A stretch of 64,000 nt of DNA from an uncultured Litoreibacter sp. (GTDB lineage Bacteria; Pseudomonadota; Alphaproteobacteria; Rhodobacterales; Rhodobacteraceae): positions 1,230,001-1,294,000 of the forward strand of contig CANLUY010000001.1 of NCBI GenBank assembly GCA_947494435.1, written 5' to 3'. The translations under genes were made by a program, and so were the position numbers. Below, piece by piece: positions 1 through 64,000 of the stretch. The stretch's first letter is position 1. Each line of letters opens with the position of its first letter. The notes beneath the pieces are model-generated. The model saw only the letters and a list, made by a program, of their open reading frames with translations, was not told the DNA's origin and searched no databases.

Positions 1-574
1 GTTTCGCGACATCTCGATAGATTTTGGGAGGTTTGAAGCCGTCGCTTTTACATCGCAGAATGGTGTGCGAGCCTACCAGTACCTTAAAGGGCCAAGCGGC
101 GTGACAGCGTACTGTGTTGGGGACAAGACGGCGGAATTTGCGGCATCGATCGGACTGCACGCAGTTTCGGCCAAAGGTACTGTGGAGGATTTGGATCGCC
201 TGATTTCACAGGCTACAAGTCAAGAGCGAATCCTTCATCTAAGCGGCGCGCATAGGGCAGGAACGCTGCATGATAGTGTGATACGCGTCACAGCATATGA
301 TCAGATCGAAACACAACTGAATGCTGAGGCATGGACGGCACTCGGAGTTTCCGACGACTTGGTCATACCGCTCTTTTCGCCTCGGACCGCGCAATTGATG
401 CAGAAGCAGTTGTACGAATCTGTCAGATCTAGTTTACATGTGGTCTGCCTAAGTGCGTCAGTTGCTGCCCAGCTCGACCCTAAGAAATTTTCGAGTTTGC
501 ATCTATGTGACGGGCCGACAGCTGCTCTTATGCGGGACAAAATGTCTGAGATCTTCCCCGCCCCATCAACTTGA
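1..574 (+). CDS. hemD: Uroporphyrinogen-III synthase (HemD), 5' truncated
   Basis: This is the C-terminal part of uroporphyrinogen-III synthase, the cytosolic enzyme that closes and isomerises hydroxymethylbilane to uroporphyrinogen III in heme, siroheme and cobalamin synthesis. The reading frame is open from base 2 to a TGA at 572-574, so the true start lies upstream of the window. The stretch FTSQNGVRAY (near base 47) is the hallmark segment of the family, where the first domain meets the hinge. The later ILHLSGAHRAG and a Thr/Leu-rich C-terminal half fit the second lobe. The following mitofilin-like and hemY genes are the usual neighbours in alphaproteobacteria, which supports the call. 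The missing N-terminus would be roughly 50 residues by family length. Confidence 0.88.
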   Translation, partial: FRDISIDFGRFEAVAFTSQNGVRAYQYLKGPSGVTAYCVGDKTAEFAASIGLHAVSAKGTVEDLDRLISQATSQERILHLSGAHRAGTLHDSVIRVTAYDQIETQLNAEAWTALGVSDDLVIPLFSPRTAQLMQKQLYESVRSSLHVVCLSASVAAQLDPKKFSSLHLCDGPTAALMRDKMSEIFPAPST

Positions 575-646
575 GGCCAATTGAATTTCCGGGCTATGTT
601 AACGAGCGGTTGGATTATCTGCGACTCGCCGCACGCTCTGTAAAGG

Positions 647-1954
647 ATGTCTAAAGTGGCTAAATCGTCAAAACCTTCGCCACGTAAGAAGACCTCGTCT
701 TCGAAGCAAAAAGCGGCCGTTTCCGATGCCGAAATTGTGGATGACGCAAAAGATGCCGCTGGGAATGTAAAGCCGAGTGCTATCCCTGAGGTAGCGGGTT
801 CTTCAGTAGATGTGCCTGAAGATCATGAGCCGATGGATTCGGAAGTCGACGATGTGGTCGCGAAAGAGCCTTCATCCGAAGCATCTCCGACGGAAGAAAA
901 GACCGTGGTTGTTGAGGACAAGGGCGCAACTGATAGCGCATCGTCGCTTGAGGAAAGTGAGAGTTCCGAGCCTACTACCCAGACTTTAGTCGCGTCAGTG
1001 ACAACGCCCGCGCCTGCAGGCTTATTCCCATCCGTGATCGGCGGTGTCATCGCAGGTGCGCTGGGTTTTGGTGCCGCTATGTTAACTTTTCCTGACGGTT
1101 GGCGGGAGCAAGAGAATGCGGTTGTCACCAATCTACAGTCTCAGGTTGCTGAGCAGAGGGAGAACTTTTCTGACCTAAGTTCTCAGGTAGGTAATCTTGG
1201 CGACCGATTGGATACAGGTCTGGATACGTTGAAGACGCAGATGAGTGAACGTGCTCGTGCGGTGATCGCTGTCAGCGACAGACTCGACCGCCTGAGCGAG
1301 GGCGACGGCATCACAGCCTTGCCTGATGACGTGCAAATTCTGCTCAATGCGCAGAAAGAAAAGATCGCGGCCTTGTCTGAGGAGGTTGCAGGAATGGCTG
1401 CTGCGGCGAAAGCGCAAATGGATGCCGCCGCAGAACAACAAGAAACTGCAGAACAGGCAGAGGCTCGTGTAAAAGCGCGTGCTGCAATGCAGGACATTCG
1501 ATTGGCACTTGTAAGCGGCGCCCCGTTTGCAGAGTCCCTTGAAGATGTCTCATCGGCTGTCGAAGTTCCAGACGGCTTGCAAGCTGTTGCGGAAAATGGC
1601 GTGCCGACGCAAGCCGACATTCAGCAGGCTTATCCTGATGCAGCACGTGCGGCTCTCTCAAAAGGGATTCGAGAAGAAGCAGGTGACGATACGCAAAGCC
1701 GGATTAGTTTGTTTTTCAAAGATCAGCTTGGTGCAAGATCGCTGACGCCTCAGGAAGGCAACTCTGTTGACGCGATCCTGTCGCGAGCGGAGGCCGCCGT
1801 AAAGGCTGAAGACCTTGCTGGGGCGCTTAATGAGATTGAAAATTTGCCAGATGTTGCAAAAGCAGAATTTGCAGACTGGCAAGCAAGCGCGTCAGCGCGG
1901 ATGGCTGCGGTTGATGGTTTCGAAACTGTCTCCAACGCTTTGAACGGGAATTAG
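647..1954 (+). CDS. Mitofilin/Mic60-like inner membrane protein (COG4223 type)
   Basis: A 435-residue protein lying between hemD and hemY, the position held by the bacterial mitofilin (Mic60) relative in alphaproteobacteria. Residues 1-120 are acidic and low in complexity, with Lys/Ser runs at the very start. One membrane segment is visible at about residues 125-148 (Gly/Ala-rich). It is followed by a coiled-coil stretch at about 155-285 rich in Gln, Glu and Ala, then a helical C-terminal domain at about 290-430. That order (cytoplasmic tail, one membrane helix, periplasmic coiled coil, C-terminal mitofilin signature) is the Mic60 layout. The family shapes inner membrane in alphaproteobacteria and mitochondria; a direct role in heme synthesis is not established. 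The ATG at 647 has AAAGG directly before it, closer than usual. hemY starts 10 bases after the stop, so the two are probably co-transcribed. Confidence 0.75.
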   Translation: MSKVAKSSKPSPRKKTSSSKQKAAVSDAEIVDDAKDAAGNVKPSAIPEVAGSSVDVPEDHEPMDSEVDDVVAKEPSSEASPTEEKTVVVEDKGATDSASSLEESESSEPTTQTLVASVTTPAPAGLFPSVIGGVIAGALGFGAAMLTFPDGWREQENAVVTNLQSQVAEQRENFSDLSSQVGNLGDRLDTGLDTLKTQMSERARAVIAVSDRLDRLSEGDGITALPDDVQILLNAQKEKIAALSEEVAGMAAAAKAQMDAAAEQQETAEQAEARVKARAAMQDIRLALVSGAPFAESLEDVSSAVEVPDGLQAVAENGVPTQADIQQAYPDAARAALSKGIREEAGDDTQSRISLFFKDQLGARSLTPQEGNSVDAILSRAEAAVKAEDLAGALNEIENLPDVAKAEFADWQASASARMAAVDGFETVSNALNGN

Positions 1955-1964
1955 GATACACGTT

Positions 1965-3449
1965 ATGCTTTGGTCTTTAGTCAAAATTCTCGTTTTTGTT
2001 GGTGTTATTGTCGCCGCAACATTTGGTGTCATCTCGCTCTTGGAAACCAGCGGCGAAGTCCGTATTTCAGCTGCGAATACTGAGTTTACGCTGACCCCAC
2101 TCGTGGCCCTGATCGGTCTTGCAGCGCTCATGTTTGCTTTTTGGGTGACATTGAAAGTGATCAGCCTGCTGATCGCGGTGTTCCGGTTCCTAAACGGTGA
2201 TGAAACAGCAATTTCGCGATATTTCGACCGCTCCCGTGAGCGCAAGGGTTTTGAAGCACTCGCTGACGGGTTGATGGCATTGGCCTCTGGCGAAAGCCGG
2301 ACAGCAATGGCTAAGGCAGCTAAGGCAGAAAAGTATCTCAAACGCCCTGAACTCACCAATTTGATTACCGCACAAGCCGCAGAACAATCTGGTGATACGC
2401 GCAAGGCGCAAGATGTCTACAAACGGTTACTAACGGACGAGCGGACGCGGTTTGTCGGTGTGCGTGGCATCATGAAGCAGAAATTGGCTGAGGGCGACAC
2501 GGACACAGCGCTCAAATTGGCTGAGAAAGCATTTGCACTGAAGCCAAAGCATGAAGAGACGCAAGACACTCTTCTTCAGCTTCAAGCCGGTTCTGAAGAT
2601 TGGTCAGGTGCACGTAAGACGCTGAACGCGAAATTAAAACATGGGTCCTTGCCACGTGATGTTCACAAACGCCGTGACGCTGTTTTGGCACTGTCTGAAG
2701 TCAAAGACCTAGTGGACGACGACAGCACTATTGAAGTGCGTGAGGCCGCTATCGAAGCCAACCGTCTATCGCCTGAGTTGATCCCTGCTGCGGCACTGGC
2801 CGCGCGATCATACGTGGCCCAAGGCAAGAAACGCTATGCGACCCGCGTACTCAAAAAGGCGTGGGCGACACAGCCGCACCCTGAGTTGGCCGCGGCGTAT
2901 GCAGAGATTGAGCCGGAAGAGACACCGCAAGCGCGCATCAAACGTTTTACAGCGTTGACAGGCGGCACGGCGTCACATCCTGAAAGCAAAATGTTGATGG
3001 CGGAGCTGAATATCGCGGCGGAAGATTTTCCCGCTGCTCGTCGTGCCTTGGGCGATCTTCTCGAAACGCATGAAACAACACGTTCGCTGACGATTATGGC
3101 TGCCATTGAGCGGGGCGAGGGCTCTTCAGATGCGGTCGTACGTGGTTGGCTTGCGAAAGCGCTGACCGCCCCGCGTGGTCCGCAATGGGTTTGCGAGAAT
3201 TGCCAACACGTGCATGGAAGTTGGGAACCGGTATGTGGCAATTGCCAAGGGTTTGACACACTCAGCTGGAAAGAAGCGCCGAAAGCTGAGGTTGTTCCCT
3301 CCGCAGGTGCAGAAATGTTGCCATTGATTGTGGGCGCAATTGAGGATCAGTCTTCTGTCAACATAGATGATGTCGACGTGGGAACGGACGACGTTATCGA
3401 AGCGTCCGCTACAACTGCGTCTGAGGAGAAAGCCACCGAGGCGAAATAA
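1965..3449 (+). CDS. hemY: HemY-like TPR membrane protein with C-terminal zinc ribbon
   Basis: A 494-residue protein of the HemY_N family. Two hydrophobic helices (about residues 3-25 and 45-72) anchor it to the inner membrane. The conserved NGDETAISRYFDRSRERKG-type loop and FEALADGLMALASG follow, and then a long array of TPR-like helices to about residue 390. Near the C-terminus Cys410, Cys413, Cys424 and Cys427 form two CxxC knuckles, a rubredoxin-like zinc ribbon of the kind seen in LapB/YciM. An acidic tail ends the protein. HemY proteins sit next to hemD and are linked to late heme synthesis, but this protein is not the HemY protoporphyrinogen oxidase of Gram-positives. It lies directly behind the mitofilin-like gene and is probably in the same operon. 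Confidence 0.85.
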   Translation: MLWSLVKILVFVGVIVAATFGVISLLETSGEVRISAANTEFTLTPLVALIGLAALMFAFWVTLKVISLLIAVFRFLNGDETAISRYFDRSRERKGFEALADGLMALASGESRTAMAKAAKAEKYLKRPELTNLITAQAAEQSGDTRKAQDVYKRLLTDERTRFVGVRGIMKQKLAEGDTDTALKLAEKAFALKPKHEETQDTLLQLQAGSEDWSGARKTLNAKLKHGSLPRDVHKRRDAVLALSEVKDLVDDDSTIEVREAAIEANRLSPELIPAAALAARSYVAQGKKRYATRVLKKAWATQPHPELAAAYAEIEPEETPQARIKRFTALTGGTASHPESKMLMAELNIAAEDFPAARRALGDLLETHETTRSLTIMAAIERGEGSSDAVVRGWLAKALTAPRGPQWVCENCQHVHGSWEPVCGNCQGFDTLSWKEAPKAEVVPSAGAEMLPLIVGAIEDQSSVNIDDVDVGTDDVIEASATTASEEKATEAK

Positions 3450-3612
3450 CGCTTCTCCAGTCAAACGCTTAATGTTAAAAATCGCGTCGGTGCTGCTGAA
3501 CTTAATTTAGTAAAGTGCATCGTTTGGTTGTTCGCGGGTTGCCGCGAAGTGACGTCAGAAACCGACATTTTGACGGTGGAGGCGTAGGGCAGATGGGTCC
3601 TAGTGGCCCTTA

Positions 3613-3688
3613 GCCTCAATAGCTCAGCTGGTAGAGCAGGTCCTTCGTAAGGACAAGGTCGGGGGTTCGAGTCCCTCTTGAGGCACCA
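3613..3688 (+). tRNA. tRNA-Thr (anticodon CGT)
   Basis: A complete cloverleaf can be folded. The acceptor arms GCCTCAA and TTGAGGC pair fully. The D arm is GCTC/GAGC. The anticodon loop TTCGTAA gives anticodon CGT. The variable loop is 5 nt, and the T arm GGGGG/CCCTC closes a TTCGAGT loop. The discriminator A is followed by an encoded CCA at 3686-3688. The first pair of the anticodon stem (G-A) is a mismatch, which is tolerated. It is a single gene, not part of an rRNA operon. Confidence 0.96.
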
Positions 3689-3939
3689 TTTTCAGCCGCG
3701 GAAATACCTCAACTGAGATGCCAAACCCAAGGTGAACTTGATTGGCCTTAAGCAGAAAAACAGCGGCACTCGTAGTTGAATACAAGAGTTGTGGAGCAGC
3801 GCTATTGTGTTTGTATTGCAAACGATTTGTGTTGCGATTGTTTACAATTTGTTAGTTGACCAGCTCACCGAGCTCATGCGAGTGTGAATTTTTAGTTAAT
3901 GCGCGGATTCTCGCGTACCAACTTTAACGAGGGGAAAGT

Positions 3940-5100
3940 ATGAAAAATCACATTTTTACTAGCGCAATTGCTGCGTTGCTATTTACTGGCGCGGCAGACG
4001 CTTCTCATAACCGCGGTTCGGTTCTTATACCGAGCATCGATGCAAATGGTGTTTTGACCGTCGAAGCTACATCGTTCTGGCGAACATCGTCGGTGGACCG
4101 AGTTCGTAGGGTGACTATTACGCCCCCAGGTGCCTCGGGGACAAATTTCAATATGACGCAGACCACGACCGATACATCGGACACGAGGTTCACGCGCACT
4201 GTGACGACGACTTCCACTACTCTTTCTGGTGGAGCAGGTCTCTATACCATCAGTTGGGGTAGCTGTTGCCGGGTCGCTGGTGCTCAAGGCACTAACAGCG
4301 GTGCTAACATGGGAACAACGTCTACGATCTATTGGGACGGGCAGAGCGCGACCAAACCGATTACATTCGACATCCTGAATATCCAACCGAACGTTCTTCG
4401 CAACGCATCGTATTCCGACAATCTGGACGCGACATCTGACGATGGCGATATGCTCACTTTCGATGACTCCGTTCTTACGACTGGAATCACATCGCAAGCA
4501 CCTGGTTATGCTATTGACGGTACAGGTCAGATTACAATCGATGCGGCCTCGACGGCCGGATATACGGATAATTCCAATTCCAGGAATGTAGGTGCCGACG
4601 TGGCCTTTGCTGGTCAAATTAATGCATCTGATGGGACCCGCCAGACCGGCTCTGTTCAGTTCGACTGGATGTTTGATGGCACAGACAGCGCCACCAATCA
4701 GCCCCCGACTGTACAAGACGTTGTGATCAACGCCACTGCTGGTAGCACGATCAACCAATTGATCACGGCAGACGATCCAAACTCTGGCGATACCGTTACA
4801 TTGAGCTTCCTTGGCTTTACCGGCCCAGGAGGAAGCATTGCTGGTTCGACATTTGTGCCTGGTATGTCAGTCAATCCAGCCGACGGAACGTTCAGCTGGG
4901 ATTCAACTGGATTTGCCGCAGGAACCTATATCGCGACTTTCGGCGCAACAGATGGCAGCTTGACCGATCAAGGTACGCTGACCATCAATCTGACCGACGG
5001 TGGTGGAATGACACCAGTACCGTTGCCGGCGGGCATTGTGCTCCTCGGAACAGCGCTGGTTGGCTTTGGTGTAGCAGGACGTCGTCGTAGAAAAGACTAA
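3940..5100 (+). CDS. Secreted protein with VPLPA-CTERM sorting signal
   Basis: A 386-residue exported protein. The N-terminus has a Sec signal peptide (Lys, then a hydrophobic run, cleavage near AADA/S at about residue 22). The middle has no family I recognise and contains a vicinal Cys pair near residue 110. Residues about 250-350 look like a cadherin/Ig-type beta-sandwich (NQPPTV start, DDPN, NPADGTFSW). The C-terminus carries VPLPAG, a hydrophobic helix and a final RRRRK cluster. This is the VPLPA-CTERM tripartite signal, which by family knowledge is processed by an exosortase-type transpeptidase, so the protein is likely sorted to the outer surface or exopolymer. No exosortase gene is in this window. 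A strong GAGGGGAAAG ribosome site precedes the ATG, and a good terminator follows. Confidence 0.8.
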   Translation: MKNHIFTSAIAALLFTGAADASHNRGSVLIPSIDANGVLTVEATSFWRTSSVDRVRRVTITPPGASGTNFNMTQTTTDTSDTRFTRTVTTTSTTLSGGAGLYTISWGSCCRVAGAQGTNSGANMGTTSTIYWDGQSATKPITFDILNIQPNVLRNASYSDNLDATSDDGDMLTFDDSVLTTGITSQAPGYAIDGTGQITIDAASTAGYTDNSNSRNVGADVAFAGQINASDGTRQTGSVQFDWMFDGTDSATNQPPTVQDVVINATAGSTINQLITADDPNSGDTVTLSFLGFTGPGGSIAGSTFVPGMSVNPADGTFSWDSTGFAAGTYIATFGATDGSLTDQGTLTINLTDGGGMTPVPLPAGIVLLGTALVGFGVAGRRRRKD

Positions 5101-5125
5101 CGCGTCATCGCACGAAAAAATTGGA

Positions 5126-5157
5126 GGGGGTGAATTTCTAATTTGCCCCCTTTTTTT
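5126..5157 (+). terminator. Rho-independent terminator after the VPLPA-CTERM gene
   Basis: GGGGGTGAAT and ATTTGCCCCC form a 10-bp stem (two G-T wobbles) around a 5-nt TTCTA loop, followed by seven T. It lies 25 bases after the stop codon of the gene ending at 5100. Confidence 0.88.
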
Positions 5158-5291
5158 ATTGTCGTCAGCAATGTGATGCTAACGCCTGTCGCGTACCACG
5201 AGCCACCGTTTGATCGTTCTTGCGCTGCTTTGCCTTTGATGATCGACTAGCTTTAACAAATTTCTTTTCCATTATGAGTGAGGCATCGCAC

Positions 5292-7844
5292 ATGTCCCGT
5301 AGCCTGATCACCCCTGTCGCAATTGTTCTCTTGTCCGTTGGCGTAGCGCTCGGGCCGACCGCACGTGTTGAAGCGCGCACCATTACATTGGAAAACTCGC
5401 AGAACTTCTTTGGCGAAGATAATTTTAACTGGCTGTTGTCTCCGGACGTTCTGGCCCCTCAGTCGGGCCAAAGCGATCCTGCAGCACTAGCAATATTATC
5501 AGATCTCATGTCCAAAGATGATCCGCGCGCAGGTCAGGTGCTTAAAAACTACCTAGGGCGTTTTCCAAATGATGCGGCCGCCTTTGATCTGGCTGGCGTC
5601 TACCTGATGGATCAAGGCAACTTTGATGAGGCTATCAGTTCATTCCAGAAAGCGCTGGTTCTTACTCCCTTAAACGGATGGCTGCGCGCCAAGCTCGGTA
5701 TTGCTCTCCTGCGCCGCGAACGATTTGATGTTGCCGAGTCGGAATTGACAAAGTCGCTGGAACTGGAGCCGGAAAACCCACTTGCCCGCCGTGGTTTGGC
5801 GCGTTTGGCTGCGATGCAGGACGATTTGCCGACGGCAATTCTACATTCTGAACGAGCGCTGCGCGCTTTCGGCCTCCCGCGCAATACAGTCAATCAGGCG
5901 CATTTCGATCTTGCTGGTTATTACAGTGCTGTTGGGCGCAATATTGGTGTACTGGATTTGTTGCGCCCCGCTGCTACAAACCCGAATCTGGCTATCCCAG
6001 ACGATGCCCGCATTGAATTGATGGGCCGTTTTCTGGATGCGGCAATGGCTGCAAACCGGCCTAAAGATGCTCGATTTGCCTATGACAGCATGGCCGCTGT
6101 TATTGATACGAGCCACCCGTCAATTATGCTAAGTCAGGCGCGTCTACAACGCCTCGAAAAGGATTACGACGGCTCCTTCGCGACGCTTGAATCCCTTGCG
6201 GCCAGCTTTCCGCAGCTTGAATCCCAGATAGAGCCCGACCGGGCTGTAACGCTCGGAGCTGCGGGGCGACACGACGAGGCGGCTGAGCTTTGGTGGGACA
6301 TTGCCCGGGACAAACCCGAGGGCGAAGATACTGCCTTTTTTAGGGCTGCTCTCGAAGCGCGCATTTCTGCGGGTGCTTCTGATATGGCCATTGAAGAAGT
6401 GACGACCCTTGCTTTGAATGCCGCGGATCGGAGTGACCTCCAGCTGCTTGCAATTGAACTGTTAGGGAAGGCAGGGGCCTCGGACAAAGCGCTTGAGATG
6501 GCACGTGTGATGACAGGCGATCACCCTGACAACGCAGAAGCTTGGCGGATGTTGGGTATCTTGGCCAAGGGCACAGGTGATGATGCGTTGGGCCGTTCCG
6601 CACTGGAAACGTCGCTTGAACTAAACCCCAAAGAGCCAACCACTTGGCTCACCCTCGCGGGTACAATCCACGGCCATGGTTCCTATGTCGGTGCCGGACA
6701 CATCGACAGTTCTGGTCACGACGAGGTTGAGACGCTTCTGAAAGATGCTATCGCTGCCAACCCAACAGCTTCCGAACTCTATGCCGAACTTGGCCTTATG
6801 TATCTCAGCGATGGTCGGCCTGAGGACTCTATTGAAATGTTCGATGCGGCAGTTCTCCACAACCCCGCCCATATGGCAGGGCTGTCCCTTGGTGCGATTG
6901 CGCGCGCTGACATTAGTCAGGAGTTGGATGTGGCTCTGGCCATGATTGACCGGGCCAGTGCTATGGCACCGGATGAGGCCGTAAATCAAGACATCATGGG
7001 CTGGGTTTTGGTGAGGCAGGGCGCACTTCTCGACGGACTTGCGCTGCTGGAACAAGCGGCGTCTTCAGCGCCGGATGATGTGACCATTCAATACCATTTG
7101 GGTGTTGGCTATCAAATGATGGACCAACCTGAACGTGCAAGCCAGCATCTGCTCGCTGCGTTGGCAGGTCCAAACTACAATCATAACGTCACAGATACGC
7201 GCGCTCGTTACTTGGCGCTGAATCCTGGCGATGAAGTTGACGTCCAGGTCAATCGTATTGATGACGGGTTCGAAGGTGAGTCGATTGGAACGATCACAAT
7301 CGCAACATCTGAAGACGGGCTGCGTCTGACCGGTAACCTAGAAGGACTGGAGCCGGGATCCTACGCGTCCCACATTCACGAGTATGCCAATTGTGAGCCG
7401 GGTCCTGGCGGGCCGGGATCATTGGCAGGCGGTCACTATGGCCACCACGGACATCATGGACACGGCATGGCGCCGAAGGAGGGAGATGATCCGCACGCGG
7501 CACACGACATTTCCAACATGACGGATCAGGCGGTGGTGAAGGCTGATCCACACGCGGGGCATGACATGTCTGCTATGAAAAAAGACGATAACAAAGCGGC
7601 ACAGGATCCGCACGCAGGTCATAATATGGCTGCCATGCAACAAGGCCAGAGCATGGAAGATAACCCACTGCCGACGGGCGATCTTGAGAGTTTTGTCTTT
7701 GATGTCTCTGGTACTTCCGCGACGGTGTTTGAAAGTGCCCGACTGACACTTGATGAGGTGCGTGGTCGCACAATCATGTTGCACGTCGGTGCTGATGTGG
7801 AAGGAAAAAGTGGACCTAAAATCGCTTGCGGCATCATCAAATAA
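5292..7844 (+). CDS. Exported TPR protein fused to a Cu/Zn superoxide dismutase-like domain with His/Met-rich insert
   Basis: An 850-residue protein. ATG 5292 is chosen because GTGAGG lies 8 bases upstream; an in-frame TTG (5220) and ATG (5274) lack ribosome sites. A signal peptide covers about residues 1-30 (hydrophobic run, then VEA-R). Residues about 45-640 are TPR-like helical repeats. Residues about 645-850 match SodC landmarks: HIHE with His694 and His696, Cys701 (disulfide partner), GGHY with His715, then near the end LTLDE, His831 in LHVGAD, and Cys846 in the IACG motif. The usual active-site Arg before IACG appears to be Lys here. Between His715 and about residue 790, where the zinc loop would be, there is a His-rich run and three DPHA(A/G)H-xxxM repeats (residues 733, 752, 772) typical of copper-binding sequences. 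It is probably a periplasmic metal-binding or superoxide/copper-handling protein. Catalytic activity is uncertain. Confidence 0.8.
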   Translation: MSRSLITPVAIVLLSVGVALGPTARVEARTITLENSQNFFGEDNFNWLLSPDVLAPQSGQSDPAALAILSDLMSKDDPRAGQVLKNYLGRFPNDAAAFDLAGVYLMDQGNFDEAISSFQKALVLTPLNGWLRAKLGIALLRRERFDVAESELTKSLELEPENPLARRGLARLAAMQDDLPTAILHSERALRAFGLPRNTVNQAHFDLAGYYSAVGRNIGVLDLLRPAATNPNLAIPDDARIELMGRFLDAAMAANRPKDARFAYDSMAAVIDTSHPSIMLSQARLQRLEKDYDGSFATLESLAASFPQLESQIEPDRAVTLGAAGRHDEAAELWWDIARDKPEGEDTAFFRAALEARISAGASDMAIEEVTTLALNAADRSDLQLLAIELLGKAGASDKALEMARVMTGDHPDNAEAWRMLGILAKGTGDDALGRSALETSLELNPKEPTTWLTLAGTIHGHGSYVGAGHIDSSGHDEVETLLKDAIAANPTASELYAELGLMYLSDGRPEDSIEMFDAAVLHNPAHMAGLSLGAIARADISQELDVALAMIDRASAMAPDEAVNQDIMGWVLVRQGALLDGLALLEQAASSAPDDVTIQYHLGVGYQMMDQPERASQHLLAALAGPNYNHNVTDTRARYLALNPGDEVDVQVNRIDDGFEGESIGTITIATSEDGLRLTGNLEGLEPGSYASHIHEYANCEPGPGGPGSLAGGHYGHHGHHGHGMAPKEGDDPHAAHDISNMTDQAVVKADPHAGHDMSAMKKDDNKAAQDPHAGHNMAAMQQGQSMEDNPLPTGDLESFVFDVSGTSATVFESARLTLDEVRGRTIMLHVGADVEGKSGPKIACGIIK

Positions 7845-8106
7845 ACGCCTGCGTCGGTATGGACTGAGCAAGCTGTCAAAGTGCCTTAGTTGATCAGCTC
7901 CTTTACACTTTAGGGAGAAGAGGAAACTTGGGGTCCTCTCACAAAGGTATGGTCGCAAGCAGGAGGATGGCTGGTTCTTGCTTGAGCTCCCCAATGCTTT
8001 TTCGGCATAGCTTGCGTGTTGGTTTGTCTTTCCGAAGGGAATGACTTCACAACCTGACCAACTCTGGCCAGCTGAAATGACGTCTGCCGTATCGCGGCAC
8101 TAGTCC

Positions 8107-8853
8107 TCAAAGCATTCGAATTGCGTCCGGTTCCACAGCGAGAACGTAACCCTTGCGCGCTATGTTTTTGATCAATAGCTCGCTCATCAATTGATTGCCG
8201 AGGTGATCGCGTAGCCTTTTGATCCGTACCGCGCCCGCGGCTTCATCGCAGTCGGTAGAAGGCTTGCCTGAGATCACACTCTCAATCTCAACCCCTGACA
8301 AGATGTCATCGTCCAATCGGGCCTCTGCAAGGACGGAGAGGGTCTCCAGTGCGGCTTCTGTGAGTTTGAAGTCCATATCATTGATTTGAACCAAACGCTC
8401 TCCTCGATGAACTGTGAGGGAGTTCACTTGAATACCCGATTTCTCAACCTCCGCCATGCGCCGTGCCAGACCAACTAACGAGACAAGGGAGACCAATGTC
8501 GCGATCAGCAGCGCCGTCGCAAAAACCATCAAGACGAAAATGATAAACCGGTAGGAGGCGAGAGTTTCCGAGAAGGCCGTGCCCGACCCTGCTAGAATTT
8601 CCAGCAATTTGATCTCTGCGTTTCCAGTAAGAGTGTCGTTTTCAATGAATAGCCGCTCTACTCGCATATTGAATTCGTTGGCGTCAGGCAGGTTGAGAAA
8701 CAAAACTAGTGCCGCGATCAGCAAGATTGCGACGATTGCGACCACGCCAACCACAATAACACGGGCAGGCGTCAACTTAGAAGCTGAGGAAGTAGCGTCC
8801 GGCACTTGCTTTCCTTCCGGCGAGACCTTGGTCGTTAAAGACTGAGAGGACAT
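8107..8853 (-). CDS. Membrane-anchored winged-helix protein (ToxR-like, C-terminal DNA-binding domain)
   Basis: About 248 residues if started at ATG 8853. An in-frame GTG at 8805 has a better ribosome site (GGAAGG 6-7 bases before) and would give 232 residues, so the start is uncertain. Two hydrophobic helices are visible at about residues 30-53 and 103-128, with a roughly 50-residue loop between them that should face the periplasm. After a short linker, residues about 150-248 look like an OmpR/PhoB-type winged helix: a beta strand, then FKLTEAALETLSVLAE, and a final GNQLMSELLIKNIARKGYVL that matches the recognition helix and wing. The order (membrane first, DNA-binding last) is opposite to ToxR/CadC. 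The 5' end overlaps the preceding small secreted-protein gene, so the two are co-transcribed. The target genes cannot be read from the sequence. Confidence 0.62.
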   Translation of the reverse strand: MSSQSLTTKVSPEGKQVPDATSSASKLTPARVIVVGVVAIVAILLIAALVLFLNLPDANEFNMRVERLFIENDTLTGNAEIKLLEILAGSGTAFSETLASYRFIIFVLMVFATALLIATLVSLVSLVGLARRMAEVEKSGIQVNSLTVHRGERLVQINDMDFKLTEAALETLSVLAEARLDDDILSGVEIESVISGKPSTDCDEAAGAVRIKRLRDHLGNQLMSELLIKNIARKGYVLAVEPDAIRML

Positions 8854-9070
8854 TAAGCAACGTCCACCCCTGATTGGCCAACCTTGGCGCAATGGATGCG
8901 GCAGCGTTGACCTGTCCGTCACAGACGGATTGCGGCACTTGGATCACTCCGTAATGCAATTGCAACGGATTGTCCTTCTTTGCTTTGTAGTCAGCATAGC
9001 ACCCTGCTTGGGCAGCTGAGGCTGAGGCAACGAAAAGTATCGCGGCCAGATGTGTGATGCGTTTTTTCAT
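8777..9070 (-). CDS. Small secreted protein of unknown function
   Basis: A 97-residue protein starting at ATG 9070, with a clear signal peptide (Lys-Lys-Arg, hydrophobic run, ASAAQA cleavage at about residue 22). The mature part is about 75 residues with two Cys (in GCYADYKAK and SVCDGQ) and the phrase GWTLLNVLSVFND. The two cysteines could form a disulfide bond. I recall similar short secreted proteins in Rhodobacterales but no known function. The 3' end overlaps the start of the membrane-anchored winged-helix gene (by 29 or 77 bases depending on that start). Coupled expression is therefore likely, and this protein might be the periplasmic partner or signal reporter of that regulator, which is inference only. 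Confidence 0.6.
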   Translation of the reverse strand: MKKRITHLAAILFVASASAAQAGCYADYKAKKDNPLQLHYGVIQVPQSVCDGQVNAAASIAPRLANQGWTLLNVLSVFNDQGLAGRKASAGRYFLSF

Positions 9071-9230
9071 AAGCCTCAATTGGGGGTGTGTGCGCATGTT
9101 ATTCAATATCATTGCACAGCTAACGATTAGCAATTGTGAGAAATTGTTTAGCATTGGAGGTTTGGCGAGGTTTTGGATGTCCGGTCAAGACGACCGCACT
9201 TGTCACATCTCAAACCCGAAAGGATCCCAT

Positions 9231-9674
9231 ATGAGACGTACATTTATCGCAAGCGTTTTGAGCCTCGCCCTTGCAGCTACATCCTTTACCGCAGCACCAG
9301 CGCGTGCCGATGATGATGTCTTCAAAGTCATCGCGGGATTAGTCGTGCTAGGTGCAATTGCGAAGGCACATAATGACAGCAAGAAACGCAAAGCTGCCCG
9401 TGTTTCGCGGTCTCACCAGCAACCGGTTTATCAAAACACCCATAAGCATCGAAAAGTACATCGGCCGCAGCGCCACGTAAAAGTGGCACCGCAAAGATGT
9501 TTGCGGGATCAATGGACCCATCGCGGAGAACGTCAAGTTTACGGTGCGCGTTGTATCCAAAAACATGCAAATGCAAACCTTCCGCAAAATTGTTTACGCC
9601 AAGCGAATACGAATAGCGGTCCGAGATACTTTTACACAAAACGCTGCCTGCGGAAAAACGGCTGGCGCGCATAA
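9231..9674 (+). CDS. Basic, Cys-repeat secreted protein of unknown function
   Basis: A 147-residue protein from ATG 9231, with AAAGGA 7 bases upstream. The signal peptide ends at APARA-DDD (about residue 26). A second hydrophobic stretch (about 30-42) is followed by a very basic Lys/Arg/His-rich linker (about 45-85). The C-terminal 60 residues contain two copies of a unit of the form CLR...R.(Y)..RC(I/L).K, giving four regularly spaced Cys that could form two disulfides. This resembles small extracellular or periplasmic envelope proteins, but I do not recognise a family. It is transcribed alone: divergent from the small secreted gene at 9070 and closed by the terminator at 9700. Confidence 0.62.
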   Translation: MRRTFIASVLSLALAATSFTAAPARADDDVFKVIAGLVVLGAIAKAHNDSKKRKAARVSRSHQQPVYQNTHKHRKVHRPQRHVKVAPQRCLRDQWTHRGERQVYGARCIQKHANANLPQNCLRQANTNSGPRYFYTKRCLRKNGWRA

Positions 9675-9699
9675 GAGTTAACGAGTGAGAGCAGTATGA

Positions 9700-9725
9700 G
9701 GGCGGGTGATCAGACCCGCCCTTTT
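9700..9725 (+). terminator. Rho-independent terminator between the Cys-repeat gene and rnhB
   Basis: GGGCGGGT and ACCCGCCC form a perfect 8-bp stem around GATCAG, followed by TTTT. It lies 25 bases after the stop of the gene ending at 9674. It also argues that rnhB starts downstream of it (ATG 9774), not at an earlier in-frame start. Confidence 0.85.
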
Positions 9726-9773
9726 CTTACATCTGCCATTGTGTTTCGGCTTTCGCGGGTATTTGAAGTCTAT

Positions 9774-10382
9774 ATGGGACCTGACTTTTCATATGAGCGC
9801 TCATTGCTTCAGCAAAATGTTTTGAATGTTGCTGGCGTTGACGAGGTGGGGCGCGGTCCCCTTGCGGGGCCGGTTGTCGCCGCCGCGGTCGTTCTGGACC
9901 CGCTCAACATTCCTGAGGGTTTAAACGATTCAAAAAAGCTAAGCACAAAAAAACGAGAGCTGCTGTTTGAGATCATACAGAACACCGCGCGATATTGCAT
10001 TGCAGATGCCAGCGTCGAAGAGATTGATACCCTAAACATTTATCATGCGTCGCATCTCGCGATGTGCCGAGCAGTCCAAGGGTTAGCAGAGGTTGGTCAT
10101 GTTCTCGTAGATGGCAATAAGATTCCGAAAGATTTAACGCTTCCGGCGACTGCAATTGTGAAGGGTGATGGTCTTTCGGTATCCATTGCGGCTGCGTCAA
10201 TCTTGGCAAAGGTGACGCGAGACCGGTATATGGCTGCATTGGCGCAACAGTATCCGGCCTACAATTGGGGCAAAAATGTGGGGTATCCGACTAAGGAGCA
10301 CATCAGTGCATTAGAGCAACACGGTGTAACACCACATCATCGACGTTCTTATAAACCAGTCCACAATATCTTGTGTCGATGA
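9774..10382 (+). CDS. rnhB: Ribonuclease HII
   Basis: A 202-residue RNase HII, which cleaves the RNA strand of RNA-DNA hybrids and removes single ribonucleotides from DNA. The catalytic motif is visible as AGVDEVGRGPLAGPV near residue 24 (the Asp-Glu pair). LVDGNK and GDGLSVSIAAASILAKVTRD supply the further acidic residues. The GRG loop and the Lys-rich SKKLS segment are standard for the family. The C-terminal HHRRSYKPV also fits. The start at ATG 9774 gives the usual family length; an earlier in-frame start would run through the upstream terminator. The next gene is ccrM, the usual neighbour in Rhodobacterales. Confidence 0.93.
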   Translation: MGPDFSYERSLLQQNVLNVAGVDEVGRGPLAGPVVAAAVVLDPLNIPEGLNDSKKLSTKKRELLFEIIQNTARYCIADASVEEIDTLNIYHASHLAMCRAVQGLAEVGHVLVDGNKIPKDLTLPATAIVKGDGLSVSIAAASILAKVTRDRYMAALAQQYPAYNWGKNVGYPTKEHISALEQHGVTPHHRRSYKPVHNILCR

Positions 10383-10421
10383 TTTTTTGTAAGCATTTGA
10401 AACTTATAGTTTTTGACTGAC

Positions 10422-10436
10422 GAATCGCTTTGACTC
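10422..10436 (+). promoter_or_regulatory. Two GANTC methylation sites in the ccrM upstream region
   Basis: GAATC (10422-10426) and GACTC (10432-10436) lie 10 bases apart, 57-71 bases before the ccrM start. GANTC is the target of CcrM itself. In Caulobacter, GANTC sites in the ccrM leader tie its transcription to methylation state. The same feedback here is inferred from position only. I did not find a clear CtrA box next to them. Confidence 0.5.
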
Positions 10437-10477
10437 ATCCTAAGCCCAACAAATGAACAAGCGCCGCAAAGGCGTAA

Positions 10478-11593
<1,116 letters not shown>

Positions 11594-11664
11594 TCCGAAC
11601 TTAACAGAAATTCGAAGTTACCGCCCGTGCCTGCGGCTCAGCTCGCAAGCACACACCTAAGCCC

Positions 11665-11698
11665 TGCCTTCTCCCCAAGAGAGGTGGGGCATTTTTTT
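11665..11698 (+). terminator. Probable terminator after ccrM
   Basis: TGCCTTCTC pairs with GAGGTGGGGCA (9 pairs with two wobbles and a 2-nt bulge) around CCCAAGA, followed by seven T. It is imperfect but well placed between ccrM and the next gene. Confidence 0.5.
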
Positions 11699-11747
11699 CT
11701 TTTTGAGACGCGATAAGGTCTGGCGACATCATCAGAAGGATTCGGAC

Positions 11748-12776
11748 ATGACTGACGCCAAATGCATTACGCTTGCCTCAAGGCCCAAAGGTTTTCCGGT
11801 TGCTGCGAACTTTTCGCTTGAGACGCGGACTTTGCCTGATCTTGGCCGTGGCAAATTTCTTGTTCGCGTGATCTGGCTATCGCTTGATCCCTATATGCGG
11901 GGTCGCATGGATGACGCCAAGTCTTATGCGGAACCGGTTGCCATTGGTGGCATCATGGAAGGCGGCGCTGTCGGGGAAGTCATAGCATCCGAAAATGCGA
12001 ATTTCGCGGTCGGGGATATTGTAACGGGGCAATTCGGTTGGACGACGCATGCCATTTCCGATGGCGAGGGCGTCAGGAAAGTAGATCCGAGCATTGCACC
12101 TATTTCAACCGCCCTGGGTGTTTTGGGCATGCCTGGGATCACAGCATGGGTTGGTTTGAATGATATTGCATCTGCAAAGAAGGGCGAAACGATTGTTGTG
12201 TCTGCCGCGACAGGTGCCGTTGGTGGTCTCGTTGGCCAACTCGCAAAAGCCAAAGGCATGCGCGTGATCGGCGTTGCTGGTGGAGCTGAGAAATGCGCAT
12301 TTGCACAGGCAGAGCTGGGCTACGATGTCTGTCTTGATCATCGTGCGATGGATGCAAAAGCTTTGTCGAGCACTCTCAAAGATGCGGCACCCAACGGGGT
12401 CGATCTGTATTTTGAGAATGTTGGCGGCAAGACCTTGGAAGCGGTATTGACCCGTATGAATGTCGGTGGACGAATTGCTGTCTGCGGTGCGATCTCTTGG
12501 TATTCCGGTCAGGGCATTGAGGAGGCTCAACCTTTGCCAGCAGTTTGGCGCAATATCCTGACACGCAGATTGCGCGTGCAGGGTTTTATTATCTTCGACC
12601 ATTTTCACCGAATGAGTGCGTTTCAAGAAGAAGTCGCTCCGATGGTTGGCAACGGCACCATCACTGTGAAGGAAACCATAGCTGACGGGATCGAAAGCGC
12701 TCCACAAGCCTTTATGGACCTGCTTGGTGGTGGGAACTTTGGTAAGCAGCTTGTGCGTGTTGGCAATGACCCCTAG
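11748..12776 (+). CDS. NADP-dependent medium-chain oxidoreductase (zinc-free, CurA/prostaglandin reductase type)
   Basis: A 342-residue medium-chain dehydrogenase/reductase. The N-terminal GroES-like domain has LSLDPYMRGRM and lacks the Cys/His zinc ligands. The nucleotide-binding domain shows AATGAVGGLVGQLAK (about residue 155) and FENVGGKTLEAVL. These are marks of the leukotriene B4 12-hydroxydehydrogenase / CurA subgroup, which reduces the C=C bond of alpha,beta-unsaturated ketones and aldehydes with NADPH. Start at ATG 11748, where AAGGA lies 8-9 bases upstream. The 3' end overlaps the convergent alkB gene by 4 bases. The physiological substrate is unknown. Confidence 0.87.
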   Translation: MTDAKCITLASRPKGFPVAANFSLETRTLPDLGRGKFLVRVIWLSLDPYMRGRMDDAKSYAEPVAIGGIMEGGAVGEVIASENANFAVGDIVTGQFGWTTHAISDGEGVRKVDPSIAPISTALGVLGMPGITAWVGLNDIASAKKGETIVVSAATGAVGGLVGQLAKAKGMRVIGVAGGAEKCAFAQAELGYDVCLDHRAMDAKALSSTLKDAAPNGVDLYFENVGGKTLEAVLTRMNVGGRIAVCGAISWYSGQGIEEAQPLPAVWRNILTRRLRVQGFIIFDHFHRMSAFQEEVAPMVGNGTITVKETIADGIESAPQAFMDLLGGGNFGKQLVRVGNDP

Positions 12777-13912
12777 CGCGGCATCGGATTGGTTGCGGTT
12801 TTGTAAGGCACCCAATCCGTTATCTCGGGATAATACATGGCGCGCCACTTGCGCACACGGGGGTTCATGATGCGTCGGAATAACGGTGGGACCATCGCAG
12901 CCATTGTCATAACGGGGTAGCCATAGGGCAGTTGTGGTGCATCGGCCTCTGTGTAGGTTTGCAACAGAGGGAAGCGTCGGTCTGGCTTGTAGTGGTGATC
13001 GGAATGGCGTTGCAGGTTGATCAAAAACCAATTTGAAGCGCGTTGCGCTGCGTTCCATGAGTGACGCGGTTTGACATGCTCGTATTTACCTTCGCCAAGA
13101 TGCTTTCGGGTGAGGCCGTAATGCTCAATGTAGTTGACGAGTTCTAGCTGCCAAATCGCTACGAATGACTGGAAGATGAACAGCCCAAGCCCTGCCCAAC
13201 CGCCTACCAAAAAAGCCAAAACGAGAAACCCGATCTGCAAAATTGCGTAGCGCCAGAACGGGTTGCTGAAGTCTGTTGCCGGAAGGTCTTTACGAGCCAG
13301 CATCTTTGCTTCGGCCTGCCACGCGGACTTGGCGCATTCCCGAAGAACACGTGGGAAGAAGCGATGGAATCCTTCGTTATAGCGAGCAGTCACCGGATCT
13401 CTTGGAGTAGCGACATAGCGGTGGTGATTGAGCAGATGCTCGGAGCGGAAGTGGCTGTAAAGAACACTTGCGAGGAGTAAGTCCGCTAACCAACGCTCTA
13501 GCCGGTTCTTCTGATGCATCAATTCGTGGGAGTAGTTGATGCCAACCGAGCCTGTAACAACGCCGATGCCGAAAAACAGCCAGATGATCTCTGATGTGGC
13601 AAGATGATCGGCGTTCAATGCATAGGCCATTGTTCCAAAGATTGTGACAAGCTGGATTGGGAACCAGAGCATTGTGATAAGTGTGTACCAAAACAGATCG
13701 TCATCTGTGGTTTCCAGATCGGCATTATCGGTATTCAGGCCAACAAATGCATCAAGGATTGAGAACATTCCCCACCCAAAAAGCGGAACGAGGGCGATAT
13801 ACCAACCACCCTTCGCCGCAGCGAGCGCGACCAATGGGATCAGGGCCAGCGACAACCAAAACGGAGCCGCATTGTTGATCTTTGATACCTGTTCAGCCGT
13901 TAATGTCGCCAT
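12773..13912 (-). CDS. alkB: Alkane 1-monooxygenase (AlkB-type membrane di-iron hydroxylase)
   Basis: A 379-residue inner-membrane non-heme di-iron monooxygenase that hydroxylates the terminal carbon of medium-chain alkanes (or similar hydrophobic chains). All eight-His motifs are present: HELMH (129-133), EHLLNHH (158-164) and LQRHSDHH (300-307), together with the AlkB-type NYIEHYGL at about 260. Several hydrophobic helices precede and separate the motifs. The asparagine in EHLLNHH replaces the glycine usual in EHxxGHH. No rubredoxin, rubredoxin reductase or AlkS-type regulator is adjacent, so electrons must come from partners encoded elsewhere. It is the only gene on this strand before mutY, with a 61-base gap. 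Confidence 0.92.
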   Translation of the reverse strand: MATLTAEQVSKINNAAPFWLSLALIPLVALAAAKGGWYIALVPLFGWGMFSILDAFVGLNTDNADLETTDDDLFWYTLITMLWFPIQLVTIFGTMAYALNADHLATSEIIWLFFGIGVVTGSVGINYSHELMHQKNRLERWLADLLLASVLYSHFRSEHLLNHHRYVATPRDPVTARYNEGFHRFFPRVLRECAKSAWQAEAKMLARKDLPATDFSNPFWRYAILQIGFLVLAFLVGGWAGLGLFIFQSFVAIWQLELVNYIEHYGLTRKHLGEGKYEHVKPRHSWNAAQRASNWFLINLQRHSDHHYKPDRRFPLLQTYTEADAPQLPYGYPVMTMAAMVPPLFRRIMNPRVRKWRAMYYPEITDWVPYKTATNPMPR

Positions 13913-13973
13913 TGATCCGTCCGTGAAAACTTAGGTTCCGATTGCTGGACGATACCCTAGACCAGAAATGCGC

Positions 13974-15026
13974 TCAATTGAGGGCGACGTGATGACACGC
14001 AACGTCATAAACCTTACGCATGACAGTAGGCAGCGAGGCCGGGCTAAAGTCTGTGTGTGGTACGAACGCGCCTGTTTTTGGCATTAAGTCCGATGCTGCG
14101 ACAAGGACCCTTAACTTCAGATGAAAATGGGTGAAGGTATGGCGTACCTCGACCTGCGTTTCATGCCAAGTGGTTTCTACTGGTGGATTCGGTGTGGGCG
14201 CATCCCCCCAATCTGAGCCTGGCCAGCCAAGCATACCGCCAAGCAACCCTTTTTCCGGTCGCGTCTCAAGCAGCCAAGCGCCATCAGAACGGCGCAGAAC
14301 ATAGGCATAGCCGTGGCGGGTTGGTTTCACCTTTTTTGGGAGTTTTTTGGGAAGCTCTGCCGCAATCCCTTCACTGCGACCAATACAGGGTTCTCGCCAA
14401 GGACATATTCCGCATGCAGGGTTTTTGGGAGAGCAGATCGTTGCACCTAGATCCATAACCGCTTGGTTGTAGTCCCCGAACCGCTCGTTTGGTGTTAGAG
14501 CTTCTGCAAGGTCAGTGAGTTGTCTCTTTGAGGTGGGCAGCGGTTCTTCGACAGCATAGAGCCGCGACATCACTCTTTCTACGTTGCCGTCCACAACAGT
14601 TGCTTTTCGATCGAAGGCGATCGAAGCGATGGCAGCCGATGTATATGGACCTATTCCGGGGAGCTTTTGAAGTTCTTCCACTGTGTTTGGAAAGACGCCA
14701 TCATACTCAGACGCTACAACACGTGCACATTTCAACAGGTTACGCGCGCGGGCATAATATCCAAGCCCTGCCCAGTTGGCCATGACATCTGCATCTTCAG
14801 CAGAGGCAAGATCGCCGACAGTTGGCCAAAGCTTTGTGAACTTGATGAAGTAGTCTTTGACCGCTGCGACTGTCGTTTGCTGCAACATGATTTCGGACAT
14901 CCACACCTGATAGGGATCAGGTCTCGCACCGGATTTTCTGTCCTGCGGCGACGTGCGCCACGGCATTTCCCGCGCATGACTGTCATACCAGTCTAAAAGC
15001 ACTTGTGGGTCAGGGCTCTCACACAA
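13974..15026 (-). CDS. mutY: A/G-specific adenine DNA glycosylase
   Basis: A 350-residue MutY, which removes adenine mispaired with 8-oxoguanine. The helix-hairpin-helix LPGIGPYTSAAI (about residue 115) is followed by VDGNVERVMSRL with the catalytic Asp. The 4Fe-4S cluster ligands C-x6-C-x2-C-x5-C are intact (CSPKNPAC, CPWREPC). The C-terminal NUDIX-like recognition domain shows RSDGAWLLETRPEKGLLGGMLGWPG. The start is a TTG at 15026 with GAGG 8 bases upstream. It is divergent from the dciA gene, so the roughly 80-base gap must hold promoters for both. Confidence 0.94.
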   Translation of the reverse strand: MCESPDPQVLLDWYDSHAREMPWRTSPQDRKSGARPDPYQVWMSEIMLQQTTVAAVKDYFIKFTKLWPTVGDLASAEDADVMANWAGLGYYARARNLLKCARVVASEYDGVFPNTVEELQKLPGIGPYTSAAIASIAFDRKATVVDGNVERVMSRLYAVEEPLPTSKRQLTDLAEALTPNERFGDYNQAVMDLGATICSPKNPACGICPWREPCIGRSEGIAAELPKKLPKKVKPTRHGYAYVLRRSDGAWLLETRPEKGLLGGMLGWPGSDWGDAPTPNPPVETTWHETQVEVRHTFTHFHLKLRVLVAASDLMPKTGAFVPHTDFSPASLPTVMRKVYDVACHHVALN

Positions 15027-15109
15027 AGTTTATTGCCTCGATTGTCTGGTTTATAGTGCTTCAAACGCTCTAGAAAGGTAGACTGTCGCGGAACGTTGGA
15101 AAGAGTGAG

Positions 15110-15658
15110 ATGGCATCGAAACCAACATATTCCAAGGGATATTCCCCACCGCGTCGTGGACGGGGTTTCGCAGCTATGTCCGGGCTGATTCAGACACGCG
15201 TTAAATCTGCCGGGGAAAAGCGGGGTTTCGCTGTTATGCGCCTACTGACCCATTGGTCAGAAATTGTCGGGGAAGATACTGCAAAGGTGACGACACCGGT
15301 AAAGATTGGCTACTCTCGCGATGGATTCGGCGCAGTTCTAACGGTCCTTACGACAGGATCGAATGCGCCGATGGTGCAAATGCAAGTCCAGCAAATTCGC
15401 GATAGGGTGAATGCATGCTACGGCTATTCTGCAATCAGCCGCGTTGTATTGACACAGACGGCCCCTGTCGGTTTCCGCGAAGGGCAAGCTGCTTTTGAAG
15501 CGAAACCGGCCAAAGCCAAAGTACCGGTCACCCCAGAAGTGAAAGAGACCTCCGCCAAATTGGCCGGAGATGTTGCAGATGATGGCCTGCGTTCTGCACT
15601 GGAACAAATGGCTGTAAATGTTTTGTCGCGCCAAGGCGCATCGAAAAGGAACAAATAG
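15110..15658 (+). CDS. DciA/DUF721 family protein
   Basis: A 182-residue protein of the DUF721 family, whose characterised members (DciA) load or operate the replicative helicase DnaB where DnaC is absent. The typical core runs from about residue 40 to 115: HWSEIVGEDTAKVTTPVKI, then LTVLTTGSNAPMVQMQVQQI. The N-terminus is basic (RRGRGF), and the C-terminus is a less conserved helical tail. It is followed after two bases by the dsbA-like gene, and a mutY-dciA-dsbA run is common in Rhodobacterales. The call to DciA function rests on family membership alone. Confidence 0.82.
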   Translation: MASKPTYSKGYSPPRRGRGFAAMSGLIQTRVKSAGEKRGFAVMRLLTHWSEIVGEDTAKVTTPVKIGYSRDGFGAVLTVLTTGSNAPMVQMQVQQIRDRVNACYGYSAISRVVLTQTAPVGFREGQAAFEAKPAKAKVPVTPEVKETSAKLAGDVADDGLRSALEQMAVNVLSRQGASKRNK

Positions 15659-15660
15659 AG

Positions 15661-16326
15661 ATGAACCGTAACATAATTTTGTCGTCGCTTGCGGTGTTGG
15701 CAATCGCGATTGGTGGTTTCATGTGGCTGAACGGTGGCAAAACGACGCCACCCAATTTCAGCGAAATAGGTGCGGCACATGCGCAGACTGCTGAAGATAT
15801 CGATACATCAAGCGTCATTGAGATGACGATGGGCGACGAAGATGCGCCGATCACCTTTGTCGAATACGCGTCTTTCACTTGTCCGCATTGTCAGCGGTTT
15901 CATAAAGACGTCTTCCCGCAGCTCAAGGCGGATTATATCGACACCGGCAAAGTGAAGTTTGTGTACCGCGAAGTGTACTTCGATGGTCCTGGCCTTTGGG
16001 CAGGCATGATGGCGCGCTGTGGCGGAGCAGAGCGTTATTTCGGACTTGTCGATCTGATTTATGAAAACCAGCGGACTTGGACAAATGGTGCCCCGGCACA
16101 GATCGCTGCAAATTTGAAGAAAATGGGCAAACTGGCTGGAATGACGGACGAACAGCTGGATGCGTGTCTGCAAGATGGTGAGAAAGCGCGTGCGATGACA
16201 GCGGTCTTCCAAAAGAATGCGCAAGCTGACGAAATCCGTGCGACGCCTAGCTTTGTGATTGATGGAAAGCTGGAGTCGAATATGTCTTATAGCGAACTGA
16301 AGGCACTCTTGGATTCAAAGCTTTAA
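15661..16326 (+). CDS. DsbA/DsbG-type thiol-disulfide oxidoreductase
   Basis: A 221-residue exported thioredoxin-fold protein. A signal sequence or anchor covers about residues 5-24. The active site is CPHC (in FTCPHCQRFH, about residue 78), the cis-Pro loop is ATPSFVIDG near residue 195, and an inserted helical domain lies between. CPHC is the DsbA type of redox centre, so it likely introduces disulfides into periplasmic proteins. The hydrophobic N-terminus could be a cleaved signal peptide (AHAQ at about residue 40) or a membrane anchor. The gene starts two bases after dciA, and the stop overlaps the convergent lpxK stop by 4 bases. Confidence 0.9.
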   Translation: MNRNIILSSLAVLAIAIGGFMWLNGGKTTPPNFSEIGAAHAQTAEDIDTSSVIEMTMGDEDAPITFVEYASFTCPHCQRFHKDVFPQLKADYIDTGKVKFVYREVYFDGPGLWAGMMARCGGAERYFGLVDLIYENQRTWTNGAPAQIAANLKKMGKLAGMTDEQLDACLQDGEKARAMTAVFQKNAQADEIRATPSFVIDGKLESNMSYSELKALLDSKL

Positions 16327-17300
16327 AGCTTTTGCAGCAGTACGTCGAAAGCGGCCCAGTCTTCGACAGCAAGTCTGACGGGTAAAGTAAGCACTTGAGA
16401 TTTGAAGGACGCGGGCAAACGCACCGCGTCCTTTTCTGTTGTGACAAGTTGTGCGCCAAGGGTTGTCGCTTCGGACGCAAGGCGTGACAGCAATGCGTCT
16501 GACAGCGTTTGATGGTCGTCTAGTGGCTCTTGGTGAACGACGTCGGCACCTAAGCCTTTTAGAGTTGCAAAGAACTTATCGGGCATTCCGATCCCTGCAA
16601 ATGCCAAGACGCGCATGTCAGCCCAATCCATTCCGGTCTGCAGGGGGGTAAGTTGACCAGTAAGATGCGGCAGCCGCGCGGGCAGGTCGTTCAGACCTGC
16701 GAACCGCGCTTGGGCTTTTTGATTGCCAATGGACAAAAGAGCATCTGCGCGCGCGAGTCCGGCTTCTACGGGTTCTCTGAGCGGCCCAGACGGCAGCACG
16801 CGCTTGTTCCCAAATCCTCGCATGGCATCAACCACGACCAAGGATAAGTCTTTGTGGATAGACGGGTTTTGATGACCGTCATCTAATAGGATGACCTCCG
16901 CACCGGCTGCAACGGCAGCTTGACCACCTTGCGTGCGATCTTTTGAGACCCACGTTGGAGCAAATGCAGATAACAAAAGAGGTTCATCGCCGACATCGTT
17001 TGCAGAATGGGTTCGTTCGTTGACCTGAACCGGCCCATCCAAACGACCACCGTAGCCTTTCGAAACGATATGTGGTGTTAGGCCGCTACCTCTTAGGCGT
17101 TCCACCAGCGCTATGACGGTAGGCGTTTTGCCGGTGCCGCCTACGTTTATATTTCCCACGCAGATAACAGGGACGTCCAGTTTAATAGGATTGGCTTTTA
17201 TAATCCTGCGTGCCGTGGCCTTTGCGTAGATTGAACCTAATGGACTCAGGGCGCGGGCGCGCCAATCGACGGGGCGGTACCAGAAATCGGGCGACTTCAT
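16323..17300 (-). CDS. lpxK: Tetraacyldisaccharide 4'-kinase (lipid A pathway)
   Basis: A 325-residue LpxK, the inner-membrane kinase that phosphorylates the 4' position of the lipid A disaccharide. A Walker A motif is visible as GNINVGGTGKTPTV (about residue 48). The family signatures FWYRP at the N-terminus, IVSKGYGG (about residue 78) and LLDDGHQNPS (about residue 135) are all present. The gene overlaps the upstream waaA by 4 bases (ATGA), so both are in one operon for LPS core/lipid A assembly. Confidence 0.94.
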   Translation of the reverse strand: MKSPDFWYRPVDWRARALSPLGSIYAKATARRIIKANPIKLDVPVICVGNINVGGTGKTPTVIALVERLRGSGLTPHIVSKGYGGRLDGPVQVNERTHSANDVGDEPLLLSAFAPTWVSKDRTQGGQAAVAAGAEVILLDDGHQNPSIHKDLSLVVVDAMRGFGNKRVLPSGPLREPVEAGLARADALLSIGNQKAQARFAGLNDLPARLPHLTGQLTPLQTGMDWADMRVLAFAGIGMPDKFFATLKGLGADVVHQEPLDDHQTLSDALLSRLASEATTLGAQLVTTEKDAVRLPASFKSQVLTLPVRLAVEDWAAFDVLLQKL

Positions 17301-18589
17301 GATCCGGCCTCAGCCGCATCAATCATCGCAGAAATTTTTTCAAAAGCACGCTCTGTTGCACCAGCACCTGACGACGTCACTTCCCATGCTGCGTGCGCCA
17401 ATGAGGCCGGTTTATGCGGCTCCAGCAGACTAATCACAGCCTGTCCGAGTGATTTACCATCAGAAATTTGAAGCGCCGCATCGGCTTCGTTGAGGCGTGC
17501 ATAAATTTCCGCTGCGCTGGTCACATGCGGACCATGGATAATGGCGGAGCCGAGCGCTGCGGGCTCAAAGGGATTGTGGCCACCAATATCTACCAAAGAG
17601 CCACCAAGAAATGTCATTGGTGCAAGCCTGTACCACAGCCCCATTTCACCGAGGGTATCCGCGATGTAAATCTGCGTGCTCGGATCTGGATCATCGCCTT
17701 CAGACCGCAGGGCAACATTCCAGCCTGCAGACTTTAGGTCCTGTGCGATTTCGGGCCCGCGTTCAGGATGCCTTGGTGCAATGATGAGAAGCAACCTGTG
17801 CGCCGCTCTGATCGCAAGTGTGTGCGCCTCTGCAACCAACGCTTCTTCACCGGGATGCGTTGAAGCGGCCAACCAAACAGGACGCGTCTTGAAGTGTTCA
17901 GCTAAACGCGCACGCTCCGCCTCATCGTGAGGCAACGCGCCGCTGCCTTCCTTCAACGATCCGGTTACAGCTACATTTTCACGAAGCGCCCCAAGCCGTC
18001 TGAGGTATCGCGCGGTTGCTTGATCCTGAACGAATATTTCGTCAAAGCTGCGTAGGATTGCACGTGATATGCCGGGCAACCACCGCCAAGCGTCATGCGA
18101 CTTTTTTGACATGCGCGCGTTCAAAAGAAGCATTTGGGTGCCACGTTTGTGCGTCTCGGCGATCAGGGTCGGCCATAGCTCGCTTTCAGTCCAAATCGCA
18201 ATGTCTGGCTGCCAATGATCCAAAAACTTGGTAACGAAGAGGCGTGCATCAAGTGGTACAAATTGATGAACCGTTTGCGGTGGTAGCCGTGTCGCAATCA
18301 AGTCGGCCGACGTGCGGGTCCCTGTGGTCATGAGCACATTTAAATCTGGAAAATCATCGAGGATTTGCTCGATCAAGTTCAATAAAGACAACGATTCTCC
18401 GACAGACGCTGCATGAAACCAAAGGAGTGTTCCGGGAGGGCGTGGTTGGCTCGCTTCCCCTCGGCGTTCGGCAATTCTGTCGGGATGTTCTTTCCCCTCT
18501 GCAAGCCGTGCTTCAAGCTTTCGGTTCGCCCAACCGTCCAGCTGGTTCGACAGCAACAGATAGGCTGATAACCCTACGGAGAACGCCAC
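17297..18589 (-). CDS. waaA: 3-deoxy-D-manno-octulosonic acid (Kdo) transferase
   Basis: A 430-residue GT-B glycosyltransferase that adds Kdo to lipid IVA. After a short hydrophobic N-terminus the signatures are LLWFHAASVGES (about residue 55), IWTESELWPTLI with the catalytic Glu (about residue 132), and LNARMSKKS. The CMP-Kdo-binding region near the C-terminus shows FLGGSLVDIGGHNPFEPAALG (split by the usual variable loop). The start is a GTG with AAGGGG 7 bases upstream. It forms a pair with lpxK (4-base overlap), and the DUF4170 gene lies 15 bases upstream. Confidence 0.93.
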   Translation of the reverse strand: MAFSVGLSAYLLLSNQLDGWANRKLEARLAEGKEHPDRIAERRGEASQPRPPGTLLWFHAASVGESLSLLNLIEQILDDFPDLNVLMTTGTRTSADLIATRLPPQTVHQFVPLDARLFVTKFLDHWQPDIAIWTESELWPTLIAETHKRGTQMLLLNARMSKKSHDAWRWLPGISRAILRSFDEIFVQDQATARYLRRLGALRENVAVTGSLKEGSGALPHDEAERARLAEHFKTRPVWLAASTHPGEEALVAEAHTLAIRAAHRLLLIIAPRHPERGPEIAQDLKSAGWNVALRSEGDDPDPSTQIYIADTLGEMGLWYRLAPMTFLGGSLVDIGGHNPFEPAALGSAIIHGPHVTSAAEIYARLNEADAALQISDGKSLGQAVISLLEPHKPASLAHAAWEVTSSGAGATERAFEKISAMIDAAEAGS

Positions 18590-18604
18590 TATACGGCCCC
18601 TTGA

Positions 18605-18847
18605 TCAACCGAGCTCTTCTGTAGGGCTCGCGGGGGCCTCTTCGTCGCGGAGGCGATGGATATGCGCAATAAAGTACCGCATATGAGCGTTGTCCACCGT
18701 ACGCTGCGCCTCGGACTTCCACGCGTTGTAGGCGCTTTCGTAGTCGGGAAACATTCCTACGATATGAATGTCATCGACGTCTTTGAACGCATTCTTTGTA
18801 GGGTCGATCAACTCGCCACCAAAGACCAGATGCAGGCGTTGTGTCAT
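18605..18847 (-). CDS. DUF4170 domain protein
   Basis: An 80-residue small protein of the DUF4170 family, known from alphaproteobacteria next to waaA/cysQ genes; function unknown. Typical parts are RLHLVFGGEL at the start, HIVGMFPDYESAYNAWKSEAQRTVDNAHMRYFIAHIHRL in the middle (split here by normal variation), and a disordered acidic tail. ATG 18847 is preferred over the upstream TTG (18862) because TTGGAG lies about 9 bases before it. It is 15 bases upstream of waaA on the same strand. Confidence 0.8.
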   Translation of the reverse strand: MTQRLHLVFGGELIDPTKNAFKDVDDIHIVGMFPDYESAYNAWKSEAQRTVDNAHMRYFIAHIHRLRDEEAPASPTEELG

Positions 18848-18918
18848 AGGGAAAAGCTCCAAAAGTGTTCAGGCCAAGCATAGGCGAATGCCATCAGGCA
18901 CAACAGGAATTTTTGCTC

Positions 18919-19695
18919 TTATGTCAGCTTGATCCGCGACTGCAAAAGAGGATGGAGTGCCTGCCCAGCAGCAAGGCAACCAAATGTCATCGGCCGCGCA
19001 TTGTTGAAACGCAGGGTGGCATTGCGGATGTCAGAGCAACGCCCGCCAGCTTGTCGTACAATCAAATCGCCAGCAGCGATGTCCCATTCCCAACACTCAC
19101 GCAATGTTATCATCGCGTCAAAACGGCCTTGTGCGATAAGCGAAAGACGATAAGCGAGTGAGGGACGGAAATGCCTTTCGATCGGTGGCGCGCCGCCAAT
19201 CCAATGTTGGTCCCTGAGGTTCGGTTTTGCTGCCAAGACCGTTGCGCCCTCAAGTATATCTTTAGCGGTGGGACTGATAGGAGTCCCATTTAGCATGGTC
19301 TTTTGATCAGAGCTTGCCGCGTAAAGGCGGTCCATCATTGGGACATAGACAACGGATGCTATGACTTCTCCATGGCGCGCAATTGCCAGTGAGTGTGACC
19401 AAGTTCGTTCGCCGTTGATAAAGGCCCGTGTGCCATCAATCGGATCAATTATGAAAACATGCTCATGATCTAGCCGCGTCTGATCATCTTCAGTTTCTTC
19501 TGATAGCCAACCGTAGTCCGGCCGGTTCTCTCGAAGGTCTGTGTGCAGCATTTTGTCAATTGCAAGGTCCGCTTCGGTCACAGGGCCAGCATCGCCGTCT
19601 TTGTGCCAAACCTCAGGGTCGGACTTGAAGAATTTGCGTGCAATATCAGCCGAAGCGTGCGCCGCGTCGATCAGTAGCTGAAGATCGTCATTCAC
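18919..19695 (-). CDS. Inositol monophosphatase-family phosphatase (CysQ-like)
   Basis: A 258-residue magnesium-dependent phosphatase of the IMPase/FBPase fold. Metal-ligand motifs are visible: EADLAIDKML (about residue 47), the WLSEETEDD loop with its Glu, the central IIDPIDGTRAFINGE (about residue 83), and WEWDIAAGDLIVRQAGG near the end. Members include CysQ, which hydrolyses 3'-phosphoadenosine 5'-phosphate, and histidinol phosphatase; the exact substrate cannot be told. The GTG start at 19695 overlaps the end of the tldE gene by 8 bases, so the two are co-transcribed. Confidence 0.86.
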   Translation of the reverse strand: MNDDLQLLIDAAHASADIARKFFKSDPEVWHKDGDAGPVTEADLAIDKMLHTDLRENRPDYGWLSEETEDDQTRLDHEHVFIIDPIDGTRAFINGERTWSHSLAIARHGEVIASVVYVPMMDRLYAASSDQKTMLNGTPISPTAKDILEGATVLAAKPNLRDQHWIGGAPPIERHFRPSLAYRLSLIAQGRFDAMITLRECWEWDIAAGDLIVRQAGGRCSDIRNATLRFNNARPMTFGCLAAGQALHPLLQSRIKLT

Positions 19696-21034
19696 CTGCC
19701 AGCACCAGTCCTTCAACCGCAAGACTTGGAACGACGCGGCTGAGATGTGTTCTGGCGTCGTTCGCTGGACGCAATGTCATCATCATCTCAAGAAGATTTC
19801 CGGCGAGCGTACATTCATTTACGGCGTAGGCGCGTTCACCATTCTCGATCCAAAAGCCTGATGCACCACGTGAGTAGTCGCCGGTGTTGGGGTTGATCGT
19901 TGACCCAATCATGGAAGTCACCAGAAGCCCAGTTCCCATATCTCTTAGCATTTCATCAAGCGATTGGTCACCTTGTTTGAGCGCGATGTTGGAAACCGAT
20001 GGTGATGGTGGAGAGGACGTCCCGCGTGATGCGTTGGCCGTACTTTTCATGCCAAGCTTGCGGGCATTCGCCAGATCAAGGGTCCAGCTTCGGAGCATGC
20101 CGTCTTGTACAATCGGCCTTGTTGAGGTTCTTAATCCTTCACCATCGAAAGGTCGTGAGCCCGATATGCGCGGACGGTGCGGGTCCTCAATGATGTCGAG
20201 ACCTTTGGGCAAGACTTGCTCGCCTAGCTTCTCCTTTAACCAACTTGAACCGCGTGCGACCATTGCCCCATTGGCGGCGCTCAAGAGGTGACCAATCAGA
20301 GAGGACGCAACACGTTCATCAAAGATGACTGGATACGCGCCGGTCTTTGGCCTGCGTGCCCCTGCACGTTCGATGGTCCGTTCCGCTGCGATCCGCCCGA
20401 CTTCAGCCGGGTCAGGTAGATCGGACTGGTAAATTCGACTTTCACCAAAGTAGTCGCGTTCCATCGCAGTGCCTTCGCCGGTAATCGCCACACAGGAGAT
20501 GGATCTACTGGAGCGTTGGTACCCTTCTGCAAAGCCATTAGACGCCGCCAGATGAATGCGACGGCTGCCGTATGCGGCGCTGGCGGATTGAACCCGTGTA
20601 ATACCTTCAACAGCTAGCGCGGCGGCTTCTGTTTGCCGCGCAGCGTCCTCTAAAATATCAGCCTGCGGCTCGTCTGACGGATCAAAGAGATCAAGCGCAT
20701 CTGCTGTGATATCTGTTGCAAGTTGATCAGCGTCAGCCAAACCGACGAAAGGGTCTTCTGGGGCCTCTTTCGCCATAAAGACGGCGCGCTCAGCCATGTT
20801 TTGCAAGGTTGCGGCATCAATCAGAGCCGATGACACGCACGCTTGTCGTTGTCCGATTAGAACACGCAATCCAACTTCAATGCCTTCTGCCCGTTCTGCA
20901 TGCTCGAGCTTACCATCCAGTACGTCTATAGAGACCGAGCGCCCATCAACGGCAAGGACATCTGCGCTATCGGCTCCGGCTGCCTTTGCAGAAGTCAGCA
21001 GAGTTTGCGCCAGATCGGATAGGGAGTGCGACAT
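19688..21034 (-). CDS. pmbA: Modulator of DNA gyrase / TldE (PmbA) metalloprotease subunit
   Basis: A 448-residue TldE (PmbA) subunit of the TldD/TldE protease, which degrades unfolded peptides and matures some peptides. Family parts are seen in order: GIEVGLRVLIGQRQACVSS (about residue 57), then the middle domain, then ARGSSWLKEKLGEQVLP (about residue 260), DGEGLRTST, and GDYSRGASGFWIENGE near residue 395. The metal-binding HExxxH site belongs to the TldD partner and is absent here, as expected for TldE. ATG 21034 is used (AAAGG 7 bases upstream). No tldD gene is in the window. Confidence 0.9.
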   Translation of the reverse strand: MSHSLSDLAQTLLTSAKAAGADSADVLAVDGRSVSIDVLDGKLEHAERAEGIEVGLRVLIGQRQACVSSALIDAATLQNMAERAVFMAKEAPEDPFVGLADADQLATDITADALDLFDPSDEPQADILEDAARQTEAAALAVEGITRVQSASAAYGSRRIHLAASNGFAEGYQRSSRSISCVAITGEGTAMERDYFGESRIYQSDLPDPAEVGRIAAERTIERAGARRPKTGAYPVIFDERVASSLIGHLLSAANGAMVARGSSWLKEKLGEQVLPKGLDIIEDPHRPRISGSRPFDGEGLRTSTRPIVQDGMLRSWTLDLANARKLGMKSTANASRGTSSPPSPSVSNIALKQGDQSLDEMLRDMGTGLLVTSMIGSTINPNTGDYSRGASGFWIENGERAYAVNECTLAGNLLEMMMTLRPANDARTHLSRVVPSLAVEGLVLAGE

Positions 21035-21139
21035 TAGAAGCCTTTCGTTGCATTTCACTCAGGTAGTGCGATGCGCAAGGTCGTGCAAGTCAGCTTATCC
21101 TTGTGTATGGCTGCATGCAGAAAGCGAAGGGTGAGGCAT

Positions 21140-21748
21140 ATGATTGAGATCACGCGCGACGACGATGTTTTGACACTGACAATCAATCGTCCGGAAAAAG
21201 CCAATTCCCTTACTGCTGAGATGTTGAACACACTTGCGGATGCGGTGTCTGCTTTTGATGGGAAAGTCCTGATCCTGACTGGTGCAGGCAAGGTCTTCAG
21301 TGCAGGTGCTGATTTGGAGGCGGCTAAAGCGGGGCTGGCAGTTGATCCGGTCTGGGAGCGGTTGTCCGGCGCTATTGCTGGTTTCCAAGGCCTCAGCATA
21401 GCCGCACTCAACGGCGCGCTGGCCGGAGGTGCGTGTGGTATGGCTTTGGCCTGTGATCTGCGCATTGCGGTTCATAGCACGAAAATATTTTACCCCGTTA
21501 TGCGTCTAGGCTTTTTGCCGCAACCAAGTGATCCGCCACGTCTTGTTCAATTGGTCGGGCCGTCACGAACAAAATTGATCTTGATGGCTGGTCAAAAGAT
21601 CACAGCAGACGAAGCGCTTCAATGGGGCTTGATCGACAGAGTTGTAGAGGCGGAAGACCTGAAGCGAACCGCTTTGGAATTGGCTGCCGACTGCATCAGT
21701 GCTGATCGGTCTCATGTTGCTGCCATAAAAGGCCTCATTGATGCCTAG
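21140..21748 (+). CDS. Enoyl-CoA hydratase/isomerase family protein
   Basis: A 202-residue crotonase-fold protein, shorter than typical (about 250-260), so one or more C-terminal helices may be missing. Motifs include NRPEKANSLT near residue 16, VLILTGAGKVFSAGADLE (oxyanion-hole region) and IAALNGALAGGACGMALACDLRIA. Usual hydratases have two catalytic Glu; the first Glu is not obvious in the ALAGGACG loop, so the enzyme may be an isomerase or a diverged member. Start at ATG 21140 with GTGAGG upstream. The next gene begins inside its last codons (8-base overlap). Confidence 0.8.
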   Translation: MIEITRDDDVLTLTINRPEKANSLTAEMLNTLADAVSAFDGKVLILTGAGKVFSAGADLEAAKAGLAVDPVWERLSGAIAGFQGLSIAALNGALAGGACGMALACDLRIAVHSTKIFYPVMRLGFLPQPSDPPRLVQLVGPSRTKLILMAGQKITADEALQWGLIDRVVEAEDLKRTALELAADCISADRSHVAAIKGLIDA

Positions 21749-22913
21749 CGCGTTGGTCATTGGGGCAGGTCCTGCGGGCTTGATGGCCGCTGACGTGATG
21801 GCGCAAGCTGGTCTGGCTGTAACGGTTGTCGATCAAAAACCATCCGTTGCACGCAAATTTCTGATGGCAGGAAAGTCGGGATTGAACCTGACCAAAGATG
21901 AAAGAGACGCAGATTTTCTGCGCGCTTTCGGGGCAAGTGCCACATGGCTCGCGCCTATGATTTCAGAGTTTGGTGTTGCTGAAGTCATGGCTTGGGCAGA
22001 GGAGATGGGACAAGAGCTGTTTACGGGATCGACTCGGCGCGTATTCCCAAAGGCGATGAAAGCGTCACCTCTGTTGCGCGCATGGCTCAGGCACTTGGAC
22101 AGCTTGGGAGTCGAGCGTCGGGTTCGGTTTTGTTGGATTGGGTGGGATGACGGCAAAGCGTTGTTTGAAACACCGGACGGGGTGCAAACAATTGAGGCTG
22201 ATGTCACAGTCCTTGCCACGGGCGGTTCAAGCTGGGCGAAGCTTGGTTCGGATGGCAAATGGATCGATGCGCTGCCCGATTTGGAATGCGTGCCATTTCA
22301 ACCGTCAAACGCCGGTGTAAAAGTCACTTGGTCCAAACATATGGGCCGGCATCTGGGTCAGCCTGTAAAGAATATCGAGCTTCAGGCTGGTGATAGCCGG
22401 AGCCGTGGAGAAATCGTATTGTCGAAAAAGGGTATCGAAGGCGGTGGTGTTTACGCGCTGACGCCTTCTCTGCGTAACGCGCATGACCTGTCGATTGATC
22501 TGATTCCAGACGTGACACTTGATGCGGTGAAAACCCGGCTCAAAAAGCCTCGCGGAAAGATGAGCACTGGAACCTACTTGAGAAAAACACTGAAGCTTGA
22601 TCCGGTGAAGATTGGTTTGCTGAATGAATTCGCGCACCCCGTGCAGAAAGATGCCGCTGCCTTGGCCCAATCAGTCAAGTCGCTAAAGATCGCTCACGAT
22701 GGATTGCGGCCGCTCGACGAAGCCATATCAACGGTGGGTGGCATCTCTCAAAACGAACTAAATCGCGATTTGATGCTTAAATCTCGTCCAGGGGTCTTCG
22801 CCGCAGGTGAAATGCTTGACTGGGACGCGCCAACCGGCGGCTATTTGATCACCGCGTGTTTGTCGACAGGTGCATGGGCTGGTAACGCAGCTGCTAGATA
22901 CGCTTCATCTTAA
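21741..22913 (+). CDS. NAD(P)/FAD-dependent flavoprotein of the HI0933/TIGR03862 type
   Basis: A 390-residue two-dinucleotide-binding flavoprotein. The N-terminal GAGPAGLMAAD FAD motif is complete. KFLMAGKSGLNLTKDE (about residue 38) and LATGGSSWAKLGSDG are the family markers that separate HI0933-like proteins from other flavoproteins. The C-terminus shows GVFAAGEMLDWDAPTGGYLI, the second FAD contact. The biological role is not established. ATG 21741 starts within the end of the enoyl-CoA hydratase gene, so translation is coupled. The 3' end overlaps the convergent GST gene by 4 bases. Confidence 0.87.
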   Translation: MPSALVIGAGPAGLMAADVMAQAGLAVTVVDQKPSVARKFLMAGKSGLNLTKDERDADFLRAFGASATWLAPMISEFGVAEVMAWAEEMGQELFTGSTRRVFPKAMKASPLLRAWLRHLDSLGVERRVRFCWIGWDDGKALFETPDGVQTIEADVTVLATGGSSWAKLGSDGKWIDALPDLECVPFQPSNAGVKVTWSKHMGRHLGQPVKNIELQAGDSRSRGEIVLSKKGIEGGGVYALTPSLRNAHDLSIDLIPDVTLDAVKTRLKKPRGKMSTGTYLRKTLKLDPVKIGLLNEFAHPVQKDAAALAQSVKSLKIAHDGLRPLDEAISTVGGISQNELNRDLMLKSRPGVFAAGEMLDWDAPTGGYLITACLSTGAWAGNAAARYASS

Positions 22914-23500
22914 GCGGATTTGCGGCCGTTGATATAGGCAGGTCGCGCTTTAACGCGATCCAAATAAGACGATAAAGCAATCTCCGAAACGCCAAATTTT
23001 GCGACGATAGCCCAACCTAGGCAATGCCCGAGAATGATATCAGGTACAGAGAGTTCTTGACCCAACAAGTATGGCCCGTCGCCCATGTCTCGGACCAATG
23101 CGGCTTCAGCGCGGGCGAATTCCCATTTCAATGTCTCTTTGATTGCAGGGACTCGTTTGTCTTCAGGCAAAATGAAGCTGTTTCGTGCTGCTGACCACAA
23201 ACAGGCATCAAATTCGTCAAGGATGCGGTTCGTCATCGCATCCTGCCGGGCCCGTTCAATCGTGCCAGCAGGTGCTGTCAGTTTACCGTGTTTATCTGCC
23301 AAATAGGTTATGATTGCCGTTGAGTCTGTGATGGGCGTTTCCCCATCAATAAGTACAGGTATTTTGCCGAGCGGATTGTAGGCATAGACCTCATCGCTAC
23401 GTGGCCCAGCGTTTACGTGCTCATAAGGAACACCGAGCTCTTCGAGCATCCATAGAACACGGAAGGTACGACTCGCGACATTTCCAATAACTCTGTACAT
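22910..23500 (-). CDS. Glutathione S-transferase family protein
   Basis: A 196-residue GST. The thioredoxin-like N-terminal domain shows SRTFRVLWMLEELGVPYEHV, IPVLIDGETPITDSTAI (the glutathione-binding cis-Pro and Ser-Thr) and LADKHGKL. The all-helical C-terminal half runs to a GWA-type motif. It resembles the bacterial theta/beta groups; substrates cannot be predicted. It sits 10 bases upstream of nothing on this strand and is convergent with the flavoprotein gene. It could be co-transcribed with holA, which starts just upstream on the same strand (10-base gap). Confidence 0.9.
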   Translation of the reverse strand: MYRVIGNVASRTFRVLWMLEELGVPYEHVNAGPRSDEVYAYNPLGKIPVLIDGETPITDSTAIITYLADKHGKLTAPAGTIERARQDAMTNRILDEFDACLWSAARNSFILPEDKRVPAIKETLKWEFARAEAALVRDMGDGPYLLGQELSVPDIILGHCLGWAIVAKFGVSEIALSSYLDRVKARPAYINGRKSA

Positions 23501-23510
23501 TTATCGTCCT

Positions 23511-24533
23511 CTAGTTGCGGGCCATCATGGCAAGCCGGATCATAGCGCGTTCGACCAGTGCCATTTGTGGAATTGGTTGGGCGGATCGCAATTGCAGATC
23601 TGTGTCCGTCAGTAACTTCAAAGCCTGCTCCAACTTCGGGGCACCCCAACCACGCGCCTGGCGCGCCAGGCGATCTTTACGCACATAGGGCACTGGCGGT
23701 CGTGCACGAGCGAGGCCCGCTTTGGGGCCACCCGGGTCGCTAGCCGCGGCGAACAATTTGCGAAAGTGCTGATTGGCTCCAATGCAAAGGCGTACGGGCT
23801 GTATCCCTTGCCCTTCAAGTTTGGTCAGGATTGGGCCGATCTCACCAAAACGGCCTTCGGCAACAATATCAAGTGCATCATCAATTCCAGCTTCCGATGT
23901 CATCGGCGCGCAATTAGCGACGTCCTCTGGTGTCACTTGCGTCATGTCACCATGTTTATAGAGGCTCAGCTTTTCAACCGTCTGCCGGAAGTCGCCGGGG
24001 TCCAGGATGCGCCCGAGATCCATGAGGTCAGACATGGCATCAGTCGCAACGTCAGCGATACCGGCTTTCTTCAGTATCGCTTCGATTTCATCGCGTCCTG
24101 GCGGGTCGGCGTAGATCGCAGCGGCATAGGAATTGTTATGCCCCTCGAACAGTTTGCGTAATTTCGAAGTTGGTTTCAGCTGGCCGGCGGTTATGACTAT
24201 AAACGCGTCACCCTCTCGCCACTCTTTCACGGCGGCTTCGACTGACGGGAAAACTGTGTCATTTGCCTCCTCTACGAAGGCCACGCGTTGACCGGGAAAG
24301 AAACCTTGCGCAGTCACCGCATCCATCAACATCGCTTTGTCTTTGCGAAGTTCCGAGGCTGGGATGCGTGTCAGGCGCATTTCTTCTTCGCCCTGTGGTC
24401 CGACTAGCGCTGCAATTACCTCTTGGCGGCGCATAGCGGTGCGCATTGCATCAGGGCCATAGATCAATAGCCCAGTCCGTTTCGCATCCGGTTTGGAAAA
24501 GAATGCGCGCGCGTCACGGGCGTTGAGTTTCAT
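23511..24533 (-). CDS. holA: DNA polymerase III delta subunit
   Basis: A 340-residue clamp-loader subunit. The N-terminal part (LLIYGPDAMRTAMRRQEVI, near residue 22) and the central ILDPGDFRQTVEKLSLYKHGD match the HolA family, and PPVPYVRKDRLARQARGW near residue 280 is a recurring phrase of alphaproteobacterial HolA. The subunit opens the sliding clamp. The order leuS-lptE-holA is standard for alphaproteobacteria. holA starts one base after the lptE stop. Confidence 0.92.
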   Translation of the reverse strand: MKLNARDARAFFSKPDAKRTGLLIYGPDAMRTAMRRQEVIAALVGPQGEEEMRLTRIPASELRKDKAMLMDAVTAQGFFPGQRVAFVEEANDTVFPSVEAAVKEWREGDAFIVITAGQLKPTSKLRKLFEGHNNSYAAAIYADPPGRDEIEAILKKAGIADVATDAMSDLMDLGRILDPGDFRQTVEKLSLYKHGDMTQVTPEDVANCAPMTSEAGIDDALDIVAEGRFGEIGPILTKLEGQGIQPVRLCIGANQHFRKLFAAASDPGGPKAGLARARPPVPYVRKDRLARQARGWGAPKLEQALKLLTDTDLQLRSAQPIPQMALVERAMIRLAMMARN

Positions 24534-24534
24534 G

Positions 24535-25017
24535 TTACAGAGTACCGGCGTTGATCAGCAATTGCGTGACAATCTTATCTGCGAGCGCTGTCATCAGTCT
24601 GGCCGTTGCATCACGCTCTGCTGCAAGCGTCGCAACTGGTTGAGCGGATGCGGAATAAGCGGTGAACGTGTTGACCTTATCGCTCAAGACAGGCGCGCCA
24701 GTTGCGAGATCACGCAGAACAAAATCGGCAATCCCCAACACGTTATACCGAGTGATGTCGTTGGAGCCAGAGATTGCCAAACCTTCTTCACGAACGGTCA
24801 AATTCACACTCAGTCCATATTTGGGGCCGTTTGCGCGTCCAAGTCGCTGTTCCAGCTGTTCGACCAGCTGGAATTGTTGCCTGTTCTTCGGCTCATCCAC
24901 GAGTATCGAGCCACGCAGATTGTTTGCGGCGCCGTTAGTCCCGTAAACGGGTTCAAAGCCACATGCACCAAGTGCCAGCAGGCTCAGCAGGAAAGTGCGT
25001 CTGTCAGATAACAACAT
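24535..25017 (-). CDS. lptE: LPS-assembly lipoprotein LptE
   Basis: A 160-residue lipoprotein that plugs the LptD barrel during LPS insertion in the outer membrane. A signal peptide of about 18 residues ends in a lipobox (LALGAC), which gives Cys19 as the lipidation site. The mature part is short and shows GFEPVYG at its start, the typical alphaproteobacterial LptE opening. The gene overlaps the leuS end by 14 bases and runs straight into holA, so it belongs to one operon. Confidence 0.9.
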
Positions 25018-27535
25018 TGATAATGCGCCCCGGTACCACGATCAGCTTTTTGGGCGTGCCGCCATCCAAAGCTTTGATCACAGCTTGATCGGCAAGGGCG
25101 AGCTTTTCAACCTCTTCCTTCGGCAAGTCCGCGGCGACCTGAATTTCGGAGCGGCGTTTGCCGTTGATCTGGATTGGTAGTGTGACAGTGTCTTCCTTCA
25201 ACAGGCTTTCATCTGCTTCAGGCCACGTGGCCTGAGCGACAAGACCTTCACCACCAAGATGCTGCCAAATCTCTTCTGCAAGGTGAGGTGTCATTGGTGA
25301 CAGCAATTGCGCCAAGACCTTAACTGCTCTGTGTTTCGCGCCAGGACCCGCTTTGGATTTGCTGATCGCATTGGTGAATTCATAGAGCTTGGCCACGGAT
25401 TTATTGAACCCGAAAGTTTCAATTCCCATTGTGACTTCATGGATCGCCTTTGCCGTTTCTCGTTCGAGCGCCTCGTCTGTGTCGTTGCCTTCTTCAAGAT
25501 CGGCAGCAAGCCGCCACACGCGGCCGAGGAATTTCCAAGCGGCCTCTGCACCTGATGCCGTCCATTCGACATCGCGCTCGGGCGGCGAGTCGGACAGGAC
25601 GAACCAACGCGCGGTATCAGCGCCGTATTGGTCGATGATATCGACCGGATCGACGACGTTTCGCTTGGACTTGGACATTTTGGCGGATGGGATCACTTCG
25701 ATAGGTTCGCCGGTAGCGCGCAAGGTCTTTGCAGCTTCGTCCACTTCATCTGGGAAGTGATAGACTGGACGGCCTTTATCATCCCGCGTCTGATAAATCG
25801 CGTGAGTCACCATGCCTTGAGTAAAGAGCGCATCGAATGGCTCATCTGTGCCTTGTGGCAAGTGACCCGTAATCCGCATCGCCCGCGCAAAGAAGCGCGA
25901 ATAGAGCAGGTGCAGAATCGCATGTTCAATACCCCCGATATACTGATCGACATTCATCCAGTAGGCGGCGTCTGCAATATCCGTTGGTGTGTCTGCACGC
26001 GGCGACGTGAACCGCGCGAAATACCATGATGAGTCGACGAACGTGTCCATTGTGTCCGTCTCGCGCTTCGCGGGTTTGCTGCAAGATGGGCAAGGCGTGT
26101 CGCGCCATGTCGGATGGCGGTCGAGTGGGTTGCCGGGGATATCGAAGCTGACATCATCCGGCAATTTCACCGGCAAATTCTCTTTCTTCTCGGGCACGAC
26201 GCCGCAATCATCGCAATGGACGACAGGAATAGGGCAGCCCCAATAGCGCTGACGGCTCAGGCCCCAGTCACGCAGCCGAAACTGCACTTTACCTTTGCCT
26301 AGATTGTGAGCCTCGAAATGGTCGATGGTTTTGTCGATGCCTTCGAGCGATGTCGAATTGGAAAGACCTGCAAAGTGATCGATATAGACCACTTCATCTG
26401 TCTTTTCTGGAACCAGAGCGTCATGAACTACCTCGGTATCGTCACCGGGCATGTAAAAGGCGTTCCGGACGGGCAGGTCATATTTGCGTGCAAAATCAAG
26501 GTCGCGCTGGTCATGGGCAGGGCAACCGAAGACTGCGCCTGTGCCGTAATCCATCAAAACGAAGTTGCCGACCCAGACAGGCAGGTCTTGATCGGGATAG
26601 ACGGGATGCGCGACGCGAATGCCAGTGTCGATGCCTTTCTTCTCCGCCTTCTCCATTGCGGCTTCTGTCGTGTCCATCTTGCGGCATTCGTCGATGAAGG
26701 CGGCTAGGTCGGGCTTCTTCGCCTCCAACTCTTTCGCGACGGGATGATCCGGCGCAATCGCCAGGAAGCTGGCACCACGCATCGTGTCGGGCCGGGTGGA
26801 GTAGCAGATGATCGCCTCGCCGTCGTCGCGGCGCTGGAAAGGAATGTCGATACCGCGCGATTTGCCGATCCAGTTGCTTTGCATCAGCTTCACTTTGGCA
26901 GGCCAATTGTCGAGGCCATCAATGGCCTGGAGCAGATCGTCCGCCATGGAGGAAATATCAAAGAACCATTGCGTCAACTCGCGACGCTCTACTGGCGCAT
27001 CCGAGCGCCAGCCTTTGCCATCGATCACTTGCTCATTGGCGAGCACGGTCATGTCGACAGGATCCCAGTTCACCATCGCGTTCTTGCGATAGACCAGACC
27101 CTTGTCGAGCATATCGAGAAACAACGCTTGTTGTTGTCCGTAGTATTCGGGATCACAGGTCGCGAACTCACGGGTCCAATCGATCGACAGCCCCAACGGC
27201 ATCATCTGATCGCGCATCGTGGCGATGTTGTTATAGGTCCATTCCTTCGGATGGCCGCCACTTGCCATGGCCGCGTTTTCGGCTGGCATCCCGAACGCAT
27301 CCCAGCCCATCGGATGCAAGACGCTGAAGCCACAAGAGGATTTGTAGCGAGCAATCACATCGCCCATAGTGTAATTGCGCACATGCCCGATATGCAGGTT
27401 GCCTGACGGATAGGGGAACATCTCAAGCACGTAATACTTGGGCTTACTCTCGTCGCGTTTGGCGAGGAACGCTTCGGCCTCGTTCCAGGCAGCTTGCCAT
27501 TTCGGTTCGACGGTGCGGGCATTGTAGCGGGACAT
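25004..27535 (-). CDS. leuS: Leucyl-tRNA synthetase
   Basis: An 843-residue class I synthetase. The HIGH motif is in [17 protein letters not shown] (about residue 43). The KMSKS loop is in [14 protein letters not shown] (about residue 620). The central editing domain includes [16 protein letters not shown]. The zinc-like Cys pairs CDDCG and CPSC in the middle fit the family. The C-terminal anticodon-binding part ends with IINVVI. It charges tRNA-Leu. The gene is the first of the leuS-lptE-holA operon. Confidence 0.97.
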
Positions 27536-27552
27536 GTTGGGTTCCTGTAACG

Positions 27553-27578
27553 AAAAAGGCCGGGCGATAAGGCCCGGC
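27553..27578 (-). terminator. Terminator after the DUF3576 gene (minus strand)
   Basis: GCCGGGC and GCCCGGC form a perfect 7-bp stem with a GATAAG loop. On the minus strand five T follow within two bases. It lies 31 bases past the stop of the DUF3576 gene, so it separates that gene from leuS. Confidence 0.82.
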
Positions 27579-27608
27579 GCTTGTCATAAGTGGGTAAAGA
27601 CGCGGGGT

Positions 27609-28160
27609 CTAGAGTTTGGTGTCGCGAATGCGTAGCTGACGTGCGCGCGTCAGGATTGCGTCTTCAATCGCGCGGACGGTTTCTGTGCTGACAGACGCGC
27701 CACCGGCACCTTGCAGCGCAACACGCAGTGCACGCGCATCAAGCGCCGGATCAGTGATGTAAACCGTTGCACGATAGGCGCGACTGGAGCCTTGAGGACG
27801 ACCATAGCCCATCGAGATAGTTCCTGTGAACGGGTCTGCGCGTTGAACGGGCATGAAGTTCAAAACATCTAGGGATGCATTCCAAAGGTATTTGTTTACT
27901 CGGAGCGTAACATTCGGATCGTCGTTGTTTTGAAAGAGGTCAAAAATAGAGTCGCCTTTCTTCACTGCGTTGGCACGCGCCGCGCTGTCAAAATCTCTAG
28001 AAAATCCGTTCTGATCATTTTCGCGACGTTCATTATTTCCTGCATTGCCGCTGCTGACGCTGTCGCGTCCGAAAATACCACTGCCACGACCACCGCAGGC
28101 CGCGACACTTACTATTACAAATGAGGCAACTGCCCATTTAACCAAGCGGGTCTTGTTCAT
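27609..28160 (-). CDS. DUF3576 family lipoprotein
   Basis: A 183-residue putative lipoprotein of the DUF3576 family, common in Rhodobacterales and next to leuS. The signal peptide ends in a lipobox (SVAAC) at about Cys22. A Ser/Gly/Asn-rich disordered stretch (about 25-65) follows. The core region shows SIFDLFQN, LRVNKYLWNASLDVL and MPVQRADPFTG, then SSRAYRATVYITDPALDARALRVAL. The function is unknown, though the lipid anchor points to the envelope. It has its own terminator on the minus strand before leuS. Confidence 0.82.
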   Translation of the reverse strand: MNKTRLVKWAVASFVIVSVAACGGRGSGIFGRDSVSSGNAGNNERRENDQNGFSRDFDSAARANAVKKGDSIFDLFQNNDDPNVTLRVNKYLWNASLDVLNFMPVQRADPFTGTISMGYGRPQGSSRAYRATVYITDPALDARALRVALQGAGGASVSTETVRAIEDAILTRARQLRIRDTKL

Positions 28161-28353
28161 TATGTGCTCGACCTTTTTCGTTCCGTATGTCGGTTTGCTC
28201 TATCTGGTCATACTCAATGGCCTTCTTCGCCACAAGATATATCGCATTTCGGGCCAGAAGAGAGAATCAGCCGGTTTGTTTTTACGGAATCGTCATGCTC
28301 TTTCGCGCTTAACGTCAAACCTTAGAAGACCTTTGTTTGTGAGGCTAAATACT

Positions 28354-28617
28354 ATGTCTTCAAACATGTTCAAAATTGCACTTAAACTAGCGTTTCTTGC
28401 CGCATTGTTGTCTTCGGTATGTCACGCTTGCGGCTGCTTGCTGAAAGTCTTGGATTTACTAAATAGCGCAGAAGGTAGTCTTGGTAAGCATGCTAAAGGA
28501 CTTGGTTTTTCCGTGATAATGCGGGTATGCCAATTAGGGTTATGTGGGGACGGGCTTGATGAGGGCCCAATAAAAGCAGGGTTTTTCTGCAGTCAAAATA
28601 GAGCGTTGCAAAAATGA
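28354..28617 (+). CDS. Candidate small secreted Cys-containing protein
   Basis: An 87-residue ORF with a hydrophobic N-terminus (about residues 5-25) that resembles a signal peptide. It is followed by CHACGC and two further Cys pairs (VCQLGLC) and a Cys near the end. GAGG lies about 10 bases before the ATG. It has no recognised family. The lipobox rule is not met at CHACGC, so it is not a convincing lipoprotein. It sits in the intergenic region ahead of the porin. It may be a real small gene or a chance ORF; the Cys count and hydrophobic start are the only support. Confidence 0.3.
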   Translation: MSSNMFKIALKLAFLAALLSSVCHACGCLLKVLDLLNSAEGSLGKHAKGLGFSVIMRVCQLGLCGDGLDEGPIKAGFFCSQNRALQK

Positions 28618-28648
28618 TCCGCTTTTCGCAATTTGCCTACCCCATGCT

Positions 28649-28676
28649 TTGATTCAAAAAAACCTTGGGTTAATAC
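28649..28676 (+). promoter_or_regulatory. Candidate sigma-70-type promoter of the porin gene
   Basis: TTGATT (28649-28654) and TAATAC (28671-28676) are separated by 16 bases and lie about 53 bases before the porin ATG. A strong promoter would fit the abundant outer-membrane protein. A perfect 10-bp palindrome CGACATGTCG (28690-28699) lies in the leader and may be a regulatory site or the base of a small hairpin. Confidence 0.5.
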
Positions 28677-28728
28677 ACTCACACCGTGGCGACATGTCGT
28701 CGTCACTTTCAACCTTTGAGGCGAAATT

Positions 28729-29679
28729 ATGAAAAAGATTCTCTTCGCATCGACAGCACTGGTCGCCTTTACAGGTGCTGCTGCTGCAGATGTTGCCCTT
28801 TCCGGCCGTGCCGAAATGGGTATCTCCAAAACCACTGCCGCTGACTTCCAGTTCTTCACTGACATCGACGTGACATTCACAATGTCCGGTGAAACAGACA
28901 ACGGCCTGACTTTCGGTGCGTCTGTTGACCTCGACGAAGGTGGCGCTGGTGCCCCTGCTGTTGCAAACAACGCTGACGATGGCGGCGCAACAATCTTCAT
29001 CTCTGGTTCTTTCGGTACAGTCACAATGGGTGACACTGACGGCGCCCTTGACTGGGCACTGACAGAAGCTGGAAACGTAGGCAACCCTGGCTCCATCGCT
29101 GACGATGAAACAGGTCACGCTGGTTACCAAGGCTCCTATGGTGACGGCGCTCAAGACGGTCAAATCCTGCGTTGGGATTACACATCGGGCGACTTCGGCG
29201 TAGCTGTCTCTCTCGAAGACGATAACGGCTCAGGCGCTGTAAACTCGAACATCGGGTACGCAATCGGCTTGAAATACAACATCGATCTGGGCGGCACGAC
29301 TGTTGCTCTTGGTGTCGGTCACCAGCGCGTAGCTAACATCGGCCCAGCGGTCAACAACACCAAAATCACTGGTGTGTCCGCGACAGCAACGTTCGCAAAC
29401 GGTCTGTCCGCTGGCGTCGTATACGCTGACTGGTCCAACAACGCTTTCGACAAGAACTATGGTATCGGCCTCGGCTACTCCACAGGCGCTCTGTCCTTGC
29501 ACGCTAACTACGGCAAAATGGACGCTGTAGCAGCTGGCGCTGACCGCACAGGTTTCGGTCTGGCAGCAGCTTACGACCTCGGCGGCGGTGCAGTTGTGCA
29601 CTTCGGCTACGGTTCCGGTAAAATTGGTGCTGGCCCAACAACTAAAACTGCTTCCTTGGGTCTGGGCCTGAGCTTCTAA
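28729..29679 (+). CDS. Outer membrane porin (Rhodobacter type)
   Basis: A 316-residue porin. The signal peptide is clear (Lys-Lys, hydrophobic run, AAAA-DV at about residue 21). The mature part is rich in Gly, Asp, Asn and aromatic residues in an alternating pattern typical of a 16-strand beta-barrel. Features include EMGISKT, the acidic constriction-loop stretches with GAVNSN, and a final ASLGLGLSF ending in Phe, the outer-membrane C-terminal signature. Codon use is strongly biased, which suggests high expression. GAGG lies before the ATG, a promoter is visible upstream, and a strong terminator follows. The small-molecule preference cannot be read from sequence. Confidence 0.92.
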   Translation: MKKILFASTALVAFTGAAAADVALSGRAEMGISKTTAADFQFFTDIDVTFTMSGETDNGLTFGASVDLDEGGAGAPAVANNADDGGATIFISGSFGTVTMGDTDGALDWALTEAGNVGNPGSIADDETGHAGYQGSYGDGAQDGQILRWDYTSGDFGVAVSLEDDNGSGAVNSNIGYAIGLKYNIDLGGTTVALGVGHQRVANIGPAVNNTKITGVSATATFANGLSAGVVYADWSNNAFDKNYGIGLGYSTGALSLHANYGKMDAVAAGADRTGFGLAAAYDLGGGAVVHFGYGSGKIGAGPTTKTASLGLGLSF

Positions 29680-29707
29680 GCTTACCCCCTTATTCCAAAG
29701 CATAGAG

Positions 29708-29739
29708 AGAGCGGGCCTTCGGGTCCGCTCTTTTCTTTT
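29708..29739 (+). terminator. Rho-independent terminator after the porin
   Basis: AGAGCGGGCC and GGTCCGCTCT form a 10-bp stem (one G-T wobble) closed by a TTCG tetraloop, followed by TTTCTTTT. This is a strong terminator for a highly expressed gene. Confidence 0.93.
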
Positions 29740-29784
29740 GTACCGCGATATGTTGATCAGGGACGAAAAATACAGGAGCTCGAT

Positions 29785-30438
29785 ATGCCGTTGCAGGATA
29801 TCAAAGACCGGATTGAGGCAGAAGAAGCGCGGATGTCTCGGCCGCTGGGGTCGACACGGTTGATTGCTGTCTCAAAGGTGCAGCCCAATGAACGCGTTCA
29901 AGCAGTGCTAGAGCAGGGGCATCGCATCTTTGGTGAAAACAAAGTGCAAGAGGCGGCAAGTAAATGGCCTGCATTCAAGGAACAATTTGAAAACGTCGAG
30001 TTGCATTTGCTTGGTCCGCTTCAAACAAACAAAACGAAACAAGCAATGGAATTGTTTGACGTCATTCACAGCCTTGATCGCTTAAAGTTGGCGAAGAAGC
30101 TGGCGGCACTGTCTGCAGAGTTAAGTCACTGCCCGGATATCTTCATTCAAGTGAATACGGGAAAAGAAGATCAGAAAGCTGGTGTGATGCCGGAAGAGGC
30201 GGATAGCTTTATTTCTGAATGCAAAGCCCTCGGGTTGCCGATCATAGGTCTTATGTGCATCCCGCCTGCAGATGAGGAGCCATCATTGCATTTTGCTTTG
30301 CTCGCAAAAATTGCAAAAAGCAATGAACTACAAGGCCTTAGCATGGGTATGAGCAGTGATTTTGAGCGCGCCGTTGCCCAAGGAGCAACCCATGTACGCG
30401 TTGGCTCTGCTATTTTTGGTGAGCGTGACTACGGCTGA
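29785..30438 (+). CDS. YggS-family pyridoxal phosphate homeostasis protein
   Basis: A 217-residue PLP-binding barrel protein. The PLP-lysine is in LIAVSKVQP (about residue 31), and the conserved FGENKVQE (about residue 50) and HLLGPLQTNKTK follow. GLSMGMSSDFERAVAQGATHVRVGSAIFGER at the C-terminus is the family tail. YggS proteins buffer PLP and affect amino acid pools and are not a catabolic enzyme. It is on its own: terminator upstream, and the 3' end overlaps the convergent L,D-transpeptidase gene by 10 bases. Confidence 0.92.
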   Translation: MPLQDIKDRIEAEEARMSRPLGSTRLIAVSKVQPNERVQAVLEQGHRIFGENKVQEAASKWPAFKEQFENVELHLLGPLQTNKTKQAMELFDVIHSLDRLKLAKKLAALSAELSHCPDIFIQVNTGKEDQKAGVMPEEADSFISECKALGLPIIGLMCIPPADEEPSLHFALLAKIAKSNELQGLSMGMSSDFERAVAQGATHVRVGSAIFGERDYG

Positions 30439-30926
30439 ATGATCAATCTAGACGTGGTCTGAAGTTGTTTTGCGATCCAAAGAAGATGGTCTTGCCGAAA
30501 GGCGACGCAGCCCTCGGTTGGGTGCCGCGGTTTGCGCCAAGTATGAATGAAAATCGCCGATCCACGCCCTTTTACGGCGTATGGCCAGTTCCAATCTGTC
30601 AGAAGAACGAGGTCATAAAGGGGGTCTGCGCGCGATAGCCTCTCGTGGCTAAAAGAATATGGTGCGCGCGTCATCTGATTGTACTGTTCATCCGACACAT
30701 CATCCGACCACAAATCGGCAGGACCAATGGGGACGGCCCATGAGGTCGGCTTTGCCAAGCGATCAGGGCGATAGAGCATACCGACAATACGATGATTTCC
30801 GAGCGGGGTAGCTCCGTCGCCTTCTTGCTTCTTCGCGGACAATCCACCTTTACCGATGCTACACGGAAAGTAGAGACCTTGGAACCGGCAGCCCCAGCGC
30901 CCCACGACCAAGTCGGTCGACTTCAA
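30429..30926 (-). CDS. L,D-transpeptidase family protein (YkuD)
   Basis: A 165-residue protein with the YkuD fold. The catalytic pattern HxxxxxxxxHxTxGC is represented by FIHTWRKPRHPTEGCVAF near residue 130, where the Cys is the nucleophile. This small group often lacks a signal peptide in alphaproteobacteria; none is obvious here, so its route to the periplasm is unclear. Family members crosslink peptidoglycan or attach lipoproteins to it. The start overlaps the ribA stop by 4 bases (ATGA), so the two are translationally coupled. Confidence 0.85.
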   Translation of the reverse strand: MKSTDLVVGRWGCRFQGLYFPCSIGKGGLSAKKQEGDGATPLGNHRIVGMLYRPDRLAKPTSWAVPIGPADLWSDDVSDEQYNQMTRAPYSFSHERLSRADPLYDLVLLTDWNWPYAVKGRGSAIFIHTWRKPRHPTEGCVAFRQDHLLWIAKQLQTTSRLIIQP

Positions 30927-31990
30927 AGCAGATGTCCCGATTTTGTGGCCTTCGTTGCCAAGTAATCGGTATTGAATTTGCTTTCACCGACTTTCAGTGG
31001 AACCCGTTCAACAACCTTTAGCCCGCAACTGTTCAGCATATCGACTTTGCGCGGGTTGTTTGTAAGCAACCGCACCTGCTTGAAACCCATTGAGCGAAGA
31101 ATTTCTGCGCCAATGCGGAAATCGCGCTCATCGTCTTCAAATCCAAGCCTGTGGTTGGCCTCCACCGTATCGAACCCCTGATCTTGAAGTGAGTATGCAC
31201 GCATCTTGTTGGCTAAACCAATCCCCCGTCCCTCTTGGTTCAAGTAGAGCAAGACCCCAGCGCCTTCATGGCCCATCTGGGATAGCGCGCCACGCAACTG
31301 TGGCCCACAATCGCATTTGAGCGATCCAAGAAGGTCACCCGTAAAACAAGCAGAGTGAAGTCTCGTTAATACTGGCGCAGAGCGAGATGGGCGGCCAATC
31401 TCCACCGCGTAATGCTCTTCGCCGCCATCATCTGGTCTAAACACATGAAGCCGGCCTGCTTCACTGACTTCCAACGGCAACTTTGCGCTGATGACGGCTG
31501 ATAGGGGACTGGTTTCCGCCAATTCGGCATTGACTGACTCAAGCCGGAGCGATGTCAGTTGATCGGTTTCAAACGTACCCACCCAAGCTGTAAGAACAGC
31601 GGGCATAAGTCGCGCAGTTTTTGCGAGGCTGATTGCCGCCCGTTCAATTTCACAGTCACCGTCGCGACGTGTTTTGAGCGGGCCTTTCATGGGCGCATTC
31701 AAGTCATCAGCTGGATCAATGATGGAATGAACCCAAGCAAGCGGAGCGTCCTCCGGCACGATGATCCGAGCCAATTCACCATCATAAGCACGTGCTTTTA
31801 ACGTTTGCGCGCGCCAAGCTGTAATGGCCAATGTCAAATCGATACCGGATAGCTGCAAAGTACCAAAACGATCCGCGCTGAGTGTTTCCGCTGCAAACAC
31901 GAGGTGGCCATCGATGATAATTGGCACACCCATCCTCAAATCCGCTCGCGCACGGGCAACAAGCTCGGTTCTGTCAGGCAAAAGGGTCAT
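30923..31990 (-). CDS. ribA: GTP cyclohydrolase II with N-terminal extra domain
   Basis: A 355-residue riboflavin-pathway enzyme that converts GTP to 2,5-diamino-6-ribosylamino-pyrimidinone phosphate. The C-terminal half has the zinc cysteines HSACFTGDLLGSLKCDCG (about residues 205-222), the active-site loop NQEGRGIGLANKMRAYSLQD, and RLGFEDDERDF. The N-terminal roughly 150 residues are an additional domain typical of alphaproteobacterial RibA and not the usual DHBP synthase half. ATG 31990 is used although no strong ribosome site precedes it; an in-frame GTG at 32065 would add 25 residues. It is co-transcribed with the L,D-transpeptidase gene. Confidence 0.9.
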   Translation of the reverse strand: MTLLPDRTELVARARADLRMGVPIIIDGHLVFAAETLSADRFGTLQLSGIDLTLAITAWRAQTLKARAYDGELARIIVPEDAPLAWVHSIIDPADDLNAPMKGPLKTRRDGDCEIERAAISLAKTARLMPAVLTAWVGTFETDQLTSLRLESVNAELAETSPLSAVISAKLPLEVSEAGRLHVFRPDDGGEEHYAVEIGRPSRSAPVLTRLHSACFTGDLLGSLKCDCGPQLRGALSQMGHEGAGVLLYLNQEGRGIGLANKMRAYSLQDQGFDTVEANHRLGFEDDERDFRIGAEILRSMGFKQVRLLTNNPRKVDMLNSCGLKVVERVPLKVGESKFNTDYLATKATKSGHLL

Positions 31991-32151
31991 ATTTGCGATT
32001 TCTGTAACATTGAGACCTGATCCATACTGCGAAACACAGGAATTTGAAACAATTGCTGTGATCACGACACGACGGCGTGAATAACGGGCGCGTGAGTTGT
32101 TCTCTCAAGCGACCCACATCATCTTGATGACAACAACAAGAGGACGTGACA

Positions 32152-32838
32152 ATGGCAACCTTGAAGAAAATTCTGCTCGTCGATGATGATGATGATCTAC
32201 GTGAAGCCCTTTCAGAACAACTGGTTATGACTGAGGACTTTGATGTTTTCGAAGCCGAAAACGGCACCAGTGCGATGGAAAAAGCAAAGGAAGCGATCTA
32301 CGACCTCGTCGTTTTGGATGTCGGTTTACCAGACACAGACGGCCGTGAATTGTGCCGTCTGATGCGCAAACAAGGCGTAAAGTGCCCGATTTTGATGCTC
32401 ACTGGGCATGACAGCGATGCAGACACAATTTTGGGTCTGGACGCTGGTGCCAATGACTACGTCTCGAAACCATTCAAATTTCCAGTTCTGCTGGCACGTA
32501 TTCGTGCACAGCTTCGTCAACATGAACAGTCAGAGGACGCGGTTTTCCAGCTTGGGCCCTATACGTTCAAACCCGCTATGAAGATGCTTGTCACAGAAGA
32601 TGAAAAGAAAATTCGTCTGACTGAAAAAGAAACGAATATTCTGAAATTCCTGTATCGGTCTACGGATGGTGTGGTGGCCCGTGATGTGCTGTTGCACGAA
32701 GTCTGGGGATATAACGCTGGCGTAACGACCCACACGTTGGAAACGCATATCTATCGCTTGCGTCAAAAAATTGAACCAGAACCGTCAAATGCGCGCCTTC
32801 TTGTGACCGAATCCGGTGGTTACAGATTAAACGTATGA
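32152..32838 (+). CDS. OmpR-family orphan response regulator (CenR-like)
   Basis: A 228-residue response regulator. The receiver domain has the acidic triad (VDDDDD, and LDVGLPD with the phosphate-acceptor Asp near residue 56), the Thr switch residue (LTGHD) and the Lys (VSKPFKFP). The C-terminal winged helix shows IRLTEKETNILKFLYR and THTLETHIYRLRQKI. No histidine kinase is adjacent, so it is an orphan. The group includes CenR, essential in Caulobacter and Rhodobacter for envelope control, and this is the most likely identity though not proven. Start at ATG 32152 (AGAGGA upstream). A dyad and a strong terminator follow. Confidence 0.85.
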   Translation: MATLKKILLVDDDDDLREALSEQLVMTEDFDVFEAENGTSAMEKAKEAIYDLVVLDVGLPDTDGRELCRLMRKQGVKCPILMLTGHDSDADTILGLDAGANDYVSKPFKFPVLLARIRAQLRQHEQSEDAVFQLGPYTFKPAMKMLVTEDEKKIRLTEKETNILKFLYRSTDGVVARDVLLHEVWGYNAGVTTHTLETHIYRLRQKIEPEPSNARLLVTESGGYRLNV

Positions 32839-32898
32839 AAAACTTCAAAGCGGAGGGAACTAAATCTTCGCTATGGTGTTTGTATGCAAGTTCCCCTG

Positions 32899-32922
32899 GT
32901 CACATCGGGGTTATGATGTGAC
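32899..32922 (+). repeat. 8-bp inverted repeat after the response regulator gene
   Basis: GTCACATC and GATGTGAC are perfect inverted copies with an 8-base spacer. The site lies between the gene end (32838) and the terminator at 32939. It could be a hairpin in the 3' untranslated RNA or a protein-binding dyad. I cannot tell which. Confidence 0.5.
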
Positions 32923-32938
32923 ACCTCCCTGTTGGACT

Positions 32939-32968
32939 GCCCGGGCCTTGCGCCCGGGCGTTTTTTTT
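32939..32968 (+). terminator. Rho-independent terminator after the response regulator gene
   Basis: GCCCGGGC and GCCCGGGC form a perfect 8-bp stem around CTTGC, followed by one G and eight T. Confidence 0.92.
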
Positions 32969-33005
32969 GGCGTTGTGGTAATGATGTAAATTACGCGGTG
33001 TGTTC

Positions 33006-33968
33006 ATGCGTCGGCTACTGAAGTTTTTCCTTTGGATTATCGTTGCTCTAGCGGTTGTCATCGTAGGTTTCCGCCTTGCAGCATATGAGCGTGAGGTCGA
33101 ATTGCGTGATTTCAACCGCCCGACGCTCGGGAAAATGATCGATACGGCCAAGGGCGAGGTCTATATTGAAGAAGATGGTCTGGAGCAGGGGCAGCCAGTT
33201 TTGCTGGTTCATGGCTCAGTCGGCTGGTCAAGGTTTTGGTATGAAACAAGCCTCGCACTGGCGGACGCCGGATACCATGTGATCGCGATGGATCTGTCCC
33301 CCATGGGATATTCAGAGCGTGATACCGGTGGAGATTACAGCAGACTTCAGCAAGCGGAACGGATTGTTGCCCTTGCTGATGCGCTCGAGATCGAACCAAT
33401 TCTGGTCGCTCATTCCTTCGGCGCTGGCCCCGCGACCGAAGCTGTAATGCGCTATAAGGACAGATTTAAAAGCTATGTGATTGTTGATGGAGCAATTGGG
33501 ATCGGCTCTCATACTGATCAAAAAGAACTTCCTGCGATTCTGCAGCCCGAATGGGTGCGCGAGTTTGCCGTCGCTTTGACGATTACAAACCCATATGCTT
33601 TGAAGCCGCTTCTCCAAATGTTTTTGCATAAGAAAGGTGCGGCTTCTCCAGAATATTTAAGTCTTCTGAAACAACCACTGGCCTTGAAGGACACCACGCC
33701 TGAACTGGCCAAGTGGTTGCCTACGCTATTGGTCCCTCCGAGCGATGCAATGAGCACGCGCGCTGAAAACTACACCAACATAGACATGCCTGTTGGCATC
33801 ATTTGGGGGGCGGAAGATACAGCAACACCACTAGAGCAGGGCGTTGAACTGAACGCTCTCATTGCAGGGTCGCGCTTAACAGTGCTTGAGGGGTTAGGAC
33901 ATATTCCGCAGATTGAGGACCCGCCTGCGTTCCAAGACGCGCTATTGAAAATGTTGGTTGAGTTTTAA
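33006..33968 (+). CDS. Alpha/beta hydrolase
   Basis: A 320-residue alpha/beta hydrolase with an N-terminal hydrophobic segment (about residues 5-22), probably a signal anchor. The catalytic parts are visible: VLLVHGSVGW (oxyanion loop, about residue 60), VAHSFGAG with the nucleophilic Ser (about residue 135), an Asp in WGAEDTATP, and a His in EGLGHIPQIED near the end. The substrate is unknown. ATG 33006 is used; an in-frame GTG at 33000 is equally possible and neither has a clear ribosome site. The 3' end overlaps the convergent MFS gene by 4 bases. Confidence 0.83.
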   Translation: MRRLLKFFLWIIVALAVVIVGFRLAAYEREVELRDFNRPTLGKMIDTAKGEVYIEEDGLEQGQPVLLVHGSVGWSRFWYETSLALADAGYHVIAMDLSPMGYSERDTGGDYSRLQQAERIVALADALEIEPILVAHSFGAGPATEAVMRYKDRFKSYVIVDGAIGIGSHTDQKELPAILQPEWVREFAVALTITNPYALKPLLQMFLHKKGAASPEYLSLLKQPLALKDTTPELAKWLPTLLVPPSDAMSTRAENYTNIDMPVGIIWGAEDTATPLEQGVELNALIAGSRLTVLEGLGHIPQIEDPPAFQDALLKMLVEF

Positions 33969-35215
33969 CCCGAAATACGCAGCTTTGTCGCGCCGTATAG
34001 AGCCAAGCCGCCAGTGATCACGAAGCCGATATAATATGGTGCGCTCAAGGCTTCGATGCGCGTGAAAGCCCCATCCAAACCAGAGACGATTGCTCCAGCA
34101 AATAAGGCACCAAGGGGGATAGTGCCCCACCCGAAGAAACGGTAGATCGAATTTACACGACCGAGGAGCGCGTCAGGGATCAGTCTTTGTCGCAAAGAGA
34201 CGGTCACCACATTCCACGTCATACCCGCAAACATCTCAATAAAAAGAACCGCACCCGCAATAAACGGGTTGGCAGTGAGGGCGAGGACAAGGAACGGCAG
34301 CGGGAAAACGAAAAGGGTCAGTAGAACGGTACGCTGACCTCCCAAGCGCTTTGCGATCATTGGCCCAAGAAGTCCGCCAGCCACACCGCCTGCCGCCCCT
34401 GCCGTCAGCAAAAATCCATATCCAGCCGCGCCAAGACCAAATTTCTCTTGCGCGAGCAAGACAAGGATCGTTGCTGACATCATCGTCGCAAAGTTGAGCA
34501 CACCCAGCATAACAGCCAGGCGTAGTATCAGCGGATGACCTTGCATCCACTGGATGCCTTCACGCATTTGCCGCCAAAACCCCTTCGGCAACTGCACGGG
34601 CGCACGCGGGGTCAACGCGACTTGCCACATGAACCAAGCGGCGAGGGCGAACATGACCGCATCAACCACGAATGGGACTGGAACAGCCATCGCGATTAAG
34701 AGACCCGCAAGCGGTGGGCCAACGAATTGCCCCATGATCTGCTCAATACTCCAAAGCTGACCATTGGCTTTTTCGAGTTCTGATTTCTCGACAATGGACG
34801 GCATTGCAGTTTGCGCTGCGTTATCACGGACAACCTCGGCGCTGCCCAACAGGAACGCGGCGGTACACAATCCCAATATCAATGGCATCACCTCTGAAGA
34901 GGTCTCCGGTAACGGAAGGGCGGGGGCTGAGAGGACTAAAGCGATGACGCCGATCGTCAGCAAAGTGCGCAGAGTATCCGCCTGAACCATCAGCTTGCGG
35001 CGGTCATATTGGTCAGTGATCACGCCCGCTGGGAGTGAGAAAAGCAGCCAAGGCAAGCGGGTTGCGGCAGCGACAGCAGCAATTAAAGTCGCGTCCCGCG
35101 TTATCAAGGTGGCAAGCCAAGGGAAGGCCAGCATCGAAATACCGTCGCCTAAGTTGGAGACAGCCGCTGCTGAAAAGAGCAGTCGATAGTTGCGGTTTCT
35201 TGCGATTAACGACAT
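33965..35215 (-). CDS. Major facilitator superfamily transporter
   Basis: A 416-residue protein with about twelve hydrophobic helices. The MFS loop motif between helices 2 and 3 is seen as GVITDQYDRRKLMVQADTLR (short form near residue 70). The second half starts after a central charged loop (about residues 195-215). The family is usually drug or solute efflux. The substrate is unknown. ATG 35215 fits a first helix beginning a few residues later; a longer in-frame reading upstream would add about 60 polar residues and overlap the xthA promoter region. It is divergent from xthA. Confidence 0.82.
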   Translation of the reverse strand: MSLIARNRNYRLLFSAAAVSNLGDGISMLAFPWLATLITRDATLIAAVAAATRLPWLLFSLPAGVITDQYDRRKLMVQADTLRTLLTIGVIALVLSAPALPLPETSSEVMPLILGLCTAAFLLGSAEVVRDNAAQTAMPSIVEKSELEKANGQLWSIEQIMGQFVGPPLAGLLIAMAVPVPFVVDAVMFALAAWFMWQVALTPRAPVQLPKGFWRQMREGIQWMQGHPLILRLAVMLGVLNFATMMSATILVLLAQEKFGLGAAGYGFLLTAGAAGGVAGGLLGPMIAKRLGGQRTVLLTLFVFPLPFLVLALTANPFIAGAVLFIEMFAGMTWNVVTVSLRQRLIPDALLGRVNSIYRFFGWGTIPLGALFAGAIVSGLDGAFTRIEALSAPYYIGFVITGGLALYGATKLRISG

Positions 35216-35291
35216 GTCTGACGGCCTCTGCTCTGGTGATCTGTCCAGCGTCGGACTAACGTGCCCCAAAGTCAAACCGGAGCGCGCTGCT

Positions 35292-36080
35292 ATGTCTTTC
35301 ACGATCTGCACATGGAACATTAACTCGGTCCGTCTTCGTGAACCGATTGTCCTGAAGCTCTTGGAAGAAGAAGCCCCAGATGTTTTGTGTTTGCAGGAAT
35401 GCAAAAGTCCTGTTGAGAAAATCCCAACGGAAGGATTTAATGCGCTTGGCTACACCCATGTCGTGGCGCGCGGTCAAAAGGGCTACAATGGTGTCGCGAT
35501 CCTATCGAAAATTCCAATGGTTGAAGCAGGTGCCGAAGATTTCGCACAGCTTGGTCACGCACGTCACATCGCAGGAAAGCTTTCGAATGGAGTGACGATT
35601 CATAACCATTACGTTCCTGCAGGTGGCGATACAGCAGATCGCGAGGTGAATGAGAAGTTCGGTCAGAAGCTCGACTACCTCACGGATATGCGCGATGCCT
35701 ATCGGGCAAACGCGCCTGAAAAGTCTATCCTTGTTGGTGACCTCAATATTGCGCCACGCGAAGATGATGTTTGGTCTCACAAGCAGCTTTTAAAAGTTGT
35801 CAGTCACACACCAATCGAGGTGGAACATCTCTCTGAGACGATGGAGGCCGGAAAATGGGTTGATATCACCCGTCAGGATATTCCTGAGGGCCAATTGTAT
35901 TCTTGGTGGTCATACCGCGCGCGCGATTGGGATGCAGCCGACAAAGGGCGGCGTCTTGATCATGTTTGGGCAACGCCGGATATTTCAAACGCAGCACACG
36001 GTAGCCGGGTTTTGCGCGCTGCGCGCGGTTGGGAAAAGCCGTCAGATCATGCGCCGGTTTTTGCAACATTTGATCTTTAG
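35292..36080 (+). CDS. xthA: Exodeoxyribonuclease III (AP endonuclease)
   Basis: A 262-residue Mg-dependent AP endonuclease/3' exonuclease in base excision repair. Catalytic motifs are present: NINSVR at the start, LQECK with the metal Glu (about residue 35), LVGDLNIAP (about residue 148), WWSYRARDWDAADKGRRLDHV (about residue 205, short form) and SDHAPV near the end. ATG 35292 is the natural start. It lies opposite the MFS gene, and the 76-base gap holds both promoters. Confidence 0.93.
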   Translation: MSFTICTWNINSVRLREPIVLKLLEEEAPDVLCLQECKSPVEKIPTEGFNALGYTHVVARGQKGYNGVAILSKIPMVEAGAEDFAQLGHARHIAGKLSNGVTIHNHYVPAGGDTADREVNEKFGQKLDYLTDMRDAYRANAPEKSILVGDLNIAPREDDVWSHKQLLKVVSHTPIEVEHLSETMEAGKWVDITRQDIPEGQLYSWWSYRARDWDAADKGRRLDHVWATPDISNAAHGSRVLRAARGWEKPSDHAPVFATFDL

Positions 36081-36129
36081 ACACGACGCCCACATATAGG
36101 GCGCAACAACAGATTTTTTCGAGGCCACT

Positions 36130-37044
36130 ATGCTGGAACTAAACACTGGAAATGCTGCCCCTGCGGGCGATCTTATCAAGGATGGGTCAGAGATGACGTT
36201 CATGCAGGACGTGATTGAGGCCTCGCAAGATGTTCCAGTCATCGTTGATTTTTGGGCCCCATGGTGCGGTCCGTGTAAAACACTTGGTCCTGCGCTAGAG
36301 GCTGCAGTCACGGCAGCCAAAGGCGCTGTGAAAATGGTCAAACTCGATGTTGATCAAAACCAAGGCATCGCGGGCCAGCTGCAAATTCAATCGATTCCAA
36401 CGGTTTATGCGTTCTACCAAGGCAAGCCAGTTGACGCGTTTCAGGGCGCTTTGCCGCCGAGCGAAATCACAGCATTTGTCGAAAAGCTCGTCACTTTGGG
36501 CGGCGGAGAGGTCGATGGAGGTTTAGGTGAGGCGCTTGAAGCGGCGGAAGCGATGCTGGAAGAGGGAGCGGCTGTTGATGCCGCACAGACTTTTGCCGCT
36601 GTCTTGGGTGAAGAGCCGTCGAATGCACTTGCTTATAGCGGGTTGATCCGCGCCAATCTTGCTTTGGAGGAAGTCGACCAAGCTGAGGCGATGGTTGCAA
36701 ATGTCCCCGATGACATCGCTGCGACGCCTGAGTTTGAAACGGCTAAAGCGCAACTTGATCTGCTGCGACAAGCTCAGGATGCAGGTCCGTTGGCTGATCT
36801 TCAGGCCGCGCTTGATGCCGATGAAAGTAATTTACAAGCCCGCTACGATCTTGCGATTGCAATGCATGGCGCGGGGGATGCGGAAGGTGCGGTGGATCAT
36901 TTACTTGAGCTGTTCCGCCGCGACAGAGAGTGGAATGATGGCGCCGCAAAGACGCAGCTGTTCACAGTATTTGAAGCGTTGAAACCGGAAGATCCGATTG
37001 CCTTGAATGGTCGTCGTCGATTGTCATCAATGATATTTGCCTGA
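36130..37044 (+). CDS. Thioredoxin-TPR co-chaperone (CnoX/YbbN family)
   Basis: A 304-residue protein with an N-terminal thioredoxin domain (WAPWCGPCKTLGP, active-site CGPC near residue 45) and C-terminal TPR-like helices (about residues 125-300). The CnoX/YbbN family protects proteins under oxidative stress as a chaperedoxin and can act without redox activity. Here the CxxC is intact. It is the first gene of a likely operon with the Lon-N protein and the Trm112-like protein (gaps of 26 and -4 bases). Confidence 0.85.
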   Translation: MLELNTGNAAPAGDLIKDGSEMTFMQDVIEASQDVPVIVDFWAPWCGPCKTLGPALEAAVTAAKGAVKMVKLDVDQNQGIAGQLQIQSIPTVYAFYQGKPVDAFQGALPPSEITAFVEKLVTLGGGEVDGGLGEALEAAEAMLEEGAAVDAAQTFAAVLGEEPSNALAYSGLIRANLALEEVDQAEAMVANVPDDIAATPEFETAKAQLDLLRQAQDAGPLADLQAALDADESNLQARYDLAIAMHGAGDAEGAVDHLLELFRRDREWNDGAAKTQLFTVFEALKPEDPIALNGRRRLSSMIFA

Positions 37045-37070
37045 TGAGGTCTTCGGGCTAGCTACCACTT

Positions 37071-37712
37071 ATGTTTTCAGCAGCCGATCTCCCAGACACG
37101 ATCCCCGTTTTCCCGCTGCCCGGCGCACTCCTGTTGCCGCGGTCACGCCTTCCCTTGCACCTCTTTGAACCTCGCTATCTACAAATGTTCGAAGACACGC
37201 TCAAAACGTCCAGCCGGTTGATCGGAATGGTTCAGCCGCATGACGGGCCAGGTGGAAAAGGGCAATTGCATGCGATTGGCTGTGCTGGCCGGATCACTCA
37301 GTTTTCTGAAACGGAAGATGGCCGGTATATGGTGACATTAAGTGGCATCTCTAGGTTTCGTGTTCAGGAAGAAATCTCTGGCTTTAGTCCGTACCGCAAG
37401 GCCAAGATCAGCTGGAACGGGTTTGACCGTGATCTCGGGTTTGTCGAGAAAGACAAAGGCTTCGACCGCCCTGCCTTTTTAGAGTTGCTTGGGAAGTTTT
37501 TTGCGGATCAGGACCTAAAAACTGACTGGGACAGCCTGAAAGAAGCCGAAGACGAGTTGCTGATAAACTCACTGTCTATGCTTTGCCCGTTTGAACCGGA
37601 GGAGAAGCAGGCACTCCTTGAAGCGCCGTCCCTCAGTACGCGCCGTGAAACGCTTGTGACGCTCATCGAATTCGCTCTGCGCGGAGGCAACGAAGAAGAA
37701 TTGCTCCAATGA
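37071..37712 (+). CDS. Lon N-terminal (substrate-binding) domain protein
   Basis: A 213-residue protein that matches the substrate-recognition domain of Lon protease but has no AAA or protease part. The start [26 protein letters not shown] (short form near residue 12) and the middle [29 protein letters not shown] are typical. Its role as an isolated Lon-N protein is not established. It runs directly into the Trm112-like gene. Confidence 0.85.
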
Positions 37713-37894
37713 TAAACGGAAATTTTGATCGACGCATGTTGGATGGGCTTGTGTGCCCTGTCTCACAAGGCACTTTGTCCTTTGATGCAGAGCGGCAGGA
37801 ACTCATTTCAAAGTCTGGGAAAGTCGCATTTCCTATTCGTGACGGTATCCCGATCATGCTGATTGATGAGGCCCGCGAGCTGGACGCTGACTAG
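37709..37894 (+). CDS. Trm112-family small protein
   Basis: A 61-residue protein of the Trm112/YcaR family. [16 protein letters not shown] at the start is a shortened zinc-ribbon, with one Cys visible where classic members have CPx[22 protein letters not shown] is the family tail. Some Trm112 proteins partner methyltransferases; bacterial small ones are of unclear role. The start ATG overlaps the stop of the Lon-N gene (ATGATAA), which points to translational coupling. The stop overlaps the convergent ubiH-like gene by 4 bases. Confidence 0.85.
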
Positions 37895-39114
37895 AGTGCG
37901 CGCCCTTGCAGCAGCCTTGGTAAATCACCAGTCAAACCAGCCGCCTCTCGTATGAATCCACGCCGCAATGCAGGGGTAGCATTCACTATTCCCAGGCCCA
38001 CATCGCGCACCAGACGCACGGCTTGATTGTCGTTCGAGAACAGGGCGTTAAATGTGTCGGTAGCCCGCGCGAGCATATTGGCGTCGAAGCTGCGCCAGCC
38101 GGCATATCGCCCAAGAACATCGGGTGCGCCAATATCTTCACCCCGCCGCAAAGCATCTGTGACAACTTCTGCCAAAGCGGCAACATCACGGAGACCCTGA
38201 TTTAGTCCTTGTCCTGCGATCGGGTGCACACCATGTGCGGCATCCCCCACCAAAGCAACGCGGTCGGCTGTCATGCTTTCCGTTTCAGTGAGCGTCAGAG
38301 GATAGGAAAAACGCGCGCCGGCAACATGAATATCACCTAAGAAATCACCAAATGCGGGTCTGAGAGCTTCAATGAACTTGTCATTGTCTAGTTGAGCCAG
38401 CTCTATCGCGCGCTCATGCTCTTCAGCCCACACAATTGCACTGCGGTTGCCGGTTAAAGGCAGGATAGCCAATGGCCCTGCGGGCATGAAGAACTGGTGC
38501 GCGATACCGTTATGCGGCTTTTCATGACCAATTGCTGCGACCAAAGCAGTTTGACCATAATCCTTAACGCTGCGTTTCAAGCCCGCACGCGAGGCTGTGC
38601 CGCTCGACCGTCCGTCACAGCCTACCAGCAGCCGGGATGAAATGGTTTTTCCGTCAGCCACAACACGTGCAAAAGGGCCGTCGATACGCTGCCCCGTGAC
38701 CGTCGCAGGGGCCAGATGGGTGATATTGTCGATACGGGCAATCGCCTCAAGGAAAGTACGACGCAGATGGCGGTCTTCAACCATGAAACCCATCGGACCT
38801 TCTTCGATTTCAGCGTGATCGAAGTGCATCCAGAATGGGGAAGGGCCTTCGCCGGCTCGGCCATCCGTAACCTTGATTTCAAGCATCGGTTGCGCATCTT
38901 GCGCAAGCGCGTCCCAAAGCCCCAAAGCGTCCAGCAGGCGTTTCGATGCGAGCGCAAGCGCATAGGCGCGTCCGTCAAATTCAGATTGCGCGCGGTCATC
39001 TGCTGGAAGGCTGTCAATCAATGTGACGTCTAGTCCACCTTGAGCAAAGGCGAGGGCAAGCGCTGTACCATTGAGGCCGCCGCCAACAATTGTGATGTCT
39101 GTATCTAATTTCAT
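37891..39114 (-). CDS. UbiH/UbiF/Coq6-family FAD-dependent hydroxylase
   Basis: A 407-residue flavoprotein monooxygenase of ubiquinone synthesis. The FAD motif [19 protein letters not shown] begins near residue 7. [23 protein letters not shown] near residue 290 is the GD motif with the substrate-facing region. Which ring position it hydroxylates (C1, C5 or C6) cannot be told. The ATG 39114 is chosen because longer in-frame starts would add a polar N-terminus that the family does not have. Confidence 0.87.
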
Positions 39115-39200
39115 ACCCCGCAATATGTGCGCGTTCGTGGGATTGTCCATGCGTTGTCCTGACGCTACCGTCGCGATTGGAGCATGGAGGAGTAATTGAG

Positions 39201-40532
39201 ATGTCTGAGAATTGGTTGAGTATGACGGCATCTGATCTCGGACGCGGCATTGGATCAGGCGAGATTGATCCAGTGGCTCTGACCCAAACCTATCTCGATG
39301 CAGCAAAGGCGCATGAGTTTTCACACCGCATCTATGCGCGCTTTACGGAAGAGCGTGCTTTGGCAGAAGCGGCCGCTTCTGCCGAACGCGCGAGGCTCGG
39401 ATTAAGACGCAGCCTGCTCGACGGTGTTCCGATCTCTTGGAAGGACTTGTTCGATACGGCCGGAACCGTCACTGAAGCGGGTTCACATTTGTTGAAAGAT
39501 CGCGTGCCGGTCGCTGATGCAGAAGTCGTTAGAAATGCAACGGCGGCGGGTTTGATATGCCTAGGTAAGGTTCACATGTCCGAATTGGCATTCTCTGGTT
39601 TGGGTTTGAACCCCATCACGGCGACACCTCCTTGTGTAAACGATCATGCCGCAGTTCCCGGGGGATCATCATCGGGCTCTGGGACATCTGTGGCGTTCAA
39701 TCTTGCCGCGGCCAGTATCGGTTCGGATACCGGTGGGTCAGTGCGCATTCCGTCAGCATGGAATGACCTGGTCGGGTTAAAGACCACAATTAACCGTGTT
39801 TCGGTAAAAGGGTCGGTTCCGCTTTGTGCGCGATTTGACACGATCGGGCCACTTTGCCGTTCTGTCGAAGACGCAGCCCATCTGCTTGCTGCCCTTGAAG
39901 GTGGCCAACCTGCTGATTTGCGTGGCGCAAATTTAAAGGGTGCCCGTCTGGCAATCCTCGATACTGCGGCATTCGATGATATTCGGCCTGAGCCGCAAGC
40001 TGGTTTTGTCAGCGCAGTTGATCGGTTGAAGCACGCAGGTGCAGAGATCACACATATAGATATTCCTGAGGTGACCGACGCTCTTGCTTTGTCGGGGATT
40101 CTGTTTGCCACTGAAGCGTACGCTCAATGGCAGGAACAAATCGAAGCAAACCCAGATCTGATGTTCCCAGAGATTTTGAACCGGTTTCGGTCGGGGAGAG
40201 ACACTTTGGCGAAAGACTACCTTGCTGCTTGGGCTGAATTGGAGCGCTATCAAAAGGTTTGGCACGAAAAAACTGCGGCTTATGACGCGGTGCTTTTGCC
40301 AACGTCGCCGATCCTTCCGCCGAATTTGGAGCGATTGATGACGGATAGCGACTACTACGTAACAGAAAACCTGCTGTCGCTTAGAAACACGCGGATTGGC
40401 AATCTGATGGGTGTTGCTGGTCTAACTCTGCCAACAGGCGTGCCATCTACTGGCATTATGTTCCTCTCCGCACCGAACAGCGAAGAAAGGCTGCTTCGGC
40501 TCGGTGTTGCAGCAGAGGCGGCGCTGGGCTAG
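39201..40532 (+). CDS. Amidase signature-family amidase
   Basis: A 443-residue amidase. The Ser-cisSer-Lys catalytic triad is visible: Lys in ISWKDLFDTAG (about residue 78), cis-Ser and surrounding Gly in AVPGGSSSGSGTSVAFN (about residue 152), and the nucleophilic Ser in GSDTGGSVRIPS (about residue 177). Family members hydrolyse diverse amides, and one group is GatA of the tRNA amidotransferase; no gatB or gatC is nearby, so a stand-alone amidase is likelier. GGAGGA about 10 bases before ATG 39201 supports this start. It is divergent from ubiH. Confidence 0.85.
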   Translation: MSENWLSMTASDLGRGIGSGEIDPVALTQTYLDAAKAHEFSHRIYARFTEERALAEAAASAERARLGLRRSLLDGVPISWKDLFDTAGTVTEAGSHLLKDRVPVADAEVVRNATAAGLICLGKVHMSELAFSGLGLNPITATPPCVNDHAAVPGGSSSGSGTSVAFNLAAASIGSDTGGSVRIPSAWNDLVGLKTTINRVSVKGSVPLCARFDTIGPLCRSVEDAAHLLAALEGGQPADLRGANLKGARLAILDTAAFDDIRPEPQAGFVSAVDRLKHAGAEITHIDIPEVTDALALSGILFATEAYAQWQEQIEANPDLMFPEILNRFRSGRDTLAKDYLAAWAELERYQKVWHEKTAAYDAVLLPTSPILPPNLERLMTDSDYYVTENLLSLRNTRIGNLMGVAGLTLPTGVPSTGIMFLSAPNSEERLLRLGVAAEAALG

Positions 40533-40633
40533 GGGCCAAAAAGACACAACTGCTTAAGTGCATTGCTAAATCTGGCTTGGTTTTGCTGGACCGATGCGGC
40601 TTCCATAGCTACTTTTAGAAAAAACGGGGCGAA

Positions 40634-41851
40634 ATGATCCCGTATCTTGAGGCAGTAAAAGTTGGTCCAATGACCTATCCAGAGCGGTTTTCGAACCTGC
40701 CCCCATACGCGTTTCCGCGTCTTCGAACGCTGATCGACGGCATTCAGCCGGGCGGTACACCTGTGGATATGACGATCGGATCGCCGCTTCACCCCGCGCC
40801 GCACTGGATCGCAGATATCATCGCGCAGAATATGGACGGGTTTGGGCCATACCCGCCTAATGATGGCACACCAGAACTGCGCGCTGAGATTTCTGCATGG
40901 ATCAAACGCCGCTATGGATGCGACTACGCTGAAGACACGCAGGTTTTCCCGTTGAACGGAACACGCGAGGGATTGTTCAACGCATCCCTTGCGATCTGTG
41001 AAGAACAAAAGAACGCCTCTCGGCCCGTTATTCTGACGCCAAACCCGTTTTATCAAGTGTATGCCGTCGCCGCGCTCGCCGTGGATGCGGAACCGGTCTA
41101 TGTCCCTGCGACCCGTGAAACGGGATTCTTGCCGGATTATCGCAGGTTGCCAAAGGATATCTTGAACCGCACGGCCGTTTGCTACATCTGTTCGCCGTCT
41201 AATCCGCAAGGTGCCGTTGCGACGCATGAATATTGGGCTGACTTAATCGCGCTGGCTGAGGAATATGATTTCACCATCTTTGCCGATGAGTGTTATTCTG
41301 AGATCTACCGCGATGCCCAGCCAATTGGCGCGGTGAGTGTCGCGCAAGAGGTCGGTGCGGATCCTGAGCGCGTCATGTTGTTCAATTCCCTTTCCAAGCG
41401 GTCGAACCTTGCTGGACTACGTTCTGGTTTCGCGGCATCGGGCCCCGAGAATATCAAACGCATGAAATCGCTGCGCGCATATGCAGGTGCACCTCTTGCA
41501 CTCCCGTTGCAGCGTGTGGCTGAGAAAGTTTGGGCTGATGAGACCCATGTTGAAGCAAACCGAGCGCTCTATCGGGAAAAGCTGAACTTCGCGGATGAGC
41601 TGTTTGCGGGTGTGCAAGGTTTTGAGGCTCCAGAAGCGGGTTTTTTCCTCTGGCTGCCGGTCAGCAACGGCGAAGACGCAACGAAAAAGCTTTGGTCGGA
41701 AACTGGCGTCAAGGTTTTGCCTGGCTCCTATCTGGGCCGAGACGCTGCAGGGGGTAACCCCGGCGACACATATATCCGGGCCGCGTTGGTGGCTCCAATG
41801 AACGAATTGCAGCCAGGGCTTCAGGCTCTGAAAAGCTGCATCTACGGTTAA
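40634..41851 (+). CDS. Class I/II PLP aminotransferase (DapC-like)
   Basis: A 405-residue fold-type I aminotransferase. [14 protein letters not shown] near the substrate site, the PLP region [11 protein letters not shown] (about residue 180), the Tyr/Asp in [11 protein letters not shown] and the PLP-lysine in [17 protein letters not shown] (about residue 258) are all present. It resembles N-succinyl-diaminopimelate aminotransferases of alphaproteobacteria, but substrate assignment is not certain. The family conservation starts with [11 protein letters not shown] at residue 13 (ATG 40670); both starts are possible. It lies 16 bases before ftsK. Confidence 0.82.
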
Positions 41852-41867
41852 GGTGAGGAACAAGAAC

Positions 41868-44681
41868 ATGGCGTATCAGGCACGGCAAAGGGATCCCTTC
41901 CTAGACAGCGACATGCAAGCCGCCATTGAGCAGCGTGGGAAAGAGTTGTTCGGCCTTGCGCTACTTGGCTTCGGTGTTCTGGTGACTCTCATGCTCCTGT
42001 CTTATGTGCCGGAAGACCCAAGTTGGTTATCCGCGACAGACGAGCCTGCACAGAATTGGTTGGGTCGGTTTGGCGCTTCTCTGGCGTCGCCTCTTTTCGT
42101 GATCGTTGGCTTTGGCGCTTGGGCCATTCCTTTCGTGACGGTGATCTGGGGATTACGTTTCGTTCTACACCGTGGCGAAGAACGTGCCCTTGGCCGTTTG
42201 TTGTTTGCGCCACTGGCCGTTGCTTTGGCTTCTGTTTATGCCTCGACCCATGTGCCGGTTACCGAATGGACCCATTCTTTCGGTTTAGGTGGGCTGTTTG
42301 GGGATACCGTACTTGGAGCGATCCTGGGTGTCGCACCGATCAACGCGATCTTTGGTCTGAAAGTCTTGGCATTTTTCGTCTTTATCGGGCTGCTGGCACT
42401 GTCCCTCTTTGTGCTCGGTTTTGACAAGGAAGAGCTTCGGTCGGCGCTGCGCTATGCATTTATTGGCGTAATCTTAACCTATGCAAATGTTGCAAAACTC
42501 TTTGGCGCGGTATCCAAAGGTGCAGCGCGTGGCGCAGTCGTCGCTGCGCAAAAAGCGAACTCTGCGCGTCTTGACCGTAAAGAAGCACGCCTGACGGCAA
42601 GGGCCGAGGCTGCTGCACTGGCTGAATATGAAGACGATATGCCGGTTGAAGGTCCGTCACTGCGTCGTGCAACACCTATTGTTCATGCGCCACAAGTTGC
42701 CCCGCAGCCGCAAATTGAGGTCGAAGAGCCGCCGCAAAAAACCGGTCTTTTGGCGCGGGTTCCTGCTTTGGTGAAGCGTGTAACAGAGCCACCTGTTCAA
42801 GAGGATGAAGTGACGACGTATGATGTCGAGCTTCCCCAAGAAGATCGGATTAAGTCTCGCATTTCTGACGTGATTAAGAACCGTGCGCGCAGGGTGCCAA
42901 CACTTCAAGCCGACACAAGTGACCCAAGCTTGCGGGCGGAGCCAAAACTCACCCGTGGACGCGGCCCTGATCCGCTTCATATTACGCCGCCTGTTGCAGA
43001 AGAACCTGTGGCAGACGAGTTGTTTGAAGAAGAATTCGTCGCGCCGGAACGGCAAGTGTACACGCCGCAGCCAAAAGCGGTTGTGCAACAGCCTGTACGC
43101 AAGGCGCCGGTTCCGTCAACACGTGCCAAAGCCGAGGCGCAACCAGCCCTAAAGTTCGAAGACAATAGTGCCGACTTTGAGTTGCCGCCGTTGAATCTTT
43201 TGGCGAGCCCGGAAACGGTGACACGCCACGTCTTAAGCGACGAGTCGCTCGAAGAAAACGCTCGCATGCTGGAAGCAGTCCTCGATGACTACGGCGTGAA
43301 AGGGGAAATCGTCTCCGTTCGTCCCGGACCTGTTGTCACGATGTATGAACTTGAGCCTGCGCCGGGATTGAAAGCCTCTCGCGTAATCGGCTTGGCCGAT
43401 GACATCGCACGCTCCATGTCCGCCTTGTCTGCGCGTGTTTCTACCGTGCCGGGGCGTACGGTCATCGGTATCGAACTTCCGAACGAAAAGCGCGAGATGG
43501 TTGTCCTGCGTGAAATCCTCGCCAGCCGTGACTTTGGCGACGGCGCGCAGAAACTGCCGCTCGCTTTGGGTAAAGACATTGGCGGTGAAAGCATCGTGGC
43601 CAACCTTGCCAAGATGCCTCACTTGCTGATTGCCGGGACGACCGGTTCCGGTAAATCCGTAGCGATCAACACTATGATCTTGTCGCTTCTCTACAAGCTG
43701 ACGCCCGAGGAGTGCCGCCTGATCATGATCGACCCGAAGATGCTGGAACTCAGCGTCTATGACGGCATCCCGCACCTTCTGTCCCCCGTTGTGACCGACC
43801 CCAAAAAAGCTGTCGTTGCCCTGAAATGGGTCGTGGGCGAGATGGAAGAGCGGTATCGCAAGATGTCCAAAATGGGCGTCCGCAATATCGACGGCTACAA
43901 TGGCCGCGTGAAAGAGGCGCTCAGCAAGGGTGAGATGTTCTCCCGCACCGTACAAACCGGCTTTGACGATGAAACCGGCGAGCCGATGTTCGAGACGGAA
44001 GAATTCCAGCCCGAAGCGATGCCCTATATCGTGGTTATCGTGGATGAGATGGCCGACCTGATGATGGTCGCAGGAAAAGAGATCGAGGCCTGCATCCAGC
44101 GCCTCGCACAGATGGCGCGCGCCTCAGGTATTCACCTGATCATGGCCACTCAGCGTCCATCTGTTGATGTGATCACCGGCACGATCAAAGCGAACTTCCC
44201 AACGCGGATCTCCTTCCAAGTGACATCCAAAATCGACAGCCGCACGATCCTTGGCGAAATGGGCGCGGAGCAACTGCTAGGTATGGGCGATATGCTCTAC
44301 ATGGCCGGTGGGTCCAAAATCACGCGTGTGCACGGCCCGTTTGTGTCTGACGAGGAAGTCGAAGAGATCGTCAATCACCTGAAATCCTTTGGTCCACCGG
44401 AATATATGTCCGGCGTTGTCGAAGGCCCAGATGACGAGAAATCAAGCGATATCGATGCGGTTCTTGGACTCGGTGGTAATACAGATGGCGAAGATGCGCT
44501 TTATGACACGGCCGTCCAAGTTGTGCTGAGGGATCGCAAATGTTCGACATCTTACATCCAGCGTAAGCTCGCGATTGGTTACAATAAAGCCGCGCGACTG
44601 GTCGAGCAGATGGAGGAGCAAGGCCTTGTCTCTCCTGCAAACCACGTTGGTAAAAGAGAAATTCTGGTTCCCGAGCAGTAA
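41868..44681 (+). CDS. ftsK: DNA translocase FtsK
   Basis: A 937-residue FtsK. The N-terminal membrane part has about four to five helices (residues about 25-190). A long acidic and proline-rich linker follows (about 210-450). The motor has the Walker [14 protein letters not shown] (about residue 595), the Walker [13 protein letters not shown] (about residue 725) and [21 protein letters not shown]. The C-terminal winged helix (gamma domain) is [24 protein letters not shown]. It pumps and aligns chromosome ends at the division septum. The start ATG 41868 has GAGGAA upstream. The motor half appears more GC-rich than the linker half. The aminotransferase gene ends 16 bases before the start. Confidence 0.95.
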
Positions 44682-44725
44682 TCAGCGCGTTTCCGCGATA
44701 TTACAAAACAGTCCCTGTAATGTGA

Positions 44726-44753
44726 GCGGGCGCGGGTGTAATCCTGCGCCCGT
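44726..44753 (+). other. GC-rich hairpin between ftsK and lolA
   Basis: GCGGGCGCGGG and CCTGCGCCCGT form an 11-bp stem (two wobbles) around TGTAAT. No U tract follows, so it is not a clear intrinsic terminator. It may slow transcription or be a processing site between ftsK and lolA. Confidence 0.35.
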
Positions 44754-44771
44754 TGCACTTAAGTTAAGGCC

Positions 44772-45377
44772 ATGATGATGAAAAACCTGTTCCTTGTGCC
44801 CCTGATATCGCTGGCAATGGCCGCGCCTGTCTGGGCCGACAAAATTCCTCTGAATGCCTTGGCGGGCTATATCAACGGCATTAAATCAGCTCAGAGTACG
44901 TTCACTCAAATTAATGACGATGGTTCGATCACAACCGGAACGATCTTTATCAAGCGCCCTGGCCGCGCGCGGTTTGAATATAACCCGCCAGACAAGAGCC
45001 TTGTAATTGCGGGCGGTGGTCAAGTTGCAATCTTTGATCCCAAATCAAATGTCCCACCGGATCAGTTCCCGCTGAAACGCACGCCTTTGAACTTGATTTT
45101 GGCAAAAAATATCAACTTCAATCGCTCCAAGATGATCGTTGGTCACAAGGAAGACGGCGAAGCAACGGTCGTTAAGGTGCAAGACCCAGAGCATCCAGAG
45201 TACGGGAACATCCAATTGAAGTTCACTGGCAATCCAACCCAGTTGCGCCAGTGGGTCATCACAAACGATGCAGGTCAGCAAACCACGGTGATCATGCAAG
45301 AGTTGAAAGAAACCAACTCAATCCCATCGCGGAAATTTAACATTCCGCAGGAAATTCAGGCCCGTGGTCTGAATTAA
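44772..45377 (+). CDS. lolA: Outer membrane lipoprotein carrier protein LolA
   Basis: A 201-residue periplasmic chaperone that carries lipoproteins from the inner to the outer membrane. The signal peptide ends at APVWA-D (about residue 23). The mature part begins IPLNALAGYINGIKSAQSTFTQI, then GTIFIKRPGRARFEY, and the middle and end show IFDPKSN and PTQLRQWVITNDAGQQTTV, all alphaproteobacterial LolA features. It follows ftsK as in many Rhodobacterales. The start could be any of three adjacent Met codons (44772, 44775, 44778). Its stop lies 3 bases from the convergent transglycosylase gene. Confidence 0.92.
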   Translation: MMMKNLFLVPLISLAMAAPVWADKIPLNALAGYINGIKSAQSTFTQINDDGSITTGTIFIKRPGRARFEYNPPDKSLVIAGGGQVAIFDPKSNVPPDQFPLKRTPLNLILAKNINFNRSKMIVGHKEDGEATVVKVQDPEHPEYGNIQLKFTGNPTQLRQWVITNDAGQQTTVIMQELKETNSIPSRKFNIPQEIQARGLN

Positions 45378-45380
45378 GGT

Positions 45381-45980
45381 TCAGATTTTGCGACAGCCAA
45401 TCAGCTGAGCGCGGTAGGTTTCACCGCGGTCAGCGACCTCACTTGCGATGCGGACCAGCCACGATTTGTTGTTGTAGCTGCCACGTTTAAACCCGGTGCG
45501 ACCTTCGTGATAGGCAAGATACTGATTGCGGGTATCGAACTTAGAAATCCCCACTCTTTTCTCGCTGCCATCCATGTACCAGCCCATGAAATCAACGGCG
45601 TCTCCGAAACGTTCACGCTTGGCGCGGCCTTTGAATTGGTCACGTTGATACTCTTCCCACGTCCCATCCAGCGCTTGGCTAAACCCTAGGGCTGAAGATT
45701 GACGGCCCATTGGTATGACACCTAGCGCGTAACGGAAGGGTGGGCGCGCATCTGAGACGAACTTGCTTTCTTGATAAATGGTGGCCATTTGCACATGGAC
45801 TGGGACCCCCCATTTTCGCTCCACTCGCTTCATCTCCCGCAGCCAATTCGGGTTTTGGGAGACAATGGAGCATGCGTTGTCCAGATCACGCGGCGCTTTG
45901 CCGCCGTCAGATGAACCGCATGCGGCCAAAAACAAAAGGAGCGCCATAGCGCGGAAGGGATGTGTCATGTGCCTGCTCAT
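45381..45980 (-). CDS. Lytic transglycosylase-like lipoprotein
   Basis: A 199-residue protein with an SLT domain. A signal peptide ends in a lipobox (LAAC, near residue 21), so it is probably a lipoprotein. The catalytic Glu is in ATIYQESKFVSDA, and SSALGFSQALDGTWEEYQRD plus GDAVDFMGWYMDG complete the fold. Family members cleave glycan strands in peptidoglycan. A start at 45968 (in-frame ATG) is also possible. It points head to head with lolA at its 3' end and so may be regulated separately. Confidence 0.85.
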   Translation of the reverse strand: MSRHMTHPFRAMALLLFLAACGSSDGGKAPRDLDNACSIVSQNPNWLREMKRVERKWGVPVHVQMATIYQESKFVSDARPPFRYALGVIPMGRQSSALGFSQALDGTWEEYQRDQFKGRAKRERFGDAVDFMGWYMDGSEKRVGISKFDTRNQYLAYHEGRTGFKRGSYNNKSWLVRIASEVADRGETYRAQLIGCRKI

Positions 45981-46059
45981 ATCTACTCGGGGCCGTTTTC
46001 CGGCTTTTGACCAACTATACCGGAAAGCAGCGGTCTCGCAAAGTGCTGGCGCGTCGCAG

Positions 46060-46941
46060 TCAGATCAAAAAAGCGAGTGTCAGCGGCAAAAGGCCGACGG
46101 ACATCAGCGTAGATACCACAACAAGCCCTGCCACCGGGGGCGCATCAGCCTCATATTTCTCTGCCAGAAGATAGGATGTCACGGCAACAGGCGTAGAAAC
46201 CTGTAGAATTAGAACAGCGGTAGCGATGTCAGGTAGGTTGAAGTAGGTTCCAGCGGCCCAGCCAGCCAAAATGCAAACTGCTGCCTTCATCAAAGACAAC
46301 CAAATTGCCTTGCTGATGCTACCCGGCTGAATACGTGCGACCGCAACTCCCAGTGTTATCAGCATCAGCGGGATTGCCATCTGGCCGATCAATTCAATTG
46401 TGTTCGTCAGAAATGTGGGGGTCTTCCAGCCTTGCCAAAGAAACAGCGCGCCGAGAATGGTTGCGCCGACCATTGGTTCCTGAATGACGCGCTTGAGGCT
46501 GCCACCTCCGGACACCAACCAAACACCGAATGTGAAAGAGTAAATCCCCATGATCGCGAAGATGACAACGGCATAACCAAGACCTTCATCGCCGAACGCA
46601 AACAAAGCCAATGGGAGGCCCAGATTGCCGGTATTGCCAAAAATAAGCGGCGCCAGATAGGTCCGGATGCTCAGCCTGAGCAGCTTTACCAACGCAAACA
46701 GGATGACCGTGATTGCTGCATAGGCCGCAATAGCGGCCATGAAAACTGTGCCCAAGGCCTCGGGTGCAATTGTCGTATTCATCAATGCCACAAAGACAAG
46801 GCAAGGCACTGCCAAAGTCATCGCGAGACGCGTCACGAACTCGATTCGATAGTCAAAACCAAGTTTGACCCATGTGAACCCAATCGCCGCCAGCAGAAAG
46901 ACCGGAGCCACAATTTCAAGCACTGTAAGGAGCAAGTTCAC
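46060..46941 (-). CDS. AEC-family transporter (auxin efflux carrier type)
   Basis: A 293-residue integral membrane protein with about ten hydrophobic helices. GNTGNLGLPLALFAFGDEG (about residue 107) and the C-terminal PVAVTSYLLAEKY are hallmarks of the AEC family, which transports organic anions such as malonate or malate. The substrate cannot be named. The GTG start at 46941 has AGGGAAA upstream and gives a first helix immediately, as in homologs; a longer reading upstream to 47022 adds a polar stretch. It is divergent from hspQ. Confidence 0.83.
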   Translation of the reverse strand: MNLLLTVLEIVAPVFLLAAIGFTWVKLGFDYRIEFVTRLAMTLAVPCLVFVALMNTTIAPEALGTVFMAAIAAYAAITVILFALVKLLRLSIRTYLAPLIFGNTGNLGLPLALFAFGDEGLGYAVVIFAIMGIYSFTFGVWLVSGGGSLKRVIQEPMVGATILGALFLWQGWKTPTFLTNTIELIGQMAIPLMLITLGVAVARIQPGSISKAIWLSLMKAAVCILAGWAAGTYFNLPDIATAVLILQVSTPVAVTSYLLAEKYEADAPPVAGLVVVSTLMSVGLLPLTLAFLI

Positions 46942-47027
46942 AGACTGTTTCCCTAATTTTGAGCGCGATGAGATGGACAAGCCCTGAGCGCAGGGTCTAT
47001 CTAGAGTTAATAAAGGTTGCAATTGTT

Positions 47028-47357
47028 ATGCTTAAACAACAGGCCAAGTACATGTTGGGCCAAATCGTGCGCCACAAGAAACACCCTTTCAGGGGGGTTA
47101 TCTTTGACGTAGATGCTGAGTTTTCCAATTCAGACGAGTGGTATGCAAATATTCCTGAGGCGTCGCGCCCACGGAAGGACCAACCCTTTTACCACCTGTT
47201 GGCTGAGAACGACGAAAGCTACTACGTCGCTTACGTCTCAGAGCAGAACCTGACCCCTGACATGACCGGTGAGCCTGTAGATCACCCTGATCTGAGCGCG
47301 ATGTTTGGTCAATATGATGGCCACGGTAAGTACCCACTTCAGTTCGACTTTAATTAG
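47028..47357 (+). CDS. hspQ: Heat shock protein HspQ
   Basis: A 109-residue HspQ. KYMLGQIVRHKKHPFRGVIFDVDAEF near the start, RPRKDQPFYHLLAEND and YVAYVSEQNL (about residue 72) are the family marks. In enteric bacteria HspQ modulates Lon. The start ATG 47028 has AAAGG 11 bases before it. The preceding stretch contains an inverted repeat CCCTG-AGCG-CAGGG at about 46982-46995. It overlaps the convergent ggt stop by 4 bases. Confidence 0.9.
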   Translation: MLKQQAKYMLGQIVRHKKHPFRGVIFDVDAEFSNSDEWYANIPEASRPRKDQPFYHLLAENDESYYVAYVSEQNLTPDMTGEPVDHPDLSAMFGQYDGHGKYPLQFDFN

Positions 47358-48934
47358 TAGCCGAGCGCACAGCCGTCTTTACGTGGGTCTGAGGCTCCGT
47401 GCAGGATACCGTTTTCCTCATCAATGAAGATTGCCTGTGCGCCACCGATCGGCGTCTCGGGTATGCTGACTTTATGCCCCATATCGACCAGTTCTTGTCT
47501 GACCTGATCAGAATAGCCACGCTCGACTTTCATATCACCTGCATCTGAAAAACTGCGCGGGGCGTCGATGGCTTCTTGCGGATGCATGTTGAAATCGACG
47601 ATGTTACTCAAGAAACGCGCGTGGCCATTGGGTTGGTATGCGCCGCCCATTACACCGAATGGCATAACAACCTTACCGTTCTTCTTCAGCATGCCGGGGA
47701 TAATCGTGTGCATCGGTCGTTTCCCGCCCTTGGCTTCATTTGCATGACTTTCCTCAAGCGTGAAACCCGCGCCACGGTTCTGGAAGAGGATGCCGAACTT
47801 TTCAGACGCAATACCCGACCCAAAACTATGGAAAATTGAGTATATCAAGGAAACGGCCATACGATCCTTATCGACCACAGTCAGATAAACTGTTTCCTTG
47901 TGAACTTGCTCAGAGACAGTGCCCGGGTTCTCCATCGCGCGGTTCATGTCGATTAGGTCTACAAGGCGTTTGGCAGTGTCTTGCGACAACATGTGCTCCA
48001 AACGCGCCGTATGATCCGGATCGGCCAAGAACCTATTTCGGGCATCATATGCTAGCTTCGCGATCTCTGCTTCGACATGGGCGCGTTGGCTTCCAAATGG
48101 GTCCATTGCAGCGATGTCACGCTGCGCCAGCATGTTGTTCATCAAGATTGCGGTGGCACCTTGACCGTTTGGCGGATGCTCAACCAATTCAATGCCTTTG
48201 TAGCTGCCAGAAATAGGCTGAGTATATTCACATGCCGTTTTTGCAAAATCATCGAGGCTATGTGCGCCTCCCACAGCCTGTAACGAGGCGACCATATCTT
48301 CGGCGATCTCACCTTCGTAAAACGCGTCGCGTCCATCCATTGCGATGCGCCGCAAGACTTCTGCTTGATGAGGTGCACGAAAAATCTGTCCGGGAGCGGG
48401 CGCTTTGCCATCCAAAAGATAATGCTTTGCCCCAGCTCCCTTTGGTGTGGTCTCAGCTTCTTTCCAATCGAAACTGGTTCTTGGTCCCACAGGAACGCCA
48501 GCCTCAGCGTAGTAGATCGCAGGCGCCAGAGCGGCCTTAAGTCCCAGCTTACCGTGGTCTTTTGCCAACCGGCAAAAAGCGTCAATGGCACCGGGGATAG
48601 TGACTGCTTGGGCATCATAGACTGGCATTGTAGCGTGGCCTGCGGCGCGAAGGTCTGCTGCATCCAAACCCGCTGGGGCGCGCCCTGAGCCGTTAAGGGC
48701 AATCACGTCTTCACTGTCTGCGGGCTTCAGCAGCACAAAGCAATCACCGCCGATACCGGTCATCTGAGGCTCGCAAAGCCCTAAGAGGACAGCGGCGGCG
48801 ATCGCAGCGTCAACAGCGTTTCCACCAGCTTCTAGCATCTGAACCGCAACCTTCGCAGCCAAAGGGTGCGATGTTGCGCACATGCCGTTTTGGCTGAAAA
48901 CGGTAGACCGTCCGGGGTGGTGGAAATCGCGCAT
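47354..48934 (-). CDS. Gamma-glutamyltransferase family protein
   Basis: A 526-residue protein of the GGT superfamily. GGNAVDAAIAAAVLLGLCEPQMTGIGGDCF (short form near residue 37) is the N-terminal family block. The autoproteolytic/catalytic Thr is probably in KETVYLTVVDKDRMAVSLIYS (near residue 355), where the usual TTH is altered to TVY, so activity may differ from classical glutathione hydrolases. GSGIASEKFGILFQNRG and MHTIIPGML match the small subunit. No signal peptide is evident from ATG 48934 (AAGG 9 bases upstream), so it may be cytoplasmic. Substrate unknown. Confidence 0.83.
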   Translation of the reverse strand: MRDFHHPGRSTVFSQNGMCATSHPLAAKVAVQMLEAGGNAVDAAIAAAVLLGLCEPQMTGIGGDCFVLLKPADSEDVIALNGSGRAPAGLDAADLRAAGHATMPVYDAQAVTIPGAIDAFCRLAKDHGKLGLKAALAPAIYYAEAGVPVGPRTSFDWKEAETTPKGAGAKHYLLDGKAPAPGQIFRAPHQAEVLRRIAMDGRDAFYEGEIAEDMVASLQAVGGAHSLDDFAKTACEYTQPISGSYKGIELVEHPPNGQGATAILMNNMLAQRDIAAMDPFGSQRAHVEAEIAKLAYDARNRFLADPDHTARLEHMLSQDTAKRLVDLIDMNRAMENPGTVSEQVHKETVYLTVVDKDRMAVSLIYSIFHSFGSGIASEKFGILFQNRGAGFTLEESHANEAKGGKRPMHTIIPGMLKKNGKVVMPFGVMGGAYQPNGHARFLSNIVDFNMHPQEAIDAPRSFSDAGDMKVERGYSDQVRQELVDMGHKVSIPETPIGGAQAIFIDEENGILHGASDPRKDGCALGY

Positions 48935-49259
48935 AGTGTGGCCTTCAACATCGACGTTAAGGGCGAAACAATAGAAGGCGTAGGCCAAAAGTCTAGCGAT
49001 GCTAATTTGGGGGAGGTTCCTCGACGCCACGCATCTGGGTGGGGGCTGATAAACGCGGCGCCGAGGGAAGCTATGCAGCTACAAGGACTGGTATGACGTT
49101 CGATTCAGACTGCGATTTGTGCAAATGGAGGCGAAATAGCGGCAAATAGCGGATGGTGAGAAACAATTATTTTCATTGGGTAAATATTGGAAACAAAACT
49201 GATCTTGATCGCCCATGAACAGCATTGAAAGGCATTCAAAATACCCCGCAGACGGTGTT
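48935..49259. other. 325-base intergenic region between ggt and the RsbW-like gene
   Basis: Both flanking genes are on the minus strand, so this stretch contains the ggt promoter and leader and the 3' region of the RsbW-like gene. I see two copies of AAATAGCGG at 49134-49142 and 49144-49152 in direct tandem (10-base period). I see no clear terminator hairpin, no RNA gene and no credible ORF. Confidence 0.6.
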
Positions 49260-49745
49260 TTACTCGCCAAGGTCTAGTATTTTGACCCTCAGGATATTGG
49301 ATCTGCCACGCCGCTTATATTCCGGGTTCGGCGCTAATGTATGAATTAAAAACCAACCAAACCCACCTTCAGGCAGATCGGCACAGTCAACATCTGCGTC
49401 TGGAAGAACCTTCATTGGCAATTCAAGGCCGGGCATCGCATTTCCAAAATCAACGGTTTCCACGACAACTGCATCTTTGTGTAGTTCAAGCTTAAGCTTG
49501 ATTTGCCCGCCAGCGATGCCGCGATACCCATGCTCTTCAATATTATTGAGCGCTTCCGCGAGAACGATTTGCGTATTGTGAGATAGCTGTTCGGCGCGTG
49601 GATGATTTGCGTCGATCGTTCGCGTCACATTTGCCAGCAGCTTTCGGATACCGTCACCGCCTGTTTTGCACCGGAAGCTATAGCTTTGATGCAATGTCTC
49701 TGGCTGATCTCGCTTTTCTGGAGTTATGGAGCCTTCATGCTGCAT
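49260..49745 (-). CDS. RsbW-like anti-sigma factor (serine-kinase ATPase domain)
   Basis: A 161-residue GHKL-type ATP-binding protein. The N box (EALNNIEEHGY, about residue 65), the G1 Asp region (TVDFGNAMP) and a G2-like EGGFGWFLI are present. Such proteins bind sigma factors and are freed by STAS-domain antagonists. The start ATG 49745 lies inside the end of the STAS gene (11-base overlap), and AGGAA is 9 bases upstream, so the pair is translationally coupled. No sigma factor gene is adjacent. The partner and the target sigma factor are unknown. Confidence 0.82.
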   Translation of the reverse strand: MQHEGSITPEKRDQPETLHQSYSFRCKTGGDGIRKLLANVTRTIDANHPRAEQLSHNTQIVLAEALNNIEEHGYRGIAGGQIKLKLELHKDAVVVETVDFGNAMPGLELPMKVLPDADVDCADLPEGGFGWFLIHTLAPNPEYKRRGRSNILRVKILDLGE

Positions 49746-50079
49746 CAGCGCCAGTTCCTGAAAGGGCACTGTTCAGGTCAGAATGAATTATGAAAACCTG
49801 ATCCATTCGGGTCAGTTTGAAGACTTTCTCAACAACCGGGGTTAAACCGGAAAGTTCTAGCTTCCGCCCCTTGAGCAGTTTCAGGGCCGAAACCATGGCG
49901 CCAAGCCCGCTACTGTCCATGAAATTTACACCAGCCAGATCAATGATAACGCGTCCGTCGACCTGAGCCGTCGCATCGCGAAACTGATCTTTCAGGTAAA
50001 TTGCGCTGGCCGCATCAATCCGCTCTGAATCCGGGGTCAGCACTAAAACGCCGTTTGTTGTGTCTTTACTCAAGTTCAT
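49735..50079 (-). CDS. STAS-domain anti-sigma factor antagonist
   Basis: A 114-residue STAS protein. VIIDLAGVNFMDSSGLGAMVSAL (about residues 44-66) holds the Ser that an RsbW-like kinase would phosphorylate. The protein is RsbV-like and would release a sigma factor by binding the anti-sigma partner encoded next. Both genes overlap by 11 bases. It is divergent from the thiolase gene. Confidence 0.87.
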   Translation of the reverse strand: MNLSKDTTNGVLVLTPDSERIDAASAIYLKDQFRDATAQVDGRVIIDLAGVNFMDSSGLGAMVSALKLLKGRKLELSGLTPVVEKVFKLTRMDQVFIIHSDLNSALSGTGADAA

Positions 50080-50171
50080 GTCTTGTGCTCCGCATCAATG
50101 ATGAGGATTGTCTTAGCGGGCAAAGATTACCATTCAGTGTTCGATTTTTCCTCAATTTTAGGAGTTTTGGA

Positions 50172-51344
50172 ATGAAGTCAGTCGTTATTTCGGGCGCAAG
50201 CCGGACCCCCATGGGCGGCTTCCAAGGCGATTTTTCTGGTATGGATGCGCCGTCGCTTGGTGGCGTTGCGATAAAAGCGGCTTTGGACGGTGCTGGCGCT
50301 GAAAGTGTTGATGAAGTTTTGATGGGATGTGTGCTGCCTGCGGGCTTAGGGCAGGCTCCGGCACGGCAAGCGGGCTTTGCCGCGGGGTTGGGGCAAGAGG
50401 TGCCAGCAACAACGCTCAATAAAATGTGCGGCTCTGGAATGAAGGCTGCAATGATGGCCTTTGATCAGATTGCTTTAGGTCACGCGCAAACGATGATCGC
50501 TGGCGGTATGGAAAGCATGACCAATGCTCCGTATCTTTTACCAAAAATGCGGAATGGTGCGCGGATCGGCCACCAAAATGTCCAAGACTCTATGTTTCTG
50601 GATGGTTTGGAAGACGCCTATGACAAAGGCCGCCTGATGGGGACATTTGCGGAAGACTGCGCAGAAACCTTTCAATTTACACGAGACGCACAAGATGCGT
50701 TTGCGATTGCCTCGCTCAACCGCGCACTTGAGGCACAGAACTCAGGTCAGTTTGCAGATGAGATCGCTGCTGTTTCACTGTCGACCCGTACAGGTGAGCT
50801 TACCATCGGGAGCGATGAACAACCCACAAAGGCACGGCCGGAAAAGATACCCCATCTGAAACCAGCATTCCGCAAAGATGGTTCTGTGACCGCTGCCAAT
50901 TCATCCTCTATTTCAGACGGTGCCGCTGCTCTTTTGATGGCGTCTGAAGAGGCTGCACAGGAACAGGGTTTGGCAATTCGTGCGCGCGTTGTAGGGCACG
51001 CCAGCCATGCGCAAGCGCCAGCTTTGTTTACGACAGCACCGGTGCCTGCAGCGCAAAAGCTGCTAGAGCGCATCGGATGGCAAAAAGAGGATGTTGATCT
51101 TTGGGAAGTCAATGAAGCCTTTGCGGTCGTTCCTATGGCTTTCATGCACGAGATGGGTCTGGACCACGATATCGTCAACGTAAACGGTGGGGCCTGTGCA
51201 TTAGGTCACCCGATTGGCGCATCTGGTGCGCGCATCATCGTCACTTTGCTGAACGCTTTGGAAAAGCGCGACTTAAAGCGAGGCGTCGCGGCTATTTGTA
51301 TTGGCGGCGGTGAAGGCACAGCCATAGCCATTGAGCGACCTTGA
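50172..51344 (+). CDS. Acetyl-CoA acetyltransferase (thiolase)
   Basis: A 390-residue thiolase. The catalytic Cys is in LNKMCGSGMKA (about residue 87), the catalytic His is in NVNGGACALGHPIGASGAR (about residue 345), and the second Cys is in CIGGGEGTA (about residue 375). It condenses two acetyl-CoA to acetoacetyl-CoA or cleaves it, and could serve polyhydroxybutyrate synthesis or ketone degradation. No phaB or phaC is adjacent. The ATG 50172 has AGGAG 8 bases upstream. The end overlaps the fRMsr gene start by 4 bases. Confidence 0.92.
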   Translation: MKSVVISGASRTPMGGFQGDFSGMDAPSLGGVAIKAALDGAGAESVDEVLMGCVLPAGLGQAPARQAGFAAGLGQEVPATTLNKMCGSGMKAAMMAFDQIALGHAQTMIAGGMESMTNAPYLLPKMRNGARIGHQNVQDSMFLDGLEDAYDKGRLMGTFAEDCAETFQFTRDAQDAFAIASLNRALEAQNSGQFADEIAAVSLSTRTGELTIGSDEQPTKARPEKIPHLKPAFRKDGSVTAANSSSISDGAAALLMASEEAAQEQGLAIRARVVGHASHAQAPALFTTAPVPAAQKLLERIGWQKEDVDLWEVNEAFAVVPMAFMHEMGLDHDIVNVNGGACALGHPIGASGARIIVTLLNALEKRDLKRGVAAICIGGGEGTAIAIERP

Positions 51345-51796
51345 CCGTTCAATATGACACGCTTGCGGCGTCCATTCTTAGCTTGACCGAAGGCGAAACG
51401 GATGCCGTCGCTCTGATGGCGACCTTTGCGTGTGAAGTGCATCACAGTGACCCGCGATTTGACTGGACCGGCTTTTACCGCGTCGTAGGACCGGAATTGC
51501 TTAAGATCGGTCCCTATCAGGGTGGTCATGGCTGCCTTGTGATACCCTTTTCACGGGGCGTTTGCGGGGCTGCTGCGAGAGAAGAAAAAACTCAACTGAT
51601 CGAAGACGTGAACGCATTCGACGGGCACATTGCTTGCGCATCCTCAACGCAATCCGAATTGGTGCTGCCCGTGTGGAACGGCTCTGGGACTTTGATTGCG
51701 GTCTTTGATATCGATAGCGATCAGCCAAGTGCTTTTACGCGGCATGATGCTACCGAAATGGCCAAACTCCTCAAATCAGTGTTTGGACGGCTCTAG
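51341..51796 (+). CDS. Free methionine-R-sulfoxide reductase (GAF domain)
   Basis: A 151-residue GAF protein of the fRMsr type, which reduces free methionine-(R)-sulfoxide. The three family Cys are present: two in the GCLVIPFSRGVCGAAA stretch (about residues 66-78) and one in GHIACAS (about residue 103). FDWTGFYRV and QSELVLPV are conserved. The TTG start at 51341 overlaps the thiolase stop. Its 3' end overlaps the convergent transporter gene by 21 bases. Confidence 0.88.
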   Translation: MTVQYDTLAASILSLTEGETDAVALMATFACEVHHSDPRFDWTGFYRVVGPELLKIGPYQGGHGCLVIPFSRGVCGAAAREEKTQLIEDVNAFDGHIACASSTQSELVLPVWNGSGTLIAVFDIDSDQPSAFTRHDATEMAKLLKSVFGRL

Positions 51797-52654
51797 GCTG
51801 CGGGCAAACCTCAACGCGTAAAGGTTAGACAAGATCAAAGCGCCGATTACGATCGCGCCCCCGATCAACGCCATCGGGCCCGGGTCTTCGCCAATGACCA
51901 CCCAAACAAGTAGGGGTGCCAGCACGGACTCGAGCAGGATTAACAAAGACACCTCGCTCGAACTGATGTAGCGCGGCCCGAGCGTCAGCAGACAGCTTGC
52001 GGCTCCTATTAGGACGCCATGGGCCAAGAAGAGCGGCCATTGTACTTCAAACGCCGGAAGCGGGGAGGCCAGAGTACCAAGCACAAGTGCGGCGCCCAAA
52101 TAAGCAAACGGGATCGCGGGTATCATTGAAACATCTTTGACATGCCGCACAGCCGTCAACGCCGCCGCATAGGCTGCTGAAACGTAAAGCGCGCAAAGAT
52201 CACCCTTCCAAGAGGCAACCCCATGCGAGCTTGTCCCAAATGCGATGATACCAAGCCCGATCATGACCACGGCCATAGTCACGACCATGCGCCTCCGAAT
52301 AGGTTCGCCTAGGAAAATTCGGCTGAAGATGGCTGCAAAAATCGGCATCGCGGCAAGGATGAAGACGACATTTGCTACGCTCGTCAGGGTGATGGCTAAG
52401 ACGAAACCAATGTTGGTTGTTCCAAGCAAAAAGATGTAAAGCACGCCTGCTATGCCGGTTCGAAAAATGGCCGTGAAACCTCGAGGTCCTTGAAAAACCA
52501 AAACGACCGCAAAGATCATTCCGCCAGAAATCAGCCCTCGCCAGAAAGAGATCACCAAAGGCTCTGCGGTGATCAGCCGTACAAACAAAGCGTCTGGTAC
52601 AACCAGTAAAACGCCAAGCGTTGTGATCAGCAGGCCTTTGAGATGTGATGTCAT
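51776..52654 (-). CDS. EamA/DMT-family transporter
   Basis: A 292-residue protein with about ten hydrophobic helices in two EamA repeats (about residues 5-140 and 150-285). SFWRGLISGGM, LTLTSVANVVFILAAMPIF (short form) and the second-repeat GPRYISSSEVSLLILLESVLAPLLVW fit the family. Members export metabolites such as amino acids. The substrate is not evident. It is divergent from the LuxR gene, with a 189-base gap that holds repeat elements. Confidence 0.82.
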   Translation of the reverse strand: MTSHLKGLLITTLGVLLVVPDALFVRLITAEPLVISFWRGLISGGMIFAVVLVFQGPRGFTAIFRTGIAGVLYIFLLGTTNIGFVLAITLTSVANVVFILAAMPIFAAIFSRIFLGEPIRRRMVVTMAVVMIGLGIIAFGTSSHGVASWKGDLCALYVSAAYAAALTAVRHVKDVSMIPAIPFAYLGAALVLGTLASPLPAFEVQWPLFLAHGVLIGAASCLLTLGPRYISSSEVSLLILLESVLAPLLVWVVIGEDPGPMALIGGAIVIGALILSNLYALRFARSLEPSKH

Positions 52655-52763
52655 TGCAAAGGCGTGAAGGGTTTCGTTGCGGTTGTAAAGCGATGGCGTA
52701 AGTCTCGGGCTAAGTCGCTGTGAGCAGTGCAGACGAGTCAGTCTGGAATCTCTGCATCTTCGC

Positions 52764-52791
52764 GCTAAGTCACCGACAACAGTAACTTAGC
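52764..52791 (+). promoter_or_regulatory. Candidate operator: 7-bp inverted repeat upstream of the LuxR-family gene
   Basis: GCTAAGT (52764-52770) and ACTTAGC (52785-52791) are perfect inverted copies, centre to centre 21 bases (two helical turns). A third direct copy GCTAAGTC is at 52709-52716. The site lies 53-80 bases upstream of the LuxR gene and between it and the divergent transporter gene. It could bind the LuxR protein or another dimeric regulator. Confidence 0.4.
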
Positions 52792-52843
52792 CTGACGTCA
52801 TTCGTGAGTCAGGGAGCGCCATTATAAAAGAACGACCTTATCT

Positions 52844-53596
52844 ATGTTGATGGATAAAGCAGCCGCAATTGAACGGTTGGATGATGTAGAGCTCATTTGG
52901 AAGAAGCTATCAGACGCTTTGGAACCTTTGGGTATAGAGTTCTTAAACTACCTGACGGTTGAGCAGGATTTCGGCGCACCAATGCTCTTCAGCAATATAA
53001 GCCAGATTTATCAAGACCAGCAGCCCCAAAAAGATCCGTTCCTCTCGCATTGTTGCGACAGCTATGAGATCACGCTGACCGGTGCGGAGTATTTGCGCGA
53101 CTACCCTTATTTGCCGCCTGACGCACAAGCTTTCATCAAAGCCGCAGAGCTAACAGGGTTTCGTACTGGCATTGGGATACCAATGCGGCTGCGCGGTTCC
53201 GAGCGGTTTGGTGGATTTAACCTAGGCACGCGAATGGATCGGCAATCGTTTAAATCCAAGGTACTCCCGCGCAAGGAAGAACTGCGCCTGTTTTGCCTCA
53301 TCATCCATCGTCGCATCGAAGAGCTGTCAGCGACACCTCCGGTGGAGGAAGCAAACGATGATGTCTTTCGAAAGCGGCTTGTTGCGCCAGAGCATCCTGC
53401 ATTGGCTGACCTGACACCACGTGAACAAGAAGTTGCCTACCTGATTGCATCCGGGCTAAGCCGCAAAGAATGTGCGCGGCTTTGTGAGATATCCCCGAAC
53501 ACGGTTTCTGACTACGTGAAGGCCGTCTATGCCAAGCTGGGCGTAAATGATCGGGTCATGCTCGCGCGATTGCTTCAGGACGTAAAAGCAAACTGA
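52844..53596 (+). CDS. LuxR-family regulator with autoinducer-binding-like domain
   Basis: A 250-residue regulator. Residues about 15-165 resemble the autoinducer-binding domain, with the conserved Asp-Pro in QKDPF (about residue 64) and GIGIPMRLRG...GGFNLG. The tryptophans that contact the acyl-homoserine lactone ring are not seen in the expected region, so the ligand may be different. The LuxR helix-turn-helix at about 188-245 is clear (LTPREQEVAYLIASGLSRKE, ISPNTVSDYVKAVYAKLGV). No luxI synthase is in the window, so it is a solo. No strong ribosome site precedes either ATG 52844 or 52850. Confidence 0.85.
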   Translation: MLMDKAAAIERLDDVELIWKKLSDALEPLGIEFLNYLTVEQDFGAPMLFSNISQIYQDQQPQKDPFLSHCCDSYEITLTGAEYLRDYPYLPPDAQAFIKAAELTGFRTGIGIPMRLRGSERFGGFNLGTRMDRQSFKSKVLPRKEELRLFCLIIHRRIEELSATPPVEEANDDVFRKRLVAPEHPALADLTPREQEVAYLIASGLSRKECARLCEISPNTVSDYVKAVYAKLGVNDRVMLARLLQDVKAN

Positions 53597-53627
53597 CATA
53601 CGGCCCCTTACGAGGGAGGATGGATAA

Positions 53628-53705
53628 ATGGGACTGTCACTCAGGCAAAAACTTCTTCGGTCCGTGCTAATTCGCCGATCAGCTTTCAAGCAAAGTCATT
53701 CTTAA
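53628..53705 (+). CDS. Candidate 25-residue cationic small peptide
   Basis: An ORF of 25 residues with a high net positive charge (five Arg/Lys in the middle) and a hydrophobic character. GGAGG lies 8 bases before ATG 53628, the best ribosome site in this gap. It lies between the LuxR gene and the SdpA-like/HTTM gene pair. An overlapping alternative in another frame begins at ATG 53620 and encodes 16 residues with two Cys (ending Gly-Pro-Cys, stop 53668-53670), but its ribosome site is very close. Either could be a peptide precursor; both could be noise. Confidence 0.3.
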   Translation: MGLSLRQKLLRSVLIRRSAFKQSHS

Positions 53706-53718
53706 CGCTGTGGTAACA

Positions 53719-53739
53719 AGCCAACATCTAGCGTTGGCT
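53719..53739 (+). promoter_or_regulatory. Hairpin immediately before the SdpA-like start codon
   Basis: AGCCAAC and GTTGGCT form a perfect 7-bp stem with a 7-nt loop, ending two bases before ATG 53741. No Shine-Dalgarno sequence is visible there. Such a structure could hinder or gate translation of the following gene. Confidence 0.4.
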
Positions 53740-53740
53740 C

Positions 53741-54130
53741 ATGATCGCACTTTTCAAACTGATGCTGCCTGCTTTGGTCCCGTCATGGCGTTTCTTTAAA
53801 TCCGTCCAACCTTCTCCACGCGTGTTTTGGCAATCCGACAATGGTCCTTGGCAGGCTTTCCGACCAAGTCCTCCACGGGTGACTCTTCTGGAAATGGTTC
53901 TGCGGCTATTCTGGAATGCGGGTTGGAACGAGGGACTGTATGCGGTGTCATTGGCGGAGCGGTTGAATGAAGATCCGACACCGCACGCCGAGGATGAGTT
54001 GTTTCGATTGATCGCGTCGCAATGCGCAGTTGGAAGCATCGTTTCGGTTAGATTAATTTTTGTGACACGTGATCGAGAAGAAATCACGTTTCAATCCGCA
54101 CCTAGGCAGATCCAAGCCGGTGACACATGA
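53741..54130 (+). CDS. Small partner protein of the HTTM gene (SdpA-like, tentative)
   Basis: A 129-residue protein whose first 20 residues are mildly hydrophobic. VPSWRFFKSVQPSPRVFW (about residue 13) and WQAFRPSPPRVTLLEMVLRLFWNAGWNEGLYAVSLAERL in two parts are distinctive. The P-SWRFF...PSPR start is reminiscent of the SdpA family, the small partner of the HTTM protein SdpB in Bacillus toxin maturation, but the resemblance is weak. HEDE-type acidic tail. The stop overlaps the HTTM start by 4 bases (ATGA), so it is a real, coupled gene pair. Function is not established. Confidence 0.55.
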   Translation: MIALFKLMLPALVPSWRFFKSVQPSPRVFWQSDNGPWQAFRPSPPRVTLLEMVLRLFWNAGWNEGLYAVSLAERLNEDPTPHAEDELFRLIASQCAVGSIVSVRLIFVTRDREEITFQSAPRQIQAGDT

Positions 54131-54813
54131 GCTTTGAGGTTGCGCAACGCGCAACGGAAATTCTGCTCGCGATCGCTTTTGTCCAACAAAGCGTCGAACA
54201 TCTTGCAGGCTCGCGATTTGAGGCGCGCCTGTTTGCGGTCCGTCTTGTCTTGTCCGGTTTTCTATTGGCCGGAGCCATGACGGGCGCAGTTTTGGTCGGG
54301 CTAGTTCTAACAAATCTCATGGCACTGCAACGGTTCCAAGGGCCCTATAACGGCGGCAGTGATCGGATGGGTGGCTTAATCCTATATTGCTTAGCCTTGT
54401 CCTACGCGATGCCAAATCAAGTTTGGCAGGAAAGAGTGTTCGGTTATCTCGCGGTACAGGTGATCTTATCGTATGTCGTGTCGGGACTGGTGAAGCTGTG
54501 CAATCGGGACTGGCTAAAAGGGCAAGCGCTCTGTGATGTTTTCGCATTTTCGGCCTATCCGGTTAGCACAGAACTGCGCGCTTTGGCGGACCGAACCTCA
54601 CTTCTTTTTTCGGCGTCTTGGTGTGTTATTCTGTTCGAGGTACTTTTCCCTCTCTCGTTTTTGTCCTCGGCACTCCTTTTGCCCGCTCTATGTGTCGGCT
54701 CGCTCTTCCATTTAGCCAACGCGTTTTTGTTCGGATTGAACCGTTTCTTTTGGGTCTGGCTGGCGTCCTATCCTTCCTTGATATGGCTCCAAGATCGGGT
54801 TGTTGGAAGCTGA
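54127..54813 (+). CDS. HTTM-domain integral membrane protein
   Basis: A 228-residue protein with about five to six hydrophobic helices. The C-terminal motif FHLANAFLFGLNRFFWVWLASYPSLIW (short form from residue about 196) is the typical HTTM end: His, Asn, Gly-Leu-Asn, Phe, Tyr-Pro-Ser-Leu. HTTM is the membrane part of vitamin-K-dependent gamma-carboxylase and of SdpB. Bacterial stand-alone copies are of uncertain role. The gene follows the small partner gene with a 4-base overlap. Confidence 0.7.
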   Translation: MSFEVAQRATEILLAIAFVQQSVEHLAGSRFEARLFAVRLVLSGFLLAGAMTGAVLVGLVLTNLMALQRFQGPYNGGSDRMGGLILYCLALSYAMPNQVWQERVFGYLAVQVILSYVVSGLVKLCNRDWLKGQALCDVFAFSAYPVSTELRALADRTSLLFSASWCVILFEVLFPLSFLSSALLLPALCVGSLFHLANAFLFGLNRFFWVWLASYPSLIWLQDRVVGS

Positions 54814-54892
54814 CCGCGTGCGGGTGAATTCAGTGAAACTCGTGCACTGTTGCATGCAGAAAATCCTTGCACGACTCACAGCTTTCCTGTTT

Positions 54893-54919
54893 CGTGAAAA
54901 AAGGCCGTAAAATTTCACG
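54893..54919 (+). promoter_or_regulatory. Candidate operator: 7-bp inverted repeat before the XRE-cupin gene
   Basis: CGTGAAA (54893-54899) and TTTCACG (54913-54919) are perfect inverted copies, centre to centre 20 bases. A second dyad GCCGT/ACGGC overlaps it. The site lies just upstream of the XRE-cupin regulator gene and may be its autoregulatory operator. Confidence 0.4.
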
Positions 54920-54930
54920 GCATCCATGTC

Positions 54931-55515
54931 ATGACTGGTGCTATGCTGCATTCCGATCCGTCTCAGCCTCAATCGCTTGGTGCCGATCTTCGAGCGCTGC
55001 GTAAGGCACGTGGGCTTACGCTCACTGATCTCGCAGTGACACTTGGACGCTCCGTGGGATGGCTGTCGCAGGTGGAGCGTGGCAAGTCAGAGCCAAGCGT
55101 CACCGACTTGCGCGGTATCGCCAAGGCCTTAGACGTGTCCGTTTCAAGCTTATTTCGCCAAGACGCCGTGCCAGCGGAAGAACAAGGCTATGTCGTCCGT
55201 GCAGATGTGCGCCGTCCAATCGGGTCCCGCGAAGAAGGATTGATTGAAGAACTGCTCTCACCCGACCTCACAGATGATTTCGAAGTGGTGCATTCCACGT
55301 TTGAACCCGGTGCAAGGATCACAGAGGCTGTCACACGCGAAACGCAGGAAGTGGGCTATGTCGTATCCGGCAAACTCGAGATTTGGATAAACGGCGTAAC
55401 GCATGAGCTTGGCGCGGGCGATAGTTTCCGCCTCCGTGGCCATCCTTACAAATGGCATAATAAATACTCAGATCCGGCCGTACTGATCTGGGTCATTTCC
55501 CCGCCGGTATATTGA
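54931..55515 (+). CDS. XRE-family regulator with C-terminal cupin domain
   Basis: A 194-residue regulator. The helix-turn-helix is at about 20-75 (LRALRKARGLTLTDLAVTLGRSVGWLSQVERGKSEPS, shown in parts). The cupin at about 115-190 has EVGYVVSGKLEIWINGVTHELGAGDSFRLRGHPYKWHN, the small-molecule pocket. Such proteins sense metabolites and control catabolic operons. Start at ATG 54931 or 54943; neither has a strong ribosome site. It heads the operon that runs to 62842. Confidence 0.87.
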   Translation: MTGAMLHSDPSQPQSLGADLRALRKARGLTLTDLAVTLGRSVGWLSQVERGKSEPSVTDLRGIAKALDVSVSSLFRQDAVPAEEQGYVVRADVRRPIGSREEGLIEELLSPDLTDDFEVVHSTFEPGARITEAVTRETQEVGYVVSGKLEIWINGVTHELGAGDSFRLRGHPYKWHNKYSDPAVLIWVISPPVY

Positions 55516-55516
55516 T

Positions 55517-56140
55517 ATGACGTGGGAGGCATGGATCATATTCGCACTGTTCTGGGTGGTTTTCGTGACCACACCCGGACCTAACGCAGTGAACTGTGTG
55601 ACCAACGGCATGACGCACGGGTTCAAGCGGTCGCTTTGGGGCGTACTCGGCATCCTCACGCAAGCGACGCTGTTTCTGATCCTGTCTGCTGCGGGTGTGA
55701 CAGCGTTGCTTGCGTCATTTCCCGAAGCGTTCTTCTACGGCAAGCTGATCGGCGCGGCGTTCCTGATCTATCTGGGCGTGCGCGGCTGGATGAACGCAGT
55801 CAAACCTTTGGCACCCAGAGCGGTGACGGCCAAGTCCATCTACGGCAAAGCCTTCCTGATCGCGACGATCAACGTCAAATCCGTGGCGGGCTACTTCGCA
55901 GCCTTCACACAGTTTGTGCAGCCCGACATCGCCGTCTGGTCGCAAATGTGGGTCATCATGCCAACGGCCTTGACCATCACAGCGGCCAGCTACCTGACCT
56001 ACACCGCAATTGGTGCAGGCATAGGACGCTCGGCGATGAGCGCGATCCTGAATGTCTGGGTGCGTCGTGTGATGGCGGCATGCTTCGTGATCTATGGCGT
56101 GCTTCTTGGCAGCGCGTCCGCACCGGGGAGGGCGGCATGA
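55517..56140 (+). CDS. LysE-family exporter
   Basis: A 207-residue membrane protein with about six helices. FVTTPGPNAVNCVTNGMTHGFKRSLWG near residue 15 (short form) is the LysE/RhtB signature. These proteins export amino acids or similar metabolites. In this operon it may export an intermediate of amine catabolism. The start is one base after the regulator stop, and the stop overlaps the GFA gene by 4 bases. Confidence 0.88.
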   Translation: MTWEAWIIFALFWVVFVTTPGPNAVNCVTNGMTHGFKRSLWGVLGILTQATLFLILSAAGVTALLASFPEAFFYGKLIGAAFLIYLGVRGWMNAVKPLAPRAVTAKSIYGKAFLIATINVKSVAGYFAAFTQFVQPDIAVWSQMWVIMPTALTITAASYLTYTAIGAGIGRSAMSAILNVWVRRVMAACFVIYGVLLGSASAPGRAA

Positions 56141-56508
56141 AGGGGACGTGCAATTGCGGTGCATCCGCGTTCGAAGTGAATGGCAAGGTTTGGAGTGTAT
56201 CGAACTGCCATTGCGGTCAATGCCGCAAACAGTCCGGCAATGTCTGGGCCTCGGCGGTCGTCATGCAGTCCGACATAGACATTCAAGGCGATGTCAAATG
56301 GTATGCCTCCTCTGACAGCGCCAAGCGCGGGTTTTGCGCCAATTGCGGCTGCAACCTGTTCTGGAAGCACAATGACGAAAGCTCAATGAGCTTTTCGCTG
56401 GGGGCCATTGACGGGCCCACTGGCCTGAAAATCGAGAAACACATCTTTGTCGCCGACAAGGGCGACTATTACGACATTGCGGATGGAATACCGCAGCACG
56501 AACAATAA
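56137..56508 (+). CDS. GFA-family protein (glutathione-dependent formaldehyde-activating type)
   Basis: A 123-residue protein with the GFA zinc ligands: CNCG at the start, CHCGQC (about residue 25), and CANCGC (about residue 65). Members include glutathione-dependent formaldehyde-activating enzyme, but many GFA proteins have unknown roles. Demethylation reactions in this operon can release formaldehyde, so the link is plausible. ATG 56137 overlaps the LysE stop. Confidence 0.85.
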   Translation: MKGTCNCGASAFEVNGKVWSVSNCHCGQCRKQSGNVWASAVVMQSDIDIQGDVKWYASSDSAKRGFCANCGCNLFWKHNDESSMSFSLGAIDGPTGLKIEKHIFVADKGDYYDIADGIPQHEQ

Positions 56509-56519
56509 GGGAGACGTTC

Positions 56520-58973
56520 ATGTCTGATTTTCCAACAACGGCCCGCGTGGTCATCATCGGCGGCGGTGTCGTCGGCACCTCGACTCTGTACCACCTGGCC
56601 AAGGCAGGCTGGAAAGACTGCGTGCTACTGGAGAAAAACGAACTAACGGCTGGCTCGACATGGCACGCGGCGGGCAACTGCCCCAACTTTGCACCGAATT
56701 GGGCCGTGATGAACATGCAGCGTTTTGGGTTGGAAATGTACCGCACGCTGGCCGACGACGTCGATTACCCAATGAACTACCACGTCACCGGCGCGATCCG
56801 CTTGGCGCATAGCAAAGAGCGGATGCAGGAGTTCGAAAAGATCGCCTCCCAAGCGCGCTACCAGGGATTGCAGATGGATATCTGCACGCCCGAAGAGCTT
56901 AAGGTGCACAACCCGTTCATGGAAACCCATGATCTGGCTGGCGGCCTGTGGGACCCGTTGGATGGTGACATTGACCCGGCGCAGCTGACGCAGGCCTTGG
57001 CCAAAGGCGCACGTGACGCTGGCGGACGCATTGAACGCTTCTGCCCCGTGACCGGTTTGGACCGTGATGGTGACGAGTGGATCGTGAAGACAGACAAGGG
57101 CGAAATTCGCGCCGAGATCGTGGTGAACTGCGCGGGTTACTATGCGCAGCGCGTGGGCGAGATGTTCAAGCCTTTCGGCGGTCGCACTGTGCCAATGGTG
57201 GTCATGTCCCACCAGTATTTCCTGACCGGCCAATTGCCGGAGCTGGAAGCCTGGACCAAGGAGCAGGGCCACAAGATGCCGATGATCCGCGACCCCGACA
57301 TCAGCTACTATCTGCGTCAGGACAAATACGGCCTGAACCTCGGGCCATATGAGCGCAACTGTAAGGCCCACTGGGTCACGCCCGAGGATCCGATGCCGGA
57401 AGACTTCTCCTTCCAGCTGTACCCCGATGATCTGGAGCGCCTTGAGTTCTACATCGAGGATGCGATGGAACGCCTGCCGCTGCTGGGCGAGGGCGGAGTT
57501 GAGCGTAACATCAACGGCCCAATCCCTTACGCACCCGACGGCCTGCCGATGATTGGCCCGATGCCGGGCGTGAAGAACGCTTTTGAAGGTCACTCCTTCA
57601 CCTTCGGCATCGCCCAAGGCGGCGGCGCGGGCAAGGTGCTGTCGGAATGGATCATGCATGGCGAGACGGAGATGGACATGTGGGCCGTCGACCCGCGCCG
57701 CTACACTGATTATGCGGATCACGATTATTGTCACGCCAAAGCGCTGGAAACCTACGGCCACGAATACGCGATGCATTTCCCGCATCACGAATGGCCCGCC
57801 GCCCGTGACAAGAAGCTGTCGCCAAACCACGCCACATTGCTGGCCTCTGGCGCGCAGATGGGGGCTTATAACGGCTGGGAACGTGCGAACTGGTTTGCGA
57901 AAGAGGGTGACGACACGTCTGAAGAAGCGACTGAGACATGGAATCGTGAAGGTCCTTGGACGCAACGCATCAAAGAAGAGGTCGAGGCGTGCACCAACAG
58001 CGCGGGTGTCCTAGATATGCCCGGCTTCTCTCGGTACACGCTCAGCGGTGCAGGGGCTGCAGAATGGCTACGAACCCAAATCGCAGGCGCATTGCCAAAG
58101 GCCGGTCGCATGAACCTTGGCTACTTCACGGACAGCCGCGGCCGCATCGTGACGGAGGTGACGATCATCCGCTGGGGTGAGGATGATTTCTGGATCATGA
58201 CTGCCGCTGTCGCCCAGTGGCATGACTTCGAATACCTGCAAAACCGTCTGCCTGCTGATGGGTCGCTTGAGTTGAAAGACATCACCAAAGAGTGGTCTAC
58301 ACACCTGCTGACCGGGCCAAAATCCCGTGAGATGCTGGCCGCGATTTGCGAAGGGGCCGATCTGGAAAGTGGCTGGCTTACAATTCAGGATGCGACCGTG
58401 GCGGGCAAGCCCGCGAAACTGTTCCGTATCTCCTTCGCGGGTGAGTTGGGGTGGGAGGTGCATACTTCCTTTGAAGACAGCCCCGCTGTCTACGACGCCA
58501 TCCGCGCCGCAGGTGCTGCACCGTTTGGGATGTACGCGCTGAACTCCATGCGGATTGAAAAAGGCTACCGGACGTGGAAGGGCGATCTGTCCACGGATTA
58601 CACCTTGCTTGAAGGCGGCCTCGACCGCTTCCTCCGCCTGAATAAAGAACAGGACTTCCCCGGGAAAGCAGCGCTGGCAAATGAGATGCAGCAAGGACCC
58701 AAGAAAGGGTTCGTCACGCTTGTCGTGGATGCCGGTGATGCAGACGCGCCTTACATGTCACCCGTCTGGATGGGGGATACGATTGTTGGCGAGACAACCT
58801 CAGGAGATTGGGGATTCCGGGTCAACAAATCCATTGCATTGGGCGTCGTGAAAACCGAAGCAACGCAACCAGGCACTCAATTGCATGTTGAGATTTACGG
58901 TAAAAAATATCCTGCGACCGTACAAGAAGATGCGCCGCTTTGGGATCCTGAGAATGAGCGTATCCGCGCATGA
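56520..58973 (+). CDS. FAD-dependent oxidoreductase-GcvT fusion (dimethylglycine/sarcosine dehydrogenase type), copy 1
   Basis: An 817-residue protein. An N-terminal FAD domain has the dinucleotide motif VVIIGGGVVGTS (about residue 10) and GSTWHAAG with His49, which aligns with the His that covalently holds FAD in dimethylglycine dehydrogenase. The C-terminal half (from about residue 440) is the folate-binding GcvT domain, where the C1 unit is passed to tetrahydrofolate; WAT-type blocks such as GWERANWF mark the junction. The substrate is a methylated amine such as dimethylglycine or sarcosine, not determined. GGGAG lies before the ATG. Confidence 0.88.
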   Translation: MSDFPTTARVVIIGGGVVGTSTLYHLAKAGWKDCVLLEKNELTAGSTWHAAGNCPNFAPNWAVMNMQRFGLEMYRTLADDVDYPMNYHVTGAIRLAHSKERMQEFEKIASQARYQGLQMDICTPEELKVHNPFMETHDLAGGLWDPLDGDIDPAQLTQALAKGARDAGGRIERFCPVTGLDRDGDEWIVKTDKGEIRAEIVVNCAGYYAQRVGEMFKPFGGRTVPMVVMSHQYFLTGQLPELEAWTKEQGHKMPMIRDPDISYYLRQDKYGLNLGPYERNCKAHWVTPEDPMPEDFSFQLYPDDLERLEFYIEDAMERLPLLGEGGVERNINGPIPYAPDGLPMIGPMPGVKNAFEGHSFTFGIAQGGGAGKVLSEWIMHGETEMDMWAVDPRRYTDYADHDYCHAKALETYGHEYAMHFPHHEWPAARDKKLSPNHATLLASGAQMGAYNGWERANWFAKEGDDTSEEATETWNREGPWTQRIKEEVEACTNSAGVLDMPGFSRYTLSGAGAAEWLRTQIAGALPKAGRMNLGYFTDSRGRIVTEVTIIRWGEDDFWIMTAAVAQWHDFEYLQNRLPADGSLELKDITKEWSTHLLTGPKSREMLAAICEGADLESGWLTIQDATVAGKPAKLFRISFAGELGWEVHTSFEDSPAVYDAIRAAGAAPFGMYALNSMRIEKGYRTWKGDLSTDYTLLEGGLDRFLRLNKEQDFPGKAALANEMQQGPKKGFVTLVVDAGDADAPYMSPVWMGDTIVGETTSGDWGFRVNKSIALGVVKTEATQPGTQLHVEIYGKKYPATVQEDAPLWDPENERIRA

Positions 58974-58995
58974 TCCGTGTTGCGAGCTTGATTAA

Positions 58996-59061
58996 AGGTG
59001 GGCCCGCCCACCTCCCTTCCGCGTTTCGCGCGTCACCATCGGGGGCGCCGCTGCGCGGCGC
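58996..59061 (+). repeat. Two GC-rich hairpins before the homocysteine methyltransferase gene
   Basis: AGGTGGG/CCCACCT with a CCCG loop (58996-59013) and GCGCCGC/GCGGCGC with a TGC loop (59045-59061) are both perfect stems in a 100-base gap. No U tract follows, so they are not standard terminators. They resemble an interspersed palindromic element and may attenuate or stabilise the operon transcript. Confidence 0.5.
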
Positions 59062-59073
59062 TTGGGTGGACCT

Positions 59074-59946
59074 GTGAGCGTCACGATTCTTGATGGGGGC
59101 ATGGGGCAGGAACTGGTTGCGCGTATGGGGCGGGCAACGGGTCTATGGGCGACACAGGCTTTGCTGGAAGCACCGGAGCTGGTGAAAGCTGTGCATGATG
59201 ATTATTTCGCAGCTGGCGCGCAAATCGCCACCACCAACACTTACGGCGTCCTTCCGGATAGGTTGGAGAAACACAATATCGCCGACAGCCTGAAACGGTT
59301 GACCGATCTGGCCTGTCAGATCGCGGTCGAGGCGCGCGACGCGCATGGGTCTGGTCTTGTGCTTGGATCTGTAGGTCCTTTGGGTTTTTCCTACCAACCC
59401 CACCTTGCTCCGCCGTCTGAGCGTGCAGCGCAAGCCTATGCAGAACTGGCGGAACGGCAAGCGCCTTATGTTGATGCGCATATCGCGGAAACGATGGCCT
59501 CGCTCGATCAAGCCAAGGGCGCATTGATGGGGCTAAGCGTAACCGGAAAGCCCATCTGGCTGGCTTTGTCCGTCAGTGATGATGATGGCACCAAGCTACG
59601 CTCGGGCGAGCCCTTGCGCGACATTTTACCTTTGCTTGCGGAACATAAGCCTGAAGCCGTTCTTCTCAATTGCTCCGTACCAGAGGCGATCAGTGCAGGG
59701 CTCCCTGAACTGGCTGGATGTGACATACCTGTCGGGGCATATGCCAACGGTTTCACGGGCATTGCGGATGCGTTTAATGAGATCGGCGCGACCGTCGACA
59801 TTCTGACAGCGCGGAAAGACTTGGACCCGACAGCCTACGCCGAATTCGCGACGGACTGGGTCGGCAAAGGCGCCACTCTCATTGGTGGCTGTTGTGAGGT
59901 TGGACCGGCTCATATCTCCGAGCTCAGCCGCAGGTTTGCCGCATGA
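59074..59946 (+). CDS. Homocysteine S-methyltransferase family protein
   Basis: A 290-residue zinc methyltransferase. Zinc Cys ligands are in LLNCSVPEA (about residue 204) and GGCCEVGP (about residue 276). GGMGQELVAR and TNTYGVLPDRL at the start are family motifs. It transfers a methyl group to homocysteine or a similar thiol from a methylated donor such as betaine, DMSP or S-methylmethionine. In this operon betaine is the obvious guess. GTG start at 59074 with GGTGGA just upstream. The stop overlaps the next gene by 4 bases. Confidence 0.87.
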   Translation: MSVTILDGGMGQELVARMGRATGLWATQALLEAPELVKAVHDDYFAAGAQIATTNTYGVLPDRLEKHNIADSLKRLTDLACQIAVEARDAHGSGLVLGSVGPLGFSYQPHLAPPSERAAQAYAELAERQAPYVDAHIAETMASLDQAKGALMGLSVTGKPIWLALSVSDDDGTKLRSGEPLRDILPLLAEHKPEAVLLNCSVPEAISAGLPELAGCDIPVGAYANGFTGIADAFNEIGATVDILTARKDLDPTAYAEFATDWVGKGATLIGGCCEVGPAHISELSRRFAA

Positions 59947-60398
59947 TCCCTTCACAAGTGCAAGATCTGATCACCCGCTGGCGGTTGGGCCATATCGCGA
60001 CCGTGACGCCGGGAGGCAGGCCCTCCGTGTCTCCAAAAGGCACGTTTTTGGTGGTCGATGACAGCACGATTGCCTTTGGCGAAATCCGTTCCCCGCAGAC
60101 AGTCACGAACCTGACTCATAACCCGGAATGCGAGATCAATTTCGTCGATAGCTTCACACGAAAAGGCGCGCGGCTTCGTGGAATGGCCGCGATGGTACGT
60201 CCCGACACTGCGGCATTCGATGCGCTTTACCCGAAGTTCCACGACGTTTGGGGCGATCTGTGTGATCGCATCAACCTGATCGTTAAAATCACTGTCTCAG
60301 AGGTCACACCGCTGACGACGCCCCCTTATGACACTGGTGCCACCGAGGAAGAGATGATCGCCCTCTACAAGGCCAAGTTTTCGGAGATGTATCCATGA
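59943..60398 (+). CDS. Pyridoxamine 5'-phosphate oxidase-family protein
   Basis: A 151-residue split-barrel flavin-binding protein. WRLGHIATVTPGGRPSVSPKGTF near residue 12 (short form) is the family start. FGEIRSPQTVTNLTHNPECEINFVDSFTRKG continues the barrel. The group includes FMN- and F420-binding reductases; the true substrate is unknown. It is coupled to both neighbours by 4-base overlaps. Confidence 0.82.
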   Translation: MIPSQVQDLITRWRLGHIATVTPGGRPSVSPKGTFLVVDDSTIAFGEIRSPQTVTNLTHNPECEINFVDSFTRKGARLRGMAAMVRPDTAAFDALYPKFHDVWGDLCDRINLIVKITVSEVTPLTTPPYDTGATEEEMIALYKAKFSEMYP

Positions 60399-62842
60399 CC
60401 CTTCCCACATCCGCGCGCGTCGTCATCATTGGCGGTGGCGTCATAGGCTGTTCTGTCGCTTACCATTTGGCAAAGCAAGGCTGGAAAGACATCGTGCTTT
60501 TGGAACGCAAGCAACTGACGTCTGGCACGACGTGGCATGCCGCCGGTCTGATCGCACAGCTTCGCGCAACGAAGAACATGACGAAGCTCGCAAAATACAG
60601 CCAAGAACTTTACGGCGAACTGGAAGCGGAAACTGGCGTCGCAACTGGCTTCAAGCGCTGCGGATCAATCACAGCGGCGCTGACCGAAGAGCGTTTGGAA
60701 GAGATCAACCGTCAAGCCGCTATGGCGCGGTCCTTTGGTGTTGAAGCTGAATCAATCTCACCCGAGGAAGTGAAGAAGCGATACGAGCATATCAATATCG
60801 ACGGTGTCACCGGCGGCGTCTACCTGCCCCTTGATGGACAAGGCGATCCGGCAAACATCGCGCAAGCCTTGGCCAAAGGCGCACGGCAAAACGGCGCGCT
60901 CGTTAAAGAAGGCTACCTTGTTACGGCCATTCAGAAGGAAGGCCGCCGCGTCACTGGCGTGACTTGGGAAGACAAAAACGGCGAAACAGGTCAGATTTCA
61001 GCGGAGCATGTCGTCAACTGTGGCGGGATGTGGGGCCACTCCGTCGGTAAGATGGCAGGGGTCAATGTGCCTTTGCACAGCTGCGAGCACTTCTACATCG
61101 TCACAGAAAGCATCCCCGGCCTGACGCAAATGCCGGTCCTACGGGTGCCCGATGAATGCGCTTACTACAAAGAAGACGCAGGAAAAATGCTTTTGGGTGC
61201 GTTTGAGCCAGTCTCAAAGCCGTGGACGTTGGATATTCCAAAGGACTTTGAGTTCGATCAACTGCCCGAGGACTTTGACCATTTTGAGCCAATTCTTGAA
61301 GCCGCGGTGGAGCGGTTGCCGATGTTGGCCGAGGCCGGCATTCATACCTTTTTCAACGGTCCCGAAAGCTTCACGCCGGATGACGCCTATCACCTAGGTC
61401 TTGCACCGGAGCTTGATAATTTCTGGGTCGCGGCTGGCTTCAATTCCATTGGTATTCAGTCCGCCGGTGGGGCTGGTCAGGCACTCGCACAATGGATGGA
61501 TGCAGGTGAGAAGCCATTTGATCTAGGCGACGTAGACATTTCACGGATGCAACCCTTCCAAGGCAATCGAACCTACCTATTTGAGCGCTCGAAGGAGACG
61601 CTGGGCCTGCTTTATGCCGACCACTTCCCGTATCTTCAAAAGAAGACAGCGCGGGGCGTGCGGCGCTCGCCGTTCCACCAGCATCTGAAGGAACGCGGCG
61701 CGTGTTTTGGCGAATTGGCGGGCTGGGAACGCGCCAACTGGTTTGCGCGCGGAAATCAGGAACCGGTCTATGAATATTCCTGGAAACGCCAGAATTTCTT
61801 CGACAATGTGCGCGAGGAACATATGGCCGTCCGCCAGAATGTCGGCATGTATGACATGTCCTCTTTCGGTAAAATCCGCGTTGCGGGCAGGGATGCCGAA
61901 GCGTTCATGAACTACGTGGGCGGCGGCAACTATTCCGTGCCAAACGGCAAGATCGTCTACACGCAGTTCCTGAACTCCAAAGCGGGGATTGAGGCGGATG
62001 TAACCGTTACCCGGCTGGAGGAATACGAATATCTGGTCGTTACCCCCGCTGCCACGCGTCTGGCGGATCAAACATGGATGGAGCGTATCGCGCGGGAGAA
62101 AAACTTCGACGTGGTCATCACCAACACCACCGCCGCCGAGGGCGTGTTGGCTATCATGGGCCCCAATTCCCGCAAGCTTCTGGAATCGGTCAGCCCCAAC
62201 GATTTCAGCAACGACGCCAACCCGTTCGGCACCGCACAGCAGATCGAGATTGGCATGGGCCTCGCTCGTGTCCACCGCGTGACCTATGTGGGCGAGCTGG
62301 GATGGGAGGTCTACGTCTCCGCCGACATGGCAGGCCACGTGTTCGAGACGCTCGCAGAAGCGGGTGAACAATTCGGGATGCGCCTGTGCGGCATGCATAT
62401 GATGGACACATGCCGGATCGAAAAGGGCTTCCGTCACTTTGGCCACGACATCACCTCTGAGGACCACGTGATGGAGGCTGGCCTAGGCTTTGCGGTTAAG
62501 AAGGACAAAGACGACTACATGGGGCGCGACGCAATTCTGCGCAAGCAAGACGAAGGTTTGCAGATGCGGCTGCTTCAATTCAAGCTGACCGACCCAGAAC
62601 CACTACTGTACCACGCGGAACCCGTCATTCGTGACGGCGAAATTGTCGGCTACCTCACCTCAGGTTCCTACGGTCACTTCGAAGGCGCCGCGATGGGGAT
62701 GGGGTACGTGCCTTGTCCGGGTGAAAAGCTCGCCGATGTGCTTGGATCAACGTTTGAAATTGATGTTGCAGGCACAAGGGTTAAGGCAGAAGTGTCCTCA
62801 AAACCATTTTATGATCCGGCGTCTGACCGCGTGAAAGTGTAA
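60395..62842 (+). CDS. FAD-dependent oxidoreductase-GcvT fusion, copy 2
   Basis: An 815-residue paralog of copy 1. The FAD motif VVIIGGGVIGCS and GTTWHAAG with His48 (covalent FAD position) are present. The FAD part ends near residue 420, and GWERANWFARG starts the GcvT half. CRIEKGFRHFGHD in the C-terminal region is the folate-site signature. Sequence differs clearly from copy 1, so the two probably act on different methylated amines. It ends the operon, and a hairpin follows. Confidence 0.88.
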   Translation: MTLPTSARVVIIGGGVIGCSVAYHLAKQGWKDIVLLERKQLTSGTTWHAAGLIAQLRATKNMTKLAKYSQELYGELEAETGVATGFKRCGSITAALTEERLEEINRQAAMARSFGVEAESISPEEVKKRYEHINIDGVTGGVYLPLDGQGDPANIAQALAKGARQNGALVKEGYLVTAIQKEGRRVTGVTWEDKNGETGQISAEHVVNCGGMWGHSVGKMAGVNVPLHSCEHFYIVTESIPGLTQMPVLRVPDECAYYKEDAGKMLLGAFEPVSKPWTLDIPKDFEFDQLPEDFDHFEPILEAAVERLPMLAEAGIHTFFNGPESFTPDDAYHLGLAPELDNFWVAAGFNSIGIQSAGGAGQALAQWMDAGEKPFDLGDVDISRMQPFQGNRTYLFERSKETLGLLYADHFPYLQKKTARGVRRSPFHQHLKERGACFGELAGWERANWFARGNQEPVYEYSWKRQNFFDNVREEHMAVRQNVGMYDMSSFGKIRVAGRDAEAFMNYVGGGNYSVPNGKIVYTQFLNSKAGIEADVTVTRLEEYEYLVVTPAATRLADQTWMERIAREKNFDVVITNTTAAEGVLAIMGPNSRKLLESVSPNDFSNDANPFGTAQQIEIGMGLARVHRVTYVGELGWEVYVSADMAGHVFETLAEAGEQFGMRLCGMHMMDTCRIEKGFRHFGHDITSEDHVMEAGLGFAVKKDKDDYMGRDAILRKQDEGLQMRLLQFKLTDPEPLLYHAEPVIRDGEIVGYLTSGSYGHFEGAAMGMGYVPCPGEKLADVLGSTFEIDVAGTRVKAEVSSKPFYDPASDRVKV

Positions 62843-62848
62843 TCAATC

Positions 62849-62876
62849 TGCAGGGCTGATTTCCATCAGCCCTGCA
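62849..62876 (+). terminator. Perfect 12-bp hairpin between the convergent operon and GNAT gene
   Basis: TGCAGGGCTGAT and ATCAGCCCTGCA form a perfect 12-bp stem closed by TTCC. No T run is visible on either side, but its position between converging genes suits a bidirectional terminator. Confidence 0.55.
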
Positions 62877-62899
62877 ATCCGTTTGAAGCTGTGCTGGGC

Positions 62900-63361
62900 T
62901 TAAGTGTCCAATGACTTCCAAAAGATGATCTTGTCATCGCCCTTTGCCCAGAAATCTCGAATCCGAGCTTCTTGGGTGTAGCCCATGTTCCGATAGAATT
63001 TGCGTACTTGTTTGAACGCATCCGTGCCAGACGTATCCACAATCAATATGCGGGCGTTTTCTGCTCGTAGTTTTTGTTCCATCGCGGCAACGAGGGCAGC
63101 ACCGCAGCCGATGCCTTGCTGCTGTGGGCGAACAGTAATCGCCAACATATTCCACGCGCCATCCGTCATGTCTTCTGGAACGGCATAGCAGAACCCCACG
63201 GCCGCTCCGTCGACTTCACAGGTCAGCCATTTTTCAGCAGTCTGACCTGCAAGAAATCCGGCGATCATGTCGGCAAGCATGTCGCTGGGGAAAAGCTGGG
63301 TTTCGTCGAGGATCGTTTTCAGAGCCGCTAAATCGGCAGTTTGTATCGTGCGAATGTGCAT
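62900..63361 (-). CDS. GNAT-family N-acetyltransferase
   Basis: A 153-residue acetyltransferase. The acetyl-CoA motif VRPQQQGIGCGAALVAAME (about residue 78) fits RxxGxG. MHIRTIQTADLAAL is a typical start. The DFWAKGDDKIIFWKSL end is a common GNAT tail. The acceptor is unknown. ATG 63361 is used because the extra 12 residues from the upstream start do not fit the fold. Confidence 0.83.
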   Translation of the reverse strand: MHIRTIQTADLAALKTILDETQLFPSDMLADMIAGFLAGQTAEKWLTCEVDGAAVGFCYAVPEDMTDGAWNMLAITVRPQQQGIGCGAALVAAMEQKLRAENARILIVDTSGTDAFKQVRKFYRNMGYTQEARIRDFWAKGDDKIIFWKSLDT

Positions 63362-63517
63362 AAGATGTCTTTCATGATGCTGCTTGGAACTCCGCAAAAT
63401 CTTTTGCGGGGTTAAGAAGGCTCTCTGCCGTGCGCGTGCAGGCAGGGCGGTCTCCCGCAGTCTTCAACATGAAATCCAGCGTTCTATAGTGGCTTGGGTT
63501 GTGCAGATGCAACTGTA

Positions 63518-64000
63518 TTAGACGATCCGCGCGCGAAGCAATTCAAGTGCTGCGTCAAACAGATCGACGCTTTCTTCAGCACGCGACGCCAGTTGCGCAC
63601 CCTCAATCAACGCAAGGGCAGCCGCTGCTTCCTTCTGTGGGTTGCTGACACCGAGAATGCTCTGCTCCGTCTGCGCTGACTTAAACACCATCTCCAGCCA
63701 CGCAATCATCATTTTCCTAAACGCACAGATCGCCGCGATGACCTCGGGCGTTAGGCTCTCACGGCTGGTCGAAAACGAGACGCAAAGGCATAGGCTTTTG
63801 CCGCCCTTCAACGCCTCGCGGTAGAAATCAATCAATGCAGCCAAACGCGTGCCACCTGTCGAATGGGTCTTCGCAATCGTGTCGCATGCCTCTTCCAAGG
63901 TCTCGTGGTAGCGTTGCATCAACGCGATAGACAGGGCTGCTTTCGTTGGAAAATGGTGGTGAATGCTGGCTTTGCGAATGCCAACATCCTGTGCCAAGTC
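63518..64000 (-). CDS. TetR/AcrR-family regulator, 5' part outside the window
   Basis: At least 161 residues of a TetR regulator; the frame stays open to the end of the window at 64000, so the N-terminal start is missing. The second half of the helix-turn-helix is visible (DVGIRKASIHHHFPTKAALS). The rest is the all-helical ligand domain with several Cys near the middle (KSLCLCVS). It likely represses a nearby gene, outside the window or the GNAT gene. Confidence 0.85.
   Translation of the reverse strand, partial: DLAQDVGIRKASIHHHFPTKAALSIALMQRYHETLEEACDTIAKTHSTGGTRLAALIDFYREALKGGKSLCLCVSFSTSRESLTPEVIAAICAFRKMMIAWLEMVFKSAQTEQSILGVSNPQKEAAAALALIEGAQLASRAEESVDLFDAALELLRARIV

Follow-up and report, generated by a model that had tools for sequence, protein, structure and literature searches.

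The window analysed here is a stretch of 64,000 nucleotides from an uncultured Litoreibacter sp. It was found that positions 5292-7844 of its forward strand form a single uninterrupted gene, whose 850-residue product consists of a TPR solenoid followed by a C-terminal SodC domain. The frame stays open from a TTG at 5220 to 7844, and the favoured start is the ATG at 5292, which has GAGG 8 nucleotides upstream. The N-terminus after this ATG is hydrophobic and, judged by eye, resembles a signal peptide, which suggests that the TPR-SodC protein is exported to the cell envelope. The preceding gene on the same strand (3940-5100) encodes a 386-residue protein with a C-terminal VPLPA-CTERM motif (TIGR03370). 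A terminator-like hairpin with a T run lies between the two genes (5123-5153, forward strand) and argues weakly against simple co-transcription, so that one transcript is not assured; four such sites occur in 3680-8150, against 4.6 expected in shuffled sequences. A promoter scan gave two sites against 3.1 expected. The gene pair is adjoined by a tRNA-Thr(cgt) at 3613-3688.

The original prediction had proposed a TPR protein fused to a Cu/Zn superoxide dismutase-like domain and had suggested profile searches and a structural overlay as checks. The fusion is real. In a Pfam scan, multiple TPR models matched the protein, the best stretches listed falling within residues 79-625, and Sod_Cu matched it at 58.8 bits (cut-off 28.9; E = 9.9e-16) in two stretches, the split being due to an insert in the domain. 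The TPR solenoid spans residues 63-624 (5478-7163, forward strand) with 32 modelled helices, or about 16 pairs, at AlphaFold2 pLDDT values of 40-88 in blocks of ten. Thus, TPR helices are present as predicted, while their end lies nearer residue 624 than the proposed residue 640. The top NCBIfam match of the protein is the PrsT model TIGR02917 (129.5 bits, below the cut-off of 312.2). Residues 63-640 contain 14 His, six of which are invariant among the four fusion proteins described below, and three of these six lie in one non-helical loop (6669-6719, forward strand) with the pattern H460-x-H462-x2-Y465-x10-H476, where the x10 spacing is the window protein's own. His460, His462, Tyr465 and His476 are all invariant in the four-row alignment, and this loop is a possible extra metal site.

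The SodC-like domain occupies residues 648-850 (7233-7841, forward strand), as judged from Pfam, PDB sequence matches and the modelled fold, and the predicted landmarks HIHE, GGHY, LHVGAD and IACG and both disulfide Cys were all found as described. When the C-terminal 224 residues were compared with PDB by phmmer, the best match was Neisseria meningitidis SodC (2aqp, 4e-16). The PDB profile matches of the domain were led by ordinary bacterial CuZn SodCs, and no fungal copper-only SOD was named among the best 60 of 156 matched PDB sequences. An AlphaFold2 model of the C-terminal 217 residues has a mean pLDDT of 60.2; the barrel is mostly at 70-88, and the insert (model residues 87-160) is at about 30 and modelled as disordered. 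Foldseek ranked bacterial SodC first (1eso, 5.5e-10). In the VIA-align overlay, the model matched Photobacterium leiognathi SodC (1oal) with a Z of 19.0 (rmsd 2.4, 136 residues), the bacterial 2aqp/1oal/1eso group with 18-19, Mycobacterium tuberculosis SodC (1pzs) with 16.0, Deinococcus radiodurans DrSOD (9m58/9m59) with 15.6-16.6, and CCS domain II with about 14, while fungal copper-only SODs were not named among the 50 entries listed from the structure comparison. This C-terminal model was guided by seven aligned SodC rows taken from viral contigs and hence cannot count as independent of the sequence evidence. A full-length AlphaFold2 model (six SodC rows; pLDDT 56.6, pTM 0.35) shows 32 helices at 63-624 and, apart from them, a barrel at about 648-850, the relative placement of the two being unreliable. 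Chance similarity to SodC is ruled out by the Sod_Cu score, the PDB match of 4e-16 and the barrel Z of 19.0. An assembly join or a frameshift between the TPR and SodC parts is also rejected, since the frame contains no stop or frameshift and the junction is common to three full-length relatives.

These three relatives have the same layout; one is in a genome (G207) and two are on plasmids. The G207 protein is 53% identical over 827 columns. Among 72,556 plasmid records, CP049029.1 of Rhodobacteraceae bacterium SC52 (43.7% over 97%) and NZ_CP083545.1 of Jannaschia sp. W003 (33.6% over 100%) encode the other two. The four-row alignment puts them at 54% (G207), 45% (SC52) and 36% (Jannaschia) identity to the window protein. 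No full-length match was found in 20 other genomes of the genus or in 148 other genomes of the family, where the matches listed are partial and at most 46.2 bits, mostly to the TPR part and in a few rows to the SodC part. In the family, 49 of 394 genomes carry a Sod_Cu domain, among them the window genome, whose sole Sod_Cu is that of the TPR-SodC frame; a two-stretch Sod_Cu in a long frame was found among these 394 in the window genome and G207 only. G207 additionally has an ordinary SodC, and thus the fusion is not its sole copper SOD. With a four-row domain profile, 34 of 390 order genomes matched at 1e-6; TPR-SodC fusions were again confined to the window genome and G207, and a stand-alone variant was found in a further genome, G923.

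In 398 genomes of the phylum, of which 56 matched, the frames read held no additional recognisable TPR-SodC fusion. Some other frames of 250-571 amino acids fall outside this reading, and a fusion with a shorter partner may exist there; they include G282 (571), G239 (390, one stop), G023 (385), G983 (372), G971 (341), G949 (330), G867 (329), G190 (328), G236 (315) and G224 (308). The apparent fusions in G065 (a frame of 1813 amino acids), G107 (510), G058 (477) and G432 (706) were rejected; each resembles a normal secreted SodC ORF in a frame that happens to extend upstream without a stop. The 454-residue frame of G709 was also ruled out, being a CopB. The genome samples of the family, genus, order and phylum surveys overlap, and their counts are not additive. 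Pattern scans of genome contigs with the domain and with a two-row full alignment confirmed none, which is uninformative because few exact patterns were used and relatives exist elsewhere; scans of viral contigs with the fusion-family alignments also confirmed none. In summary, the TPR-SodC pairing is rare and scattered, and it is plasmid-borne in two of the four cases.

Is the SodC domain of these proteins still an ordinary SodC? I compared it with 24 stand-alone SodCs, a non-random set that leans canonical because most of its members are the best-scoring matches from the family and phylum surveys. Loop lengths were measured from the anchors GD[LM] and [RK]xxC, which are present in all 28 sequences (four fusions and 24 stand-alone SodCs). 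All four fusion proteins, down to 36% identity, have the complete set of copper His, in window numbering His694 and His696 in HIHE (7371-7379), His715 (7434-7436; the bridging His63 of CuZn-SOD) and His831 (7782-7784), all on the forward strand. Cys701 (7392-7394) and Cys846 (7827-7829), predicted to form the disulfide, are likewise invariant. Such retention argues against a dead barrel, which should not keep exactly the copper ligands. The same retention across 36-54% identity makes it very unlikely that the domain is a structural adhesion module, an Ig-like barrel to which copper and superoxide would be irrelevant, although the SodC barrel is Ig-like and the upstream protein has a sub-threshold Ig-type match (He_PIG).

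The zinc site has been remodelled. Of its canonical ligands (His63, His71, His80 and Asp83), His63 and Asp83 are kept, while the loop carrying His71 is replaced and the His80 position is Pro. This residue, Pro794, and the retained Asp797 (Asp83) lie at 7671-7682 on the forward strand. The Pro is found in four of four fusions, against His in 22 and Asp in two of the 24 stand-alone SodCs; the Asp is present in 28 of 28 sequences. In addition, the electrostatic loop between the copper His120 and the Arg position (7785-7820, forward strand) is shortened to 11, 11, 8 and 11 residues in the fusions, against 14-18 in the stand-alone set. It had been predicted that the usual active-site Arg appears as Lys. 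Indeed, the catalytic Arg before the second Cys is Lys (Lys843 in the window protein) in all four fusions, whereas it is Arg in 24 of 24 stand-alone SodCs. Thus, compared with periplasmic SodCs (PF00080; 2aqp, 1oal, 1eso), the fusion domain has the same fold, the four copper His, the Cys pair and Asp83, but differs in the zinc His80, the zinc loop, the electrostatic loop, the Arg and the attached TPR part. The original prediction had missed that the canonical zinc site is lost and the electrostatic loop short, and had also overlooked the His/Met-rich insert and the constant upstream gene.

In the place of the zinc loop lies the His/Met-rich insert, which in the window protein is 78 residues long (7437-7670, forward strand) with 11 His, 7 Met and three DPHAxH[DN][MI] repeats. 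All 24 stand-alone SodCs have a loop of 15-18 residues here, against 78, 64, 57 and 40 residues in the four fusions. The inserts hold 3-11 His and 4-7 Met each; their length and sequence vary, while the His/Met richness stays. Similar DPHAxH-type repeats form the N-terminus of the CopB in G709 (locus L090; PF05275, 294.1 bits), whose gene adjoins a multicopper-oxidase-like gene, the latter named by eye. CopB-type repeats are thought to gather copper. A literature search on His-rich SodC extensions gave nothing relevant among the matches listed.

The insert could also be read in other ways. The domain might still be a CuZn enzyme in which insert His replace His71 and His80, so that the zinc site is rebuilt with His715 and Asp797. 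All four fusions retain the bridging His as well as Asp83, the insert supplies 3-11 His, and one insert His column (His757) is invariant in the four-row alignment together with Ala761 and Met762. However, the His757 column lies where the alignment has many gaps and disappears once the G923 protein joins it, the insert is modelled as disordered, and the His80 position is Pro throughout; I regard this reading as unlikely. The domain might instead be a copper buffer with no meaningful catalysis, in which the barrel and the His/Met loop sequester envelope copper and the TPR part serves as a tether, the Lys and the short electrostatic loop reflecting lost catalysis. The CopB-like insert, the constancy of the Lys and the short loop in all four proteins, and the further group of invariant His within the TPR part would fit a buffer. 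On the other hand, every fusion keeps all four copper His together with both disulfide Cys, which exceeds the needs of a buffer, and no copper-resistance family was recognised among the 27 Pfam-scanned ORFs of the window, which holds 42 ORFs of at least 230 amino acids plus shorter ones. The buffer is a serious alternative but a rather doubtful one.

The pattern of kept and lost residues resembles that of another SOD group. As reviewed by Peterson and Culotta in 2026 (PMC13017621), the copper-only SODs of fungi and animals have lost the zinc site, have a shortened electrostatic loop, and keep the zinc Asp, with a Glu at another zinc position; their open-access site is described there as unique to them. 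By its sequence, the fusion domain likewise has an intact copper site, a lost zinc site and a kept zinc Asp, and its electrostatic loop is short when measured against the 24 stand-alone SodCs rather than against SOD5. Thus, Candida albicans SOD5 and animal CSRP share with the fusion domain the copper site, the zinc Asp, the zinc-site loss and the short loop (PMC13017621). Unlike them, the fusion domain has only the Asp of the fungal Glu/Asp signature (E110/D113; the Glu position is Pro in 4/4), Lys for Arg, the His/Met insert and the TPR part, and it groups with bacterial SodCs, albeit in a tree built without fungal sequences. The resemblance is probably due to convergence. M. tuberculosis SodC is not known to have a TPR part or a comparable insert. 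This bacterial protein also binds no zinc but keeps a full electrostatic loop (PMC13017621), while the zinc loss of the fusion domain is read from its sequence; the folds match as given above. D. radiodurans DR_0644, an SOD-like subunit described as copper-only, is held in a surface protein complex of the S-layer (PMC9823218), as the fusion domain may be, and thus offers a precedent; like the fusion domain, it lacks a proper zinc site (PMC9823218) and also the catalytic Arg (PMC12362111). It is a separate subunit, and its copper site is disputed since one copper His is missing (PMC12362111).

The tree (FastTree of 29 SodC cores, insert removed, midpoint-rooted) places the four fusions and the G923 protein in one clade with a local support of 0.968. 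This clade is surrounded by SodCs from other classes of the phylum (loci L076-L086), not by those of its own family. The G923 protein, a stand-alone SodC of 249 amino acids, has a Met-rich insert and the same Pro and Lys as the fusions, but its electrostatic loop is long (17 residues, counted by eye); within the clade, the short loop is found in the four fusions only. Since the G923 protein is nested inside the fusion clade beside the Jannaschia domain, either the altered site arose before the TPR fusion, or G923 has lost the TPR part.

SodC fusions as such are already known. DrSOD, whose structure was solved by Furukawa and colleagues, joins SodC to a beta-propeller lactonase, and 276 InterPro architectures contain a SodC domain (PMC12362111); neither 'TPR' nor 'tetratricopeptide' occurs in the available text of that paper. 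DrSOD is a natural multi-domain exported SodC, as the fusion protein may be, but it binds both Cu and Zn, its SodC domain is N-terminal, and its other domain is an enzyme (PMC12362111). Thus, the earlier view that SodCs are normally stand-alone proteins needs qualification, while the TPR pairing was found in no paper in a literature search covering few subscription journals. The active site is of greater interest than the fusion.

What does the TPR part bind? A homologue of the upstream gene lies directly 5' on the same strand in four of four TPR-SodC loci (window, 3940-5100; L070, 4502-5659; L087, 8673-9821; L088, 8614-9834), the last three products being 58, 61 and 47% identical to the window copy. 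TIGR03370 matches the C-terminus of the window copy at 28.7 bits, over the cut-off of 25.35, while the SC52 (P0005) and Jannaschia (P0006) proteins score 25.2 and 24.1, just under it. The window copy also shows sub-threshold similarity to He_PIG and SIBA-E_N, and the alignment of the four proteins has an invariant Cys-Cys (CC) pair. A tblastn search with the window copy matched exactly two of 72,556 plasmid records, both fusion-bearing. A four-row profile matched 123 of 388 family genomes; among the matches listed, the only full-length ones are in the two fusion-bearing genomes, and the other rows, best first, are at most 35.6 bits and nearly all at the CTERM end. This linkage makes the upstream VPLPA-CTERM protein the leading candidate partner of the TPR part.

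The linkage and the CC pair would also fit the idea that the domain and its loop are a copper chaperone that hands copper to another protein, possibly the upstream one, as CCS domain II recognises SOD1. The fold is also similar to CCS domain II. However, CCS domain II is described as lacking a full copper site (PMC13017621), which the fusion domain keeps, and the upstream protein matched no recognised metal-binding family; I consider a chaperone quite unlikely. The TPR part can also be compared with PrsT, the TPR lipoprotein of PEP-CTERM/XrtA systems, in that a long TPR protein lies near a PEP-CTERM-type protein. PrsT is not known to have a SodC domain. The fusion protein scores under the PrsT cut-off, and exosortase models gave no match in the window genome (PF09721, whose control was positive in 1 of 14; TIGR04152, whose control was also silent), which counts against the sorting part of the reading proposed below. 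In Jannaschia, the pair lies near genes for polysaccharide export, a sugar transferase, a rhomboid protease (31.3 with the rhombosortase model, below the cut-off of 84) and a second VPLPA-CTERM protein.

An insertion of the pair beside the tRNA-Thr was considered. Of 19 other HemY-bearing genomes of the genus, six were examined; a HemY homologue is followed by tRNA-Thr in five of them, and no tRNA was found in L122. The gene pair was not seen in five genus loci reaching about 9 kb past HemY (L127 is shorter, and tblastx was noisy). These patterns suggest that the gene pair was likely acquired horizontally.

Taken as a whole, I favour, tentatively and at somewhat below an even chance, the reading that the protein serves as a TPR scaffold in the cell envelope and keeps a copper-only SOD-like domain, self-loading and with predicted SOD activity, next to a surface protein. 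In this mechanism, the protein would be exported into the cell envelope by virtue of its N-terminus, and the TPR solenoid would dock on a partner, most likely the product of the upstream gene, thereby fixing the SodC-type domain beside it. The domain would use its full copper site and disulfide without the canonical zinc site. The His/Met-rich loop would collect scarce periplasmic copper in the manner of CopB and pass it in cis to the copper site beside it. Once loaded, the domain would remove superoxide by dismutation at the cell surface, its active site being more open, as in copper-only SODs. The metal-handling role put forward in the original prediction is supported as likely, and so is its suggestion of an altered active site. 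Caution about SOD activity is called for by the Lys in place of Arg in all four fusions, which counts against this reading, and catalysis may be slowed by the shortened electrostatic loop. It is possible, but on balance unlikely, that the broader claim is also true: that a bacterial copper-only open-site SOD with a CopB-like cis-loading collector on a TPR scaffold forms a mobile two-gene surface module of Rhodobacterales, independent of the SODs of fungi and animals.

Should the domain prove active, bacteria, like fungi and animals, would have evolved zinc loss, an opened copper site and a built-in collector of copper. An active domain would also provide a direct test of which SOD features (zinc, the electrostatic loop and Arg) catalysis needs. 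Finally, the pairing with one VPLPA-CTERM protein may offer a handle on the ligands of exported TPR proteins in PEP-CTERM-type systems.

The two-gene unit of the VPLPA-CTERM gene and the TPR-SodC gene (window 3940-7844) begins right behind a tRNA-Thr(cgt) gene (window 3613-3688). Six genus relatives were read at this site, and the HemY-tRNA-Thr order is retained in five of them. In the relatives with a long enough stretch, the two-gene pair was not seen beyond HemY-tRNA-Thr. The unit looks like a tRNA-adjacent gain.

It was found that a Cys-Cys pair, occurring as CCR or CCW, is invariant in the VPLPA-CTERM protein (window 3940-5100) and its three relatives, which are encoded upstream of the other TPR-SodC fusions. 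The window copy and that of Rhodobacteraceae bacterium SC52 show sub-threshold similarity to SIBA-E_N, the domain at the N-terminus of Sib adhesins from Dictyostelium. A PF09721 search found no exosortase in the window's genome. On the Jannaschia sp. W003 plasmid, the second gene downstream of TPR-SodC encodes a vanadium-dependent haloperoxidase (L088:13998-16412).

Besides TPR-SodC, the window has a second pairing of a redox domain with TPR, a thioredoxin-TPR_20 fusion (36130-37044), which is a pairing of the known CnoX/YbbN type.

The comparison genome G923 encodes a stand-alone SodC variant of 249 aa (L138:7014-7763, minus strand) with a Met-rich zinc-loop insert. The zinc ligand His80 is replaced by Pro and the catalytic Arg by Lys, but the electrostatic loop is long. 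This variant is a close relative of the TPR-fused SodC domain, without the TPR part.
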